NCBI RefSeq assembly: GCF_014199615.1
Contig: NZ_JACHOB010000002.1
Span: 410,001 to 474,000, forward strand
Direction of reading: 5' to 3'
Origin: Parvularcula dongshanensis
Lineage (GTDB): Bacteria > Pseudomonadota > Alphaproteobacteria > Caulobacterales > Parvularculaceae
DNA length: 64,000 nt
Positions 1 to 64,000 of this stretch are shown one piece after another; position 1 is the stretch's first letter, and every line of letters starts with the position of its first letter. Below the pieces are notes generated by a model. It had not been told where the DNA came from. It searched no databases and worked only from the letters and a program-made list of their open reading frames with translations. The position numbers and the translations under genes are program-made.

Positions 1-104
1 CTCCTCCGTCGCTTCGCCTTCGGAAGGATGCGCCGGGAAGCGCGCCGCACGCAACGCTTGCGCGCAGTCCGCTCAGGCCGGGAAGCGCTCAGCCCAGGAA
101 GAGC

Positions 105-986
105 TCAGGCCTGGAAGGTCGTGCCGACCCGATCGCGCCGAACGAGCCTGTCGAAGACAGGGAAGGCGAAGAGCCCGAAGAGGTAGCCGCCGATATGCGC
201 CTCCCAGGCGACGTCGAGTCCGCCGCCGGCCAGGCCGCCGAGGCCGAGCGCCGTCAGAAGGTTGAGACCGATATAGACGAGGCTGGCCACGACGACCGGG
301 CGCGAACCCGGCCGCGCCAGCCTGCCCTCCGTCAGCCCGTAGGGCGCGAACGGCCGCAACGCGAAGCGCATCGCAGCCGCCATCAAGCCCGAGATCGCCC
401 CCGACGCGCCGATCAGCATGACCGGCGAGCCCATGTTGAAGAGCAGGAAGAAGAGCGCCCCCGCCACGCCGCAGGCCAGGAAGAAGGCGAGAAACAGGCC
501 TCTGTTCCATGCCCGCGCGCTCGAGCTCTCCGCCTCCACGCCCAGGCGGCGGGCGACGCCGGTGCCGAAGACGACGAAGCCGAGCGCATTGAGGAGCAGG
601 TGAGCGAGGTTGCCGTGAACGAAGAGATGGCCAACGAGCGGCAGGAGAAGGCCGATCCCCCCCTCCCCGCCGGTGATGCCCGACGTGAAACGCAGCGGGA
701 TGAAGGCGAGAACGAAGTCCGCGCGCCGGCCGAAGCCGGTCGGCAGGAAGCATATCAGAGAGACGACCACGATCACCGCGAGGAGCCCGCTGACCACGCC
801 CGGAACGATCAGCGCGGGCTCGCGCCCGCCGGAGGCCGCGCCCCGGGTCAGCCCGAGCCTGGCCTCGAGGCGGCGCCTGTTGTCGAAGGGGGATGCCGGC
901 ATCCCGTTCAGATAGGGCGTCCGGCCGGAATGCGCATCCCCACGCACGAGCCCGTCTTGGTACGCTTCCTTCAAGGGTTTGTTCAT
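105..986 (-). CDS. rhomboid family intramembrane serine protease
   Basis: The 293-residue polytopic membrane protein carries the rhomboid signature. The oxyanion/TM2 motif HxxxxHxxxN is at His124, His129 and Asn133. The nucleophile motif GASG has Ser195, and the catalytic His264 lies in AHIGGYLFG. Hydrophobic segments lie at about 57-82, 112-143, 163-185, 188-208 and 230-255. Family members cleave membrane proteins within the bilayer; the substrate here is unknown. I chose the ATG at 986 because the frame upstream runs into the divergent PilZ gene and has low-complexity, non-conserved sequence. The first 55 residues are a poorly conserved cytoplasmic tail. It is transcribed divergently from the PilZ gene with 46 bp between them. 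The 104 bases before the stop codon, at the window edge, show no recognisable gene. Confidence 0.88.
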   Translation of the reverse strand: MNKPLKEAYQDGLVRGDAHSGRTPYLNGMPASPFDNRRRLEARLGLTRGAASGGREPALIVPGVVSGLLAVIVVVSLICFLPTGFGRRADFVLAFIPLRFTSGITGGEGGIGLLLPLVGHLFVHGNLAHLLLNALGFVVFGTGVARRLGVEAESSSARAWNRGLFLAFFLACGVAGALFFLLFNMGSPVMLIGASGAISGLMAAAMRFALRPFAPYGLTEGRLARPGSRPVVVASLVYIGLNLLTALGLGGLAGGGLDVAWEAHIGGYLFGLFAFPVFDRLVRRDRVGTTFQA

Positions 987-1032
987 CCGGATCGGGCTAG
1001 GCCTTGCGGGCCGTAGGAGTCCGAAGGCCAGC

Positions 1033-1644
1033 ATGACCTTGCCAGCGTCGAGCGAGACCGAGACCTTTCCCGCTCCCGAGATGGCGAGCGAGCCGGCCGA
1101 ACACCGCCGGCACCGCCGGACGCTGCTCGGCGTCAAGGCGCGCTTCATGCTGCCCGACGGGCAGGAGGGCGAAGGCCGGATCGTCAACGTCTCCGCCGGC
1201 GGCGCCCGGATCGAGGCACGCACCGTCACCGCGGTCGGCGACACCATCGTTCTTTACGGCGAGAAGCTCGGACGCCTGACCGGCGAAGTCGTCCGCACCG
1301 ACAGGTTCGGCTTCGCCCTTCGGTTCACGCACAAGGCACCGCGGGCGAAACGCCTCGCGGATACCCTGACCTGGCTCGTCAACATGCCCGCCTCGGGCGC
1401 GGACAAGCGCCGTGCCCGCCGCTACCCGCAGGACAAGCCGGCCCGCATGGTCCTGCCCTGCGGGCGCGTGATCGGCTGCCGGATCCTCGACATCTCCACG
1501 ACCGGCGCCTCGGTGGGAACCGAAGAACGCCCGCCCAAGGGCAGCCGCGTCGTCATCGGGCGCATGGTGGCCGAGGTCGTCCGCCATCACGAAGAGGGCG
1601 TTGGCGTGATCTTTGCAGCGAAGGCTGGAACGAGCCGGAGCTGA
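1033..1644 (+). CDS. tandem PilZ-domain protein
   Basis: This 203-residue protein has two PilZ-like modules. The first has an Arg-rich stretch at residues 25-29 (HRRHRR) followed by NVSAGGARI at about 52-60. The second has RRARRY followed by LDISTTGASV. Both keep the RxxxR and (D/N)xSxxG elements that bind cyclic di-GMP in PilZ domains. No other output domain is visible, so it is probably a small effector or adaptor. The start is the ATG at 1033; a longer in-frame start at 979 would overlap the divergent rhomboid gene. It lies 8 bp upstream of the GYF_2 gene and is likely co-transcribed with it. Cyclic di-GMP binding is inferred from the motifs only. Confidence 0.85.
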   Translation: MTLPASSETETFPAPEMASEPAEHRRHRRTLLGVKARFMLPDGQEGEGRIVNVSAGGARIEARTVTAVGDTIVLYGEKLGRLTGEVVRTDRFGFALRFTHKAPRAKRLADTLTWLVNMPASGADKRRARRYPQDKPARMVLPCGRVIGCRILDISTTGASVGTEERPPKGSRVVIGRMVAEVVRHHEEGVGVIFAAKAGTSRS

Positions 1645-1652
1645 GAGAGACG

Positions 1653-2177
1653 ATGCTGGCAACGGACAATTGGTGCATCAAAGTCGCGCAACGCGTCTAC
1701 GGTCCTTACACCCAGGAACAGATGAGCGCCTTCGCCTCTGAAGGCCGGCTCTCGCCCTCCTCGCTCGTCGCGCCCGCCGGCGGGCGGACTTGGCGCGAAG
1801 CGCGCGCCTACCCCGCCCTCTCCGCCTTTCTCGAACGCGGACAGACGAAGCCGTTCGGCAAGTCGACCGAACGCAAGGGCGGCGTGCCGAGCGAAGGCGA
1901 GTTGTCGAACTTCGTCGTCGTCTTCGACGTCGCCTCGGGCGCCGCAGGCCGCCTCGCCCCGATCCTGAGCGAGCTCGGCACCGCGTTCCGCCTGACGGAC
2001 AACGTCTGGGCGCTAGCGACGACACAGTCGGTGACCGGCGTGAAGAATGCGCTCGTCACCCACCTCCAGGCGCGCGAGGCGGTCTTCGTCGTCGACTGCG
2101 TGCGTGGACGCACCGTTTGGCAGAACTTCGGCCCCGAGACGCACTCCAAGCTGACCCGATCCTGGATCAAGAGCTGA
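1653..2177 (+). CDS. GYF_2-domain protein with a SinR/Cas2-like C-terminal fold
   Basis: The protein has 174 residues. Residues 7-60 match the GYF_2 (DUF4339) pattern: a leading Trp, GPYTQEQM, EGRLSPSSLV and a Trp near residue 47. This module usually recognises proline-rich peptides or sits at the end of bacterial membrane proteins. Residues 86-162 read like the ferredoxin-like fold of SinR/VapD/Cas2 relatives. They start with a hydrophobic strand ending FVVVFDV and continue with TDNVWALATT, then VFVVDC and TVWQNFG. There is no signal peptide or membrane segment. The Asp in FDV could correspond to the conserved Asp of that fold, but catalytic activity cannot be claimed. A GAGAGA sequence just before the ATG is a plausible ribosome site. 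The N-terminal call is firmer than the C-terminal one. Confidence 0.7.
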   Translation: MLATDNWCIKVAQRVYGPYTQEQMSAFASEGRLSPSSLVAPAGGRTWREARAYPALSAFLERGQTKPFGKSTERKGGVPSEGELSNFVVVFDVASGAAGRLAPILSELGTAFRLTDNVWALATTQSVTGVKNALVTHLQAREAVFVVDCVRGRTVWQNFGPETHSKLTRSWIKS

Positions 2178-2235
2178 CAGGGCGCCCTGCCCGCGCCCCT
2201 TGGACGCGGACGCGGCGGACGTGTAGTCCCTTCTT

Positions 2236-2946
2236 GTGAGCCAAAGAGACCCGCTATCGAGCCCCGCCGAGGTCGGTGACGACGTTCCCCACGTCCTGGT
2301 CGTGGACGACGACGACGGCATCAGGCGCCTCCTCGCCCGCTACCTACGCACCAACGGCCTGATGGTCTCGGTCGCCCGCAACGCGGCCGAGGCCTCCAAG
2401 GTCATGGACGGGCTGACCTTCGACGCGCTCGTCCTCGACCTGATGATGCCGGGAGAGGACGGAATCTCCATGACCCGGCGCATACGCGCCGTCTCGGACG
2501 TGCCGATCCTGATCCTGACCGCGCGCGGCGACTCGAAAGATCGGATCGAAGGCCTCGAAGCGGGTGCCGACGACTACCTCGCCAAACCCTTCGAGCCGCG
2601 CGAGCTCCTCCTGCGGCTGCAGGGCCTCCTCTCCCGCCGGTCGCGGCCGGGCCGGGCCGAGGAGATCCGGTTCGGGCCCAACGTCTTCAACCCGCGCAAG
2701 GGAGAGCTGCGCCGGGACGGGGAGCCCGTGCGTCTGACCGGCGCCGAGCTGACCCTGCTCAGAACCCTGTCGGCGAAGCCGGGAGCGGCGATCGACAGGG
2801 CGGCGCTGGCCGAGAAGACCGGCGGCTTCGACCGTTCGGTCGACGTCCAGGTCACGAGGCTTCGGCGAAAGATCGAGGACGATCCGCGCGTGCCGACCTA
2901 CCTTCAGACCGTGCGGGGCATCGGCTACGCGCTGATCGTGGACTGA
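2236..2946 (+). CDS. OmpR-family response regulator
   Basis: This is a 236-residue DNA-binding response regulator. The receiver domain spans residues 18-130, with the acidic pocket in VVDDDD at about 22-27, the phospho-acceptor Asp68 in LVLDLMMPG and the Lys in LAKPFEP. A winged-helix Trans_reg_C domain occupies about 142-234 (RRDGEPVRLTGAELTLL, then VDVQVTRLRRKIEDDP and TVRGIGYAL). The only sensible start is GTG at 2236. The partner kinase begins 6 bp downstream, so the two form a classical two-component operon. The length and sequence resemble alphaproteobacterial OmpR/CenR-type regulators, but the exact orthologue cannot be fixed here. It would act in the cytoplasm as a transcription factor. 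Confidence 0.93.
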   Translation: MSQRDPLSSPAEVGDDVPHVLVVDDDDGIRRLLARYLRTNGLMVSVARNAAEASKVMDGLTFDALVLDLMMPGEDGISMTRRIRAVSDVPILILTARGDSKDRIEGLEAGADDYLAKPFEPRELLLRLQGLLSRRSRPGRAEEIRFGPNVFNPRKGELRRDGEPVRLTGAELTLLRTLSAKPGAAIDRAALAEKTGGFDRSVDVQVTRLRRKIEDDPRVPTYLQTVRGIGYALIVD

Positions 2947-2952
2947 CCGCCC

Positions 2953-4269
2953 ATGCGGCGGCCGCGCCTACGCACCTTCGCGCCGAAGAGCCTTTACGGG
3001 CGGACGATCCTGATCGTCGTGCTGCCGATCTTCCTGATGCAGGTCGTGGTCACGATCGTCTTCTTCGACCGGCACTGGGAGGAGGTCACCTCCCGCCTCG
3101 CCAAGGGAACGACAGGCGAGCTCGCCCTTCTCACCGAGCTCTGGGAAGAGGCCGACGACGCGGACGAGCGGGCGCAGATCGTGCTGCGCGCGCGCGAGCA
3201 GCTCGAGCTCGACATGGGCTTCGTGCGCGGGGAGGTCCTGCCGCCCGAGAACAACCGTGCGATCTTCGAGCCGTTCGACCAGCGCCTGAACCGGGAGCTG
3301 CGCCGCCACCTCAGCCACCCTTACGCCTACGATGCGGAGAGCGAAGCCGGCGTGATCACGGTCGGCATACAGCTGCCTGAAGGGGTCCTGACCTACCGCG
3401 TGCCGCGCAAGCGGGTGCTGGCGACGGACGGCCACCTCTTCGTTCTGTGGCTGGTCGGCGCCACGGTCCTCCTCGGCTACGCGGCGCTCGTCTTCCTTCG
3501 CAACCAGGTCCGCTCGATCACCCGTCTCGCAGAGGCGGCCGAGGCGTTCGGGCGGGGGCGGGACATTCCGGACTTCAAGCCGACGGGCGCGCGGGAAGTC
3601 CGCCAGGCGGGGACCGCCTTCCTCGCCATGCGGGCTCGTATCCGCCGCTACGTGCGCCAGCGGACCGAGATGCTGGCCGGGGTCAGCCACGACCTGCGCA
3701 CGCCGCTGACCCGAATGAAGCTGAACCTCGAGATGCTGCCGGACGGCGAGGAGGCGCGCGACCTTCGCACCGACGTCGCCGAGATGGAGCGAATGCTTCA
3801 AGACTACCTCACCTTCGCGAGCGGCGAGGCGGAGGCGGCGTTCGAGAGCGTCGACCTCGCGGCCCTCGCCGACGAGGTCTGCGCCGCGGCGGCGCGGGCG
3901 GGGCGGATCGTCACCATGTGGGTGCCGCCTCACCTCACGGTCGAGGCGAAGCCGACGGCGCTGCGCCGGGCGCTCGACAACCTCGTCGGCAACGCGCTGC
4001 GCCACGCGCGGACCGTGACCATCACGGTCGAGGCTGCGCCCGAGGAGGTTCTGATCCACGTCGACGACGACGGCCCAGGCATCCCTGCGGAGCGCCGGGC
4101 CGAAGCGGTTCGCGCCTTCAGCCGCTTGGAAGAGGCGCGGACGGGCGCGTCCGGCACCGGCCTCGGCCTCGCCATCGTGCGCGACCTCGCCCGTAGCCAT
4201 GGCGGCAAGCTGATCCTGAGCGAGGCACCGATCGGCGGCCTGCGCGCGACGATCAGTCTGCCGCGCTGA
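2953..4269 (+). CDS. EnvZ-type sensor histidine kinase
   Basis: The 438-residue membrane kinase has TM1 at about 16-38, a periplasmic sensor of about 120 residues, TM2 at about 160-182 and a HAMP linker at 183-236. The HisKA phospho-acceptor is His246 in GVSHDLRTPLTRMK. The ATP domain has an N box NLVGNALRHA, a G1 box DDDGPGIP and a G2 box GTGLGLAI. The layout and the DLRTPLTR H box are of the EnvZ/CenK class. It follows its regulator by 6 bp. Its 3' end overlaps the convergent bamB gene by 17 bp, which leaves no room for a conventional terminator between them. The signal sensed is unknown; envelope stress or osmolarity is typical of the class. Confidence 0.92.
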   Translation: MRRPRLRTFAPKSLYGRTILIVVLPIFLMQVVVTIVFFDRHWEEVTSRLAKGTTGELALLTELWEEADDADERAQIVLRAREQLELDMGFVRGEVLPPENNRAIFEPFDQRLNRELRRHLSHPYAYDAESEAGVITVGIQLPEGVLTYRVPRKRVLATDGHLFVLWLVGATVLLGYAALVFLRNQVRSITRLAEAAEAFGRGRDIPDFKPTGAREVRQAGTAFLAMRARIRRYVRQRTEMLAGVSHDLRTPLTRMKLNLEMLPDGEEARDLRTDVAEMERMLQDYLTFASGEAEAAFESVDLAALADEVCAAAARAGRIVTMWVPPHLTVEAKPTALRRALDNLVGNALRHARTVTITVEAAPEEVLIHVDDDGPGIPAERRAEAVRAFSRLEEARTGASGTGLGLAIVRDLARSHGGKLILSEAPIGGLRATISLPR

Positions 4270-5692
4270 CCCCTGCCTGCCGGTAGGCCGAGAGGCGCCC
4301 CTCCTCGTCGAGAAGGTAGAGCGTGCCGCCCGCCACGACCGGCGGCACCGTCGTCTCTTCGGCCTTGAACTCGGCGACCGTCGCCCCGTCGAGCGGCGAG
4401 GCCAGGAGGAGGCCGCCGCGCGAGGAGGCGAGGATCAGGTTCCCGCCCGCAAGGACCGGTCCCGACCAGCTGATCGGCTTCTTGCGCTTCTTCTCGTTCT
4501 CGTAGGCGGGCAGCTGGCGGACCCAGCGGACGCCCCCATCGTTGCGAGCGAGCGCGACGAGGTTCCCGCTCGTCGAGACCATGAACACGGTGTCGCCGGC
4601 GACCCAGGGCATGTTGAGCCCCCCGACCGGCTTCTCCCAGGCCGTCTGGCCGGTGCGCAGGTCGATCGCGCTGATCTGGTCGGAATGGCTGACCGCGAAG
4701 ACCGCGCCCCTGTCCACGACCGGGGCGCCGGCGATGTCGTTGAGGTCGGCGAGCGCGTTCATGCGCGAGGCGCGTCCCACCGTGGCGGACCAGAGGACGC
4801 GGCCGTTCTCGGCCTGGAGCGCGACGACCTCGCCCGAGCTGAAGGGCACGATCACCGTGTCGCCGTCGACGGCGGGACTGGCCGAAGACAAGAAGCGCGC
4901 GGTCTCCTCGAAGCTTTCATAGGTCCACACCGTCTCGCCCGTCGCCTGATCGAGCGCGACGATCTGGTTCGAGACGGTTACGGCGAAGACCCGTCCGTCC
5001 GCGACGGTGGGGGGATTCCGCACGGGGGCGGGAAGCTGCGCCTTCCAGAGGACTTCGCCCGTGTCCTGATCGAGCGCCGCGGCCGTCGCGAAGCCGGTGA
5101 CCATGAAGACGCGCCCGCCATCGAGCGCGACGCCGCCGCCGAAGCCGATCTCCTTAGGATCGTTGCCGCCCCAGAACTTCCAGAACTTCCCGCCCTCCTC
5201 CGACACGTCCGGCGTCAGCGCGGTGCGCCAGGCGACCTTCCCGGTCCCCGCGTCGAAGGCGGTGACCTGCGCCGCGTTGTCGACGGTGAAGACCCGTCCC
5301 CCGCCGACCACGGGCGGCGCGGTGAGGGGCGAGCGGTCCGTGCCGCCCGCGCCGATGTCCGCCCGCCAGGCGAGCGCGAAGCTCGACGGCGCGGCCAGGT
5401 GGTGCATGGTGTGGTCGGCCTCGCCGCCCGGCTGGGTCCATTCGGCGTTGGCGTAGGGCGGCGGCAGGACGATCGGCACGGCGATGTAGGCCGGGTCCGG
5501 CGTAAGCGCCTGGTCGGTCGCGAGGACGGCGATGCGCTCGTTCTCGGGGTCCTCGTCTATCTCGCTGGCGTCGCGGTTCCCGAAGAGGCCCGAGAGCGGA
5601 TTCGACGCGCAGGCCGTGAGCAGGAGGCACAGCGCCGCCACCTCTCCGCTTCTTCTACCCATCCGCATCCAGCCTCGTCGCCCCGTGCCCAT
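4253..5692 (-). CDS. bamB: outer-membrane assembly lipoprotein BamB (PQQ-type beta propeller)
   Basis: The protein has 479 residues. The N-terminus has a basic stretch, a hydrophobic core and the lipobox LLLTAC, so it should be lipidated at Cys and anchored to the outer membrane. The body contains repeated PQQ-like propeller blades (GRVFTVDNAAQVTAFDAGTGKVAW, in parts, then VALDQATGETVW and SAIDLRTGQTAWE). BamB scaffolds the BAM complex that inserts beta-barrel proteins. I chose the ATG at 5692 because AGAGGA lies 7 nt upstream; in-frame ATGs at 5668 and 5662 are alternatives. A small TPR protein precedes it by 77 bp. That gene pair, often followed by der, is common in alphaproteobacteria; der is not here, and the convergent kinase gene follows instead. 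Confidence 0.9.
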   Translation of the reverse strand: MGTGRRGWMRMGRRSGEVAALCLLLTACASNPLSGLFGNRDASEIDEDPENERIAVLATDQALTPDPAYIAVPIVLPPPYANAEWTQPGGEADHTMHHLAAPSSFALAWRADIGAGGTDRSPLTAPPVVGGGRVFTVDNAAQVTAFDAGTGKVAWRTALTPDVSEEGGKFWKFWGGNDPKEIGFGGGVALDGGRVFMVTGFATAAALDQDTGEVLWKAQLPAPVRNPPTVADGRVFAVTVSNQIVALDQATGETVWTYESFEETARFLSSASPAVDGDTVIVPFSSGEVVALQAENGRVLWSATVGRASRMNALADLNDIAGAPVVDRGAVFAVSHSDQISAIDLRTGQTAWEKPVGGLNMPWVAGDTVFMVSTSGNLVALARNDGGVRWVRQLPAYENEKKRKKPISWSGPVLAGGNLILASSRGGLLLASPLDGATVAEFKAEETTVPPVVAGGTLYLLDEEGRLSAYRQAGVSAAD

Positions 5693-5769
5693 TCCGTCGT
5701 CCTCTGGTCGCCCGGCGGCGCTTGTACCGACCGAGGCCGGTGCTGGCATCTGAGCGCTTGGTAAGCGTC

Positions 5770-6573
5770 TCACTCGGCGCCCTCGTTCTGGTCCGGCGCC
5801 GCCTCGGTCGTGGCCTCGCCTTGCGTAGCGGGCACCGGCGCCGGCCGCGCCCCCGGGATCGCGCCCGACTCGCGCAGCTGACGACCGAAGGTCTCGATGA
5901 AGTCCTCGGACTGGCTGCCCTGCGCCTCGAGCGGGACGCCCTGCGCCCCCGCATCGGCGAGCGCGGCGAGGAGGTTCGCCCTGTTGCGCAGACCGGCGGG
6001 GGTTTCGGGCGCAGCGGCGAGCGCCTCGAGGCTCGTCTCGGCGGAGGCGAAGTCGCCGCGCGCCATGGCCGACAGCGCCGTCACTTCACGGGCGAAGGGC
6101 AGGAGACGCTCGGTCGTCACGTTCGCGACGAGCGTGTCCGCGGCCGTGCCGCCGTCTTCGAGCGCGAGGTAGCCGGCGCGGACCCTGGCGAGGTCGGCAA
6201 GCGGCGGGGAGGCGAGCTCGTCGTCATAGACCTCGGCATAGGCGCCGAGCGCCGCCTGCCGGTCTCCCGACCGCGCCAGCGCGCCCGCCGCCGCCATCCG
6301 GGCGAGCGCCGCGTAGCCATCAGGCGCACGCGCGGCGACCTCGCGAAGCGCATCGGGCTCTCCGGCCTCTAGGGCGGCGGTGTAGGCGGATGCGGCCTCG
6401 GCCCGCGTCTCGTGCCGCCGTCCCTCGAGCACCTGGTGGACCCCGATCCCGATCAGCACCAGGATCGCGAGCCCGGCCAGGTAGGGTCCGTAGCGGCGCA
6501 GGGCCGCGAGTTGGCGGTCCTGTTGGAGGTCCTCGTCGACCTCGCGCAGGAAGACGTCGTCGTCGGTGGTCAT
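5770..6573 (-). CDS. membrane-anchored TPR protein of the YfgM/TPR_21 type
   Basis: The protein has 267 residues. A soluble N-terminus begins MTTDDDVFLREVDEDLQQDR, followed by one transmembrane segment at about 30-47 (GPYLAGLAILVLIGIGVHQV) and an alanine-rich TPR-like helical domain to about residue 205. The tail is low-complexity and rich in Pro, Ala, Thr and Glu. It belongs to the tetratricopeptide YfgM-like family, whose members sit in the inner membrane facing the periplasm and assist envelope protein biogenesis. Being immediately upstream of bamB on the same strand supports a shared envelope-assembly role and probably one transcript. Confidence 0.82.
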   Translation of the reverse strand: MTTDDDVFLREVDEDLQQDRQLAALRRYGPYLAGLAILVLIGIGVHQVLEGRRHETRAEAASAYTAALEAGEPDALREVAARAPDGYAALARMAAAGALARSGDRQAALGAYAEVYDDELASPPLADLARVRAGYLALEDGGTAADTLVANVTTERLLPFAREVTALSAMARGDFASAETSLEALAAAPETPAGLRNRANLLAALADAGAQGVPLEAQGSQSEDFIETFGRQLRESGAIPGARPAPVPATQGEATTEAAPDQNEGAE

Positions 6574-6681
6574 GCGCTGCCTGTCTTGCGTGAGCGGGGG
6601 GTGTAGCGACGCCAGGGCGAGGCGGCAACGCCGTGCAGCGTTCGGCCGAACCGAGAAAGCTCACGCGCTGTTTCTCGTTTG

Positions 6682-7563
6682 ATGCGCGTTACGGTCGTCC
6701 ACAACGAGAATGCCGGTGACGGCGAATCGTCCGGCGACGAGCTCGTGCGCCTCCTCGGCCGGCACGGCCACGAAGCGCGCCTGACGAGGCGCGAGGACAT
6801 GGACGACGCGCTCGACGCGAAGACCGACCTCGTCGCCGCGGTCGGCGGCGACGGCACCGTCGACGCCGTCGCGCGCCTGTTGGCGAAGACGGGCCTGCCC
6901 CTCGCCATCCTTCCGGCCGGCTCCGCCAACAACATCGCGCGCTGCCTGGGCGTCCCGCTCGATGTGGACGAGGCCGTGGCGAGCTGGCCCTGCTCGGCGG
7001 TGCGAACGCTCGACATGATCGAGGCGAAGAGCGCGGCGGGCCGCGTCCTGACGATCGAATCCGCCGGGCTCGGCGCGGTGACGGCGGGTCTCCGCGCGGC
7101 GCATGAAGAGGACCACGAGGGGGGCGAGGACAAGCTCGCCTTCGGCCGAAACCGTACGGCAGAGACGGTGCGCGAGGCGCCGCCGATCGGCAGCGTCGTC
7201 AGCCTCGACGGCGAAGTTCTGCCTGGTTGCCTATTGGCGATCGAGGTCTTGAACCTCACGGGCTGCGGCCCCCGCCTGACGCTGGCGCCGCGCGCCGATC
7301 CGGAGGACGGGCTCTTCGACGTGCTCCTCGTCCAGGACGATGAGCGGCGGGACCTCGCCGCTTGGCTGCGCGCGGGCCGGGGCGCGCCGCCGGGCCGGTC
7401 GCGCCGCGCCCGGACGATGACGATCCGGGGCCAGGGGGACCCGTTTCGCGTCGGCGACACCTTCTTGGAAACCGCCGGCGAGACGAGCTTGCGCGTGCTG
7501 ACAGGCGCGCTGCGCGTCCTCGTACCCGATGGCGGGGGACCTACTCATGACGAAGCCGACTGA
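6682..7563 (+). CDS. diacylglycerol/lipid kinase family protein
   Basis: The protein has 293 residues. The nucleotide-binding motif GGDGT is at 55-59, followed by LPAGSANNIARCLG at about 78-91, both hallmarks of the DAGK catalytic fold (YegS/DgkB/sphingosine-kinase-like). A C-terminal beta domain follows. The substrate cannot be deduced; related proteins phosphorylate diacylglycerol or other lipids at the membrane. The ATG at 6682 is preferred over a TTG one codon earlier. The 3' end overlaps the next gene by 17 bp, indicating translational coupling with the inositol-phosphatase-like protein. This pairing could reflect phospholipid turnover, but that is inference. Confidence 0.83.
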   Translation: MRVTVVHNENAGDGESSGDELVRLLGRHGHEARLTRREDMDDALDAKTDLVAAVGGDGTVDAVARLLAKTGLPLAILPAGSANNIARCLGVPLDVDEAVASWPCSAVRTLDMIEAKSAAGRVLTIESAGLGAVTAGLRAAHEEDHEGGEDKLAFGRNRTAETVREAPPIGSVVSLDGEVLPGCLLAIEVLNLTGCGPRLTLAPRADPEDGLFDVLLVQDDERRDLAAWLRAGRGAPPGRSRRARTMTIRGQGDPFRVGDTFLETAGETSLRVLTGALRVLVPDGGGPTHDEAD

Positions 7564-8368
7564 AGACGACCTCGCCCGCATCGAGGCGGCCGCCGCCGAC
7601 CTCGCAAGGCTTGCGGGCGCCGAGGCGCAGGCCGCCTTCGGCCGCGTGGTGCGGGTGGCGTACAAGGACGAAGACCCCGTCGCGGCCGGGTTCAAGGATC
7701 CCGTTTCGGAGGTGGACCAGGACGTGGAGCGGCTCGTGCGGGCCCGGCTCGCCGAGGACTTCCCGGAGCACGACGTCATCGGCGAGGAGATGGACGAGCG
7801 CCCCGGGCGCGGGCACGACTTCGTCTGGGCGATCGATCCGATCGACGGGACGACGAACTTCGTCAACGCCTTCCCGATGTTCTCGAGCACGATCGGCGTG
7901 CTTCATCGCGGCGAGCCGGTCGCGGGCGCGGTGTGGTGCTCGACGAGCCACGCGCTGCGGCCCGGCGTCTACTCCGCGCACAGGGGCGGGCGCCTGCGCT
8001 TCGACGGCGAGCCCTACGCGCCGCCGAAGAACCCCGGCGTGAAGCGTCGCCTGATCGGCGCGCCGGACGCGCTGTTCGGCCGCGAAGGCCTGCCCGGCGA
8101 CCTGCGCAAGACGGGCTCGGCCGCGATCGAGTGCGCCTTCGTCGCCGCTGGCCTCCTCTCCGCCGCGCGCTTCCAGCCCTTGAACCTCTGGGACGTGGCG
8201 GGCGGGGTCTGCCTCGCGCAGGCGGCGGGGATCGAGGTGCGCGCCGATACCGGTCAGGGAATGGCGCCCTTCGAGCGGTTCGAGCCGATGGCGCGCGGCG
8301 GCGCGGCGCCGGACCTTCGCTTCTGGCGCGGCGGGCTGATCCTGGGGCCGCCGGGCGGACTGGCCTGA
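7547..8368 (+). CDS. inositol monophosphatase family protein
   Basis: The protein has 273 residues with the Mg-dependent phosphatase signature. Metal ligands are in VIGEEMD (Glu80/81), in the signature AIDPIDGTTNF (Asp97, Asp100) and in NLWDVAGG (Asp216). The family includes inositol-1-phosphatase, CysQ, histidinol-phosphatase and fructose bisphosphatase variants, so the substrate is uncertain. The start at ATG 7547 follows a GGGGGA ribosome site inside the end of the lipid kinase gene; the 17-bp overlap implies coupling. A longer in-frame start at 7529 is less likely. Confidence 0.85.
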   Translation: MTKPTEDDLARIEAAAADLARLAGAEAQAAFGRVVRVAYKDEDPVAAGFKDPVSEVDQDVERLVRARLAEDFPEHDVIGEEMDERPGRGHDFVWAIDPIDGTTNFVNAFPMFSSTIGVLHRGEPVAGAVWCSTSHALRPGVYSAHRGGRLRFDGEPYAPPKNPGVKRRLIGAPDALFGREGLPGDLRKTGSAAIECAFVAAGLLSAARFQPLNLWDVAGGVCLAQAAGIEVRADTGQGMAPFERFEPMARGGAAPDLRFWRGGLILGPPGGLA

Positions 8369-8395
8369 GCCCTCGCGCCTCGCTACGCCCGCCTT

Positions 8396-9037
8396 ATGCC
8401 CTTGATCGCAGGTTACGGTTCACTCCTCTCCGAAGCCTCCGCGCGCGAGACCGTGCCGGACCTCTCAGGCTTCGAGCTCTGCCGCATTCGCGGCTACAAG
8501 CGCGTCTTCGACAAGGTCGCGATGGTGTTCTTCGAGCGCCACGGCGCGACGGCGGATAGGCGCGACATCGCAGCGCTTTCGACGCGCCCCGCGCCCGGCT
8601 TCGAGATGGTCGGCTGCAGGTTCCACGTTCCCGACGCCTCCCTCCCCGCCCTCTTCGAGCGCGAGCACCGCTACCGCTGGGTGATGGCCGAGACGGTCGG
8701 GCCTGACGGCACGGTCACGCCCGCACGGATGACGACGGCCACGACGGACGAGGACTATCTGCTCAACAAGTGCGTCACCGAGGCGGAGTACGAGCGGCGG
8801 GTCGGCCGGTTCTACCGGGGCAAGCTCTGGCGCGAGGACGTGCTGCCCTTCCCCACCTACCTCGCCTTCGTCCTGCGCGCGGTCCGGTCGGTGTCGGAAG
8901 CGGTCTATGACGACTTCCTCGACACGACGTTCCTCGCGGACGGCGAGACGACGATCCGCACCTATCTGGCCGAGACCCCGGACTGGGACGCGAGCGCGGG
9001 GAACACCTACAGCTATCTCGACGAGGAGCCGTCATGA
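8396..9037 (+). CDS. gamma-glutamylcyclotransferase-like fold protein
   Basis: The 213-residue protein starts MPLIAGYGSLLSEASA, and the YGSLL loop near the N-terminus is the hallmark of the GGCT/AIG2-like fold. Glu residues around 81-83 (LFEREHRYR) are candidates for the catalytic acid. Members act on gamma-glutamyl amines or gamma-glutamyl peptides and release 5-oxoproline, but the family is diverse and the substrate is not predictable here. The stop codon overlaps the start of the M24 peptidase gene in an ATGA, so the two are co-translated; together they could handle small peptides. No signal peptide is visible, so it is cytoplasmic. Confidence 0.7.
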   Translation: MPLIAGYGSLLSEASARETVPDLSGFELCRIRGYKRVFDKVAMVFFERHGATADRRDIAALSTRPAPGFEMVGCRFHVPDASLPALFEREHRYRWVMAETVGPDGTVTPARMTTATTDEDYLLNKCVTEAEYERRVGRFYRGKLWREDVLPFPTYLAFVLRAVRSVSEAVYDDFLDTTFLADGETTIRTYLAETPDWDASAGNTYSYLDEEPS

Positions 9038-10260
9038 TCGACAAGCGCAGCCTTCTCAAAGGCGCCGCCGCCCTCGCCGCAGCGCCGCTCGCGAATGCGT
9101 CGGCCACAGCGGGGCCCGCGGTCCGCGCGAGCCGTCCCGTGCCGCCCGCGATCACGCCGGAGGAGCACCGGGCGCGGCTCTCCAAGCTCCAGCGTCTGAT
9201 GGGCGAAGCGGGCACGGACCTCGTCGTCCTCGAGCCCGGCGCGCCGATGACCTACTTCACCGGCCTGCGCTGGTGGCGGTCCGAGCGGCCGACCCTGGCG
9301 CTGGTCCCGCAAGAGGGCGACGTGCAGGTCGTCACGCCGGGCTTCGAGGCGCCGTCCGTCCGCGAGAGCCTGCTGGTCCCGGCGGAGGTCTCGGTCTGGC
9401 AGGAGGACGAGGACCCCTTCGCGCTGGCCGCGCGCCTCGTGGGCGAGCCGAAGCGGATCGGAATCGAGGAGACGGTGCGCTTCTTCATCGCGGACGGGAT
9501 GCGCGGCGCCCTGCCCGAGGTGAAGGTCGTGCCGGCGGCGCCGATGACCCGCGCCTGCCGCATGATCAAGTCGCCCGCAGAGCTCGCGCTGATGCAGGCG
9601 GCGACCGACGCGACGATGCGGGCGTACGGAGCGACCTTCGAGCAGATCCGCGTCGGCATGGCGGCGCGCGCGGTCTCGGGGATCATGCGCGAGGCGATGC
9701 AGGCGGAGGGGCTGGAGCCGGAGTTCGCGCTCGTGCTCCTGAACGAAGCGAGCGCCTACCCGCACGGGACGGAGGCGCCGCAGACGGTACGCGAGGGGGG
9801 CATCGTCCTCATGGACTGCGGCGGCACGCTGCGCGGCTACCAGTCCGACGTCTCCCGCACCTTCGTCCTCGGCGAGCCGACCAAGCGCCAGCAAGAGGTC
9901 TGGGACACGGTCAGGCGCGGACAACAGATCGCGATGGAGACGGCGCAGGTGGGGGTGCCGGCGGGCGCCGTCGATAAGGCCGTACGCGACTACTACGAGG
10001 CCGAAGGCTGGGGGCCCGGCTACAAGACGCCAGGCCTGTCCCACCGCCTCGGCCACGGCATCGGCATGGAGGGGCACGAGCCGATCAACCTGGTCGGGAA
10101 CGAGACGACCGAGCTGGCCCCCGGCATGTGCTTCTCGAACGAGCCGGGGCTGTACGACTTCGAAAGCTTCGGCGTGCGGCTGGAAGACTGCTTCGTCGTG
10201 ACGGAGGACGGCCCGCGCGCGTTCTCGCCGTTCCAGCCGGAGATCGGGCGGCCAGTTTGA
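9034..10260 (+). CDS. M24 family Xaa-Pro peptidase, exported
   Basis: The protein has 408 residues. The N-terminus MIDKRSLLKGAAALAAAPLA resembles a Tat-like signal with KR instead of RR and ends in ASATA, so export is likely but not certain. The pita-bread domain keeps all five metal ligands: Asp261 (MDCGG), Asp272 (SDVSRTF), His341 (GHGIGMEGHE), Glu370 (SNEPGLY) and Glu384 (RLEDCF). The creatinase-like N-terminal domain covers about 40-175. Family members remove N-terminal residues before proline or hydrolyse X-Pro dipeptides. It overlaps the GGCT-like gene by 4 bp. Its stop codon marks a sharp drop in G+C. Confidence 0.86.
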   Translation: MIDKRSLLKGAAALAAAPLANASATAGPAVRASRPVPPAITPEEHRARLSKLQRLMGEAGTDLVVLEPGAPMTYFTGLRWWRSERPTLALVPQEGDVQVVTPGFEAPSVRESLLVPAEVSVWQEDEDPFALAARLVGEPKRIGIEETVRFFIADGMRGALPEVKVVPAAPMTRACRMIKSPAELALMQAATDATMRAYGATFEQIRVGMAARAVSGIMREAMQAEGLEPEFALVLLNEASAYPHGTEAPQTVREGGIVLMDCGGTLRGYQSDVSRTFVLGEPTKRQQEVWDTVRRGQQIAMETAQVGVPAGAVDKAVRDYYEAEGWGPGYKTPGLSHRLGHGIGMEGHEPINLVGNETTELAPGMCFSNEPGLYDFESFGVRLEDCFVVTEDGPRAFSPFQPEIGRPV

Positions 10261-10276
10261 ATGCAGTCGTAGACTC

Positions 10277-10307
10277 TTGCAAATTCGTTATCGCTCGATT
10301 GTATAGT
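10277..10307 (+). promoter_or_regulatory. possible promoter of the DUF4238 gene
   Basis: In the AT-rich 72-bp gap, a TTGCAA (10277-10282) and a TATAGT (10302-10307) are separated by 19 bp, upstream of the ATG at 10333. The spacing is slightly long for a sigma-70 site. It suggests that the acquired gene carries its own promoter. Confidence 0.4.
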
Positions 10308-10332
10308 CAAAATCAATAAGTTCTTTTATTCT

Positions 10333-11289
10333 ATGACACAAGATAGTAACAAAGTAACAAATACTGTACCGCGTCGGCATCATTACGTCTGGCGATATTA
10401 TCTAGAAGCATGGGCAGTAGATGGGGCTGTCAGCGTCGTTCGTGATCAAGACGTGTTCGCTACAAATCCGATCAATCTGGCGGTACAGAAAGATTTCTAT
10501 CGCCTGTCCGAGATGAGTTCAGGCGATAGACAAATCATAGAAGAATTTATCGCTCGTACGGAAAGCGAGCCACATATGCGACAGCTATATATGAGGTTCC
10601 TCGATCAGTTCTTCATGCCATCCCTTTTCAAGAAGTATTTTGCTGAATGGGGAATAGAAGACCTAGACGCTGAAAAGTTTATAGAAAATATGGAAATAGC
10701 TTTAGAAGAAACATACCACAGCTTAATAGAATCAGATAATATACCGCACTTAGATGCCTTAAGGTCTGGCAATCTTCAGTTCTGGAATGACGATGCGTCG
10801 GCCACCAAGTTCGTTTCTTTTCTGTGCCATCAGCACCTTCGTACAAAACGTATACGGGATTCAGTCGTAGAACAATTCCGTCAACACAGCGACCCGACTT
10901 TTGCTGTCAGGCTACTGCCAATAATGAGAGCGATCTTGTCTCAGAAATTCGCCAGAAGCATCTGCGCAGAAAGAGATTTATGGGACATAAGAATAATAAC
11001 CACAAACACCGACGAAGTGTTTATTACGAGCGATCAACCAACCCGGAATTTGTTATCAGGCGAAGGCCACGATCATCTTTGCCTCTTCTACCCTATTTCA
11101 CCGAAAAGTGCCTTGCTTCTCGAGAAGGTCACGAATCAACGAATATTTGACAATCGAACCCTTCTCTCCTGCGAGGAAGTAATGGAACTGAATATAGACA
11201 CTCTAAAACACAGCCACGAGCAAGCATTCGCAAACTCCCAGGAATACCTCAAATCTATATTAGATCGCGCTCAGAAATCGCACGCTTAA
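10333..11289 (+). CDS. DUF4238 domain protein, AT-rich and probably acquired
   Basis: The 318-residue protein begins with the DUF4238 motif RRHHYVWRYYLEAW at 14-27. Later conserved parts are FVSFLCHQHLRTKR and the end-strand motif FITSDQPTRNLL. The biochemical function of DUF4238 is unknown; members are scattered and often strain-specific. Base composition is visibly AT-rich and codon use includes AGA, ATA and TTA, unlike every neighbour. It lies alone between the M24 peptidase gene and gor, and its TAA shares bases 11287-11288 with the gor stop codon. No transposase, terminal repeat or target duplication was seen. Horizontal origin is inferred from composition and position. Confidence 0.75.
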   Translation: MTQDSNKVTNTVPRRHHYVWRYYLEAWAVDGAVSVVRDQDVFATNPINLAVQKDFYRLSEMSSGDRQIIEEFIARTESEPHMRQLYMRFLDQFFMPSLFKKYFAEWGIEDLDAEKFIENMEIALEETYHSLIESDNIPHLDALRSGNLQFWNDDASATKFVSFLCHQHLRTKRIRDSVVEQFRQHSDPTFAVRLLPIMRAILSQKFARSICAERDLWDIRIITTNTDEVFITSDQPTRNLLSGEGHDHLCLFYPISPKSALLLEKVTNQRIFDNRTLLSCEEVMELNIDTLKHSHEQAFANSQEYLKSILDRAQKSHA

Positions 11290-12656
11290 CTCTCTTTCCG
11301 CTTCGTCAGCGTCACCAGCTCCTCCGCACTCGTCGGGTGCAACGCACACGTCTCGTCGAACTCGCGCTTGGTGACCCCGTGCTTGATCGGGATGGCGAGG
11401 GCCTGGATCATCTCGGGCGCCTCGTGGCCGACGATGTGGCAGCCCATGACGAGGTCGGTCTCGCGTTCGACCACGAGCTTCATCAGCATGCGCTCGGGGT
11501 TGCCCGACAGCGTGTTCCGCATCGGCCGGAAGTCGGTCTCATAGACGTCGACCGCGTGGCCGGCTTCGGCGCAATGCGTCCGCGCCTCGTCCTCGGTGTA
11601 GCCGACCGAGCCCACGGGCGGCTGGCTGAAGACGGCCTTGGGCACGAAGCGGTAGTCCATGCGGGTGGGCACCCCGCCGAACTCGGTCCGCGCGAAGGCC
11701 GCGCCCTCGCGGATCGCGACCGGCGTCAGGTTGATGCGGTTCGTCACGTCCCCGATCGCCCAGACGGAAGCCACGTTGGTCCGGCTGTGCTCGTCGACGA
11801 GGATCTCGCCGTAGCGGCCGGTCTCGACGCCGACGGCTTCGAGGCCGAGCCCGGCGGTCTTCGGCCGGCGACCTACGGCCCAGAAGACGAGGTCGGTCTC
11901 GATCGGCTCGCCCTTGGTCAGGTGGACGCGGCGGGCGTCGCCGACCGCCTCGATCTTCGTGAAGACGCGCTCGTTGAGGTAGGTGATCCCCTTCTCGCGC
12001 AGCGCGGTCTCGACCGCCGCCGACACCTCTTTGTCGAAGGCACGCAGCAGGCGTTCGCCCCGGTAGACGAGAGTCGTCTCGACCCCGAGACCGGCCATGA
12101 TGAAGGCGAACTCCACCGCGATGTAGCCGCCGCCCGCGATCACCGCGCGCTTGGGCAGTTCTGGCAGGTCGAAGGCGTCGTCCGAGACGATGCCGTGCTC
12201 GTGGCCGGGGATGGTCTCATCGCGGATGGGCTCGCCGCCGACCGCGATCAGGATGCGCTCGGCGGTCACCTCGCGGCCGCCCGCTAGGGTGACCGTGTGC
12301 GGGTCTTTCAGGACGGCGCGCTCCTCGATCAGCGTGACGCCGTTGGAGGCGAGTATGCGCTTGTAGATCGCGTTCAGCCGGTCGATCTCGGCGTCCTTGT
12401 TGTCCCTCAGCACGTTCCAGTCGAAGGACACGTTCTGCGCCGTCCAGCCATAGCCCTTGGCGTCCTCGAAGGCGTGGGCGTACTCGGACGCGTAGACGAA
12501 CAGCTTCTTCGGCACGCAGCCGCGGATGACGCAGGTACCGCCGACGCGGGACGCCTCGGCCACGGCGACCCTCGCGCCTAGCTGCGCCGACATGCGCGCC
12601 GCGCGGACCCCGCCGGAGCCCGCGCCGAGAACGAAGAGGTCGTAGTCGTAAGCCAT
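11286..12656 (-). CDS. gor: glutathione-disulfide reductase
   Basis: This 456-residue flavoprotein reduces oxidised glutathione with NADPH in the cytoplasm. The FAD loop GAGSGGVRAA is at 11-20. The redox pair Cys42 and Cys47 lies in GGTCVIRGCVPKK, where VIRGC is typical of glutathione reductase rather than lipoamide dehydrogenase. An NADPH loop GGGYIAVEFA follows, and the C-terminal active-site His lies in CALHPTSAEE. The length is normal for the family. It is 64 bp downstream of the S9 peptidase gene on the same strand. Its stop overlaps the stop of the convergent AT-rich DUF4238 gene. Confidence 0.95.
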   Translation of the reverse strand: MAYDYDLFVLGAGSGGVRAARMSAQLGARVAVAEASRVGGTCVIRGCVPKKLFVYASEYAHAFEDAKGYGWTAQNVSFDWNVLRDNKDAEIDRLNAIYKRILASNGVTLIEERAVLKDPHTVTLAGGREVTAERILIAVGGEPIRDETIPGHEHGIVSDDAFDLPELPKRAVIAGGGYIAVEFAFIMAGLGVETTLVYRGERLLRAFDKEVSAAVETALREKGITYLNERVFTKIEAVGDARRVHLTKGEPIETDLVFWAVGRRPKTAGLGLEAVGVETGRYGEILVDEHSRTNVASVWAIGDVTNRINLTPVAIREGAAFARTEFGGVPTRMDYRFVPKAVFSQPPVGSVGYTEDEARTHCAEAGHAVDVYETDFRPMRNTLSGNPERMLMKLVVERETDLVMGCHIVGHEAPEMIQALAIPIKHGVTKREFDETCALHPTSAEELVTLTKRKES

Positions 12657-12720
12657 GAAGCGCGCTCCGCTGCCGCAGCGCCCTCATGACAGAGCCGGGG
12701 CGGGGTTAGAACCCCGCGCC

Positions 12721-14670
12721 CTAATCCGCCCCGCCGATGTGGCCGTGCAGGAAGGCGGAGAGCGACTTCGCATAGGCGATGTCGGTCTCCCATTCGTAGA
12801 AGGTGTGCCCTTCGTCCTCGTACTCGTGGTACTCGACGGGGCGGCCGGCCTTCCTGAGCGCCTTCTCCATGTCGCGCGACTGCTCGACCGGTACGTTGTC
12901 GTCTGCCTCGCCATGCGCGAGGTGGACGGGTAGCGGATAGCTGGCCGCGTAGCTGAGAGGCGAGGTCCGTTCGAGGCGGTTCCGGTCCCGATCCGGATCA
13001 CCGATCGCTTTCAGCCAGTAGTCGTAGACCTCCGACCTCCGACCGTGAGCCTTGCGGTCGGCCTTGAGCTGTCCGCGCAGATCGGTCACGCCCGCGAGGC
13101 TCGCGACGCAGGCGTAGAGCTGCGGCGTCGTCGCGCCGCCGTAGAGCGCCGCGTAGCCGCCATAGCTGGCCCCGACGATGCAGGTCCGCTTCGGCTCGGC
13201 GAGGCCCCTCGATTGAAGGTGCAGAACCGCGTCGGTGACGTCGTCCTGCATGACCCCGCCCCACTGGCCGTAGCCCGCCTCGGCGAAGCTGCGCCCCTTG
13301 CCCGAAGAGCCGCGGAAGTAGGGCTGCAGCACGCGGTAGCCGCGCGAGGCGAGGAACTGGACCATGGGATCCCAGTCGTAGACGTCGCGCGCCTCGGGGC
13401 CGCCATGCGGCATCACCACGAGCGGGGCGGGCGCGTCCTCCGAGAGGCCTGCGGGGTGCGTCACATAGGCGGTCAGCGCGGTGCCGTCGCGTCCCATGTA
13501 AGGCTCGATCGTCGTGCGCCCGAGGGCGGTCCGGTCGATCCCTTCCTTGTCGTCGAAGAGGTAGGTCAGCCGCGCCTTGTCGTAATCGTAGACGTGGAAC
13601 TCGCCGGGCATGGTCGGCGAGCGGACGTAGAGCACCGCGAAGCGGCCGTTGCGCGAGCCGCCCCAGAAGTGAACGTTCGCGTCGTTCTCGAAGTAGACGT
13701 CGAGGCCGCGGATGTGCGCCTGCGCCTTCTTGTCGAGAAGCAGCGTCTCGAGCCGGTCGCGCTGGACCCGCGCCCCGAGGAGGCTGCCGTCACGGGCGTC
13801 GGTCAGCGCCGTGATCACGTCGGCGCCGTCAGCCTCGATCACCGTCTCGACGAACTCGTCCGTCTCGTAGTCGTAGAGCTTGATGCTCGAGAACTCCTCG
13901 TCCTCCGGATGGGCGAGGACGTAGTAGCGGGACTTCCCCTCCGCCGGTGCGACCGGCCAGAAGTCGCGTTCCTCCTCGTCCTTCTTGCCGCCGAGACGAA
14001 CCGAGCGGATCTTGCGCCACTTCTCCTCGCCCTCCTCGCGGGCGTAGATGCGGACGTAGCGGCGGCTGCTGGTCAGGTCGGCACGCAGGACCGCCCGCCC
14101 GGAGGCGTCGGTGAACCAGGCCACCGTGTCGTCGTCGCCGCGCTCGACGCGCTCGGCTTCGCCCGTCTCGACGTTGACCCGCCAGAGGTGGTTCCCGCCG
14201 ACGCTGTAGGCCGGCATCAGCACGTGGTTAGGATCGTCCGGCAGCATGTCGGTGACGCGGCCCAGGAAACGGTTGCGCCTGAGCGTGCCGCGCTCCGTCT
14301 CGAACATGACCGCGACGTCGCCCGTCGTGATGTCGACGGTCAGGGTCCGCTGACCGACGCGGTAGGTCTCGCTTCGATAGTCGTCGAGGATGTCGATGGT
14401 CAGGAGCACGCGCCGGTCGTTGACCCAGGTCAGGCTTCGGACGGGGTAGTCGCCGAGGTCGATGGTCCGCACCGCCTCGTTCGTGGCGAGGTCACGAACT
14501 TGGATGGAGTCGTCGCCGTCATGGACGGTGTAGGCGATCTTGTCCCCCGACGGCGCCATCGCGACCGTGCCGACGAGGTCGCTGCGAAAGAGGGTCTCGG
14601 CAGGAATGGGGGCGGCCCACCCCCCTGTGGTGGCCACGAGCCAAAGTCCGGCCGTCAGAAGCACCTTCAT
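12721..14670 (-). CDS. S9 family prolyl-oligopeptidase-like serine peptidase, exported
   Basis: The protein has 649 residues. A signal peptide (MKVLLTAGLWLVATTGGWAA) points to the periplasm. A beta-propeller-like N-terminal half is followed by an alpha/beta hydrolase domain. The nucleophile is Ser502 in GASYGGYAALYGG, the Asp lies in HGEADDNVPVEQS and the His in DEGHTFYEW. The family includes acylaminoacyl peptidases and dipeptidyl peptidases that degrade short peptides. The ATG at 14670 is chosen because a purine-rich AGGGGAGG/GGGGGA stretch precedes it; a GTG one codon earlier is possible. It lies upstream of gor, 64 bp away, on the same strand. Confidence 0.9.
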   Translation of the reverse strand: MKVLLTAGLWLVATTGGWAAPIPAETLFRSDLVGTVAMAPSGDKIAYTVHDGDDSIQVRDLATNEAVRTIDLGDYPVRSLTWVNDRRVLLTIDILDDYRSETYRVGQRTLTVDITTGDVAVMFETERGTLRRNRFLGRVTDMLPDDPNHVLMPAYSVGGNHLWRVNVETGEAERVERGDDDTVAWFTDASGRAVLRADLTSSRRYVRIYAREEGEEKWRKIRSVRLGGKKDEEERDFWPVAPAEGKSRYYVLAHPEDEEFSSIKLYDYETDEFVETVIEADGADVITALTDARDGSLLGARVQRDRLETLLLDKKAQAHIRGLDVYFENDANVHFWGGSRNGRFAVLYVRSPTMPGEFHVYDYDKARLTYLFDDKEGIDRTALGRTTIEPYMGRDGTALTAYVTHPAGLSEDAPAPLVVMPHGGPEARDVYDWDPMVQFLASRGYRVLQPYFRGSSGKGRSFAEAGYGQWGGVMQDDVTDAVLHLQSRGLAEPKRTCIVGASYGGYAALYGGATTPQLYACVASLAGVTDLRGQLKADRKAHGRRSEVYDYWLKAIGDPDRDRNRLERTSPLSYAASYPLPVHLAHGEADDNVPVEQSRDMEKALRKAGRPVEYHEYEDEGHTFYEWETDIAYAKSLSAFLHGHIGGAD

Positions 14671-14759
14671 CACGTCCCCCCCTCCCCTCGGCGAAGCTTA
14701 CCGAGTTGAAAGGTGATGCGCAAATCTTTGCGATTGGGTGAAATCGGCCATGCAAAGGC

Positions 14760-15272
14760 CTACGGCATGAAACCGATGCCGCCCTCGTAGCGCTCGTCCC
14801 TGAAGGTCGCGAGGTCGCGCCGGAACAGCGACATCAGCTCGCGGTGAAGCGCTTCGTGCACCGGCGTCAGCTGATCTTCGAACTCCAACGGCACGCGGAT
14901 CATGGGTTGGTTCGCGACGAAGACGTCGAATGTGTCCCCCGTCACCTCGACCCGCACGCCAGTGCGAAGCCAGAGCGAGCCCGAATCCTCCTCGTGCGGG
15001 ACGGTAACGCAGACGCCGAAGGTCACGGGCTCCAGCCGGATGACCTTGGCCGGATCGAAACCGAAGGCCTGGTCGCCGTAGTCCTTGGCCGGATCGAACG
15101 GTCCCTCGGCGGGCACGGCGGAGACGCAGGACGGATCGCAGCCGAGATAGGCAGCGAAGCCTTCCACGACGGCGAGGCCGAAGGCGCGGGAGCGAAGAAA
15201 GTTCTCCATCGCCGCGTCGCCATAGTCGTGGATCGCGGCGCGAAGCTGTTCGTAAGGGGTATGATTCGCCAT
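14760..15272 (-). CDS. hypothetical protein downstream of bioB
   Basis: This 170-residue protein is not recognised. It is acidic, without signal peptide or membrane segment, and has two Cys in LGCDPSCVSAVP. A central section predicted to be beta-rich (KVIRLEPVTFGVCVTVP, then SLWLRTGVRVEV and TFDVFVANQP) is followed by a helical C-terminal end (PVHEALHRELMSLFRRDLATF). It starts 10 bp after the bioB stop codon, so it is probably the last gene of the rpiA-bioB transcript. Composition matches its neighbours, which supports it being a real resident gene. A biotin-related role is only suggested by position. Confidence 0.6.
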   Translation of the reverse strand: MANHTPYEQLRAAIHDYGDAAMENFLRSRAFGLAVVEGFAAYLGCDPSCVSAVPAEGPFDPAKDYGDQAFGFDPAKVIRLEPVTFGVCVTVPHEEDSGSLWLRTGVRVEVTGDTFDVFVANQPMIRVPLEFEDQLTPVHEALHRELMSLFRRDLATFRDERYEGGIGFMP

Positions 15273-15282
15273 TCGGAAAGGG

Positions 15283-16248
15283 TCAGCGGCTCGACGGCCG
15301 CAGGTCCAGCCTTTCGAACAGGCGCGCGTCGGCCGAAGGCTCGGGGTTGTCCTTCGTCAGCAGGACCTCGCCGACGAAGACGGAGTTCGCGCCCGCCAGG
15401 AAGCAAAGCGCCTGGCACTCGTCGGTCATCTCGTCCCGGCCGGCGGACAGGCGCACCACGCTTCGTGGCATGGTGATCCGCGCGGTGGCGACGGTACGGA
15501 CGAACTCGAAGGGGTCGATCCGGCGCCGCCCCTCGAGCGGCGTACCCTCGACCGGAATGAGCGCGTTGATCGGCACCGAGCCGGGATGCTCCTCGAGGGT
15601 GCAGAGCGCGTGGATCATCCCCGCGCGGTCCTCGCGTCCCTCACCCATGCCCAGGATGCCGCCCGAGCAGACCTGAATACCGGCAGAGCGAACCCGGCCG
15701 AGCGTCGCGAGGCGGTCCTCGAAGGTACGGGTCGTGACGACCTCGCCGTAGAACGCCGGCGAGGTGTCGATGTTGTGGTTGTAGTAGTCGAGGCCGGCTT
15801 CGGACAGCGCCTCGGCCTGCGCATCCGTCAGCATGCCGAGGGTCATGCAGGTCTCGAGGCCCATCGCCTTGACGTCGGCGATCATGCCGCAGATCGCGGG
15901 CAGGTCCCGATCCTTCAGCTCGCGCCAGGCGGCGCCCATGCAGTAGCGCTGCGCACCGGACGCCTTCGCCGCGCGGGCCTTCTTCGCCACCTCTTCGCGC
16001 GGCATCAGCTTTGAGGCCTTGAGCCCGGTCTCCCAATGCGCCGACTGGCTGCAATAGCCGCAGTCCTCCGCGCAGCCGCCCGTCTTGATGGATAGGAGCT
16101 GCGACATCTGGAGTTCGGAAGGGTCGAAGTTCGCGCGATGCACCTCGGCGGCGCGGAAGACGAGTTCCATGAAGGGCAGGTCCATCAGGGCACGGACCTC
16201 GGCCTTCGTCCAATCCGTTCGCACGGCCGCGGGCGCGCTATCGTACAT
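15283..16248 (-). CDS. bioB: biotin synthase (radical SAM)
   Basis: The enzyme (321 residues) inserts sulfur into dethiobiotin in the last step of biotin synthesis. The radical-SAM cluster motif CAEDCGYC supplies Cys59, Cys63 and Cys66. Other conserved features are [29 protein letters not shown] and [10 protein letters not shown]. The auxiliary-cluster Arg is in VRLSAGR. I use the ATG at 16248, which has a GCGGAG sequence 7 nt upstream; a longer start at 16296 would sit deep inside rpiA. The gene overlaps the end of rpiA by 11 bp, implying coupling. No other bio gene is present nearby, so bioB is separated from bioADF in this genome. Confidence 0.95.
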
Positions 16249-16921
16249 CTTGCCGCTCCGCCCCCGCTTCGGTACCGAAGTAGATCGTGTCCGCAACGCC
16301 GATGAAGAGGCCGGTGCCGACGACGCCGGGGATCATGGTGAGCGCGCGGTCGAGCGCGGCGGCGTCCGTGATCCGTCCGAGCCTGAGGTCGACGATGTAA
16401 TTCCCTCCATCGGTGAGGCGGAAGCCGCCCTGCGCGGGTCGCAAGGTGAGCTCGGCCTCCGCGTAGCCGTGTTCGGCCAGGACCTCGCGCATCCGCCGGA
16501 CGGTCAAGCCCCAGGCGAAGCGCTCGACCTCGACCGGCAGGGGGAAGGCGCCGAGTTGGCCGACGCGCTTCGAGGCGTCGGCGATGACGACGAACCTTCG
16601 CGCCGCGCTCGCGACGATCTTCTCGCGCAGGAGCGCCGCGCCGCCGCCCTTGATGAGGTCGCCGCGCGGGTCGGCCTCGTCGGCGCCGTCGACCGCGAGG
16701 TCGATCACGGTCGCCTCGTCCGGGACGGTGAGGGGGATCCCGAGTTCGGTCGCCAGGCCTGAGACCTCGTCGGAGGTCGGCACGCCCTGAACGTCCCGGC
16801 CCGATGCGGCGAGGAGGCGAAGGAAGGCTTCGGACGTCGATCCGCTGCCGAGGCCCAGCGTCATGCCGTCCTCGACCTCGGCCAGCGCCGCGCGGGCGGC
16901 GTTCTCTTTAAGGGTGCTCAT
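16238..16921 (-). CDS. rpiA: ribose-5-phosphate isomerase A
   Basis: The protein has 227 residues and interconverts ribose-5-phosphate and ribulose-5-phosphate in the pentose phosphate pathway. Conserved family elements are [12 protein letters not shown] near the N-terminus, [12 protein letters not shown], the catalytic region [12 protein letters not shown] and the C-terminal strand with GNYIVDL. The length is typical. It is the first gene of a minus-strand unit with bioB, which overlaps it by 11 bp, and the orphan gene beyond. The upstream gap to the HEAT-repeat gene is 48 bp. Confidence 0.95.
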
Positions 16922-16969
16922 GAGAGCCGGGTTAGCGGGCGGGCGAAGCGGGGGGAAGCGTAGGGGCTG

Positions 16970-17767
16970 CTAGTCGGCTGAGGCGGCCTCGCGCAGGATC
17001 TCCAAAGCTGCGTTGAGGTCGGCGTCATCTTCAAACTCGCCGAGCCTCGCTTCCAGGAAGGGGATAAGCTCCGGCACGCGAGAAAGTCCGGCAACCTCTA
17101 GCAAGATCGTAAGCGGCTCCTTCTCGCAGAGGGCTGCTTTCAAGGCTTCGATCCCTTCCGGCACCTGCCGCTTCGCTAGGCCGTAGATCGCTTCCGTGCG
17201 CGTATCTTCGTCCTCATCGGAAAGACGTGCTGTGAGAGCGGCCCGGATCTCCGGACCGTCCGCATCACTTTGCGCGCCGAGAGAGAAAGTCGCCCAGTCC
17301 CGCACGGTCGCGTCTTCGTCCGCACTGAGCAGAATGAGCGTCTGCCAGCCCGCCTCCTCGTCACCCGGTAGGCAGCTCGCGACAGCGTGACGAACTTCGG
17401 CGTCCTCGTGCGAAGCAAGCTGGAGATGGTCGAGGAGAACTTCTGCTGCGTCTTGATGGTAGAGACCATGAATGGCGGCGGCCTGAACGGCTGGTGAGAC
17501 GTCAGCGAGCAAACGGGACAGGACGGGCACGGCCTTCGATGTGAAGCCACTCGGCCTCGCACTCCAGCCTATTCGAGCGAGCAAATCGGCTGCGGCCTCG
17601 CGCTCGATCGGATCCTCGCTGTCCGCCATCCCCACAGCCGCTTCCACATCCGTCGGCGCACCGCGGCGATGGAGGACGGCTAGCAACTCCCAAGCTGCAT
17701 CGTCCCGCCCCGCGCGGCGGTGCGCCACAACTGCGTCGAGCGTCGGAACGGGAACGATCTCGGTCAT
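16970..17767 (-). CDS. HEAT-repeat protein
   Basis: The protein has 265 residues made almost entirely of short helical pairs, for example SPAVQAAAIHGLYHQDAAEVLL, read in parts, DAEVRHAVASCLP, DATVRDWATFSLGAQ and DTRTEAIYGLAKR. These are HEAT/PBS-lyase-like repeats that usually form protein-binding scaffolds. There is no signal peptide. Wobble positions look less GC-rich than in the flanking genes, so acquisition is possible. It follows the ftsZ terminator on the same strand. Partner and role are unknown. Confidence 0.75.
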   Translation of the reverse strand: MTEIVPVPTLDAVVAHRRAGRDDAAWELLAVLHRRGAPTDVEAAVGMADSEDPIEREAAADLLARIGWSARPSGFTSKAVPVLSRLLADVSPAVQAAAIHGLYHQDAAEVLLDHLQLASHEDAEVRHAVASCLPGDEEAGWQTLILLSADEDATVRDWATFSLGAQSDADGPEIRAALTARLSDEDEDTRTEAIYGLAKRQVPEGIEALKAALCEKEPLTILLEVAGLSRVPELIPFLEARLGEFEDDADLNAALEILREAASAD

Positions 17768-17807
17768 CGGATCGTTCTACCAGTCTCGTCAGCCAAGCCC
17801 AAACGTC

Positions 17808-17841
17808 AGAGGGCCCGGCACCTCGTGGTGCCGGGCCCTCT
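17808..17841 (-). terminator. perfect hairpin downstream of ftsZ
   Basis: A perfect 15-bp stem (17808-17822 with 17827-17841) encloses the loop TCGT. It lies 58 bp beyond the ftsZ stop codon and 40 bp before the HEAT gene start. On the minus strand it is followed by GACGTTT, a short T run; on the plus strand by TCTTTCTT. It is the strongest hairpin I noticed in the window and probably ends ftsZ transcription. Confidence 0.75.
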
Positions 17842-17899
17842 CTTTCTTGCCCTTCGGCCCGAGGGAGCGTTGGGCGTCAGGACAGCTCGCTCCTTCGCC

Positions 17900-19360
17900 T
17901 TAGTTGTGGCGGCGGAGGAAGGCGGGGATCTCCAGGTCTTCGGGCGTCTCGCCGAAGACATCGGCGTCGGCGCGGGGGCGGCGGGGGGCCGGCCCGGTGG
18001 GTTGCGGCGTCAGCGTCTTGCCGAGGGCGCCCCGCAGCGCGCCGATCGCGTCCGAGACCGGGCTCGCGGCCTTCTGCCCACGGAAGGGGTTGGGTCGCTG
18101 CTGCGGCGTGACGGACTGGCGGATCGGGGTCGGCTGGTCTTCGGTCAGGAGGCGCCGGATCCGTTCGTGCACGTCGCCGACCGGGTTGGCCGCGGCTTCC
18201 GCGGACAGGCTGCCCGCGTCGAAGGCGACGACCGAGGGCTCGTCCGCGGCCTCGGGGGCAGGCGCGGGCGCCTCTGCGACCGGTTCGGGAGCAGGCGCGG
18301 GTTCCGCGGCGGGGGCTTTGACGGCGTCGGCCGCGGCAGGCGCCGCCTTCGCGGCCGTTCCGGTGCGCGGTGCGGTCGGGACAGCCTCTTCGGCCGTCCG
18401 CTCGATGCCGGTCGCGACGACCGAGACGCGCATCGTGCCCTGCAGGTCCTGGCTGAAGGTCGAGCCGACGATGATGTTGGCGTCGGGATCGACCTCGGAG
18501 CGGATGCGGTTGGCCGCCTCGTCGACCTCGAAGAGCTTCATGTCGAGTCCGCCAGTGATGTTGATGAGCACGCCCTTGGCACCCTTCATCGAGGTCTCGT
18601 CGAGGAGCGGGTTCGAGATCGCGGCGGCAGCGGCGGCGGCGGCGCGGTTCTCGCCCGAGGCCTCGCCGGTGCCCATCATCGCCTTGCCCATCTCGGACAT
18701 GACCGCGCGCACGTCGGCGAAGTCGAGGTTGATGAGGCCGGGGACGATCATCAGGTCGGTGATGCCGCGCACGCCAGCGTGCAGGACCTCGTCCGCCATG
18801 GCGAAGGCGTCCTGGAAGGTGGTGTTCTCGTCGGCGAGGCGGAACAGGTTCTGGTTCGGGATGATCAGCAGCGTATCGACGTGGCGCTGCAGCTCCTCGA
18901 TGCCCTCCTCGGCGATCCGCATGCGGCGGGCGCCTTCGAAGTGGAAGGGCTTGGTGACGACGCCGACCGTCAGGATGCCGAGTTCACGCGCGGCCTTGGC
19001 GATGACGGGCGCGGCCCCCGTGCCGGTGCCGCCGCCCATGCCGGCGGTGATGAAGAGCATGTTCGAGCCTTCGATCAGGCCCATCACGTCCTCGATCGAC
19101 TCCTCGGCGGCCGCCTCGCCGATCTGAGGGCGCGAGCCGGCGCCGAGGCCACGGGTCACGTCGGTGCCGAGCTGCAGCTTGTGGGTCGCCTTGTTGAGGG
19201 CGACGGCCTGCGCGTCGGTGTTGGCGCAGACGAACTCGACGCCTTCGAGCTGCGCCTGGATCATGTTGTTGACCGCGTTGCCGCCAGCCCCGCCCACGCC
19301 GATCACGGTGATTTTAGGGGTGAGGTCGGTGAAGGCGGAAGCGTTCATGTTGAGCGGCAT
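17900..19360 (-). CDS. ftsZ: cell division tubulin homologue FtsZ, outside a dcw cluster
   Basis: The 486-residue FtsZ polymerises with GTP into the division ring. Residues 16-320 form the tubulin-like core, with [13 protein letters not shown] at 21-33 and the tubulin signature GGGTGTG at 109-115. The synergy loop region has the conserved acidic NLDFADVR. A long Ala/Pro-rich linker follows (about 330-470), ending in the conserved tail [12 protein letters not shown] that binds FtsA-like partners. The start ATG at 19360 has GGGG 6 nt upstream; an ATG at 19348 is an alternative. Unusually, no ftsA, ftsQ, murC or lpxC is adjacent: neighbours are a HEAT gene and an EF-hand gene. The 5' region holds a CtrA-like box and a GAATC site. 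It may be the sole ftsZ moved away from dcw, or a second copy. Confidence 0.96.
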
Positions 19361-19410
19361 GGGAGACCCCGAAGCTGGTGGCGGTATCAGGGTTAAAGGA
19401 TCGGTCAGCG

Positions 19411-19430
19411 AGGTTAGCGGACGGTTAACG
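19411..19430 (-). promoter_or_regulatory. CtrA-like box upstream of ftsZ
   Basis: Read on the ftsZ strand the element contains TTAA-N7-CTAAC, one base from the CtrA consensus TTAA-N7-TTAAC, and lies 51-70 bp before the start codon. An extra GTTAAC lies 3 bp further upstream, and a GAATC (GANTC class) is at 19451-19455. The whole 20-bp element recurs in the replication origin at 23178-23197 with two mismatches. Control by CtrA is inferred from what is known for Caulobacter ftsZ. Confidence 0.55.
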
Positions 19431-19487
19431 CCGTTAACGAAATGCACCCCGAATCGCAGCGTTGCAGCCTGTCCGGCCTGCACGAAG

Positions 19488-19518
19488 GAACGCGCCCCGG
19501 CGGTGCCGAGGCGCGTCC
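19488..19518 (-). terminator. hairpin after the EF-hand gene
   Basis: On the minus strand GGACGCGCC pairs with GGCGCGT plus a bulged T and CC; CGG and CCG pair inside the loop. TTCCTTCG follows from within the 3' arm. It lies 37 bp past the EF-hand stop codon, so it could insulate that gene from the ftsZ promoter region. Confidence 0.45.
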
Positions 19519-19554
19519 TGCAAGGCTCCTCTCCGGAGCGCGGGCAACAGGGTC

Positions 19555-20166
19555 CTAGTAGACCCCGCGGCCCGACTTCAGCGCCGCGAAGTTTTCGACC
19601 TCGTCGTCTTCCAGCATGGCGTTGCCGTCCATGTCGGCGTCGGCGAAGTCCGAACGGCGCGCGTCCTCCAACTCGTCGAGGCTCAGCGAGCCGTCGTCCC
19701 CGGCGATCATCGCGAACTTCGCCACCAGGTAATCCGAAGCGGTCATGCCACTCTCGCTCGGCGTCACGTCGGAACCCTCGTCGGCCGCATCGGCCTCCGC
19801 GACGACGGTGTCGGACATACCGGCTTCGGCATCAGCCGAGGTCGTCATAGCGGCCGATACGCCCGCATCTCCTGCCGCCGACATGATCGCCACGAACTCT
19901 TCCTGGGTGAGCAGGTCGTCGCCGTCGGCATCGGCCTCGGCGAACTCGTTGCGGGCCTGGGTGAGAGCGTCCTCTTCGGACAAGCCGCTGGCCGCGGGCT
20001 GCGTCTCGGCCGTCTCTACCGGCGCCGTCGGGTCGATGGCGGTCCCCTCTTCGGAGAGGATGCCGGCGTCCGCGGCGCGCTGATCGAGCGCGTCGTCCTG
20101 CTGCGCATGGGCGGCGCCGACGAGCACGAAGCCAGCGGCGGTGGTCATTGCGAGAAACTTGTTCAT
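19555..20166 (-). CDS. secreted EF-hand calcium-binding protein
   Basis: The protein has 203 residues and is very acidic. A signal peptide ([21 protein letters not shown]) directs it to the periplasm or outside. Two EF-hand loops fit the DxDx(D/N) spacing: [12 protein letters not shown] at 79-90 and [12 protein letters not shown] near the C-terminus. A degenerate third loop is [12 protein letters not shown]. The region between is Ala/Thr/Asp-rich and probably disordered. Related alphaproteobacterial EF-hand proteins have no agreed function; calcium buffering or signalling is possible. It is upstream of ftsZ on the same strand, but a hairpin lies between them. Confidence 0.82.
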
Positions 20167-20519
20167 GACTTAGTCCTCCGAAGTGCAACTCGCCCCGCCA
20201 TGGGGGCCCTATCGCTACGATGAAGTATGTAGGGAAGGCTTCTGTCCGAACTACGTTGTCTTCTTGATATTTTCGCCTTGGCTTGGATGAAGGTGCCTTA
20301 ATCTAAACTTCAATACTGCGAAGTTCACTCCTGTGGGAGTTCACGAACACTGGAGGAGAGAGAACGGCCGGCCTTTGTTACGGATCAGCTTCGTCCCCAA
20401 CGCACACTCCGTTATCGTGAGGGCCGTGATTCGAAGTTTCCCCGCCCCCCCGCCGATCCGCCGTGCCGATGAGAGTGCGGGGCGCCGACAGGGCGCCGGC
20501 GCGACACCGACGCACCGGC
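20167..20519. other. 353-bp intergenic region between divergent genes
   Basis: This gap separates the minus-strand EF-hand gene from the plus-strand FAD oxidoreductase gene. It is clearly less GC-rich between about 20222 and 20345 and must hold at least one promoter, but no convincing -35/-10 pair, operator or RNA gene was found. A small ACTCC-TGTG-GGAGT hairpin near 20328-20341 is too weak to call. Confidence 0.6.
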
Positions 20520-21632
20520 ATGGCTGAGATCGTCCTCGTCGGCGGGGGGCATGCCCACGCGCTCGTCCTCGCGCGTTGGGCGCGAGGGGCCCGTCCGGCG
20601 TCGCGGGTCACCCTCGTAACGCCGGAGCGGAGCGTGCCTTATACAGGCATGCTGCCTGGCTACGTCGCCGGACACTACCCGCGCGAGGCGCTGCGCATCG
20701 ACCTCTCCCGCCTTTGCGCCGCGATCGGCGCCCGTCTCGTCGAGGGGCGGGCCTGCGGCCTCGACGAGGGCACGGAGACCGTTCGGCTGGAGGACGGGCG
20801 TCTGCTTCCCTTTGATGTCCTGTCGCTCGACATCGGCATTCACGGGCGGACGGACGCTCTGCCCGGCCTTCGCGAGCACGGCGTCGGCGCAAAGCCGCTC
20901 GGCCCCTTCTCGACGGCTTGGGACGGCTTTCTCCGCGACGTCTCGCAAGGGGGCGCGGCGCCCGAAGCGGCGGTGATCGGCGGCGGCGTGGCGGGCGTCG
21001 AGCTCGCTTTGGCGATGGCGTTCCGCCTGCGCAACGAAAGGCGGGCCAAGGTCACGCTGATCGAGCGGTCCGAGCGCCTCCTCGAAGGCGCGCACGGACG
21101 GACGCGGCGAAGGCTCGCCGCCGCGCTGAACCTCTGGAGCGTTCGGGTGCTGACGGGCGCAGCGGTCGAAGCCGTCACGGAGCGCGGCGTGAGGTTGGAA
21201 GGCGGCGGCTTCGTCCCGGCGAGCCTCACCGTCGCGGCCACCGGCCCCGTGCCCTACCCCTGGCTCGAGACGACCGGGCTGACGCTCGAAGACGGATATG
21301 TCTCGGTCGACGGCTGCCTTCGGGCGCTCGGGCAGGCGCGGATCTTCGCGGCCGGGGACTGCGCTCACCTCACGCGCAGCCCTCGAGAGAAGGCCGGGGT
21401 CTACGCCGTGCGGGAGGCGCCGGTGCTCGCGGTCAACCTCTGCCGGGCCGTGGAGGGAAGGCGCGACCTCAAGCCTTACCGGCCGCAGCGGAACTACATG
21501 AAGCTGGTCTCGATGGGCGAGCGGCGGGCCGTGCTCGAACGCGGCCTCCTCTCGGTGTCCGGTGGCTGGGCGTGGCGCCTCAAGGACGAGATCGACCGGC
21601 GCTTCGTGAGCAGCCTGACCCCGCCGCGCTGA
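20520..21632 (+). CDS. FAD-dependent pyridine nucleotide-disulfide oxidoreductase, SelD-associated type
   Basis: The protein has 370 residues. The N-terminal dinucleotide fold reads VLVGGGHAHALVLARWA. Then come VPYTGMLPGYVAGHY and a second Rossmann motif VIGGGVAGVELALAMA, with the FAD site IFAAGDCAHL near the C-terminus. This pattern matches the family that is fused or adjacent to selenophosphate synthetase (SelD) in many bacteria and resembles NDH-2-like quinone reductases. No selD is visible here, so the role is open. The start is uncertain: ATG 20520 fits the family best but lacks a clear ribosome site; in-frame ATG 20469 and GTG 20463 exist. It converges with repA, ending 2 bp from its stop codon. 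Confidence 0.8.
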   Translation: MAEIVLVGGGHAHALVLARWARGARPASRVTLVTPERSVPYTGMLPGYVAGHYPREALRIDLSRLCAAIGARLVEGRACGLDEGTETVRLEDGRLLPFDVLSLDIGIHGRTDALPGLREHGVGAKPLGPFSTAWDGFLRDVSQGGAAPEAAVIGGGVAGVELALAMAFRLRNERRAKVTLIERSERLLEGAHGRTRRRLAAALNLWSVRVLTGAAVEAVTERGVRLEGGGFVPASLTVAATGPVPYPWLETTGLTLEDGYVSVDGCLRALGQARIFAAGDCAHLTRSPREKAGVYAVREAPVLAVNLCRAVEGRRDLKPYRPQRNYMKLVSMGERRAVLERGLLSVSGGWAWRLKDEIDRRFVSSLTPPR

Positions 21633-21634
21633 GC

Positions 21635-22741
21635 TCAGGCGTTGATCGGGTTGTTCTTCGCGTAGGTCGTGAAGAAGGCCAGGAACGCCGCGTCCGGCTT
21701 GCGGGGCGCCTCCTTGCCCTCGGCCCACCGCTTCCACTCCTCGAGCACGAAGTACTTGTCGTAGCCCGGGAACATGGCGCCCGCCCGCGTCAGCGCCTCG
21801 CCCGTGACGTGAAGGTCCGCGGGCCTGGCCCGCATTGGCGTCGCGGCCTCGGGTTCCAAGACCTCGATCCGTGCCGGGCCCCGGCCCGGCCGCCCCTTCG
21901 GCGTGAAGAGGACCTGCGGCGTCCTCTTCGTGATCTTCGGGTTGAAGCCTTCGGCCTGGATCATCCGCGCGCCGTCGCAATCGGGCACCTCGATGATGGC
22001 GACGTCGTATTCGGGGATCGACTGCCGCTCGGCGACCTCGCGCAGGGCCGCCTTGAACTTCGCGGCCCGGTCCTCCGAGCCCACCTTCAGCTGCAGCTTC
22101 TCGAGGCCGACGTGCCAACAGCGCTGCTGGCCGCAGTGGACGCGGGCGATCTCGTAGAGGCGCCGCTCGATCGGGGAGAGAGAGAAGTAGGCGAGGTCGT
22201 AGGTCAGGATCTTCTGATCCTTGATCAGCGCCCGGTAGAGCCAGTCGCAAAGCCGGACCTTCACCGCCGTCAGGCGCTTCTTGCCGTTCGCGTCCTTGGA
22301 GTAGCTGAGGCGCGCTTCGGACAGCCAGGAGAAGTAGCCGTCTTCGCCCTCGCCGCCCGCCTCGATGTTGGTCTTGATCTGCGTGCCTTGCAGCCGCTCG
22401 AGCGCGCCCTGGATCCTGTCGTAGGAGCGGGCCGAGCGGTTCCCGCCGATGACCCGAAGAAAGTCGTGCGCGGTGAAGGCGTAGTCCTGGCTCGGGGTCT
22501 CGCAGCGCTTCATCTGCGCGACGAGGAGGCTGGCGATGTAGAGCAGGATCTCCTTGTCGTAGATCGTCGCGACCCCGGTCTGCGAGGGGCGCACCTCAAT
22601 CGTGACGCAGTCGTCCTGATAGGTCACCGGCGTCATCCGGCGGCCCTTGGACAGCGCGAAGAAGGGGAAGGCCATGACCGAACGTTCGCCCTTCACCTTG
22701 CCGTGGAGCGGGCTGTCGAGTTCCGGCAGGGCGAGTTGCAT
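21635..22741 (-). CDS. repA: plasmid-type replication initiator RepA (RPA family)
   Basis: The protein has 368 residues. The sequence matches replication initiator protein A of alphaproteobacterial plasmids. The N-terminal MAFPFFALSKGRRMTPVTY is followed by VTIEVRPSQTGVATIYDKEILLY (in parts). A winged-helix-rich region contains YDRIQGALERLQGTQI and LSPIERRLYEIARVHCG, the latter close to the most conserved part of the family. The protein should bind iterons and open the origin. ATG 22741 has GGAAAG upstream; further in-frame starts would lie inside the iteron array. Its first upstream iteron begins 19 bp before the start codon, suggesting autoregulation. Immediately upstream is the origin; parA and parB lie 2.1 kb beyond it. 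Confidence 0.88.
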   Translation of the reverse strand: MQLALPELDSPLHGKVKGERSVMAFPFFALSKGRRMTPVTYQDDCVTIEVRPSQTGVATIYDKEILLYIASLLVAQMKRCETPSQDYAFTAHDFLRVIGGNRSARSYDRIQGALERLQGTQIKTNIEAGGEGEDGYFSWLSEARLSYSKDANGKKRLTAVKVRLCDWLYRALIKDQKILTYDLAYFSLSPIERRLYEIARVHCGQQRCWHVGLEKLQLKVGSEDRAAKFKAALREVAERQSIPEYDVAIIEVPDCDGARMIQAEGFNPKITKRTPQVLFTPKGRPGRGPARIEVLEPEAATPMRARPADLHVTGEALTRAGAMFPGYDKYFVLEEWKRWAEGKEAPRKPDAAFLAFFTTYAKNNPINA

Positions 22742-23149
22742 GGCGTCTTTCCGTCTTCGTCCCTCAAAGCACGAGCCCTGAGTCGCATGTGTCCCAGACT
22801 GACTCACTCCGGGACGGAGTCATCCGATTCGGCTCGTGCTTTCGAGGACAGGTCCCCGAAAGCACGAGCCTATGCACGCCCAGGGCGGGCTTGGGGGGCT
22901 CAGTTTCCCCCAAAAGGGCGGTTCGGCGACTCGATTCGTGCCTTCGGGGACGAATCGGCGGGGGCGGCGCGACTCAGTCGTGCTTTTGGGGACTCACCGA
23001 GTCCGCGATTCGATCAAGCCCGAATCGCACGCTTCGTTTTGCACCGGGAACGGTCGTGCCTGGACCGGTGGGTCGTCCCCGAAAGCACGAGCGGCGGGGT
23101 GCGTTCCCCCTCATCCTCCCGAAGGGAAACCTCCGGCCGCGCAGCGGGA

Positions 23150-23218
23150 TTTAGAATCTAGGGTTAGGAAGGTTAAAAGGTTAGCAGTCGGTTAACGCAC
23201 TGATCTTGCGAGATTCTT
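23150..23218. other. AT-rich core with four GGTTA repeats, candidate unwinding element
   Basis: This is the least GC-rich part of the origin, from TTTAGAATC to GAGATTCTTTC. GGTTA occurs at 23162, 23171, 23179 and 23190, read as TAACC on the repA strand. Such short AT-rich direct repeats between iteron blocks are typical of DNA unwinding elements. Confidence 0.6.
23178..23197 (-). promoter_or_regulatory. CtrA-like box in the origin core
   Basis: The minus strand reads TTAA-N7-CTAAC inside AGGTTAGC-N4-GGTTAACG (plus strand). It is 18/20 identical to the element upstream of ftsZ at 19411-19430. In Caulobacter, CtrA binds TTAA-N7-TTAAC in the origin and represses initiation; an equivalent role here is inference. 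Confidence 0.55.
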
Positions 23219-23451
23219 TCGCGGACTACGTCCCCGTTCCCACGAAGAACGGTCCGCGTTGCCACGAAGGGACGATCCGTGATGACACGAGCACCCATCC
23301 GCGAAGTCACGAAGGACAGCCGCCGGCGGTCCCCGTTCGCACGAACCAGGTTCTACCCAGACAAGTCCTCGAACCCACGAACCGAATCGTCTTCGTGCGA
23401 TGACGGACTCGGCTTCCTATCTGTTCCCCTCGACCGCTTCGGGAGCCCGCC

Positions 23452-24453
23452 ATGATCCCCCTCTCCATCCTCGACCTCGCCCCGATCGTTGAAGGCAGCG
23501 ACGCCCAATCCGCGCTGAGGGCGTCGGGGCGCCTCGCCAAGCATGCGGAGGGCGAAGGCTACACGCGCTACTGGATGGCCGAGCACCACAGCATGACGGG
23601 CGTCGCGAGCGCGGCGACCGCCGTCGCGCTCTCCTACGTCGGTAGCCAGACGAACAGGATCCGTATCGGTGCGGGCGGCGTCATGCTGCCGAACCATGCG
23701 CCCCTCACCATCGCGGAGCAGTTCGGGACGCTCGCGACCTTGTATCCCGGCCGGGTCGACCTCGGCCTCGGCCGCGCCCCCGGCGGCGACCTCGCGACGG
23801 CGAAAGCCCTGCGCAGGAACAGCACGGCGAATGAGAGCTTCCCCCAGGATGTCCAGGAACTGCTCGGCTACCTCGCGGACGGGCGCTCCAGCGCCGTGGT
23901 TCGGGCGATCCCCGGCGAAGGGACGAAGGTGCCGGTCTGGATCCTGGGCTCCAGCCTCTACGGCGCGCAGCTCGCCGCCGCGTTGGGCCTGCCTTACGCC
24001 TTCGCTTCGCACTTCGCGCCGGCCGCGTTGTCTCAAGCGCTCGACGTCTACCGCCGGAGCTTCCGGCCGTCCTCACACGCGTCCCGGCCGTACTTCATGC
24101 TGGCCGCGAACGTCTTCGCGGCGGACACCCATGACGAGGCGCTCTTCCTTCGCAGTTCGGCCGAACAGGCCTTCGCGAACCTCATGAGCGGCAGGCCGGG
24201 CCCCCTCCCCCGGCCCGACGCGGACTTCGCGGATCGGATCGATCCGGGCATCCTCGCTTCGGTCAGGAAGGCCCTCTCGGTTTCGGCGACGGGCACGGTA
24301 GAAGACGTCCGCGCGGATCTGTCCCGGCTCGCCGAGGCTTACGCGCCCGACGAGATCATCCTGACCGGGAACATCCACGACGAGGCGGCCCGCCGACATT
24401 CGTTCAGCCTGGCGATGGAAGCGATGCGAGGGGTGAAGGCAGCCGCCGCTTAA
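23452..24453 (+). CDS. LLM-class flavin-dependent oxidoreductase
   Basis: The protein has 333 residues of the bacterial luciferase-like TIM-barrel family, close to the YhbW/MsnO8-type proteins. Characteristic parts are [10 protein letters not shown] at 39-48, [21 protein letters not shown] (in parts), and the flavin-binding stretch [15 protein letters not shown] later segment is [20 protein letters not shown]. Substrate is unknown; members use FMN from a partner reductase. It is the first gene on the plus-strand side of the origin, with an iteron ending 44 bp before its ATG, so its expression might respond to RepA binding. The gene is not part of usual partition modules. Confidence 0.85.
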
Positions 24454-24522
24454 GCGTCCGCGCCTTGTGGCACCGAACCGGTCTTTCTACATGCTGATGG
24501 GGCGTTGAAGAAGGAGGGGACC

Positions 24523-24687
24523 ATGGGCGGAAAGACGAAGCGAAGCTACGCTTTGACGGGCGTGTGGGGTTCGGCGCTAGCGATCGGCGTGATGCTTATA
24601 CAAATTGGCGCTCCTGACTTCGTTAGCGGCGTCGTATTCGGTCTTTCTATCGGCGCCGGCATCATGATGGTCGCGCTGCGAAGCTAG
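24523..24687 (+). CDS. small two-helix membrane protein
   Basis: This 54-residue protein begins MGGKTKRSYALTGVWGS and has two hydrophobic segments at about 13-30 and 35-50 (VVFGLSIGAGIMMVAL). An excellent ribosome site, AAGGAGGGGA, ends 2 nt before the ATG at 24523, which decides the start and supports the gene being real. It is not recognised. It lies between the LLM gene and parA; the 157 bp that follow carry the parA promoter. Confidence 0.62.
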   Translation: MGGKTKRSYALTGVWGSALAIGVMLIQIGAPDFVSGVVFGLSIGAGIMMVALRS

Positions 24688-24814
24688 CGCTTGCGAACGG
24701 ACGGAAAGCCTCGGCGCGCCGTCGCGTTCGTCGGGGCCTGCTGCGGTTCGCAGGGCGCGTCCCCTCGAAGCGCCGCAAAGCGTTAAGGCGGCGTTCATCT
24801 TTACCTTGGTTAAT

Positions 24815-24830
24815 AGCGGGTGAACCCGCT
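24815..24830. promoter_or_regulatory. palindromic operator candidate before parA
   Basis: The inverted repeat AGCGGGT-GA-ACCCGCT (7-bp arms, 2-bp centre) ends 14 bp before the parA start codon. ParA proteins with an N-terminal DNA-binding domain repress their own operon through such sites, so this is a likely ParA operator. A TTAA-N7-TTCA, a poor CtrA-box match, lies 17 bp upstream at 24783-24797. Confidence 0.5.
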
Positions 24831-24844
24831 GCCGAGGACCCGCC

Positions 24845-26062
24845 ATGTCCGCCGCGCCGAAGCTCGACGCCGCTACAGAAGAAACCCCCGCTGCCGACGC
24901 GTCGTTGGAGCGCATCCGACGGCTGGTCCGCGTTGCCGACGGCATTTTGAGCTCCATGCGGCAGATCGCGGATGAGCGGCAGCGCGAGACGAGCGGGCGG
25001 CGCTACAAGCTGACCGAAGTCTCGGAGATGCTGGACAAGTCCGTGGACGCGATCCGGCGCGCGGAGGCGGCGGGCCTCCTGCCCCAGCCCGAGTTCAGGC
25101 CGTCCGGGCAGCGCCTCGGCTACACCCTCGCCGAGGTGAACCGGATGCGGGACCACTTCGGGCGCCGGCCTTGGCGGGCGGCGGACGACGAGCCCGTTCT
25201 CCTCGCGGTCCAGAACTTCAAGGGCGGGGTCGGCAAGTCGACCATCGCCGTGCACGCCGCGCAGCACCTCGCCGAGCGCGGCTACCGTGTGCTGATCGTG
25301 GATGCGGACAGCCAGGCCTCGACCACGACGCTCTTCGGCTTCAACCCGGACCGCGACATCGAGGTCGAGGACACGCTGCTGCCCTACCTGATCGGAGACC
25401 GGGCCGACGGGCTAGGCTACGCGGCGCGCGCGACCCATTGGGACGGGCTCGACCTGATCCCCGCGAACCTCGGGCTCTACTCGGCCGAGTACATCATCAG
25501 TCAGCAAGTGAAGGGCAACGTCGCGCTCCTCTCGCGCATGAAGACGGGCCTGCGCGAGGTCGCGCGGAACTACGACGTGGTCGTCATCGACCCGCCGCCC
25601 GCGCTCGGCATGATCTCGCTCTCGGTCTTGCAGGCCGCGAACGCGATCCTGATCCCGACGCCGCCGAGCTCCATCGACTTCGCATCGACCGCCGCCTACC
25701 TCTCCATGCTCGAAGAGGTCGTCGAGACCCTGGTCGAGACGTTGCGTCTGCCGGTCGCCTACAGCTTCGTCTCGCTCCTCGCGACCAAGATCACGCCCGC
25801 CAAGGGCGCCCACGAGGCGATGCGCGAGGTGATGGGCCACTGCTTCGGCCGGGACATCCTGCCGACCGCCCTCCTCGACTCGGCGGAGTTCGACACGGCG
25901 TCGGTCGAGATGCGCACCGTCTACGAGCATGATGGCGCGACTACGAAGACGCACAAGCGCTGCCGCAACAACCTCGCCGCGGTGATGGGCGACCTCGAGA
26001 CCCAAATCCGCAGGACTTGGCCGAGCTACAGGGCGGCTCTTCGCGCCGAGGGCATCGCCTGA
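24845..26062 (+). CDS. parA: partition ATPase ParA with N-terminal DNA-binding domain
   Basis: The protein has 405 residues. Residues 52-103 form a MerR-like helix-turn-helix (YKLTEVSEMLDKSVDAIRRAE, in parts, then LGYTLAEVNRM). The ATPase follows with the deviant Walker A KGGVGKST at 126-133, the Walker A' region VLIVDADSQAS and the Walker B VVVIDPPPALG. This is the type Ia (P1/RepA-like) ParA architecture of plasmids and secondary chromosomes, in which the ATPase moves ParB-parS complexes over the nucleoid and represses its own operon. The candidate operator is just upstream. Its stop codon directly abuts the first parS-like palindrome, and parB starts 82 bp later. Confidence 0.93.
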   Translation: MSAAPKLDAATEETPAADASLERIRRLVRVADGILSSMRQIADERQRETSGRRYKLTEVSEMLDKSVDAIRRAEAAGLLPQPEFRPSGQRLGYTLAEVNRMRDHFGRRPWRAADDEPVLLAVQNFKGGVGKSTIAVHAAQHLAERGYRVLIVDADSQASTTTLFGFNPDRDIEVEDTLLPYLIGDRADGLGYAARATHWDGLDLIPANLGLYSAEYIISQQVKGNVALLSRMKTGLREVARNYDVVVIDPPPALGMISLSVLQAANAILIPTPPSSIDFASTAAYLSMLEEVVETLVETLRLPVAYSFVSLLATKITPAKGAHEAMREVMGHCFGRDILPTALLDSAEFDTASVEMRTVYEHDGATTKTHKRCRNNLAAVMGDLETQIRRTWPSYRAALRAEGIA

Positions 26063-26080
26063 GCGTGCACCCGTGCACGC
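26063..26080. promoter_or_regulatory. parS-like palindrome 1
   Basis: GCGTGCAC-CC-GTGCACGC, with perfect 8-bp arms, starts on the base after the parA stop codon. The same arms recur 24 bp further on and after parB. Confidence 0.7.
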
Positions 26081-26103
26081 TCCTCGGAGACAGCGAGTGA
26101 TCG

Positions 26104-26121
26104 GCGTGCACCGGTGCACGC
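26104..26121. promoter_or_regulatory. parS-like palindrome 2
   Basis: GCGTGCAC-CG-GTGCACGC is a perfect 18-bp palindrome in the parA-parB gap. Its start is 41 bp from that of palindrome 1 (about four helical turns) and it ends 23 bp before the parB start codon. ParB binding here would nucleate the partition complex. Confidence 0.7.
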
Positions 26122-26144
26122 CTCAGTTTCAGGAAGGGACGAAG

Positions 26145-27143
26145 ATGCCAGCACGGAAGAAGTCGCTCGCGCTCGCCGACGCGATCGCGTCGCAAATCGC
26201 CGAAGACGGGGCGAAGGACACGCCCGCACCGATGCCCAAGAAGCGGGCCTACGCCGCCTCGCGCGAGGGGCTGTTGCAGGACCTAGGCGACGGCAGGCTG
26301 CAGAACGGCAAGATCCGCCTCGTGGATCCCGGGCGCTGCCGCATGTGGGCGGGACACAATAGGCTCTACCACCTTCTGAGCCCGAAGAGCTGCGGCACGC
26401 TGATCGATTCGATCAAGGCGCTGGGGCGCCAGGAGACGCCTGCGATCGTCCGGCCTGTCTCCGGCGATCCCGACTACGACTACGAAGTGATCTGCGGCGC
26501 GCGGCGGCACTTCGCCGTCAGCCATCTGCGCGAGGTCGAGCACCGCACGGACCTTCGCTACCTTGTCGACGTCCGCGAGGTGTCGGACGAGGAGGCGTTC
26601 CGGATCTCGGACGCGGAGAACCGCGACCGCGAGGACATCTCTGACTACGAACGCGCCGCCGACTACGCGCGCGCGCTGAGCCTCTACTACGACGGCAACA
26701 AGGCGCTGATGGCCGAGCGCATCGGCGTCGACCGCACCTGGCTCTCGCGCTTCGTCCGCATCGCCGCGCTACCGGAGGAAGTCGTGTCGGCTTACGGCGA
26801 CGCCCGCCGCCTCGGTATCCGTCATGCGAGCGAGCTCTTCCCGCTGCTCTCGAAGCCGGGCCAGCGGACGCGGGTCGTGGACGAAGCGATGCGGATCGCC
26901 CTCGAGCAGAACGGCCGCAGCCATACCGGTCGTACCCTGATCGAACCGCGGGCCGTACTCTGCCGTCTGAAGGAAGCGGCGGAGGGCAAGCGCGACGAGC
27001 GAGTCGTCGCCCGGCGGGACACGGCGGGCCGGGCGCTGTTCCGCCTCGAGCACCGCGCCCGCAGCGTCGTGGTGACGATCCCGCGCGAGCGTCTCGCCGC
27101 GCTGGAGGAGGTGCTTGGCAGTCTCAAGGACGAGCTGAGCTGA
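26145..27143 (+). CDS. parB: partition protein ParB (CTPase, parS-binding)
   Basis: The protein has 332 residues. The ParB N-terminal domain has the CTP-binding GARRHFAV at 118-125, corresponding to the GERRxRA box, and ENRDREDISDYERA at 158-171, the ENxxRxDLxxxE box. A helix-turn-helix about 185-206 contains AERIGVDRTWLSRFVRIA, followed by a C-terminal dimerisation region. ParB loads on parS as a CTP-dependent clamp. The ATG at 26145 has AGGAAGGG upstream; an earlier in-frame start at 26073 would overlap both palindromes and has no domain content. It forms an operon with parA and is flanked by three parS-like sites. Confidence 0.92.
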   Translation: MPARKKSLALADAIASQIAEDGAKDTPAPMPKKRAYAASREGLLQDLGDGRLQNGKIRLVDPGRCRMWAGHNRLYHLLSPKSCGTLIDSIKALGRQETPAIVRPVSGDPDYDYEVICGARRHFAVSHLREVEHRTDLRYLVDVREVSDEEAFRISDAENRDREDISDYERAADYARALSLYYDGNKALMAERIGVDRTWLSRFVRIAALPEEVVSAYGDARRLGIRHASELFPLLSKPGQRTRVVDEAMRIALEQNGRSHTGRTLIEPRAVLCRLKEAAEGKRDERVVARRDTAGRALFRLEHRARSVVVTIPRERLAALEEVLGSLKDELS

Positions 27144-27154
27144 GGGGCGCCGGA

Positions 27155-27172
27155 GCGTGCACACGCGCACGC
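27155..27172. promoter_or_regulatory. parS-like palindrome 3
   Basis: GCGTGCAC-AC-GCGCACGC lies 11 bp after the parB stop codon. It matches the other two sites except for the centre and one base in the right arm. Confidence 0.6.
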
Positions 27173-27202
27173 TTCGGCGGACTCCTCTACTCTCAATAGC
27201 CG

Positions 27203-29677
27203 TCAGGCAGCGCGCGCCTTGACGCCGGCAGGTAGGACGCCGGCCTTCCGCGCCGCCAGCACCTGCTCGATGACGGCGATTATGTGTGCCTCCGACAGGG
27301 GTTTCGGTACGAAGCCGTCGCACCCGGCCGCGATCATCTCATCCTTCGCGCCTTGGAAGGCGTCGGCCGTGACAGCGATGATCGGCACGGCGCCTTCCGG
27401 TCCGGTCAGAGCCCGTATGGCCAAGGTCGCCTCGACGCCGTCCATGCGCGGCATCTGCTTGTCCATCAGAACGAGGTCGTACCCCCCGCCCTGCACCGCC
27501 TCGAGCGCCGCCTGGCCGTCCGGCGCGACTTCGATCGAGGCGACGTGGCTCGACAGGTAGGCCTTCACGACCATCTGGTTCACCGTGTTGTCCTCCGCGA
27601 CGAGGACGCGCACGTCGCTGATGTCCTGCGGAACCGCCCGGGGGGCGGGCTGGGGCGCCGCGGCGGGGCGCATCGCCGCCTTTCCGAGGGGCAGGGTGAA
27701 GGTGAAGACCGAGCCTTCCCCCGGTACGCTCTCCAGGACGACATCGCCGTTCATGAGGCGGGCCAGCCGGCGGCAGATCGCGAGGCCGAGCCCCGTCCCG
27801 CCGTAACGCCGCGACGCGCCGCCCTGCGCCTGCTCGAACATGCGGAAGACGCGCTCCTGGTCGGCCTCGGCGATGCCGATGCCGCTGTCGCGGACCTCGA
27901 CCGACAGCGTGTCGTCCGCCACGCGGGCCGTGACCGCGACGCTGCCCGCCTCGGTGAACTTGATGGCGTTGTTGAGAAGGTTGTTGACGATCTGACGCGT
28001 GTGCTTCTCGTCCAGCACGGCGCGCTCGGGGCAGTCCTCTAGGGTAAGGACGAGGTCGATCCCCTTGTCGTCGGCAGCCTTCTGCCACAGCGCGGCGATG
28101 CCGCCGAGCAGACCCTGAACGACCACTTCGGAGCGGACGATGTCCGTCTCGTTCCTCTCGATCTTCGCCATGTCGAGGAGGTCGTTGACGATCACGAGGA
28201 GGCTCTGCCCGGCCTCGTGCGCGATGCGGATCCGAGACCGGTTCTCGTCGCCCTCGTCCATGTCGCGCAGCACCACCTCGGTCATGCCGATGATGCCGTT
28301 CAGCGGCGTGCGGATCTCGTGGCTGGTCGCCGCGAGGAAGCGCATCTTGGACTCGTTCGCCGCGACCAGCGCCTCGTTCGCATCCGTAAGGTCGTCGTGG
28401 CTGACGGCGAGTTCGTCGTGCATGTCCTGAAGCGCCGTGTTCTTCCGGCGGAGGAGGCGGATCGTCAGGAAGCTGCCGACCACCACCGCCCCGACGCCCC
28501 AGACGAGCGCGTAGAGAAGCAGGCGGCGGCGGGCCTGAACCGCCTGAACGAGAGAGAGCCGGTCACGCAGGCCCCGGCTCGTCAATCGTTCGATCTCCAG
28601 CTCCTGGGTCGCGAAGTCGAACTCGGCGGCACGCAAGGCGAGGTTGGCGGACGCCGCCGCCTCGCGTGCGGCCGTGTCGAGACGCATGAACGCCCGGAGG
28701 TGAGCGAGCGCCATCGCCTCCTCGCCCGCCGCTTCGTAGAGGCGCGACGCTTCCTCGTGGAAGGCCCGGTAGGCCGCGGGCGTCGCGTTCAGCGCCTTGC
28801 CGGCGAAGAGGCTCTCCATCTCGGCGAGCGCCGCCGCGTCGCGCCCTTGAGCGGCGAGCAGTTGGGCATGGACGCCGGAGACGAAGTCGGCCCAAGTGGC
28901 CCCCTCGACCTTGCCGAGCAGGGCAGAGGCGTTCTCGAGCGTCCCCTCGGCGTCGGCCAGCGCGCCGATGCCGACCTGGAGGTCCGCGATGTTGGTGAGG
29001 ATCCGCAGGCGGAGGAGGTCGCTGCCGAGTTCGTCCGCGATCGACAAGGCCGCACGGAACATCGCCAACGCTTCGTCCGAACGCCCCAAAGCCTTGAGGG
29101 CGTTGGCCTGATTGTTCTGCGCCGACAGGGTGAGCATCGGATCGCCCTGATAGGTCGCAGCGGCGCGCGCGTAGTAGTCCAGGACCCGCTCATGGGCGTG
29201 AGCGTCGTTGTAGACCGATCCGATCGACTGCAGCGCGATCGCCTGGTCCCGGCTCTCGTCCGCCCGCACGTAGTACTCGTACGCGGTATGGTAGGCGCCG
29301 AGGGCTTCGCCGGTCCGGCCCGCGGCACGGGCCAGGCGGCCACGGGCGAGGTGAAGGTCGCCGCGCAGCGCTGGGACCTCCGCATCGCCGAGGAGGGCGA
29401 GGCCGCGCTCGGGCAGACCTTCGGCTTCCGCCGCCCGCCCGAGCCGCATCAACGCTTCGGCTTTGAGCCTGAGCACGGCGGCTGCGTCGAGTGCTGAGAG
29501 AGGCGCGCTCTCCAAGCCGTCCGTCAAGGACAGGGCGTGCGCCGGGTCGGTCATCATCGACGCTTCGGCCGCGCCGATGCGTTCGGCAGGCGCTTCGTCC
29601 TGCGCGGCCGCGGGACCGAGGGCGAAAACGAACAAGGCTGCGCTGGCGCCGGATAGACGTCTGCGGAATCCGCTCAT
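27203..29677 (-). CDS. TPR hybrid sensor histidine kinase with C-terminal receiver
   Basis: The protein has 824 residues. A signal peptide (MSGFRRRLSGASAALFVFAL) leads into a periplasmic TPR sensor domain spanning about 30-370. One transmembrane segment lies at about 386-408, followed by a coiled coil. The HisKA His453 is in ATSHEIRTPLNGIIGM, the HATPase has NNLLNNAIKFTEAG and GGTGLGLAI, and the receiver has Asp739 in LVLMDKQMPRMDG. Such kinases usually pass phosphate to a separate histidine phosphotransferase and regulator; neither is adjacent. The ATG at 29677 is preceded by GAGAGG and preferred over GTG 29683. It follows the S8 autotransporter gene on the same strand with 80 bp between. 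Confidence 0.9.
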   Translation of the reverse strand: MSGFRRRLSGASAALFVFALGPAAAQDEAPAERIGAAEASMMTDPAHALSLTDGLESAPLSALDAAAVLRLKAEALMRLGRAAEAEGLPERGLALLGDAEVPALRGDLHLARGRLARAAGRTGEALGAYHTAYEYYVRADESRDQAIALQSIGSVYNDAHAHERVLDYYARAAATYQGDPMLTLSAQNNQANALKALGRSDEALAMFRAALSIADELGSDLLRLRILTNIADLQVGIGALADAEGTLENASALLGKVEGATWADFVSGVHAQLLAAQGRDAAALAEMESLFAGKALNATPAAYRAFHEEASRLYEAAGEEAMALAHLRAFMRLDTAAREAAASANLALRAAEFDFATQELEIERLTSRGLRDRLSLVQAVQARRRLLLYALVWGVGAVVVGSFLTIRLLRRKNTALQDMHDELAVSHDDLTDANEALVAANESKMRFLAATSHEIRTPLNGIIGMTEVVLRDMDEGDENRSRIRIAHEAGQSLLVIVNDLLDMAKIERNETDIVRSEVVVQGLLGGIAALWQKAADDKGIDLVLTLEDCPERAVLDEKHTRQIVNNLLNNAIKFTEAGSVAVTARVADDTLSVEVRDSGIGIAEADQERVFRMFEQAQGGASRRYGGTGLGLAICRRLARLMNGDVVLESVPGEGSVFTFTLPLGKAAMRPAAAPQPAPRAVPQDISDVRVLVAEDNTVNQMVVKAYLSSHVASIEVAPDGQAALEAVQGGGYDLVLMDKQMPRMDGVEATLAIRALTGPEGAVPIIAVTADAFQGAKDEMIAAGCDGFVPKPLSEAHIIAVIEQVLAARKAGVLPAGVKARAA

Positions 29678-29757
29678 CTTCACCTCTCCCTCTCCCCGCC
29701 AGTATAGCCGTACCCGCTTACGGGCCGGTGAAGCCGACGACTAAAATGCGGGCGCCG

Positions 29758-32475
29758 TTAGAAGCGCCTCCGGAAAGAGAGGCCGGCCTGTACCGTCCCT
29801 GCCGCAGCGTCGTGCGCGAGGAGCGCCGCGACCGCCCCCTGCCCTTCGGCGACAGGAAAGGCGTAGGACGTCTCCGTAATCATCGGACGGGGCGCATCGA
29901 AGCCGACCGGGCGGCGAACGAGCCCGAGTTCGCCCGACATCCGGTCTACGACCTCGTACTGGGAGATGCTTATCCCGCCCTCCGCGAGCGCCAAGGGCTG
30001 AGACAGGGTCAGGACGACCTGGTCGCCCCGCACGATGGCGCCCTCGCTCGAGGCACGAAGGGCGTAGGCGGTGCTGAGCGCGCCGCCCGCCGACAAGGTC
30101 AGGAGGCCGGAACCTTCGGCGGCTTCGGTGCGTGCCCGGCTCGCCGTCGCCGCGAGGGTGACGCCGAACGCTTCGGGGAGGACGACCTCGGCGGTCACGC
30201 CGCGCGTGACGGCGTGCGCCCCGAGCGAGAGCGCGCCCGTGCCTTGCGTGCCGAGCACGCCGTTGTCCTCGTCGAGCCTGCTGTAGGAGAGGCCGAGCCT
30301 CGCGCCGGCGAGCGTCTGGGCCACGCCGAGGCTGGCGGTCCGGGCTTGGTAGGCGGGGACGCCCGGCCCCGCGACCGGATCCTGCGCGAAGCCGAAGCGC
30401 GGTGCCGCCGCGTCGCTGGCGGAGAAGCCGAGCGTGACCGTGCCGAGGCCGCCCGCGGGCAGCGATGCCGCCGCGAACCCGCCCCCCGAAGCGAAGGCGG
30501 CGAGCGGCGCGACGGCGCCGGTACGCGGGTCCGAGTCTTCGGCGCCCGCGAACAGGAGCGAGCCTGGCGCGTTCGTCCCCGCCCCCACCGTGAGGTCGAG
30601 GCCGTCCGCCTGACGATAGGTCATGGCGCCGTCGTCGCCCTTCCGGGTGACGCTTAGCGAGTAGCCCGGCCGGCTGACGACTTCCGTGATCGGCGAGGCG
30701 AAGCCCGCCCCCGCCGCCCAATCTTGAAGGCGTGCCGTCAGGTAGTCCTGCGCAGGCTGGGCCCCGCCCAAGGACGGAACGTCCATTCGTACACGGCTCT
30801 TCAACGGAATCTGGAAGTCCCGGAAGGTCCGCCCGATCCGCTCATAGGCGTAGACGACGGCATCGTCGTCCACTCGGTCGAGAACGCCCGGGCTGAGAAA
30901 GGCATGCCTGAAGCGGCCGGCGCTTCGAACGCGGCCCATCTCCGGCGCGAAGAAGGTCAGCGCGTCCCAGTCGAGCGGCGCTTGGGCCGCTTCGATGTCG
31001 AGGAGGCCGCGGCCGTAGACGGGGTCGGTCCCGGGCGCCCCGAGGTCGCGGGCGGAGGACAGGACGATCTCCGCCGTCTCGCCTGCGAAGCCTTGGAGCC
31101 AGGGCCAACGTGATTGCAGAAGGGCGACCGTGCCGGTCACGAGCGGCGCCGCGAAGGAGGTACCCGAGACGCGGTGCGTGCCGCCCTCTTCGTCCTCGGC
31201 CAGCAGGAACTCGCCGGGCGCGACGATGAACCGGTCCATGAGGCGCGCGCCCGGCGCACAACGGTGCCAGCCCAGAAGGCAAGCCGTGCCCGGGCGGTTC
31301 GAGAAGCCCAAGATCTCACCGTCCACGCCTACGCTGCCGACGAGCAGGAGCGCGCTTATGGCCTGCGGGTCCCACCACGCGCTGCCTTGCGCGCTGACCC
31401 CTTCGTTCCCGGCGGCTTTGACGACGACCATGTCGCCGCGACGCGCGGCGTGACCGATGACGTTGGCCCAGCCGCCATCTAGCACCTCGCCGCCCGTGCC
31501 AAGAGAGAGGTTGATGACGTGCGCACCGGCCCGCTCGGCCCGCCTGACGCCGGCTTGGACGTCCCGCCAATTGGTGGTTCCCGTGAAGTCGAACGGGTTG
31601 TGAACGACGAGGCGGACGTTCGGGGAGACGCCCATCACGCCCCTGCCGTCATGCGGCGCGGCGATCAGCGAGGCGATCGCGGTACCGTGGCCCTGCGCCT
31701 GCCCCGCAGCTTGATAGCCGGTCTGACTGAGGACGTCGTAGCCCGCGTTGGTCCTGATACGGCTGTCGATCACGCCGATGACGGGCGCGTAACTCGAACC
31801 CTGAGTCTGTGCCAGGGCGGGGGACCAGCGGGACGTGCCCATCCACCAGTCGACGGCGTCGCGGCCCGAATAGGCCATCAGCCCGTCGTAGAACTCGAGC
31901 ATGAACCGCGCGCGCTGAGCGAGGCTTAGCTGTTGCAGGCTGGACGGATCGTCGAGATCGATGCCGTAGCGGTCCAAGAAGGGCGTCAGGAACGCCGCCT
32001 CGAAGCTCTCGCCGGTCCGGCCCTCCACTGCGGGTCCGAAGATCCGCTCGGCCTCCTGCGTCATGGCGACGAGGCCGTCATGGGCCGATGCGAAATCGCC
32101 CCCGCCGATGGAGACTTCGTCAGGGCCCCAGAACGCTTCGATGTCGCCCCAGAAGGCTTCTATGTCGCCATAGAACGCCTCGATGTCGCCGTAGAAGGGT
32201 TCGATGTCACCGTAGAACGCCTCTCGGTCGCCCCAGAACGCTTCGATATCACCCCAGAAGGGCTCGATGTCGCCCCAGAAGGGGGACGCGTCCCCCCAGA
32301 AGGCCTCGATGTCCCCATAGAACGCTTCGATGTCGCCGTAGCGGGGCTGGAGAGTCGTCTCCGGGGCCGCGGGCGCGAACAGGAAGAACGCGTCGTCCGC
32401 GCTGGCGGCGGGCGTATGCATGGCGGCCGCGGCGGCACAGAGCGCGGTCCCGGCGCGAAGCAGGGCTTTGGACAT
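29758..32475 (-). CDS. S8 subtilase autotransporter with tandem YGDIEAF heptads
   Basis: The protein has 905 residues. A signal peptide ends near ASA (residue 26). Residues 46-115 are ten 7-residue repeats of the (Y/W)GDIEAF type. The subtilisin domain runs about 215-510 with Asp237 (VIDSRI), His263 (GHGTAIAS), the oxyanion Asn in AAGNEG and Ser440 (GTSFAAPLVTG). Residues beyond about 590 alternate hydrophobic and polar strands and end in the aromatic FRRRF, as in outer-membrane beta barrels, so a type V autotransporter is likely. The passenger protease would act at the surface. Upstream of its start a TTAA-N7-TTACC sequence lies at 32549-32564. The ATG at 32475 is preferred over GTG 32499. 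Confidence 0.83.
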   Translation of the reverse strand: MSKALLRAGTALCAAAAAMHTPAASADDAFFLFAPAAPETTLQPRYGDIEAFYGDIEAFWGDASPFWGDIEPFWGDIEAFWGDREAFYGDIEPFYGDIEAFYGDIEAFWGDIEAFWGPDEVSIGGGDFASAHDGLVAMTQEAERIFGPAVEGRTGESFEAAFLTPFLDRYGIDLDDPSSLQQLSLAQRARFMLEFYDGLMAYSGRDAVDWWMGTSRWSPALAQTQGSSYAPVIGVIDSRIRTNAGYDVLSQTGYQAAGQAQGHGTAIASLIAAPHDGRGVMGVSPNVRLVVHNPFDFTGTTNWRDVQAGVRRAERAGAHVINLSLGTGGEVLDGGWANVIGHAARRGDMVVVKAAGNEGVSAQGSAWWDPQAISALLLVGSVGVDGEILGFSNRPGTACLLGWHRCAPGARLMDRFIVAPGEFLLAEDEEGGTHRVSGTSFAAPLVTGTVALLQSRWPWLQGFAGETAEIVLSSARDLGAPGTDPVYGRGLLDIEAAQAPLDWDALTFFAPEMGRVRSAGRFRHAFLSPGVLDRVDDDAVVYAYERIGRTFRDFQIPLKSRVRMDVPSLGGAQPAQDYLTARLQDWAAGAGFASPITEVVSRPGYSLSVTRKGDDGAMTYRQADGLDLTVGAGTNAPGSLLFAGAEDSDPRTGAVAPLAAFASGGGFAAASLPAGGLGTVTLGFSASDAAAPRFGFAQDPVAGPGVPAYQARTASLGVAQTLAGARLGLSYSRLDEDNGVLGTQGTGALSLGAHAVTRGVTAEVVLPEAFGVTLAATASRARTEAAEGSGLLTLSAGGALSTAYALRASSEGAIVRGDQVVLTLSQPLALAEGGISISQYEVVDRMSGELGLVRRPVGFDAPRPMITETSYAFPVAEGQGAVAALLAHDAAAGTVQAGLSFRRRF
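32131..32340 (-). repeat. ten 21-bp tandem repeats encoding (Y/W)GDIEAF heptads
   Basis: Ten in-frame units of seven codons occur without gaps. Their first residue is Tyr (5) or Trp (5), then Gly-Asp is invariant; Ile-Glu is changed to AS in unit 3 and RE in unit 6; position 6 is Ala or Pro; position 7 is always Phe. A degenerate eleventh unit, WGPDEVS, ends the run. DNA of the units is close to identical, so slippage could change copy number. Confidence 0.92.
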
Positions 32476-32579
32476 AACGGCGCGCCTCGGTCTTCTCACT
32501 GGGACCGAAATTCGCCGTCGCCCGTTACCTTCCGGGTAAGGAACGCGATTAACGCGCGCTTACCCTGTCCGGGGCAAGT

Positions 32580-34751
<2,172 letters not shown>

Positions 34752-34796
34752 GGGGCAGCTCCTTATCGTTGTCTCATGAGGGACGGCGGGCGCGGA

Positions 34797-38002
<3,206 letters not shown>

Positions 38003-38003
<1 letters not shown>

Positions 38004-41000
38004 CAGGCACCCTTGGGGTCGTTGTAGAGGGGGGCCGGGTCGCGCGGCAGGCGATCCTCCGGGCCGAAGAGTTGGAAGGCGGCGTAGGGCCGGTCGGGCC
38101 CGAGCGTGATGTCCTGCATCTTGCCGTGCCAGGTGAAGCTGCTGCCGGTGACGAGGTCTTGCGCATCGATGGACGCATCGTCGGGCAGGCCGAACTCCCA
38201 CAGGGGCAGCTCGCAAGGCGCACGCTGATCGCCGTGATAGTCGAAGGTCACCGCGAAGAGGAGGTAGTCGCGCAGGTCCGGCGTGCGCTTCGCGTACCAG
38301 ATGACCTGATCGTTCCACGCGGTCAGGAAACGAACCGTGCAGTGGTCCTGCAGGGCGGGATGGTAGCGGCGCAGGCGGTTCAGGAGCCTGATGTCGTCCT
38401 TGATGTGCCCCGGCCTGTCCATGTCCCAGACGCGGATCTCGTACTTCTCGGAGTTGAGATACTCCTCCTTGCCGGGGAGCACGGTCGACTCGACGATCTC
38501 GATGCCGTTGTAGAGCCCGTAGGACGAGGCGAGCGTGCCGGCCAGGATCGTCCGCGCGACGTGCGCGGTGCGGTTGTTGGTCTGCAGCGGTATCGGGTTG
38601 ATGTCCGGCGTGTTGATGAAGAAGTTCGGGTTCATCACCTCGCGGTCGTCGGTCTGGGTCAGCTGCTCGACGTAGGTCTGAAGCTCGTGCTTCGTGTTCC
38701 GCCAGGTGTAGTAGGTGTAGCTCTGCGTGAAGCCGAGCTTGCCGAGCCGCTTCATCACCTTGGGCCGCGTGAAGGCCTCGGACAGGAAGAGCGCGTCGGG
38801 ATATTGCCGCTTCACCTCGGCGATGATCCACTCCCAAAGGGGGTAGGGTTTGGTGTGTGGGTTGTCGATGCGGAACATCCGTACGCGGTGTTCGCACCAG
38901 AATAGGAACATGTCGCGCAGCTCGTACCAGAGTCCGGGGATCGCCTCGCCGTAGTAGTGGAGGTTGACGATGTCCTCGTACTTCTTAGGCGGATTCTCGG
39001 CGAACTTGATCGTGCCGTCGGGGCGGTGGTCGAACCATTCAGGGTGGCTCTTGATCCACGGATGGTCAGGCGAGGAGTTGAGCGCGATGTCGAGCGCGAT
39101 CTCGAGGCCGTGCTCGGCCGCCGCCGTCACCAGCCGGTCGAAGTCCTCGATCGTGCCGAGCTCCGGATGGACCGAGGTGTAGCCCCCCTCCTCCGAGCCG
39201 ATGGCGTAAGGCGAGCCGACATCGCCGGGCTCGGCCTTCAGCGAGTTGTTCTTGCCCTTCCGGTTCGTCTTCCCGACGGGGTGGATCGGCGGGAAGTAGA
39301 GGACGTCGAAGCCGAGATCCTTCACGTAAGGCAATCGGCCGATTACGTCGTCGAAGGTCCCGTGACGCTCGGTGGTGCCCGACTGGGATCGGGGGAAGAG
39401 CTCGTACCACGAGGAGAAGCGCGCCTGACGGCGGTCGACGGTCAGGGGGTAGTCACGGCTGCGCGTCAGGTAGGCCCGCTCCCCGTGCCGCCGCAGCACT
39501 TCGCCGAGGGCGGGGTTCGTGAGCGCGGCGAGCATCGCTTCGGTCTCGCCCTTCGAGGCCCTCATCGCCTCGCGCGTCACGCGCAGCGCTTCGGCCTCGT
39601 CTTCCGTCAGCTTCGCGTCCTCGGCGACCTTCAGCGACGCCTCGACGATCTGTTGGCCTTCGATGGTCTCGACCTCGACGTTCACGCCCGCGGCGCGCTT
39701 CTTCGTCACCTCGTCGAGCCAACTCGCATAGCGATCCTTGAAGGCTTCGATGGCGAAGGAGGCGCTGCCCATCCGCGTCAACGTCACCTGCGCGCCGAAG
39801 CGGTCGTTCAGTCCCTTCCTCATCGGCACGCGGACCGGATCGGCGCCGGGTTCCGTAAGGACGAGGTCGGCGGCCACTATGTCGTGACCGTCCACGAACA
39901 CGTCGGCGCCAACGGCGAGCGTGTCTCCTACGATGCGCTTCGCGGGGAAGCGGCCGGCATTCACGACGGGGTAGACGTCCTCGATCGCCACCCGACGGCT
40001 CGCCAGGTCGTCGAGCAGCTTGCGCGACTGCCGTTCAGGCAGCGCCTTGTCGCCGGTTCCGTCCCGCCGCGTCAGCGCGACGAGCCGATCGGTGCCCAAG
40101 ACGATGGCCCGCCCGGACGGCACCATCAGGCCACCCGCCGCCGTCAGCGCCTCGCCCTCGCCCGGCGCCAAGGCCCAGGCGTGCTCGGCCGAGCGAAGAT
40201 CGCCGCTCGCGCGGAGAAGCCCACGCGTGCCGGCAGGGACGAGCGGTCCCGGTACGTCGAGCCAGCCGGCCGCCTTGCGCGCGGCGAGAAGCGCCTTCAG
40301 CGAAGCCTCGTAGTCCTCGCCCGCCTGATCGATCAGGCTCGCCGGCACCAGGAGCGCTTCGCTGGTGAGGAGCGACCGCGCCGTGCGCGACGCCGCGAAG
40401 CCCGCGAAGCCTTCGCCCGCCGGCATTCTGGTCCTCAGCTCGTCGCCGTCCGGCCCCTGCGGCATGCCGAGCGTGGGGACGCGCAGCGCGGCCTTCTGGT
40501 CCCAAAACCACCCTGCCCGGCCGTCCCACCAAGCGTCGGACGCCAGGATGTAGTCGAACCCGGCGTCCTGCGCCGCCGCGACGCCCGAGAACGCGCCGCC
40601 GAGCGCGTCGCCGAGGATCAGAAGGTCCGGGAGAGCCTCGCGCAGGTGACCGACGACGACCGACCAGAAGGGAGCGGGCGCCGAGGCCAAGTCGGGCAGG
40701 CGGACGCCGGTCGCGCCGACCGCCGCCAGCCGCTTCGCCCGCTCGGCGAACCATTGGCCGAGCGGTTCCCACAGTTCTTGCCGCTGAATGAGCAGCCGGC
40801 GGGCTTCGCGCTGGCTGGGTAGCCGCGGATCGGCGATCGGCCCTTCGGGTCGGCCTGCCCCGCCCTCGAACCAGTCGGGATGCGCCTCGATCAGCGGGGA
40901 GCTCCGCGCGTGCAGCAGCCAGGGCATCTCCGCGATGACGGCGGCGCCCCCCGTCCCGGCCTCGCGTATCACGGCGGCCGCCGTGTCGTCGGGTACGTCG

Positions 41001-41272
41001 CGTACCGGCTTCCCCATCGGGCCATAGGGAGAGACGAGGATCGCGGTGAAGCCGAGCCGCGAGGCCATCTCTGCCGCTGCCCCCGGGGCGTGGCTGCCCG
41101 CAGCGAGGATCAGCGGCGCTTTCGAGGGTACGACTACAGGCGCTTGCGGTTCTGCGCCTTTCTTGACCGAGCGCGCCTTCCGCTTGGCGGGCGCGTCGGC
41201 CCTGGGGCCGGCAGGGGCCTTCTTCGCTCGGGCTTTGCGCTTGGGTCCGGGCAGGGGCTTGGTCTCGCTCAT
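38003..41272 (-). CDS. glgE: maltose-1-phosphate maltosyltransferase GlgE with long N-terminal extension
   Basis: The protein has 1089 residues. GlgE transfers maltose from maltose-1-phosphate onto alpha-1,4-glucan. The conserved GlgE part begins near residue 425 (RVAIEDVYPVVNAGRFPAKR) with the barrel from about 620. The nucleophile is near Asp802 in FRIDNPHTKPYPLWEW and the acid/base near Glu831 in FLSEAFTRPKVM. The first 45 residues are Lys/Ala/Pro-rich, and residues 50-400 look like a degenerate GH13-like domain (LGFTAILVSPYGPMGKP, then ATGVRLPDLASAP), lacking the full catalytic set. Classical actinobacterial GlgE has roughly 660-700 residues. It is first in its operon, divergent from glgX. 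Confidence 0.93.
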
Positions 41273-41439
41273 ATCTCCGGGCTAACGGCGCGCGCGGCCA
41301 CAACAAAGCGCGAAGTGCAGAAGCTCACGCGCTTCGGAACGGTCCCCACGGGCTCGTGTTCGCAACTGCAATGGTGGCAGGCTTGGCACGCGATGAGCGG
41401 GCGCTTACCGCCGATGTCTCATCGTTCAGGAGTTCTTCC
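41273..41439. other. divergent promoter region glgE / glgX
   Basis: The 167-bp gap between the two sugar operons must hold both promoters, but no strong -35/-10 pair or clear operator palindrome stands out. A TTGGCA (41383) with a poor TACCGC 17 bp on is the best plus-strand guess. An AGGAG site lies at 41428-41432, just before the glgX ATG. Confidence 0.5.
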
Positions 41440-43580
<2,141 letters not shown>

Positions 43581-43584
<4 letters not shown>

Positions 43585-45368
43585 GCCTCGGACCCATCCC
43601 CCACGGCGTGACGCTCGAAGAGGGCGGCGCGCGCTTTCGCCTCTGGGCGCCCAACGCCGACGCCGTGGCGCTGCTGTATCAGGGCCGTTCCGTCGACATG
43701 GCGGCGGCCCAGGAGGGCTGGCGCGAAGCGTTCGTCGAAGGTGCGAAGGCGGGCGACACCTATCAGTATCAGGTCGGCGATCTGCGCGTTCCGGACCCCG
43801 CCTCGCGCGGGCAGAAGGACGATGTGCACGGACCGAGCCTGATCGTCGATCCAGGCGCCTATGAATGGCGCCACACCGAGTGGCGCGGCCGCCCGTGGGA
43901 AGACACCGTCATCGAGGAGGTCCATGTCGGCGCCGCGACGCCGGAAGGCACCTTCGACGGGCTGCGGCGCAAGCTTTCCCACTACAAGGAGCTCGGCGTC
44001 ACGGCGATCGAGATCCTACCGGTCGCCTCGTTCGCGGGGGCGCGGAACTGGGGTTATGACGGCGTCCTGCAGTTCGCGCCGGACACGTCCTACGGCACGC
44101 CCGACGACCTTCGGCGCCTGATCGACGAGGCGCACGGCCTCGGCCTGCAGATGCTGATCGATGTGGTCTACAACCACTTCGGCCCGGACGGGAACTACCT
44201 CGGTGCCTACGCCCAGGACTTCTTCGACCAGGAGAAGCACACGCCCTGGGGCGCGGCGCTGAACTTCGGGCGTGCGCCGGTGCGCGAGTTCTTCATTCAG
44301 AACGCGGTCATGTGGCTGACCGAGTACCGCTTCGACGGCATCCGCTTCGACGCGGTGCAGGCGATCAGCGGCATGGCGGCGGCGGAGGGGCGCGGCCACT
44401 TCCTGGAGGAGATGGCCGAAGCGATCCGCGAACGCACCAAAGGCCGCCACGTTCACCTGATCCTCGAGAACGACGACAACACGTCGGAGCTTCTGGTCCG
44501 CAAGGACGGTGAGGCGGTCTTCTACGACGGACAGTGGAACGACGACTTCCACCACGTCGTCCACCGCATGATCACCGGCGAGACCGATGGCTACTACGCC
44601 GACTACCCCGCGCCGGGTGAGCGCCTGGCGAAGGTCCTGCGCGAGGGCTTCGACTATCAGGGCCAGCCTTCCCACCACCGGGGCGACAAGGCGCGGGGCA
44701 CGCCGTCGGGCGGCCTTCCGACCACGGCCTTCGTCAACTTCATCCAGAACCACGACCAGGTCGGCAACCGCGCGCTCGGCGACAGGATAGACGAGGCGGC
44801 GCCCGAAGAGGCCGTCGTCGCGGCCACCGCGCTCTACCTCCTCGGGCCTCAGATCCCCATGATCTGGATGGGCGAGGAGTGGGCCTCGTCCTCGACCTTC
44901 CCCTTCTTTTGCGACTTTCACGGCGAGCTCGCAGAGGCGGTGCGGAACGGCCGGCGCGAAGAGTTCGGGCGGTTCGAAGCGTTCCGCGACCCCGCCGCGC
45001 GCGAGGTCATCCCCGATCCCAACGCGCAAGAGACCTTCCTCGCGGCCAAGCTCGACTGGCAGGAGATGGGCCGGCACCGCCATGCCGACAGGATCGCTCT
45101 CTTCAAGGAGCTCCTCGCCTTGCGGCACGAGCACGTGGTCCCGCTCCTCAAAAGCGGCGGACAGGGGGCCGAGGCTGAGAACGAGGGCGACACGGTCCTC
45201 GCCCGCTACCGCTTCGGCGAAGGTACGTTGACGATCTGCGCCAACCTCTCGCCCGAGGGCGGCGGCGTTCACGGCGACATGCCTGGCGAGGTGATCTTCT
45301 CGACCCACGACGCGCTCGTGCCGAGCGCTATGCCCCCTTGGTCCCTCACCGCGAGCATCGCACGATGA
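43581..45368 (+). CDS. treZ: malto-oligosyltrehalose trehalohydrolase
   Basis: The protein has 595 residues and releases trehalose from maltooligosyl-trehalose made by TreY. The N-terminal beta domain begins IPHGVTLEEGGARFRLWAPN. The barrel has Asp257 (IRFDAVQAI), Glu296 (LILENDDN) and Asp392 (FIQNHDQVGNR). The typical TreZ stretch MGEEWASSSTFPFFCDF follows. It overlaps glgX by ATGA at its start and malQ by ATGA at its end, so the four genes are translated as one unit. An upstream in-frame start at 43530 would lie inside the glgX end. Confidence 0.95.
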
Positions 45369-47128
45369 CCGAGTATGAGAGCCTCGGCCTGCCGACGAGC
45401 TATCACATCGTCGGCGGCGAGCGGCGCGAGGTGCCGGAAAGCACGCTCGAAGCGCTGGCCGAGATCCTGCGCGGCTACGACGCTCCGCCCGCTTCGCTGT
45501 CCCAAGCGAAGGCCTACATGCCGCCGCAGCTGCAGGACGGCGGCAAGGCGTGGGGCGTCGCGGTGCAGCTCTACGCCCTGCGCTCGAAGCGGAACTGGGG
45601 CATTGGGGACTTCACCGACCTCGCTCACGTCGTCCGCTGGGCCGCCGATCTCGGCGCGGACTATGTCGGCGTGAACCCGCTTCACGCGCTCTTCCTCGCC
45701 GATCCCGCCCGGCGAAGCCCCTACTACCCGTCCTCGCGGCTGTTCCTGAACGTCCTCTACATCGATCCCGAGGCGGCAGCTGTCGGCGAGGAAGCCGCTG
45801 AGCTTCGCACGCCGGAGACGGAGGCCCTGATCGCGGAGGCGCGGGCTGGTGACCGGATCGACTACCAGTCGGTCGCGGCGGCGAAGAAGCCTGCCTTCGA
45901 AGCCCTCTTCGCGGCCTTCGAAGCGAACGCCATCGATGCGCGCCGCACCATGTTCGCGCAGTTCAGGGAGGCGGGCGGCCAGGCGCTCGAGCGCCACGCC
46001 CTGTTCGAAGCGCTCGCCGAGCATCACGCCGCGAAGGCGTGCTGGGGCGGCTTCCACGCCTGGCCCGAAGAGTACCAAGACCCCGAGAGCGATGCCGTCG
46101 CCGCCTTCGCGGCTGAGCATCAGGATCGCATCCGCTTCCACGCCTACCTTCAGTGGATCGCCAAGCTGCAACTCGACGACGCCGCCGGCGCCGGCGTTGC
46201 CGCGCAGCCGGCGACGACGCTCTACCTCGACCTCGCGGTCGGCGCGGCCCCCGACGGCTCCGAAGTCTGGTCGGGGGCGGACGCCTATGCCCGGGGTGTC
46301 CGCCTCGGCGCGCCGCCGGACCCGATGGCGCTTTCGGGCCAGGACTGGGGCCTCGCGCCGATGAACCCGCGCATGCTCGCGGCTCAGGGCTACGCCCCGC
46401 TCCGCGCGGTACTCGCGGCCTCCATGACCTATGCCGGCGCGCTGCGGATCGATCACGTGCTCGGCTACGACCGGCAGTTCTGGATTCCGAAGGACGCCAC
46501 GGCGACGACCGGCGGCTACGTCAAGTTTCCGCGCGGCGACATGATCGCCGCGACGGCGGAGGAGAGCCAGGCGCATCACTGCCTCGTCATCGGCGAAGAT
46601 CTGGGCACCGTGCCCGAAGGGCTGACCGAAGCCCTGCATGCTGCGAACATCCTCTCCTACGAGGTCGCGCGCTGGACTCGCGACGAAGAAGGCAACTTCC
46701 AGACGGCGGAGGACTACCCACGCCTTTGCCTCGCCGTCGCGAGTACGCACGACATCGCACCGATCCCGGGCTGGCTGTCGGGCACCGACATCGAGGCGCG
46801 CGCCGCGATCGAGGACCAGACGGAGGACCAGCGCGCCTGGACGCGCGGCGAGCGCGACGCGGAACGCCGCGGCCTCTTCGGCGTTTGGGGCGTACACGAC
46901 GGACACAGCCCCGAAGAGGTCGTCGAGGCGGCGCACCGCTTCCTCGCACGCTCGAACGCCGCCGTCGTCATGGCGGCTCTGGAGGACGTCCTGCTGCAAG
47001 AAGAACAGGTCAACATGCCCGGCACGATGGACGAGCACCCCAACTGGGCCGTGCGCTACGCGTCAGACCTCGAGGACTGGACGAAGGACGAGGGCGCGCG
47101 CCGCCTCGCGCTCGCAGCCGCACGATGA
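45365..47128 (+). CDS. malQ: 4-alpha-glucanotransferase (amylomaltase)
   Basis: The 587-residue GH77 enzyme disproportionates maltodextrins, recycling maltose and maltotriose left after trehalose release. Catalytic residues are Asp363 (LRIDHVLG), Glu411 (VIGEDLGTVP) and Asp463 (ASTHDIAPIPGW). YALRSKRNWGIGDF near residue 65 and VNMPGTMDEHPNW near the end are typical of MalQ. About 50 N-terminal residues come before the barrel, so this is a short-type MalQ. It overlaps both treZ and treY by ATGA. Confidence 0.95.
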   Translation: MTEYESLGLPTSYHIVGGERREVPESTLEALAEILRGYDAPPASLSQAKAYMPPQLQDGGKAWGVAVQLYALRSKRNWGIGDFTDLAHVVRWAADLGADYVGVNPLHALFLADPARRSPYYPSSRLFLNVLYIDPEAAAVGEEAAELRTPETEALIAEARAGDRIDYQSVAAAKKPAFEALFAAFEANAIDARRTMFAQFREAGGQALERHALFEALAEHHAAKACWGGFHAWPEEYQDPESDAVAAFAAEHQDRIRFHAYLQWIAKLQLDDAAGAGVAAQPATTLYLDLAVGAAPDGSEVWSGADAYARGVRLGAPPDPMALSGQDWGLAPMNPRMLAAQGYAPLRAVLAASMTYAGALRIDHVLGYDRQFWIPKDATATTGGYVKFPRGDMIAATAEESQAHHCLVIGEDLGTVPEGLTEALHAANILSYEVARWTRDEEGNFQTAEDYPRLCLAVASTHDIAPIPGWLSGTDIEARAAIEDQTEDQRAWTRGERDAERRGLFGVWGVHDGHSPEEVVEAAHRFLARSNAAVVMAALEDVLLQEEQVNMPGTMDEHPNWAVRYASDLEDWTKDEGARRLALAAAR

Positions 47129-49365
47129 GACCCGTCACCGCCACCTACCGCATCCAGTTCGGCGGCGAGACGACGTTCGCTCGCGCTGGCGAGCTGGCGC
47201 CCTACCTCGCAGGCCTGGGCATCAGCCACCTCTATGCGAGCCCCGTCTTCGCCGCGGGGCCGGGCTCGACCCACGGCTACGACGTCACGGACTACAACGC
47301 GCTCAACCCCGAACTCGGTGGCCGCGACGCCTTCGAAGCGATGGTCCGCGCGCTGAACGAGCACGGCGTCGGCGTGATCCTCGACATCGTGCCGAACCAC
47401 ATGGCCGCGCACCCGAAGAACCCCTGGTTCGCGAGCGTGCTGCGCGAGGGCCGGGCGTCCGAGCATGCGGATACCTTCGACATCGACTGGGACAAGGCGG
47501 AGGGCCGCATCGTCCTGCCGATCCTCGGCGCGCCGCTCGAAGAGGTGTTGAAGAACGGCGAGCTGTCCGTCGTCGATGACGACGATTTCGGCCGCGCGCT
47601 CGCCTATTACGACGCGCGCTTCCCGCTGGCCGAAGGGTCCGAGAAGGGGGACATCGCCGAGACCGTCGCGGCGCAAGCCTACGAGCTGTCCTTCTGGCGC
47701 GAGCTGGAGAAGCTCAACTACCGGCGCTTCTTCGACATCACCGACCTCATCGGCGTGCGGATGGAGGACGAGGCGGTCTTCGAACGCTCGCACCGTCTGA
47801 TCCGCGAGCTGGTCGAAGCCGGGCTCGTGGATGGTCTCCGCGTCGACCACGTCGACGGCATGCGCGACCCGCAGGGCTACCTCGAACGCCTGGCGGGGCT
47901 CTTCCCCGATGTCTCCGTCCCGCCCGTCTGGGTCGAGAAGATCGTCGAGAGCGAAGAGCGCCTGCCCGAAAGCTGGCCCGTGCGCGGCGAGACCGGTTAC
48001 GCGGTGATGCCTTGGCTCGACGGCGTGATGGTGGACACGGGGGCGGAGGGGCCGCTCACGCACCTTTATGCCGAGCTGTGTAGCGACGAGCGCGTCTTCG
48101 ACGAGGTCGTCGCCGAGGCGAAGCGCCAGGTCATGGAAGGCCCCTTCGCGCACGAGTTCGGCGCGCTCGCGGCCATCATCGCGAAGGCCGAGACGCTGGA
48201 CCGGGACGCCGTCCTGCGGGCGCTTGAGGACATCGCGGGCAGCTTCCCCGTCTACCGCACCTATCTGCGAGGCGGCGACGCGGCCGACGCCGAGCGCCTG
48301 CGCCGCTTCGCCGGCGAGGGTGACGAGACGCACGCGGCGGTCCTCGCCGTCCTCTCCGATCCTGCCCGCTCCGAGGCGTTGACCTTCCAGCAGATGACCG
48401 GCCCCGTCACCGCCAAGGCGGTGGAGGACACGAGCTTCTACCGGTGGCATCGCTGGTCCATGCTGAACGAGGTCGGCGGCGATCCGGCCCTCTTCGGAAG
48501 GACGGCGACGGCCTTCCACGACCGAATGGTCGAGCGGGCCCGGATCGAACCCTTGGCCCTGTCCGCGACCGCGACCCACGACACCAAGCGTGGCGAGGAC
48601 GTGCGCATGCGCCTCGCCGCCGCGACGCATAGGCCGGACGAGTGGGCCGGGTGGGCGCGGGACTGGTTCGAAGCGAGCACGGACCTTCGGAGCGGCCTCG
48701 CGGACAATACCTGCTACCTGATCTTCCAGACCCTGGTCGGCTTCTGGCCGGTCAACGGCGAGGACGGCGAGGCGGACCTCGCCGACCGCCTCGCCGAGTA
48801 CGTGCTCAAAGCCGCGCGTGAGCGCAAGCGGGACACGTCGTGGACGGATCAAGACGAGGCCTATGAGCGCGCCCTCGAACGGCTCGCCCGCAAGGCTTGC
48901 GAGGGCGAGCTCGCAGGGCACGCGCGAAGAGCGGCTACGACGTTAGCGGAACCTGCCGCTGATCTGAGCGTCGCGAGGACGGTGCTCAAGGCCGCGATCC
49001 CGGGCGTGCCCGACACCTATCAAGGCCGCGAGCTGACGGACCTTTCGCTCGTCGATCCGGACAACCGCCGCCCCGTGGACTGGCACGCCCTCCAGAAGAG
49101 GCAGCGCGACACGGGCGACGACCCCTCGGGCCGCAAGTTCGCCGCGACGCGAGCCATGCTGACCTTGCGGCGGGAAAGGCCCGCCCTCTTCGATGAGGGA
49201 GCCTACGTGCCGATAGGGGCGCCGGATGGCACCCTCGCCTTCGAACGACGACACGGCGACGAGGTGTTGCGCGTCGCGCTCGCGGTAAGGCCGGGCGCTT
49301 CCTTGCCGCCGCAGGCTGGCGAGGTGGTGTTCAGCGACCCGGCCGCGATCGTCACGTTGACCTGA
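47125..49365 (+). CDS. treY: malto-oligosyltrehalose synthase
   Basis: The protein has 746 residues. TreY converts the reducing end of maltodextrin into an alpha,alpha-1,1 linkage. It starts MRPVTATYRIQFGGETTF, the usual TreY opening (TYR.Q). GLGISHLYASPVF and GSTHGYDVTDYNALNPELGG follow. Catalytic residues are Asp241 (GLRVDHVDGM), Glu271 (WVEKIVESEE) and Asp486 (ATATHDTKRGEDVR). The start lies inside the malQ stop (ATGA). It ends the operon; 78 bp follow before surE. Length is in the usual range. Confidence 0.95.
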   Translation: MRPVTATYRIQFGGETTFARAGELAPYLAGLGISHLYASPVFAAGPGSTHGYDVTDYNALNPELGGRDAFEAMVRALNEHGVGVILDIVPNHMAAHPKNPWFASVLREGRASEHADTFDIDWDKAEGRIVLPILGAPLEEVLKNGELSVVDDDDFGRALAYYDARFPLAEGSEKGDIAETVAAQAYELSFWRELEKLNYRRFFDITDLIGVRMEDEAVFERSHRLIRELVEAGLVDGLRVDHVDGMRDPQGYLERLAGLFPDVSVPPVWVEKIVESEERLPESWPVRGETGYAVMPWLDGVMVDTGAEGPLTHLYAELCSDERVFDEVVAEAKRQVMEGPFAHEFGALAAIIAKAETLDRDAVLRALEDIAGSFPVYRTYLRGGDAADAERLRRFAGEGDETHAAVLAVLSDPARSEALTFQQMTGPVTAKAVEDTSFYRWHRWSMLNEVGGDPALFGRTATAFHDRMVERARIEPLALSATATHDTKRGEDVRMRLAAATHRPDEWAGWARDWFEASTDLRSGLADNTCYLIFQTLVGFWPVNGEDGEADLADRLAEYVLKAARERKRDTSWTDQDEAYERALERLARKACEGELAGHARRAATTLAEPAADLSVARTVLKAAIPGVPDTYQGRELTDLSLVDPDNRRPVDWHALQKRQRDTGDDPSGRKFAATRAMLTLRRERPALFDEGAYVPIGAPDGTLAFERRHGDEVLRVALAVRPGASLPPQAGEVVFSDPAAIVTLT

Positions 49366-49443
49366 TCCGGCCAAGCCGCGCCGCCGCTGCCTTGTCTCGG
49401 CAGAACCGCCGCGGCAGGTCGGCGGCAACGAAACGGAATCCCT

Positions 49444-50205
49444 ATGCGCATCCTTCTCTCCAACGACGACGGCATCAACGCCGAAGGCCTGCAGACGCTG
49501 GAGGCGATCGCGGCGAAGCTGTCGGACGACGTCTGGACCGTGGCGCCCGAGCAGGACAGCTCCGGCATGGCGCGGTCGATCACGATCACCCGGCCCCTGC
49601 GCATCCGTCAGGCGGGCGAGCGCCGCTACGCGGTCGACGGCACGCCGACCGACGCGGTCCACCTCGGCATCCATCAGGTGCTGAAGGACATGCGCCCCGA
49701 CCTCATCCTGTCCGGCGTGAACAACGGCCAGAACATCGCCGAGGACGTGACCATGTCCGGCACGATCGCCGCGGCGTTCCAGGGCATGACGCTGGGCGTC
49801 CCGTCGATCGCGCTCTCGCTGGCCAGGACGAGCCGCTTCGAGGCGCGCTGGGAGACCGCCGAGGCGCACGCGCCGGGCGTCATCCGCACGCTTCTCGAGG
49901 AGGGCTGGCCGTCGGACGTGGTCGTCAACCTCAACTTCCCCGACTGCGGACCGGAGGAGGTCGCGGGTGTCGAGGTGACCCGTCAGGGCCGCCGCGAGAA
50001 CCTCGAGCTCTACGCCGAGGAGCGCACGGACCTTCGTCAGCAGGCCTACTACTGGTTCGGCTTTCACGGGCACCCTTCCGAGGCGGAAGCGGGCACGGAC
50101 GTCCACGCGCTCGAACACAACCGCGTCTCGGTCACGCCGCTCCACCTCAGCCTGACGCACGAGGCGGCGCAGCGTGCCCTACAGAAGCGCTTCTCTCAGA
50201 GCTGA
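49444..50205 (+). CDS. surE: 5'/3'-nucleotidase SurE
   Basis: The protein has 253 residues of the survival protein family, a divalent-metal-dependent nucleoside monophosphatase. It begins MRILLSNDDGINAEGL, with metal ligands Asp8-Asp9. Further ligands come from the Ser in DSSGMARS and the Asn in SGVNNGQN. Length is normal. In many alphaproteobacteria surE neighbours serS and pcm; here serS is 5 kb away and pcm is not seen. Its end overlaps the convergent antiporter gene by 10 bp. Confidence 0.95.
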   Translation: MRILLSNDDGINAEGLQTLEAIAAKLSDDVWTVAPEQDSSGMARSITITRPLRIRQAGERRYAVDGTPTDAVHLGIHQVLKDMRPDLILSGVNNGQNIAEDVTMSGTIAAAFQGMTLGVPSIALSLARTSRFEARWETAEAHAPGVIRTLLEEGWPSDVVVNLNFPDCGPEEVAGVEVTRQGRRENLELYAEERTDLRQQAYYWFGFHGHPSEAEAGTDVHALEHNRVSVTPLHLSLTHEAAQRALQKRFSQS

Positions 50206-51143
50206 AGCACCAGCCAGGCGATGTAGGCGGCGTAGGCCGCGAGCAGCATCGCGCCTTCGGTCCGCGTCACGCGCCAGCCGCTGACGACGGCGACGACCAG
50301 CGCGACCGTCGAGGCCGCCATCACCCAGACGTCGAAGCGGGCGATCTCCGGCGGTACTTCGAGCGGTCGCACGAGGGCGGTCACCCCTAGGATCCCGAGG
50401 ATGTTGTAGATGTTGCTGCCGACGACGTTGCCGAGCGCGACGTCGGCCTGACCCTTGCGCGCCGCGATCACCGAGGTGACGAGCTCCGGGAGCGAGGTGC
50501 CGACGGCGACGAGGGTGAGGCCGATGACGGCCTCCGACACGCCGAAGCTACGTGCGATGTCGACCGCCCCCGTGACGAGGAACCGTGCGCCGAGGACGGT
50601 CACGACGAGGCCGCCCAAGAAGAACAAGAAGGCGACGGCCGCGCCGCCCGGCGCCTCGGTCAGCGTCTCGCTCTCTTCGACCAGCCGCCCGGCCTCCACG
50701 TCCCGCCGCTCGATCATCAGGACGGCAGCGAGGTAGAGAACGAGGCCACAGATGAGGACGAGGCCGAGCTCCCACTCGATCGTGCCGAGGAGGATGGTGA
50801 GGACGCCGAGGATCGTCGCGGCGATCAGCGCGCCGCCGTCCCGCCTGAACGCGCGCGGGTCGGCCGCGACGGGCGCGATCAAGGCCGCCATGCCCAAGAT
50901 CAGGAGCACGTTGGCGATGTTACTGCCGACGACGTTGCCGACGGCGACGCCCGGCGAGCCTGCGAGCGCAGCCTGGATGCTGGTGACCAGCTCCGGCGTC
51001 GAGGTGCCGAAGCCGACAAGGGTCAGCCCGATGACGAGCGGAGAGATTCCCAAGCGCTTTGCCAGGCTGACCGCGCCGCGAACGAGCATCTCGCCGCCGA
51101 AGAGGAGGCCGACGAGGCCGACCGCGATGAGGAGGAAGGACAA
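50196..51143 (-). CDS. calcium/sodium antiporter, CaCA family
   Basis: The inner-membrane protein has 315 residues and about ten transmembrane helices. The two inverted alpha repeats are visible: GFGTSTPELVTS followed by GNVVGSNIANVL (about 44-80), and AVGTSLPELVTS followed by GNVVGSNIYNIL in the second half. The Glu in each TPELV or LPELV motif binds the cation. It resembles YrbG, which exchanges Ca2+ for Na+ or H+. A loop about residue 145-165 is acidic. It is convergent with surE, overlapping by 10 bp. Confidence 0.9.
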   Translation of the reverse strand: MSFLLIAVGLVGLLFGGEMLVRGAVSLAKRLGISPLVIGLTLVGFGTSTPELVTSIQAALAGSPGVAVGNVVGSNIANVLLILGMAALIAPVAADPRAFRRDGGALIAATILGVLTILLGTIEWELGLVLICGLVLYLAAVLMIERRDVEAGRLVEESETLTEAPGGAAVAFLFFLGGLVVTVLGARFLVTGAVDIARSFGVSEAVIGLTLVAVGTSLPELVTSVIAARKGQADVALGNVVGSNIYNILGILGVTALVRPLEVPPEIARFDVWVMAASTVALVVAVVSGWRVTRTEGAMLLAAYAAYIAWLVLQL

Positions 51144-51291
51144 GAAGGGCGCTCCCGGACCCGGACACGAGAAGCGGGCCGGTGCGCGCCGAGATGGAGA
51201 GCCCTCGGTGCGTCCACAAGCCCCGCCGGGTCTCGCCCTCGCGCGAAAGCCGCGCTAGAGGCCCCTCGACCGTTTCCGATCCGGAGTGCCC

Positions 51292-51642
51292 ATGGCCGTC
51301 TTCCTCTACGTCGTCTGCTTCGCGATGATCTTCCTGTGCGGCTTCGGCCTGCCGTTCGCGACCAAGCGGATGCCCGTCGCGATCGTCTTCCTCGTCGCCT
51401 CGATCGTGCTCTTCATCGGCGGCCTGATGCTGTCGGGCGTTGCCGCGGAAGGCCCGCCGCTCAACTTCCTCGCCGTCCTCTGCCTCTCGGTCCTGCCCTT
51501 CGCGGCGGGCTCGCTCGCGCGGGTGATCACGCTCGCGCTCTTCGCGGACAAGGAGAAGGAGTGGATCTACGTCCTCGGCGTCGGCGCCGTGACGACCGTC
51601 CTGTTCTTCGGCCTCGGCTGGGCGACCTTCGGGATCATATGA
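51292..51642 (+). CDS. small four-helix membrane protein
   Basis: The 116-residue protein is almost wholly hydrophobic with about four segments (about 3-20, 28-48, 55-80, 93-112). It begins MAVFLYVVCFAMIFL and ends GWATFGII. No family was recognised. GGAG lies 5 nt before ATG 51292, preferred over a GTG at 51286. Its stop overlaps the next start codon in ATGA, so the two are coupled. Confidence 0.7.
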   Translation: MAVFLYVVCFAMIFLCGFGLPFATKRMPVAIVFLVASIVLFIGGLMLSGVAAEGPPLNFLAVLCLSVLPFAAGSLARVITLALFADKEKEWIYVLGVGAVTTVLFFGLGWATFGII

Positions 51643-51995
51643 GGCTTGCCCTGGCGGTGGCAGCGATGCTCCTGGCATCCTGCACAACATCGCCCGAAGT
51701 AACCGCGAAGACTGAGCCTTCCAAGACCGATCGCTTATGTCAGGCGGCGCTGGACGCCACCTTCTTGCAGGGTCTTTGGCTGCGAGAGCGCCTTCACGGC
51801 GAGGCGTTGACGGAGACTATCCTGGCTCTTCCAAGACCGGAGGAAGAGCGGGAAACAGCGGTCCTTGAAGCCGTTCCGGAAGCGGAAACCGACGAAGTTT
51901 ACCTCGGTCTGGGCAAGCTATCGGACGATCTCTTCGCTCTAGCGGGCGAACGGTGTCGCCGGCGCGTCATGGTCCGAGTTCCGGTACGCGGCTGA
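51639..51995 (+). CDS. small lipoprotein
   Basis: The 118-residue protein has a short signal with lipobox LLASC, where Cys16 would be lipidated (MRLALAVAAMLLASCTTSP). The mature part is helical and charged, with two further Cys (near 35 and 108) that could pair. No family was recognised. The start codon shares ATGA with the stop of the upstream membrane-protein gene. It ends 7 bp before the convergent trxB stop. Confidence 0.68.
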   Translation: MRLALAVAAMLLASCTTSPEVTAKTEPSKTDRLCQAALDATFLQGLWLRERLHGEALTETILALPRPEEERETAVLEAVPEAETDEVYLGLGKLSDDLFALAGERCRRRVMVRVPVRG

Positions 51996-52002
51996 CACCC
52001 AC

Positions 52003-52959
52003 CTACTCCGCCGCCTCCGCGATCTCCAGCGTGGCGAGGTAGCGCTCGGCCTCGAGTGCGGCCATGCAGCCCATGCCCGCCGCGGTGATCGCCTGGCGGT
52101 AGGTCTCGTCCGTCACGTCGCCCGCCGCGAAGATCCCGGGGACCGAGGTCGCCGTCGAGTCGGGCGCGGTGAGGATGTAACCTGAGTCCTTCATGTCGAC
52201 CTTGCCGCGGAAGAGCTCGGTCGCCGGCGCGTGGCCGATGGCGACGAAGAGGCCGTGGATGTCGACGTCCACCGTCTCCGCCCCCGCCGTCGAGCGCAGG
52301 CGCACGCCCGTGACGCCGAGGGGCTGGTTGGTGCCCAAGACCTCCTCGACCTCGCGGTTCCACATCACCTCGACCTTAGGGTGCTTGAGGAGGCGCTCCT
52401 GCAGGATACGCTCGGAGCGAAGCGAGTCCCGGCGGTGCACCAGGATCACCTTCTTGGCGAAGTTGGTCAGGAACAGCGCCTCTTCCACGGCGGTGTTGCC
52501 GCCGCCGACGACCGCCACCGTCTTGTTCCGGTAGAAGAAGCCGTCGCAGGTCGCGCAGGCCGAGACGCCGAAGCCCTGGAACTTCTGCTCGGAGGGAAGG
52601 TCCAGCCATTTCGCCTGAGCGCCGGTCGCGATGACGACCGCGTCGGCGGTGTAGGTACGACCCGAATCCCCGGTGAAGCGGAAGGGGCGCTCGGTCAGCT
52701 CGGCCTCGGTGATGATGTCCTGGATCATCGTGGTGCCGACGTGCTCGGCCTGCTTCTGCATCTGCTCCATGAGCCAGGGGCCCTGGATCACGTCGGCGAA
52801 GCCCGGATAGTTCTCGACGTCGGTCGTGATCGTCAGCTGCCCGCCCGGCTGCAGGCCCTGCACCATGACAGGCTCCAGCATGGCGCGCGCCGCGTAGATC
52901 GCGGCGGTGTAGCCTGCGGGGCCGGAGCCGATGATGAGGAGCTTGGTGTGGGTGTGCAT
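52003..52959 (-). CDS. trxB: thioredoxin-disulfide reductase
   Basis: The 318-residue flavoprotein transfers electrons from NADPH to thioredoxin. The FAD motif GSGPAGYTAAIYAARA begins at 11. The redox-active pair Cys135 and Cys138 is in SACATCDGFF. The NADPH loop is VVGGGNTAVEEALFL and the second FAD motif is GIFAAGDVTDE. I take ATG 52959 as start; the open frame extends upstream without similarity to the family. Together with gor at 11-12.7 kb it supplies the two main thiol-reducing systems. Confidence 0.95.
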   Translation of the reverse strand: MHTHTKLLIIGSGPAGYTAAIYAARAMLEPVMVQGLQPGGQLTITTDVENYPGFADVIQGPWLMEQMQKQAEHVGTTMIQDIITEAELTERPFRFTGDSGRTYTADAVVIATGAQAKWLDLPSEQKFQGFGVSACATCDGFFYRNKTVAVVGGGNTAVEEALFLTNFAKKVILVHRRDSLRSERILQERLLKHPKVEVMWNREVEEVLGTNQPLGVTGVRLRSTAGAETVDVDIHGLFVAIGHAPATELFRGKVDMKDSGYILTAPDSTATSVPGIFAAGDVTDETYRQAITAAGMGCMAALEAERYLATLEIAEAAE

Positions 52960-53006
52960 GGCGGCCTCGTTTGGGAGAGGGCAATGTATTGAGCGCCGCC
53001 GAGGGT

Positions 53007-53990
53007 TCAACCGCGGACTTTCCCTGAGAGGCGAAGGGCCGCGAGCACGGCCTCGGCCGCGCGGTCGGTCTCGCGAAGGGGCTCGTAGGACCAGCGCTGT
53101 GAAAGCGGGGCGCCGGGTCGCAGCGCGCCGCGCCCTTCGAGGTCTTCGTGCAGCCGCCGCCATTTGGGCGATCCGCCTTCGAGGCGCAGAAGGTGGACGG
53201 GGCGCCCCGTAAAGGCCGCTTCGGTCAGCATGTTGGCCGACTCCTCGGTGACGAGGACGACCTCGGCGAGCCCGAGAAGGCCGGGATAAGGGTTCTCGAC
53301 GCCGCCGATCGGTGCGCCGTCCCAAACCCAGGCGGGCAGGTCCGCGAGCCTGCTTCGCAACTCCTCCTCGGTATCCTTGGGCGTGCGGCGCGAGAAGGTG
53401 ACGAGAAGGCCGAAGCCCGCTGCAGCCGCCTCCTCGAGCCGCGCGGCGATGCCGTCCACGGCGGCGGGCGTCATCCGATAGGCCTTGGACGGCCCACCGA
53501 TCAGGACCGCGGCGAGCGGCCGGGGCAGCGGCGGCAGCGCCGCTTCGAGCGCCGCCCCCTCCCCCGCCAGCCGCGCTTCGCTCAGCCGGTTCGGGCTGCC
53601 GAGGATCGGCACGACGTTCGCCCCTTCGAGCCCGTCATGGGCGGGCGGTACGACGAGGCCGAACCGGCCCGGCGAGACGCGCGGGTCCTGGGTCTGCACG
53701 GTGAAGCAGCGGTCCCCGAGCGCCAGCGCGAACGGCACCGTCCTGCGCCCGCAGGCGACGAGGACGTCCGGCCAGGGCGGCTCCAACGGATCGGACGACG
53801 CGGAGAGCCGCGCGAAGGGGTCGCCCCACAGGGCGCGCGGCAAGCGGTCCCAGGGCTGCCGGACCGCGATCCGCTTCTCGACGACGCGGGAGGGCACGCG
53901 CCGTCCGACCGCCTCTGCGAGGCCGAGCGCCTGGTTGCGCATCCCGGCCCGCCCGTCGGAGAGCGCCCAGAGGGTAAGAGGCGGTGTCAT
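53007..53990 (-). CDS. ELM1/GtrOC1-like family protein
   Basis: The protein has 327 residues of the bacterial family related to plant mitochondrial fission protein ELM1. Family features are the N-terminal LWALSDGRAGMRNQALGLAEA, LVACGRRTVPFALAL, VQTQDPRVSPGRFGLVVPPAHD in parts, GGPSKAYRM, and TEESANMLTEAAFTGRPVHLL. The fold is predicted to be GT-B-like, so a glycosyltransferase-type activity on envelope glycans is possible. Bacterial function is not established. The gene is divergent from yggT. Confidence 0.8.
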   Translation of the reverse strand: MTPPLTLWALSDGRAGMRNQALGLAEAVGRRVPSRVVEKRIAVRQPWDRLPRALWGDPFARLSASSDPLEPPWPDVLVACGRRTVPFALALGDRCFTVQTQDPRVSPGRFGLVVPPAHDGLEGANVVPILGSPNRLSEARLAGEGAALEAALPPLPRPLAAVLIGGPSKAYRMTPAAVDGIAARLEEAAAAGFGLLVTFSRRTPKDTEEELRSRLADLPAWVWDGAPIGGVENPYPGLLGLAEVVLVTEESANMLTEAAFTGRPVHLLRLEGGSPKWRRLHEDLEGRGALRPGAPLSQRWSYEPLRETDRAAEAVLAALRLSGKVRG

Positions 53991-54086
53991 CGCGCCGGTG
54001 TAGGAAGAAAGCGCGAAGATCAGAAGGCCGTCGCAGCCGCGGGCGCCCTCCCCGCCCCTGCCCTAACCTTGTGACAACCGAAGCCC

Positions 54087-54437
54087 ATGGATATGTCCGC
54101 TGCAGCAGACGCCCCAAAGGACACGCCCGTGCTAGCAGCCCTCGACTTCCTCGTTCACGCCGTCGTCCAGCTCTACATCTTCATCCTGATCGCGACCGTG
54201 ATCGCCAGCTGGCTGATCGCGTTCGGCGTCGTGAACCGCCACAACCAGTTCGTCGATGCGGTCCTGCGCACCTGCTACGCCCTGACGGAGCCTTTGCTGC
54301 GGCCGATCAGAAACATCCTGCCGAACATGGGCGGGATCGACATCTCGCCGATCATCGTCCTGATCGGCCTTCAGTTCCTGGTCGTCCTCCTCGACAACAC
54401 GATCTTCTCGCCGGTCCATAGCGGCTACGTGCGATGA
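54087..54437 (+). CDS. YggT family membrane protein
   Basis: The 116-residue protein has two hydrophobic segments, at about 18-48 and 85-105, and the family motif [24 protein letters not shown] (in parts). YggT proteins are linked to envelope stress and division-site functions in various bacteria, with no defined biochemistry. The start could be ATG 54087 or 54093. It overlaps folD by ATGA, an arrangement seen in other alphaproteobacteria. Confidence 0.85.
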
Positions 54438-55315
54438 GCGCGCGTCTTCTCGACGGCAAGGCGCTGGGCGCGGAGGTCCGCGCTCGGGCGGGCGAGGCGG
54501 CGAAGACCCTGCCGGGCCAGGTCGGCCTCGCCGTGGTGCTCGTCGGAGAGGACCCGGCGAGCCAGGTCTACGTCCGCAACAAGCATAGGGAGGCCGAGGC
54601 CGCGGGCCTCTTGAGCTTCGTCCACCGCCTGCCCGCGGACACCCCCGAGGCGGACGTCGTCGCGCTCGTGGAACGGCTCAACGCCGACGAGGCGGTCGAC
54701 GGCATCCTCGTCCAGATGCCGCTGCCAGAAGGGATCGACGCGCTGCGCGTCATCGCGGCGATCGACCCGGACAAGGACGTGGACGGGCTGACCGAGACCA
54801 ATGCCGGCCGCCTCCTCCTCGGCAGGCGCGGCCTCGTTCCTTGCACGCCGCAGGGCTCGATGCTGCTCGCGGGCCTCGCGCTGCCGGACCTGACCGGCAA
54901 GACGGCGGTCGTCGTCGGCCGCTCAATCCTAGTCGGAAAGCCCCTCGCGCTCCTCCTTCAGGCCGCGAACGCGACCGTCACCATGGCGCACTCGCGGACA
55001 AAGGACCTAGGCGCCGTCTGCCGCACGGCGGACGTCCTCTGCGCCGCCGTCGGGCGGCCGGGGCTCTTGACGGCGGAGCACGTGAAGCCCGGCGCGGTCG
55101 TCATCGACGTCGGCATCAACCGCGTGGACGCGCCCGAGAAGGGCGAGGGCAAGACGAAGCTCGTCGGCGACGTCGCGCCCGAGGCGGCGGAGGTCGCGGG
55201 CTGGATGACCCCCGTCCCCGGCGGTGTCGGCCCGATGACCATCGCGTGCCTGCTTCGGAACACCGTCCTCGCCGCAGCCCGCCGCAGGGGGCTCGAAGAC
55301 CCGCGCGGCCTCTGA
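54434..55315 (+). CDS. folD: methylene-THF dehydrogenase / methenyl-THF cyclohydrolase
   Basis: The protein has 293 residues and interconverts 5,10-methylene-, methenyl- and 10-formyl-tetrahydrofolate in the cytosol. The active-site motif SQVYVRNK contains Tyr46 and Lys50. Then come [35 protein letters not shown] and the NADP motif [16 protein letters not shown]. The C-terminal [17 protein letters not shown] completes the family. Overlap with yggT couples translation. purU, which consumes 10-formyl-THF, lies two genes downstream. Confidence 0.96.
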
Positions 55316-55384
55316 TCGGGGGTCTCTGGCCTTGCCGCCGAGCGCGCCGCAAGGGTAGGGCGCGCGCGGAACAGGACCTGAGAC

Positions 55385-56659
55385 ATGCACGACCTCCGCG
55401 CGATCAAAGACGACCCGCAAGCCTTCGACCGCGCGATGCGCCGCCGCGGATCGGACGTCACCGCCGAGCAGATCCTGACGCTCGACGAGGGCCGCGTCGC
55501 CAACACCCGCGCCATGAACGAGGCGCAGGCGCAGCAAAAGACGCTCTCCAAGCAGATCGGTGCCGCCAAGGCCTCGGGCGACGAGGCGCGCGCGCAGGCG
55601 ATCCTGGCCGAGGTCGCAGGCCTCAAGGACGAGGTGAAGCGCCTCGAAGAAGCCGACCGGGGCCTGACCGAGGACTTGCGCGAGGCGCTGCTGCCGATCC
55701 CCAACGTCCTCGCGGAGGACGTGCCGGACGGCGCCGACGAGAGCGAGAACGTCGAGGTCCGCCGCTGGGGCACGCCCAAGGAGATCGCGGGCGCCCGCGA
55801 CCACGTCGACCTCGGCGAGGCGCTCGGCATGATGGACTTCGAGGCGGCGGCGAAGCTCTCGGGCTCCCGCTTCGTGGTCCTCAAGCGCGACCTCGCCAAG
55901 TTAGAGCGCGCCCTCGCGACCTTCATGCTGAACCTGCACACGGAGGAGTTCGGCTACGAGGAGGTGGCGCCGCCGGTTCTGGTGCTCGGCGATCCCCTCG
56001 TTGGGACCGGCCAGCTTCCCAAGTTTGCCGAAGACCTCTTTGCGGCAGGTGACCTCTGGCTTTCCCCCACCGCCGAAGTCACCCTAACCAACCTCGTCCG
56101 CGAGGCCATCCTCTCCGAGACCGAACTCCCCAAGCGCATGACCGCTTGGACGCAGTGCTTCCGCGCGGAGGCCGGCAGCGCGGGCCGCGACACGCGCGGC
56201 ATGATCCGTATGCACCAGTTCTCCAAGGTCGAGCTCGTCTCGATCACGACACCGGACGCCTCTTCAGAGGAGCACGAGCGCATGACGGGTTGCGCCGAGG
56301 AGGTCCTGAAGCGCCTGGAGCTTCCCTTCCGCACCATGCTCCTCTGCGCGGGCGACACGGGCTTCTCGGCGGCCAAGACCTACGACCTCGAGGTCTGGCT
56401 GCCCGCGCAGGGCAAGTACCGCGAGATCAGCTCCTGCTCGAACACGCACGACTTCCAGGCCCGGCGCATGGACGCGCGGTACAGGGCCGAGGGCAGCAAG
56501 AAGCCCCAATTCGTCCACACGCTGAACGGCTCGGGCCTCGCGGTCGGCCGCACGCTCGTCGCCGTGCTCGAGAACTACCAGAACGAAGACGGCTCGATCG
56601 CCGTCCCGGCCGTCCTTCAGCCCCTCATGGGCAAGGACCGCATCGAAGCGGCACGGTGA
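55385..56659 (+). CDS. serS: seryl-tRNA synthetase
   Basis: The class II synthetase has 424 residues. Residues 30-100 form the tRNA-binding coiled coil ([20 protein letters not shown] and beyond). Motif 2 is in [24 protein letters not shown] (in parts), where Arg binds ATP, and motif 3 is [18 protein letters not shown]. Serine-site residues lie in TAEVTLTNL and [13 protein letters not shown]. The length and layout are standard. It is 69 bp after folD and 13 bp before purU. Confidence 0.97.
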
Positions 56660-56672
56660 GGCGGCCCGGGGG

Positions 56673-57518
56673 ATGACCGCGCAGGGGCTTCTCACCCTCT
56701 CTTGCGAGGACCGGCCCGGCATCGTCGCCGAGGTCGCAGGCACCTTATCGCGCGAAGGCGCGAACATCCTCGAGGCGCAGCAGTTCGGCGACGAGGAGAC
56801 GGGCCGCTTCTTTCTGCGCGTCGTCTTCGCGGGCGACCTCTCCGCGGTCCGCGGCGCCTTCGCGCCGGTCGCCGAGCGGTTCTCGATGGACTGGACGGTG
56901 CGCGACCCGTCCGTCCCGGCCCGCGTCCTGATCCTCGTCTCGAAGTTCGACCACTGCCTGATCGACCTCCTCTACCGCCAGAGGATCGGCGAGCTGAAGA
57001 TGGACGTCGTCGCCATCGCGTCGAACCATCCGAAGGACGCGCTGGCGCATAGCCTCGCGGACGACGTCCCGTTCCACCACCTGCCGGTCACGGCGGCGAC
57101 GAAGGAAAAGCAAGAAGCGCAGATCCGTACGCTGATCGAAGAGACGGGCGCCGAGCTCGTCGTCCTCGCGCGCTACATGCAGATCCTGTCGGACGAGATG
57201 GCGGCGTACCTTGCGGGCCGCTGCATCAACATCCATCACAGCTTCCTGCCGGGCTTCAAGGGCGCGCGGCCCTATCACCAGGCCCATGCGCGCGGGGTGA
57301 AGATGATCGGCGCGACCGCGCACTACGTTACCGGCGACCTCGACGAGGGACCGATCCTCGCCCAGGACGTCGAGCCCATCACCCATGCGGACAGCCCGGG
57401 CGCGCTCATTGCCAAGGGCCGCGACATCGAGCGCCGCGTCCTCGCCCGCGCCGTGCAGGCGCATCTGGAGGGGCGTGCCTTCCTCAACGGCTCGAAGACC
57501 GTAGTGTTCTCGGACTGA
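56673..57518 (+). CDS. purU: formyltetrahydrofolate deformylase
   Basis: The protein has 281 residues. An N-terminal ACT domain (about 5-80, [20 protein letters not shown]) is followed by a formyltransferase-like hydrolase domain. The catalytic Asn186, His188 and Asp224 are in [19 protein letters not shown] and GDLDEGPIL. It hydrolyses 10-formyl-THF to formate and THF, balancing one-carbon units; the ACT domain probably senses glycine or methionine. It lies 13 bp after serS. Its stop lies 3 bp from the convergent polysaccharide operon end. Confidence 0.94.
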
Positions 57519-57521
57519 TCG

Positions 57522-58697
57522 TCAGATCCCCTGCCTTGCCAACTCGTCGATGAACGCGCCGAGGCGGGCCGCCCGTTCGGACCAGGCGTAGCGCGCCGCC
57601 GTCCGCCGTGCCGCCCGCCCGAGCCGGGCGCGCTCGTCGTCCTCGCGCAGCAGCCGATCGATCGCGCGGGCGGCGGCCCGCGCGTCGCCGGGCGGGACCA
57701 CAACGCTGTCCTCATCGTCCGTCACCACGGCGCGGATCGCAGGCGTATCGCTAGCCACGACCGCGAGCCCGTGCGCCATCATCTGAAGCAGCTTCATCGG
57801 GCTCGTGAACCGGTCGGAGACGGAGTCGAGCCCCAAGGGCAGGAGGCACGCGCCGACCCGCCCCCGCGCGAAGAAGCCGCTCACCCCGTCCTGGTCCAGC
57901 CAGCCGTGGAAGCGCACGTTGGGCGGCGCGGCGGCACGCAGCGCGGCGACCTCGTCCGGCCCGCCTCCTGCGAGGTCGAGATGACGGCTCGGCAGTTCAC
58001 GCATCGCACCCAGAAGGTCCGGCACGCCTTTACGCGCCTCGAGCTTCCCAGCGTAGACGACGTCGAGATCCCGCGCCGCCTCGAGAGTTTCCTTGGGCGG
58101 GATCATCGTGCCCGATGGCAGGACGATGGAAGGCTTCGCCGGGAACCCGGCCTCGAGCGCCGCCCGGCGGACCGCTTCGGTCAGAAAGACGTGCCCGTCG
58201 GCCGCCCGCGCGGCGGCAAGGTCGCGGGCATGCGCCCGAAGCGCCCCCCGCCCCCGAACCTCGGCGGGCGAAGCGCTTCGGCCCGTTGCCGCCTCGAAGG
58301 CCGTCAGCCCCGCAAGCCGATGAACCTCATAGAGCAGCAGCGGACGATCCGCGCGCCGCAGCCGCGCCAGGACCGGCAGCGATGCCATCCCGGCCCCGCC
58401 CCGGCTGAGCACCGCCAGCGGCGCGTCGGCCGCCAGCCTTCGAAGCTGCAAGAAGACGCCTGCGCGCCGGGCAAGTCGCGGCCAGCGCGTCGGCGGGAAG
58501 AAGGCTTCGAGGGAAAGGTTCGTATCAGGACGAAGCCCGAGGCCAGCGAGCGTATCCCCTGCGGACGTCCGGTGCTCGGCGGTCAGGAACGAACAGGTCC
58601 GCCCCTGCTCTGCCATCGCCGCCGCCGTTCGAAGCATCTGTATCGTCGCCGCGTACCGGTTCGGCAGCGGCACGTCGTAGAGGATCGCGAGGTCCAT
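57522..58697 (-). CDS. family 4 glycosyltransferase
   Basis: The 391-residue GT-B protein has an N-terminal acceptor half and a C-terminal donor half. The GT4 features include VVYAGKLEARKGVPDLLGAM, LAGGGPDE, VRFHGWLDQDGV and the region SPMKLLQMMAHGLAVVASDTPA, which stands where the usual EPFG-E motif would bind the nucleotide sugar. Sugar and acceptor are not predictable. It is the last gene of the minus-strand surface-polysaccharide unit, 9 bp after the epimerase gene, and convergent with purU. Confidence 0.85.
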   Translation of the reverse strand: MDLAILYDVPLPNRYAATIQMLRTAAAMAEQGRTCSFLTAEHRTSAGDTLAGLGLRPDTNLSLEAFFPPTRWPRLARRAGVFLQLRRLAADAPLAVLSRGGAGMASLPVLARLRRADRPLLLYEVHRLAGLTAFEAATGRSASPAEVRGRGALRAHARDLAAARAADGHVFLTEAVRRAALEAGFPAKPSIVLPSGTMIPPKETLEAARDLDVVYAGKLEARKGVPDLLGAMRELPSRHLDLAGGGPDEVAALRAAAPPNVRFHGWLDQDGVSGFFARGRVGACLLPLGLDSVSDRFTSPMKLLQMMAHGLAVVASDTPAIRAVVTDDEDSVVVPPGDARAAARAIDRLLREDDERARLGRAARRTAARYAWSERAARLGAFIDELARQGI

Positions 58698-58706
58698 GAC
58701 CCCGCC

Positions 58707-59729
58707 CTACCCCCATCGCCGATCGTGCGGGGCGCAGGTCTCCAGGTACCAGCGGACTAGGTTCGGAATCCCCTCTTCCACCGGTACCCGGACCTCGTAG
58801 CCGAGGTCGGTCTGCGCACGGCTGACGTCGGCGATCGAGAAGAAGCGGTCGCCCTTGGGCAGCGGCACGAGCTCGCGGACCGCCTCGCGTCCCAGCGCCT
58901 CCTCGATCAGGTCAAGGCAGTGGCCGAGCTGCTGGCTGTCGGGGTTTCCCAGGTTGTAGATCGGATGGCGGCCATCGGCGTCCGGCTGCGGACGACCCGT
59001 CAGCGCACCGAGGACGCCGCCGACGATGTCGTCGATGTAGGTGAAGGCATGGTAGATGTCGCCGTGATTGTGGAGACGCACCGGCTCGCCGCGATGGACG
59101 CGCTCCATGAACTTGAAGAAGACCGTGTCCGGCCGTCCCCAAGGTCCGTACACCTTGAAGAACCGCAGGCCCACGAGCGGCAGGCCGTACTGCGTGTAGT
59201 AGGCCTGCGCCATCGCCTCGTTCGCGACCTTGGAGGCGCCGTAGACGGAGATGGGAGTCGTCGTCGGCTGGTCTTCCCGGAACGGACGCTCGCCCTTCGC
59301 GCTGCCGTAGACCGAAGAGGTCGAAGCGTAGACCATGCGCCGAAGGCTCTTCGCGGACCGCGCGGCTTCCAGCATCACCTGAGTGCCGATGACGTTCGCG
59401 CTGACGTAAGGCACAGGCTCCGCGAAGGAAGGCATGACGGCGGCGTGGGCGGCCAAGTGAACGACGTGCGTCGGGTCGGCCTCCGTGAAGAGCGCGCCGA
59501 TAGCGGTCTCGTCGGTCAGCTCCGCCTCGGTGAAGGTGAACCCCTCCCGGCCCGTCAGCGTTTCGAGGCGCATCCGCTTCAGCGCCGCTGCGTAGTAGGC
59601 TTCGCAGAGGTTGTCCGTCCCGAAGACCTCGGCACCCCGGTCCAGAAGCGCGTTTGCGACCGCGTGCCCGATGAACCCCGCCGCGCCCGTCACGAGCACC
59701 CGGGCGTCCGAGAGGGAATCCGCGTTCAT
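58707..59729 (-). CDS. NAD-dependent sugar-nucleotide epimerase
   Basis: The 340-residue extended SDR protein has the NAD motif GAAGFIGHAVANALLDRG near the N-terminus, the catalytic Ser-Thr region YASTSSVYG and Tyr-x3-Lys in SVYGASKVANE. It resembles UDP-glucuronate 4-epimerases (FFKVYGPWGRPD, HNHGDIYHAFTYIDDIV), which provide UDP-galacturonate for capsule or LPS. The specificity call is tentative. Its start overlaps the upstream transferase gene by 4 bp. Confidence 0.86.
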   Translation of the reverse strand: MNADSLSDARVLVTGAAGFIGHAVANALLDRGAEVFGTDNLCEAYYAAALKRMRLETLTGREGFTFTEAELTDETAIGALFTEADPTHVVHLAAHAAVMPSFAEPVPYVSANVIGTQVMLEAARSAKSLRRMVYASTSSVYGSAKGERPFREDQPTTTPISVYGASKVANEAMAQAYYTQYGLPLVGLRFFKVYGPWGRPDTVFFKFMERVHRGEPVRLHNHGDIYHAFTYIDDIVGGVLGALTGRPQPDADGRHPIYNLGNPDSQQLGHCLDLIEEALGREAVRELVPLPKGDRFFSIADVSRAQTDLGYEVRVPVEEGIPNLVRWYLETCAPHDRRWG

Positions 59730-60490
59730 GCCGCCACCTCGTCCGAGGTCATCTTATCTGGATGAACGACGGCGTAGCGCTCGTCCGCGTTCGCGATCTC
59801 CAGGTCGTCCGGAGCCGCCTTCCAAACGGAGTAGATCTCGGAAAAGCCGCGGGTCGGCACGCCCGCCTCGACGCACGCCCAGTGGATCACCTTGTCATAG
59901 GCGACGGTGCCGAGGCCGAGCTTGCGGTCCAGGTTCGCCTTCGTGCTGTAGCGCCCCCAGCTTCGCGCCGGATCCAGAAGCTTGTCGGACAGCAGCGTCC
60001 GCTCATCGTAGAGCTTCGCGGCCGCGCCGTGCGTCAGGAGAAGGGCGCCGCCCTGGACCGTTCCCGACCGCTCGCCGACCTTCCCGTAGAGGCCGTCCGC
60101 TTCGGGCAACCATGAGAAGCGCCGATCGATCCTGGCGTCCGAGTCGAGCCGGACGAGGTAGCGTGCCGGGGCGCGCATGTAGTGCTCCAGGATCCGGTGA
60201 ACCATCCTGCCGCCATGCTCGATCCCGTAGAGGTTCTCACCGAGAACATACTCGGCCCCGAAGCGGCGCTGAACCGCCTCGCCGGGAAACGTGTCGTCGC
60301 CGTCCGACAGCACGACGAGGCGCGAGCCCGGATAGTACCGCCGCAAACGGGTCAGCGCCCGGAACGCGACCTGCGCGTCCTCATAGACGGGCATGAAGAA
60401 GACGAGGTCCTCGTCCGTGAACGTGGTCACGCGGCCGATGTCCGGTTCGCGCTTGGCGAGGCGGAGAGCGGTTCTCAGGGAATCGAGCAT
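59726..60490 (-). CDS. GT-A-type glycosyltransferase-like protein
   Basis: The protein has 254 residues. A GT-A-like order is visible: VFFMPVYEDAQVAFRALTRLRRY, in parts, then LVVLSDGDD and the likely metal motif LDSDARID near 119. No transmembrane segment is visible. The family is not certain, and it could be a transferase of unknown sugar. It sits inside the polysaccharide operon, overlapping the epimerase gene by 4 bp, and 60 bp after the flippase gene. Confidence 0.62.
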   Translation of the reverse strand: MLDSLRTALRLAKREPDIGRVTTFTDEDLVFFMPVYEDAQVAFRALTRLRRYYPGSRLVVLSDGDDTFPGEAVQRRFGAEYVLGENLYGIEHGGRMVHRILEHYMRAPARYLVRLDSDARIDRRFSWLPEADGLYGKVGERSGTVQGGALLLTHGAAAKLYDERTLLSDKLLDPARSWGRYSTKANLDRKLGLGTVAYDKVIHWACVEAGVPTRGFSEIYSVWKAAPDDLEIANADERYAVVHPDKMTSDEVAA

Positions 60491-60550
60491 GTAAACCTCC
60501 GGGCCTTCCTTGCGGCCTGTTAGGAGTTGAGGACGCCCCCCTGGCTCACA

Positions 60551-62056
60551 TCAGCGTGAAAGGGTGAGGCCGAGGCGCTCCGCGCCGTGGCGCAGCGCCG
60601 CCCCGGCCTCCTCCCGTACGGGGTGACCCGTCAGGAGGACCATCGCGATCAGGCTGACGCCGCAGACAAGGCCGGTCGCAGCGACGTTGACGAGCGCGTC
60701 GGCCCAGGCGTCGGATGCAGGCAGGCTCAGCTGAACCGCCCACGCGCCCAGCGCCACGCCTCCCGCCACGAGGACCGACTTCGCGACCGCGCCGAGCACG
60801 TCCCGCGGCGATAAGCCAAAGCTACCCGCCAGCACCTGGGTCGTCATGATCGCCTTGGCGACCTTGCCGAGCGCGTAGGCGACGAAGACCATAGCGACGC
60901 TCACCTGCGCCGCCGCGAGGACGAGGACCAGCGTCAGCGCCTGCGTGACCGCCTGAATGCGCAGGTAGGCGCGCTCCTGTCCGCTCGCGATCAGGAACGG
61001 CGTGTCCGTCACGTGGAAGGGCAGTGGCAGACCGAAGAGGCAGGCCGCACGGACGAGCGGCACCGCTTCCAGCCAGTCGGGACCCAGCAGGACGCGCACG
61101 ACCGGCTCCGCGGCGATCGCCAGCGCCGCGAAGAAGGGCCACGCGGCCGCCGACAGCGCATGCAGCTTGAAGAGGTAGGCCTGCGCGAAGCCGCGCCCGG
61201 CCCGCTTCGCCTCGGCCAGAGCAGGCAGAACGACGGGAGACACGACGTTCAGGACGAGGTCGCCGAAGGTCCAGGTCACTCGCCGCGCGCGGTCGTAGAG
61301 GCCGGCAGCGGTCGGGCCGAGGAACCGCGCCGTCGCGAGAGTCGCGGTCAGCTTCCCGAGCTCCGAGAGGATGTTGCCGGCGCTGACCTGCGCGCAGAAG
61401 CGTGCGACCTCGCCGAGCGGCGCACCCGGCAGGCGGGCGAGCTGCCAACCGGACCAGGCCGCGATCATGGCGCCGATCGCGAGCGCGCTGACTTCGGCCG
61501 CCGCGCCCGCCGCGATCGCGTTCTCCTGCCAGCCGAGGGCACCGGTCGAAACCGAGACCACGCCGCCGAGAAAGACCGCGCTGACGCCGATGATGGCGAT
61601 CAAGTGGAAGGCGAGGCGGCGGCGCAGCAGACCGACGAAGCAGGCTTGTAGCGGCAGTACGAGGAACATCACGCTCAGAATGCGAAATGGCCCCTCAGCC
61701 TGCGGCACGCCGGTGAACGCCGCGAGGGGGCGTGCGAAGGTGAAGAGCGACAGTCCGCACACAGCCGCCGCCGCGGCGGAGACAATCAGCGGCCCTCTAA
61801 GGCTGGGCTCTGCAGCCTCGTCGCTGCGGACGACCCACGCGATGACGCTCTCCTGGCAAGCGCTCGACAGAAGGTGCGCTATTCCCCACGCGACCGCGAA
61901 CGCGCCGAAGCCCTCAGGGCCCACGAAGCGCGAAAGCGCCATCAGGACGGCGATGCGCAGGATCGCCTCGGCGTAGCGGTGCGCGAGCGAGAAGCCGAAG
62001 GCGCCGCGCACCGCACGCATGCCGTCCGTGGTTCCGGCACCGCGAACGCCGCTCAC
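60551..62056 (-). CDS. polysaccharide flippase (Wzx-like, MOP superfamily)
   Basis: The 501-residue integral membrane protein has about 12-14 hydrophobic helices. It begins with the polysaccharide-synthesis family signature FGFSLAHRYAEAILRIAVLMALSRFVGPEGFGAFAVAW (in parts). ATARFLGPTAAGLYDRARR and SPVVLPALAEAKR are also typical of O-antigen/teichuronic translocases. It should flip lipid-linked oligosaccharides across the inner membrane. The start is GTG 62056, overlapping the upstream stop as GTGA; ATG 62020 is an alternative. Confidence 0.86.
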   Translation of the reverse strand: MSGVRGAGTTDGMRAVRGAFGFSLAHRYAEAILRIAVLMALSRFVGPEGFGAFAVAWGIAHLLSSACQESVIAWVVRSDEAAEPSLRGPLIVSAAAAAVCGLSLFTFARPLAAFTGVPQAEGPFRILSVMFLVLPLQACFVGLLRRRLAFHLIAIIGVSAVFLGGVVSVSTGALGWQENAIAAGAAAEVSALAIGAMIAAWSGWQLARLPGAPLGEVARFCAQVSAGNILSELGKLTATLATARFLGPTAAGLYDRARRVTWTFGDLVLNVVSPVVLPALAEAKRAGRGFAQAYLFKLHALSAAAWPFFAALAIAAEPVVRVLLGPDWLEAVPLVRAACLFGLPLPFHVTDTPFLIASGQERAYLRIQAVTQALTLVLVLAAAQVSVAMVFVAYALGKVAKAIMTTQVLAGSFGLSPRDVLGAVAKSVLVAGGVALGAWAVQLSLPASDAWADALVNVAATGLVCGVSLIAMVLLTGHPVREEAGAALRHGAERLGLTLSR

Positions 62057-63222
62057 GCGAGGAGGTCCTCATAGAGCGCGAGGTAGCGCCGCTGTGTCGC
62101 TTGGTCGGAGAAGGCGTCGATCGCCCGCTGCCGCCCCGCTTCGCCATGCGCCTCGGCCAAAGCACGATCTTTCGTGTACGGGCTGAGCGCGCCTGCCAGC
62201 GCTTCGGCGTTGCCGGGCGGCACGAGGCGCCCCGTGACGCCGTCCTTCACGATCTCGGCCTGGCCGCCGCCGTTCGAGGCGACGACGGCGGTGCCCCGCA
62301 TCATCGCCTCGGTCGTGACGTTGCCGAACGGCTCTTCCCACAAGGAGGGGACGACCTGCACCCAGGCGGGCGCGAGCGCGGCTTCCATCTCGGCCCTGCC
62401 GAGGTGGCCAGTGAAGCGGACGTCGAGCCCCAGCTCGGCGGACCTCGTCTTGAGCGCGGCCGCATCGGGCCCGTCGCCTGCGATGAGGAGTTTCAGCGGC
62501 CCTCGCGCGGCCAACCGGGCGGCGGCGTCCAGCAACACGAACACTCCCTTCTCCCGGTCTAGCCTTCCAGCATAACCCAGCACTGCCGCCTCGCCGAGTG
62601 GCGGTCTGCGCGCCGCCATCTCGACCCCGTTCGGGATGACTTCGTCGACAGGCCAGCCGAAACGCTCCAACACGTCGGCCATGCGGCGGCTCAACGCCGT
62701 CGTGTAGCGAATGCGGGGTTGGACGGCTCCGATCAGGCGGCGCTGCATCATCTGCAGGACGAAGGTCTGCGGCGTCAGGCAGCCCTCACGCAGGCATGCG
62801 GCGCCAGCCTCGTAGGTACAGGGGCTGCCGTCCGGCAGCAGCTTGCGCCCGTTCGGGCAGACCGCCTTGTAGATGCAGGCCTGGTAGAGAACCGGTAGGT
62901 CGCCGACGGCTCGGATCACGAGCGGGGAGAGCTGCCACCCCGCCATGCGCAGGTGGACGAGGTCGGGGCGAAACCGCGCGATGGTCCGGCGCACCGCGGC
63001 GATCGCGGAAGGGTTGAGGACCTGCGCCACCACCTGCGCGCGGCCGCGATGACCGCGGCAGAGCGTTGCGGGCGCGTAGTCCGGCGGGTTCGACACGACC
63101 GCGTCGCTCGCAACCAGCTGCGTTTCGTGACCCGCGCGCTCGGCGGCGGCACGCAGCTTCTGAAGCTGGTACATCGGTGCGTCCGCAAGGTCCGCATAGT
63201 CGTGCAGGTAGAGGATTCTCAC
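62053..63222 (-). CDS. family 4 glycosyltransferase with Cys-rich insert
   Basis: The 389-residue GT-B protein has GYAGRLDREKGVFVLLDAAA, LLIAGDGPDAAALK, VRFTGHLGRAEM and the donor-site motif WEEPFGNVTTEAMMRGTAVV, all GT4 hallmarks. Between about residues 113 and 148 lies a cysteine-rich stretch (CIYKAVCPNGRK, SPCTYEAGAACLREGC), seen in a subgroup of GT4 proteins and possibly binding a metal. Acceptor and sugar are unknown. It starts 10 bp after the oxidoreductase gene and overlaps the flippase gene by 4 bp. Confidence 0.86.
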   Translation of the reverse strand: MRILYLHDYADLADAPMYQLQKLRAAAERAGHETQLVASDAVVSNPPDYAPATLCRGHRGRAQVVAQVLNPSAIAAVRRTIARFRPDLVHLRMAGWQLSPLVIRAVGDLPVLYQACIYKAVCPNGRKLLPDGSPCTYEAGAACLREGCLTPQTFVLQMMQRRLIGAVQPRIRYTTALSRRMADVLERFGWPVDEVIPNGVEMAARRPPLGEAAVLGYAGRLDREKGVFVLLDAAARLAARGPLKLLIAGDGPDAAALKTRSAELGLDVRFTGHLGRAEMEAALAPAWVQVVPSLWEEPFGNVTTEAMMRGTAVVASNGGGQAEIVKDGVTGRLVPPGNAEALAGALSPYTKDRALAEAHGEAGRQRAIDAFSDQATQRRYLALYEDLLA

Positions 63223-63232
63223 CCGCCGATCC

Positions 63233-64000
63233 TCAATCCGCCGGGACCGTCACCCGCCGACCTTCCGCCGCCGCGCTCTCCTCGGCGGCGAGAACGAGGG
63301 AGAGCGCGCGCGCCCCGTCGGCGATGTCGGCCGCGCCGCCGCTCTGCCCGTCGCGGCAGGCGTCGACGAAGGCGCCGATCGTGCGGGAGAAGGACGGCTC
63401 GCCAAGGCCCCGAAGAAGGGCGGAGGGGGCAAGGGCCCGCGCTGCCCTCAGCGCGCGTTCGGTCCGCGCGCCCCGGCCTGCAGGTCTTCGCATGGCGGGC
63501 GGCACGGCGTCGTCCGTACGCGTTCCGATGTGGCCTTCAGCGGTCATGAGATCGACGCCGTGCTCGGAGTGACCGGTGACCAGCGCGTAGAAGCCTTGAA
63601 CGATCAAGCCGGACCGCGCCTCCCAGGACACCCACGCGATGCGGCCTTCCTCGGCTTCCCGGGCGGAGACGGCGACGATGGGCTCGCCGAGGAGGTGCGG
63701 AAGGAGGTCGGCGTGGTGAACGCCGAGGTCGCGCAGGACCGATCCGCCGGTCTCACGCGACTGTTTCCATCCGGGCAAGGCGCGCTTTGCGCTCGTGAAG
63801 ACGGCCTGACCCGCGACGATGTCCGCCCCCGCCGCCTCGGCGCGAAGCGCCTCGAAGCGGTCCTGGAAGCGGAAGTTGAAGCCGACCATTCCGGTCTTGC
63901 CAGAAGCGCGCCAAGCCGCTTCGACCCGCGCCGCGTCCTCGGCGGTCAAGGCGACCGGCTTCTCGACGAAGACATGCTTGCCCGCTTCGAAGCCGGCGAT
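63233..64000 (-). CDS. Gfo/Idh/MocA-type sugar oxidoreductase, 5' end outside window
   Basis: This is the C-terminal 255 residues of an NAD(P)-dependent oxidoreductase; the Rossmann half lies beyond the window edge. The first visible residues give AGFEAGKHVFVEKPVALT, where EKP is the family's catalytic and binding motif. GMVGFNFRFQDRFEAL and DLGVHHADLLPHLLGEP follow. Related enzymes oxidise or reduce nucleotide sugars for capsule or LPS synthesis, fitting the downstream glycosyltransferases. The visible part shows no internal stop. Confidence 0.85.
   Translation of the reverse strand: MAGFEAGKHVFVEKPVALTAEDAARVEAAWRASGKTGMVGFNFRFQDRFEALRAEAAGADIVAGQAVFTSAKRALPGWKQSRETGGSVLRDLGVHHADLLPHLLGEPIVAVSAREAEEGRIAWVSWEARSGLIVQGFYALVTGHSEHGVDLMTAEGHIGTRTDDAVPPAMRRPAGRGARTERALRAARALAPSALLRGLGEPSFSRTIGAFVDACRDGQSGGAADIADGARALSLVLAAEESAAAEGRRVTVPAD

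What the first reader, a model, noticed from the sequence alone, without database searches (positions are those of the whole stretch)
19411..23197. A 20-bp CtrA-box-like element shared by the ftsZ upstream region and the origin
AGGTTAGC-N4-GGTTAACG occurs at 19411-19430, 51 bp before the ftsZ start, and at 23178-23197, in the AT-rich origin core, with 18 of 20 identical bases in the same orientation. The complement reads TTAA-N7-CTAAC, one base from the CtrA box TTAA-N7-TTAAC. In Caulobacter, CtrA represses both the origin and ftsZ. Here one regulator could tie division to firing of a plasmid-type replicon. A GAATC also lies upstream of ftsZ at 19451, as for CcrM-linked ftsZ promoters.
Basis: partly seen in the sequence, partly recalled or inferred. 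Interest (0 to 1): 0.85.

Follow-up and report, generated by a model that had tools for sequence, protein, structure and literature searches.

The report
CtrA-like box at ftsZ and second-chromosome origin
A bacterium seems to carry its only ftsZ division gene about four kilobases from the start point of a second, plasmid-derived chromosome, and the same master-regulator-type DNA box sits at both; in the relatives compared the ftsZ box and a cluster of methylation sites at the start point are kept, while the box at the start point mostly is not.

Summary
In detail: AGGTTAGC-N4-GGTTAACG lies at 19411-19430 and 23178-23197, and its 18-base core matches exactly only there in the 3.13-Mb draft genome. 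The host is a Parvularcula relative with ctrA and a ccrM candidate. The ftsZ box is very probably a CtrA box: present upstream of ftsZ in 10 of 10 genus genomes and 20 of 20 other family loci examined, in a form (TTAA-N7-CTAA) reported for CtrA at the Caulobacter hemE promoter. The origin copy differs. It is the last two rungs of an AT-rich GTTA ladder between iterons, seen at the six close rep loci of the genus and at three of ten other RPA plasmid loci, so best read as the unwinding element of a plasmid-type (RPA/iteron) origin. Only this species and P. lutaonensis have a strong CtrA-type match there; four of six do not. The conserved cell-cycle signal at that origin is a GANTC (CcrM) cluster: 7-16 sites in 594-744 bp in all six. 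In P. mediterranea the replicon looks like a circular 1.36-Mb second chromosome with ftsZ and dnaA.

The parts
17900..19360 (-). ftsZ, the only copy found in the genome
   Evidence: PF00091 and PF12327; one match in G000
19411..19430 (-). first copy of the 20-bp element; the CtrA-type box TTAACC-N5-CTAACC is 19412-19428 on the minus strand, upstream of the ftsZ start (50 bp between element and ATG)
   Evidence: present in 10 of 10 genus genomes and 20 of 20 other family loci examined
19391..19407 (-). second half-site pair TGACC-GATCC-TTTAACC upstream of ftsZ, kept in this or a close form
19451..19455 (.). GAATC (GANTC) upstream of ftsZ; position not conserved
21635..22741 (-). rep: replication initiator protein A (RPA family)
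   Evidence: PF10134 218 bits, Rep3_N 29.5 bits; orthologues 74-85% identical in 5 congeners
22757..23093 (.). rep-side iterons (GTCCCCGAAAGCACGA and inverse), with a 19-nt inverted pair at 22831-22870, a possible rep operator
   Evidence: counterparts visible by eye in the relatives
22780..23410 (.). cluster of 16 GANTC (CcrM) sites across the origin
   Evidence: 16 in 710 bp, at most 4 in any other 710-bp stretch of the window
23162..23197 (+). GTTA ladder (rungs at 23162, 23171, 23179, 23190), proposed unwinding element; the last two rungs are the second copy of the 20-bp element
23178..23197 (-). second copy of the 20-bp element; CtrA-type box TTAACCGACTGCTAACC at 23179-23195 on the minus strand
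23230..23381 (+). far-side iterons (GTCCCCGTTCCCACGAA type), direct repeats
24810..24825 (+). TTAA-N7-TGAAC, CtrA-like, just upstream of parA; the same form is seen in P. oceani (L031)
24845..26062 (+). parA, plasmid partition ATPase
   Evidence: AAA_31/CbiA/ParA; orthologues 71-85% identical
26073..27143 (+). parB, centromere-binding protein
   Evidence: SoPB_HTH; orthologues 53-69% identical

Best explanation
The window carries the origin of a second, plasmid-derived chromosome next to ftsZ. Upstream of ftsZ lies a CtrA box, kept in the genus and in the family loci examined, through which CtrA probably times ftsZ transcription. At the origin the look-alike sequence is the end of a GTTA ladder between two iteron blocks; the RPA initiator probably binds the iterons and opens DNA at the ladder (inferred). 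In this species, and also in P. lutaonensis, the ladder's edge makes a good CtrA-type box, so CtrA~P could cover the unwinding element and hold back initiation (inferred). In the six species compared the common cell-cycle handle is instead the dense GANTC cluster around the iterons, whose CcrM methylation could limit firing to once per cycle, as Dam sites do at the Vibrio chromosome II origin (inferred by analogy). Shown: sequences, conservation, gene content. Inferred: every binding and regulatory step.
For: ftsZ box: 10 of 10 genus genomes, this one included, have a place with at most one mismatch to TTAA-N7-TTAAC, on either strand, at -77 to -67; 20 of 20 other family loci examined have TTAAC-N6-BTAAC with at most one mismatch within 200 bp, against a mean of 0.47 in shuffles, several of them TTAACCATTTGGTAAC. 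CtrA is reported to bind TTAA-N7-CTAA at Caulobacter hemE Ps (PMC11264516, passages). Origin: RPA rep, iterons and parAB; ladder at 6 of 6 close congeneric rep loci and 3 of 10 other RPA plasmid loci (five of the six and all three were not matched by any of 60 shuffles). CtrA-type score equals that of ftsZ in this species (21.1) and is 16.5 in P. lutaonensis; a ladder-only null reaches 16 or more in 3.0% and 20 or more in 0.8%. GANTC: 16, 16, 7, 12, 10 and 12 in the six origins, 2.3-2.4 expected from composition; at most 4-7 in the other stretches scanned, the 7 being at the P. maris hemE locus. CcrM candidate 588 bits.
Against: A strong CtrA-type match is absent from the origin in 4 of 6 species (best scores 7-13), including P. 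oceani, the nearest by Rep. The ladder null includes this window's own ladder, and the window was chosen because of the match. In P. lutaonensis the match is on the other strand. The unwinding role of the ladder is not tested; 7 of 10 RPA plasmid loci and the Pelagibius locus L184 show no such ladder, though their origins may lie outside the stretch. The CcrM hit is under its curated cut-off (588 against 830; [quoted passage not shown] GC-skew support for the origin is noisy. In this draft genome the replicon is not closed.
Confidence: 0.62

Rival explanations
1. One reading: CtrA binds both sites and ties ftsZ transcription to firing of this replicon; the origin site was selected for CtrA control.
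For: Equal PWM score at both sites (21.1); ladder-only null 0.8% for 20 or more; the P. lutaonensis origin also has a match at the ladder edge (TTAACGCCGGCGTAAGG, other strand); the probable chromosome I origin at hemE also has CtrA-type boxes, at most one mismatch, in 6 of 9 loci.
Against: No strong match in P. oceani, P. maris, P. mediterranea or MAG DT_81; the sequence is explained in part by the ladder.
Confidence: 0.4
2. Pure coincidence of two unrelated elements: a CtrA box at ftsZ and an unwinding ladder at the origin, both built of GTTA words about one helical turn apart; CtrA does not act at the origin.
For: Ladder at distant RPA replicons without such a box (scores 2-8 in L081, L083, L201); 4 of 6 species lack a strong one.
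Against: A match as good as the ftsZ site is rare even under the ladder null, and sites of 16.5 or more occur 4 times in 1,160 kb of sampled congener DNA.
Confidence: 0.35
3. Another OmpR-type regulator or a replicon protein (Rep or ParA/ParB) binds both sites.
For: The genome has 48 matches to the CtrA model, one over its cut-off, so many response regulators or receiver domains.
Against: The ftsZ box is kept in congeners without this rep (G050, G052, G057), so it is not a Rep or Par site of this replicon; the CenR motif TGA-N8-TGA (PMC9275681, passages) differs.
Confidence: 0.1

Closest known systems
CtrA at the Caulobacter chromosome origin and hemE/ftsZ promoters
   Same: TTAA-N7-TTAA or TTAA-N7-CTAA boxes at hemE beside the origin (PMC11264516, passages) and CtrA control of ftsZ (PMC2877005, passages); ctrA and a ccrM candidate present here
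   Different: Here the origin is a plasmid-type RPA/iteron origin; the box there is strong in only 2 of 6 species; no binding shown
Vibrio cholerae chromosome II origin (RctB iterons with Dam GATC sites)
   Same: Iteron origin of a second chromosome with a dense cluster of adenine-methylation sites (Vibrio side: PMC2865523, passages)
   Different: RPA initiator instead of RctB; CcrM GANTC instead of Dam GATC; whether GANTC is part of each iteron was not analysed
repABC chromids of alphaproteobacteria with GANTC-rich origins
   Same: Alphaproteobacterial second replicon with GANTC-rich origin, as the review PMC6090056 describes (passages)
   Different: An RPA initiator with iterons instead of repABC; that review places iteron chromids in beta- and gammaproteobacteria
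RPA (replication initiator protein A) plasmids, e.g. the 1.18-Mb replicon of Indioceanicola profundi
   Same: RPA initiator 36-61% identical in the 40 rows listed, 54% for the I. profundi replicon; GTTA ladder in two I. profundi replicons
   Different: The ten fetched mostly have fewer GANTC upstream of rep (0-9 in 700 bp)

Membership tests
CtrA-regulated promoter (ftsZ) | ctrA gene in the genome | tested here: met
   NF045991 428 bits, cut-off 350
CtrA-regulated promoter (ftsZ) | TTAA-N7-TTAA(C) or a known variant, conserved upstream of the gene | tested here: met
   one mismatch; 10 of 10 genus genomes, 20 of 20 other family loci examined; TTAA-N7-CTAA is a reported variant
CtrA-regulated promoter (ftsZ) | CtrA binding and CtrA-dependent expression | not testable with these tools
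   needs ChIP or footprinting
CtrA-controlled replication origin | CtrA box in the origin, conserved in relatives | tested here: not met
   strong match in 2 of 6 species
CtrA-controlled replication origin | CtrA box in the origin of this species, beyond chance | tested here: met
   0 of 300 shuffles; ladder null 0.8% for 20 or more
RPA-type iteron replicon | RPA initiator next to iterons and parAB | tested here: met
RPA-type iteron replicon | autonomous replication of the fragment | not testable with these tools
   experiment needed
Chromid / second chromosome | separate circular replicon with core genes and plasmid-type replication (P. mediterranea) | tested here: met
   P. mediterranea contig C2: 5,756-bp identical ends, no sequence shared with C1 ends, rep, ftsZ and dnaA; inferred from a draft assembly
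Chromid / second chromosome | same in the window's own genome | tested here: inconclusive
   draft of 16 contigs; 5 window ORFs match sampled P. mediterranea C2, while 1, 4 and 2 ORFs from pieces of C1, C4 and C6 match sampled C1
CcrM-controlled origin | dense GANTC cluster, conserved, with a ccrM gene | tested here: met
   CcrM candidate 588 bits, under its cut-off of 830
CcrM-controlled origin | methylation-dependent initiation | not testable with these tools
   experiment needed

The most novel reading that the evidence does not exclude
Parvularcula has a second chromosome, carrying the only ftsZ (and in two species dnaA), that replicates from a plasmid RPA/iteron origin brought under the alphaproteobacterial cell-cycle circuit twice over: by a CcrM GANTC cluster in all six species compared and by a CtrA box within the unwinding element in two of them. 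One CtrA pulse would then block chromosome II firing and time ftsZ, which in this species lies about 4 kb from that origin.
Probability: 0.35. Interest if true: 0.82.

Novelty: new variant of a known kind. Interest (0 to 1): 0.6.

Why it matters
How alphaproteobacteria time a second chromosome is open; a 2018 review reports no described mechanism linking their replicons (PMC6090056, passages). Here close relatives with and without the replicon, and with and without a strong CtrA-type box at its origin, give a natural experiment: an ftsZ box in all ten genus genomes, a GANTC cluster in all six origins compared, a strong CtrA-type box in two. It would show how a plasmid origin is tamed into a chromosome origin.

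Tried and rejected
Dispersed repeat: rejected, two exact genome-wide matches. Rep or Par site of this replicon shared by both places: rejected, the ftsZ box is kept in congeners without this rep. CenR site: its TGA-N8-TGA motif differs (passages). CcrM control of ftsZ from the GAATC at 19451: not supported; the position is not kept, and there is none within 300 bp in G052 and G057. DnaA boxes at the second origin (TTWTNCACA, at most one mismatch): one exact TTTTCCACA in P. oceani, TTTTGCACC with one mismatch in this species and in P. oceani, none in the other four. GC skew: P. mediterranea C2 turns from -0.032 to +0.061 across rep, but the next piece is -0.042, and P. lutaonensis C2 shows no clear pattern; weak support only.

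Regulon check: TTAAC-N6-STAAC with at most one mismatch has 35 places in the genome; its backward-read control has 22, so the loose pattern alone is only modestly enriched. I looked at 11 of the 35 besides ftsZ and the origin. Six lie by cell-cycle, wall or replication genes (CckA-like, only 40.6 bits on a cut-off of 1000 and a truncated piece; parC; LysM/M23; nrdA; amidase; a second parA); the other five do not clearly, among them one of the six exact matches (L052).

Literature: the listings of searches showed no paper on a second chromosome in Parvularcula or on CtrA at an RPA origin; I read passages of nine papers only and no whole text.
Full report
What is there. The 20-mer lies at 19411-19430 and 23178-23197 with 18 of 20 bases alike. 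Two matches appear in the window against 0.06 per shuffle, and GGTTAGC-N4-GGTTAAC has 2 exact matches in the 3,134,647-base draft genome, both these. On the minus strand each reads TTAACC-N5-CTAACC, one base from TTAA-N7-TTAAC.

Host and genes. ftsZ is 17900-19360 minus; rep is an RPA initiator (PF10134, 218 bits); parA and parB follow. The genome has ctrA (428 bits, cut-off 350) and a CcrM candidate (588 bits, cut-off 830).

A second chromosome. Rep at 74-85% identity occurs in 5 of the 9 other genus genomes, and not in G050, G052 or G057; G058 has only 35-39% relatives. In P. mediterranea rep, the only ftsZ and dnaA lie on contig C2. Its first 5,756 bases equal its last; the ends of C1 fall in one tandem repeat, and C1 and C2 ends share nothing. 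C2 is therefore most simply a circle of about 1.36 Mb beside a 1.73-Mb C1; this is inference from a draft assembly. P. lutaonensis C2 (1.08 Mb) also has rep, ftsZ and dnaA. Of 20 of its pieces sampled, 17 match sampled P. mediterranea pieces, 14 of these in inverted order along C2; of the other three, two match C2 out of order and one matches C1. Sampled GC skew turns from minus to plus at rep in P. mediterranea but is noisy. Five window ORFs match sampled P. mediterranea C2, and 1, 4 and 2 ORFs from pieces of this genome's C1, C4 and C6 match its C1; hits are few because only samples were compared. In this species dnaA is on C1, not on the window's contig.

The ftsZ box. All 10 genus genomes have one ftsZ locus (in G052 the match is in two pieces) and, at -77 to -67, a match to TTAA-N7-TTAAC with at most one mismatch on one strand or the other, followed by TGACCGATCC-TTTAACC or a more or less close form. 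Of the 48 family genomes outside the genus with an ftsZ match, the tool gave loci for the best 20; all 20 have TTAAC-N6-BTAAC with at most one mismatch within 200 bp (165 bp available in one), against a mean of 0.47 in shuffles. Several read TTAACCATTTGGTAAC. The CTAA second half is a reported CtrA form: a paper on Caulobacter pilA states that CtrA binds TTAA-N7-TTAA and TTAA-N7-CTAA at the hemE Ps promoter (PMC11264516, passages). Six of 11 further loci examined, of 35 with this form, lie by cell-cycle, wall or replication genes, but the backward-read control has 22 places, so this is mild support. I take the ftsZ box as a CtrA box.

The origin copy. Between rep and the next gene lie iterons of two kinds around an AT-rich stretch. 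There the six species have a ladder of GTTA/GATTA rungs, mostly 8-9 bases apart. Four rungs in 40 bases appear in five of the six and were not reached in 60 shuffles; P. lutaonensis has three, reached in 6 of 60. A like ladder stands at three of ten other RPA plasmid loci: Indioceanicola profundi 1.18-Mb and 296-kb replicons and a Tateyamaria plasmid, none matched by 60 shuffles; the other seven do not have it, nor does a Pelagibius locus (L184). So the ladder can go with RPA origins without such a box (scores 2-8), and its place beside direct iterons fits an unwinding element (inference). The second copy of the 20-mer is its last two rungs, 11 bases apart.

Is it also a CtrA box? With a matrix from the ten ftsZ sites, the own species left out, the best scores in the six origins are 20.5 (this species), 16.9 (P. 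lutaonensis, other strand), 13.0 (P. oceani), 11.7 (P. mediterranea), 10.2 (P. maris) and 8.4 (DT_81); shuffles reaching them: 0, 0, 7, 8, 40 and 97 of 300. Random ladders reach 16 or more in 3.0% and 20 or more in 0.8%; sampled congener DNA has 4 places at 16.5 or more in 1,160 kb. So the match is beyond these nulls in two species and is not kept as a strong CtrA box in the other four. The probable chromosome I origin, upstream of hemE, has CtrA-type boxes with at most one mismatch in 6 of 9 loci examined, the one in this species with one mismatch; G056, whose hemE is in pieces, was not examined.

CcrM. The six origins hold 16, 16, 7, 12, 10 and 12 GANTC in 594-744 bp, where composition predicts 2.3-2.4. 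In the window no other 710-bp stretch has more than 4; in P. mediterranea none of 38 sampled 20-kb pieces of C1 and C2 has more than 6 in 623 bp, and in P. lutaonensis C2 none of 20 more than 5 in 620; nine hemE loci have at most 3-7 in 600, the 7 in P. maris and 6 in this species. Ten RPA plasmid loci have 0-9 in 700 bp. Print is divided on Caulobacter: one paper says initiation needs methylated GANTC in the origin (PMC2865523, passages), the 2018 review says CcrM is not required for initiation (PMC6090056, passages). The Vibrio chromosome II initiator binds its sites much better when their GATC is methylated (PMC2865523, passages). The review notes GANTC-rich repABC origins and reports no described mechanism linking alphaproteobacterial replicons. 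I infer that CcrM helps to time this origin.

Verdict. The ftsZ half of the finding stands. The origin half is a mixed element: part of a plasmid-type unwinding ladder that in this species is also a good CtrA-type box. The conserved cell-cycle signature is the GANTC cluster. No binding or replication was tested.

Noticed in passing
window 22780-23410: Dense GANTC (CcrM) cluster at the second-chromosome origin, present in all six species compared.
   Followed up: yes
G000:C4:102615-104940 (L185 7616-9941): Second parA-parB pair of the same RepA/SopA type, with a CtrA-type box (TTAACGACCGATTAAC) 60 bp upstream of parA and no rep seen in the 20-kb piece; its neighbourhood matches P. mediterranea C1.
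   Followed up: partly
G054:C2 and G051:C2: dnaA lies on the second chromosome in P. mediterranea and P. lutaonensis but on contig C1 in the window's genome.
   Followed up: partly
L033-L035, between iterons and parA: Inverted repeat of the GCTGCAGTTTTCG type upstream of parA in three congeners (by eye; weaker in L032), not seen in this species or P. oceani, where a luciferase-like monooxygenase gene lies between origin and parA.
   Followed up: no
window 24810-24825; L031 about 14597: TTAA-N7-TGAAC just upstream of parA in this species and P. oceani, another possible CtrA site.
   Followed up: partly
hemE upstream, G000:C1 about 574,095: Probable chromosome I origin with CtrA-type boxes in 6 of 9 genus loci examined.
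   Followed up: partly
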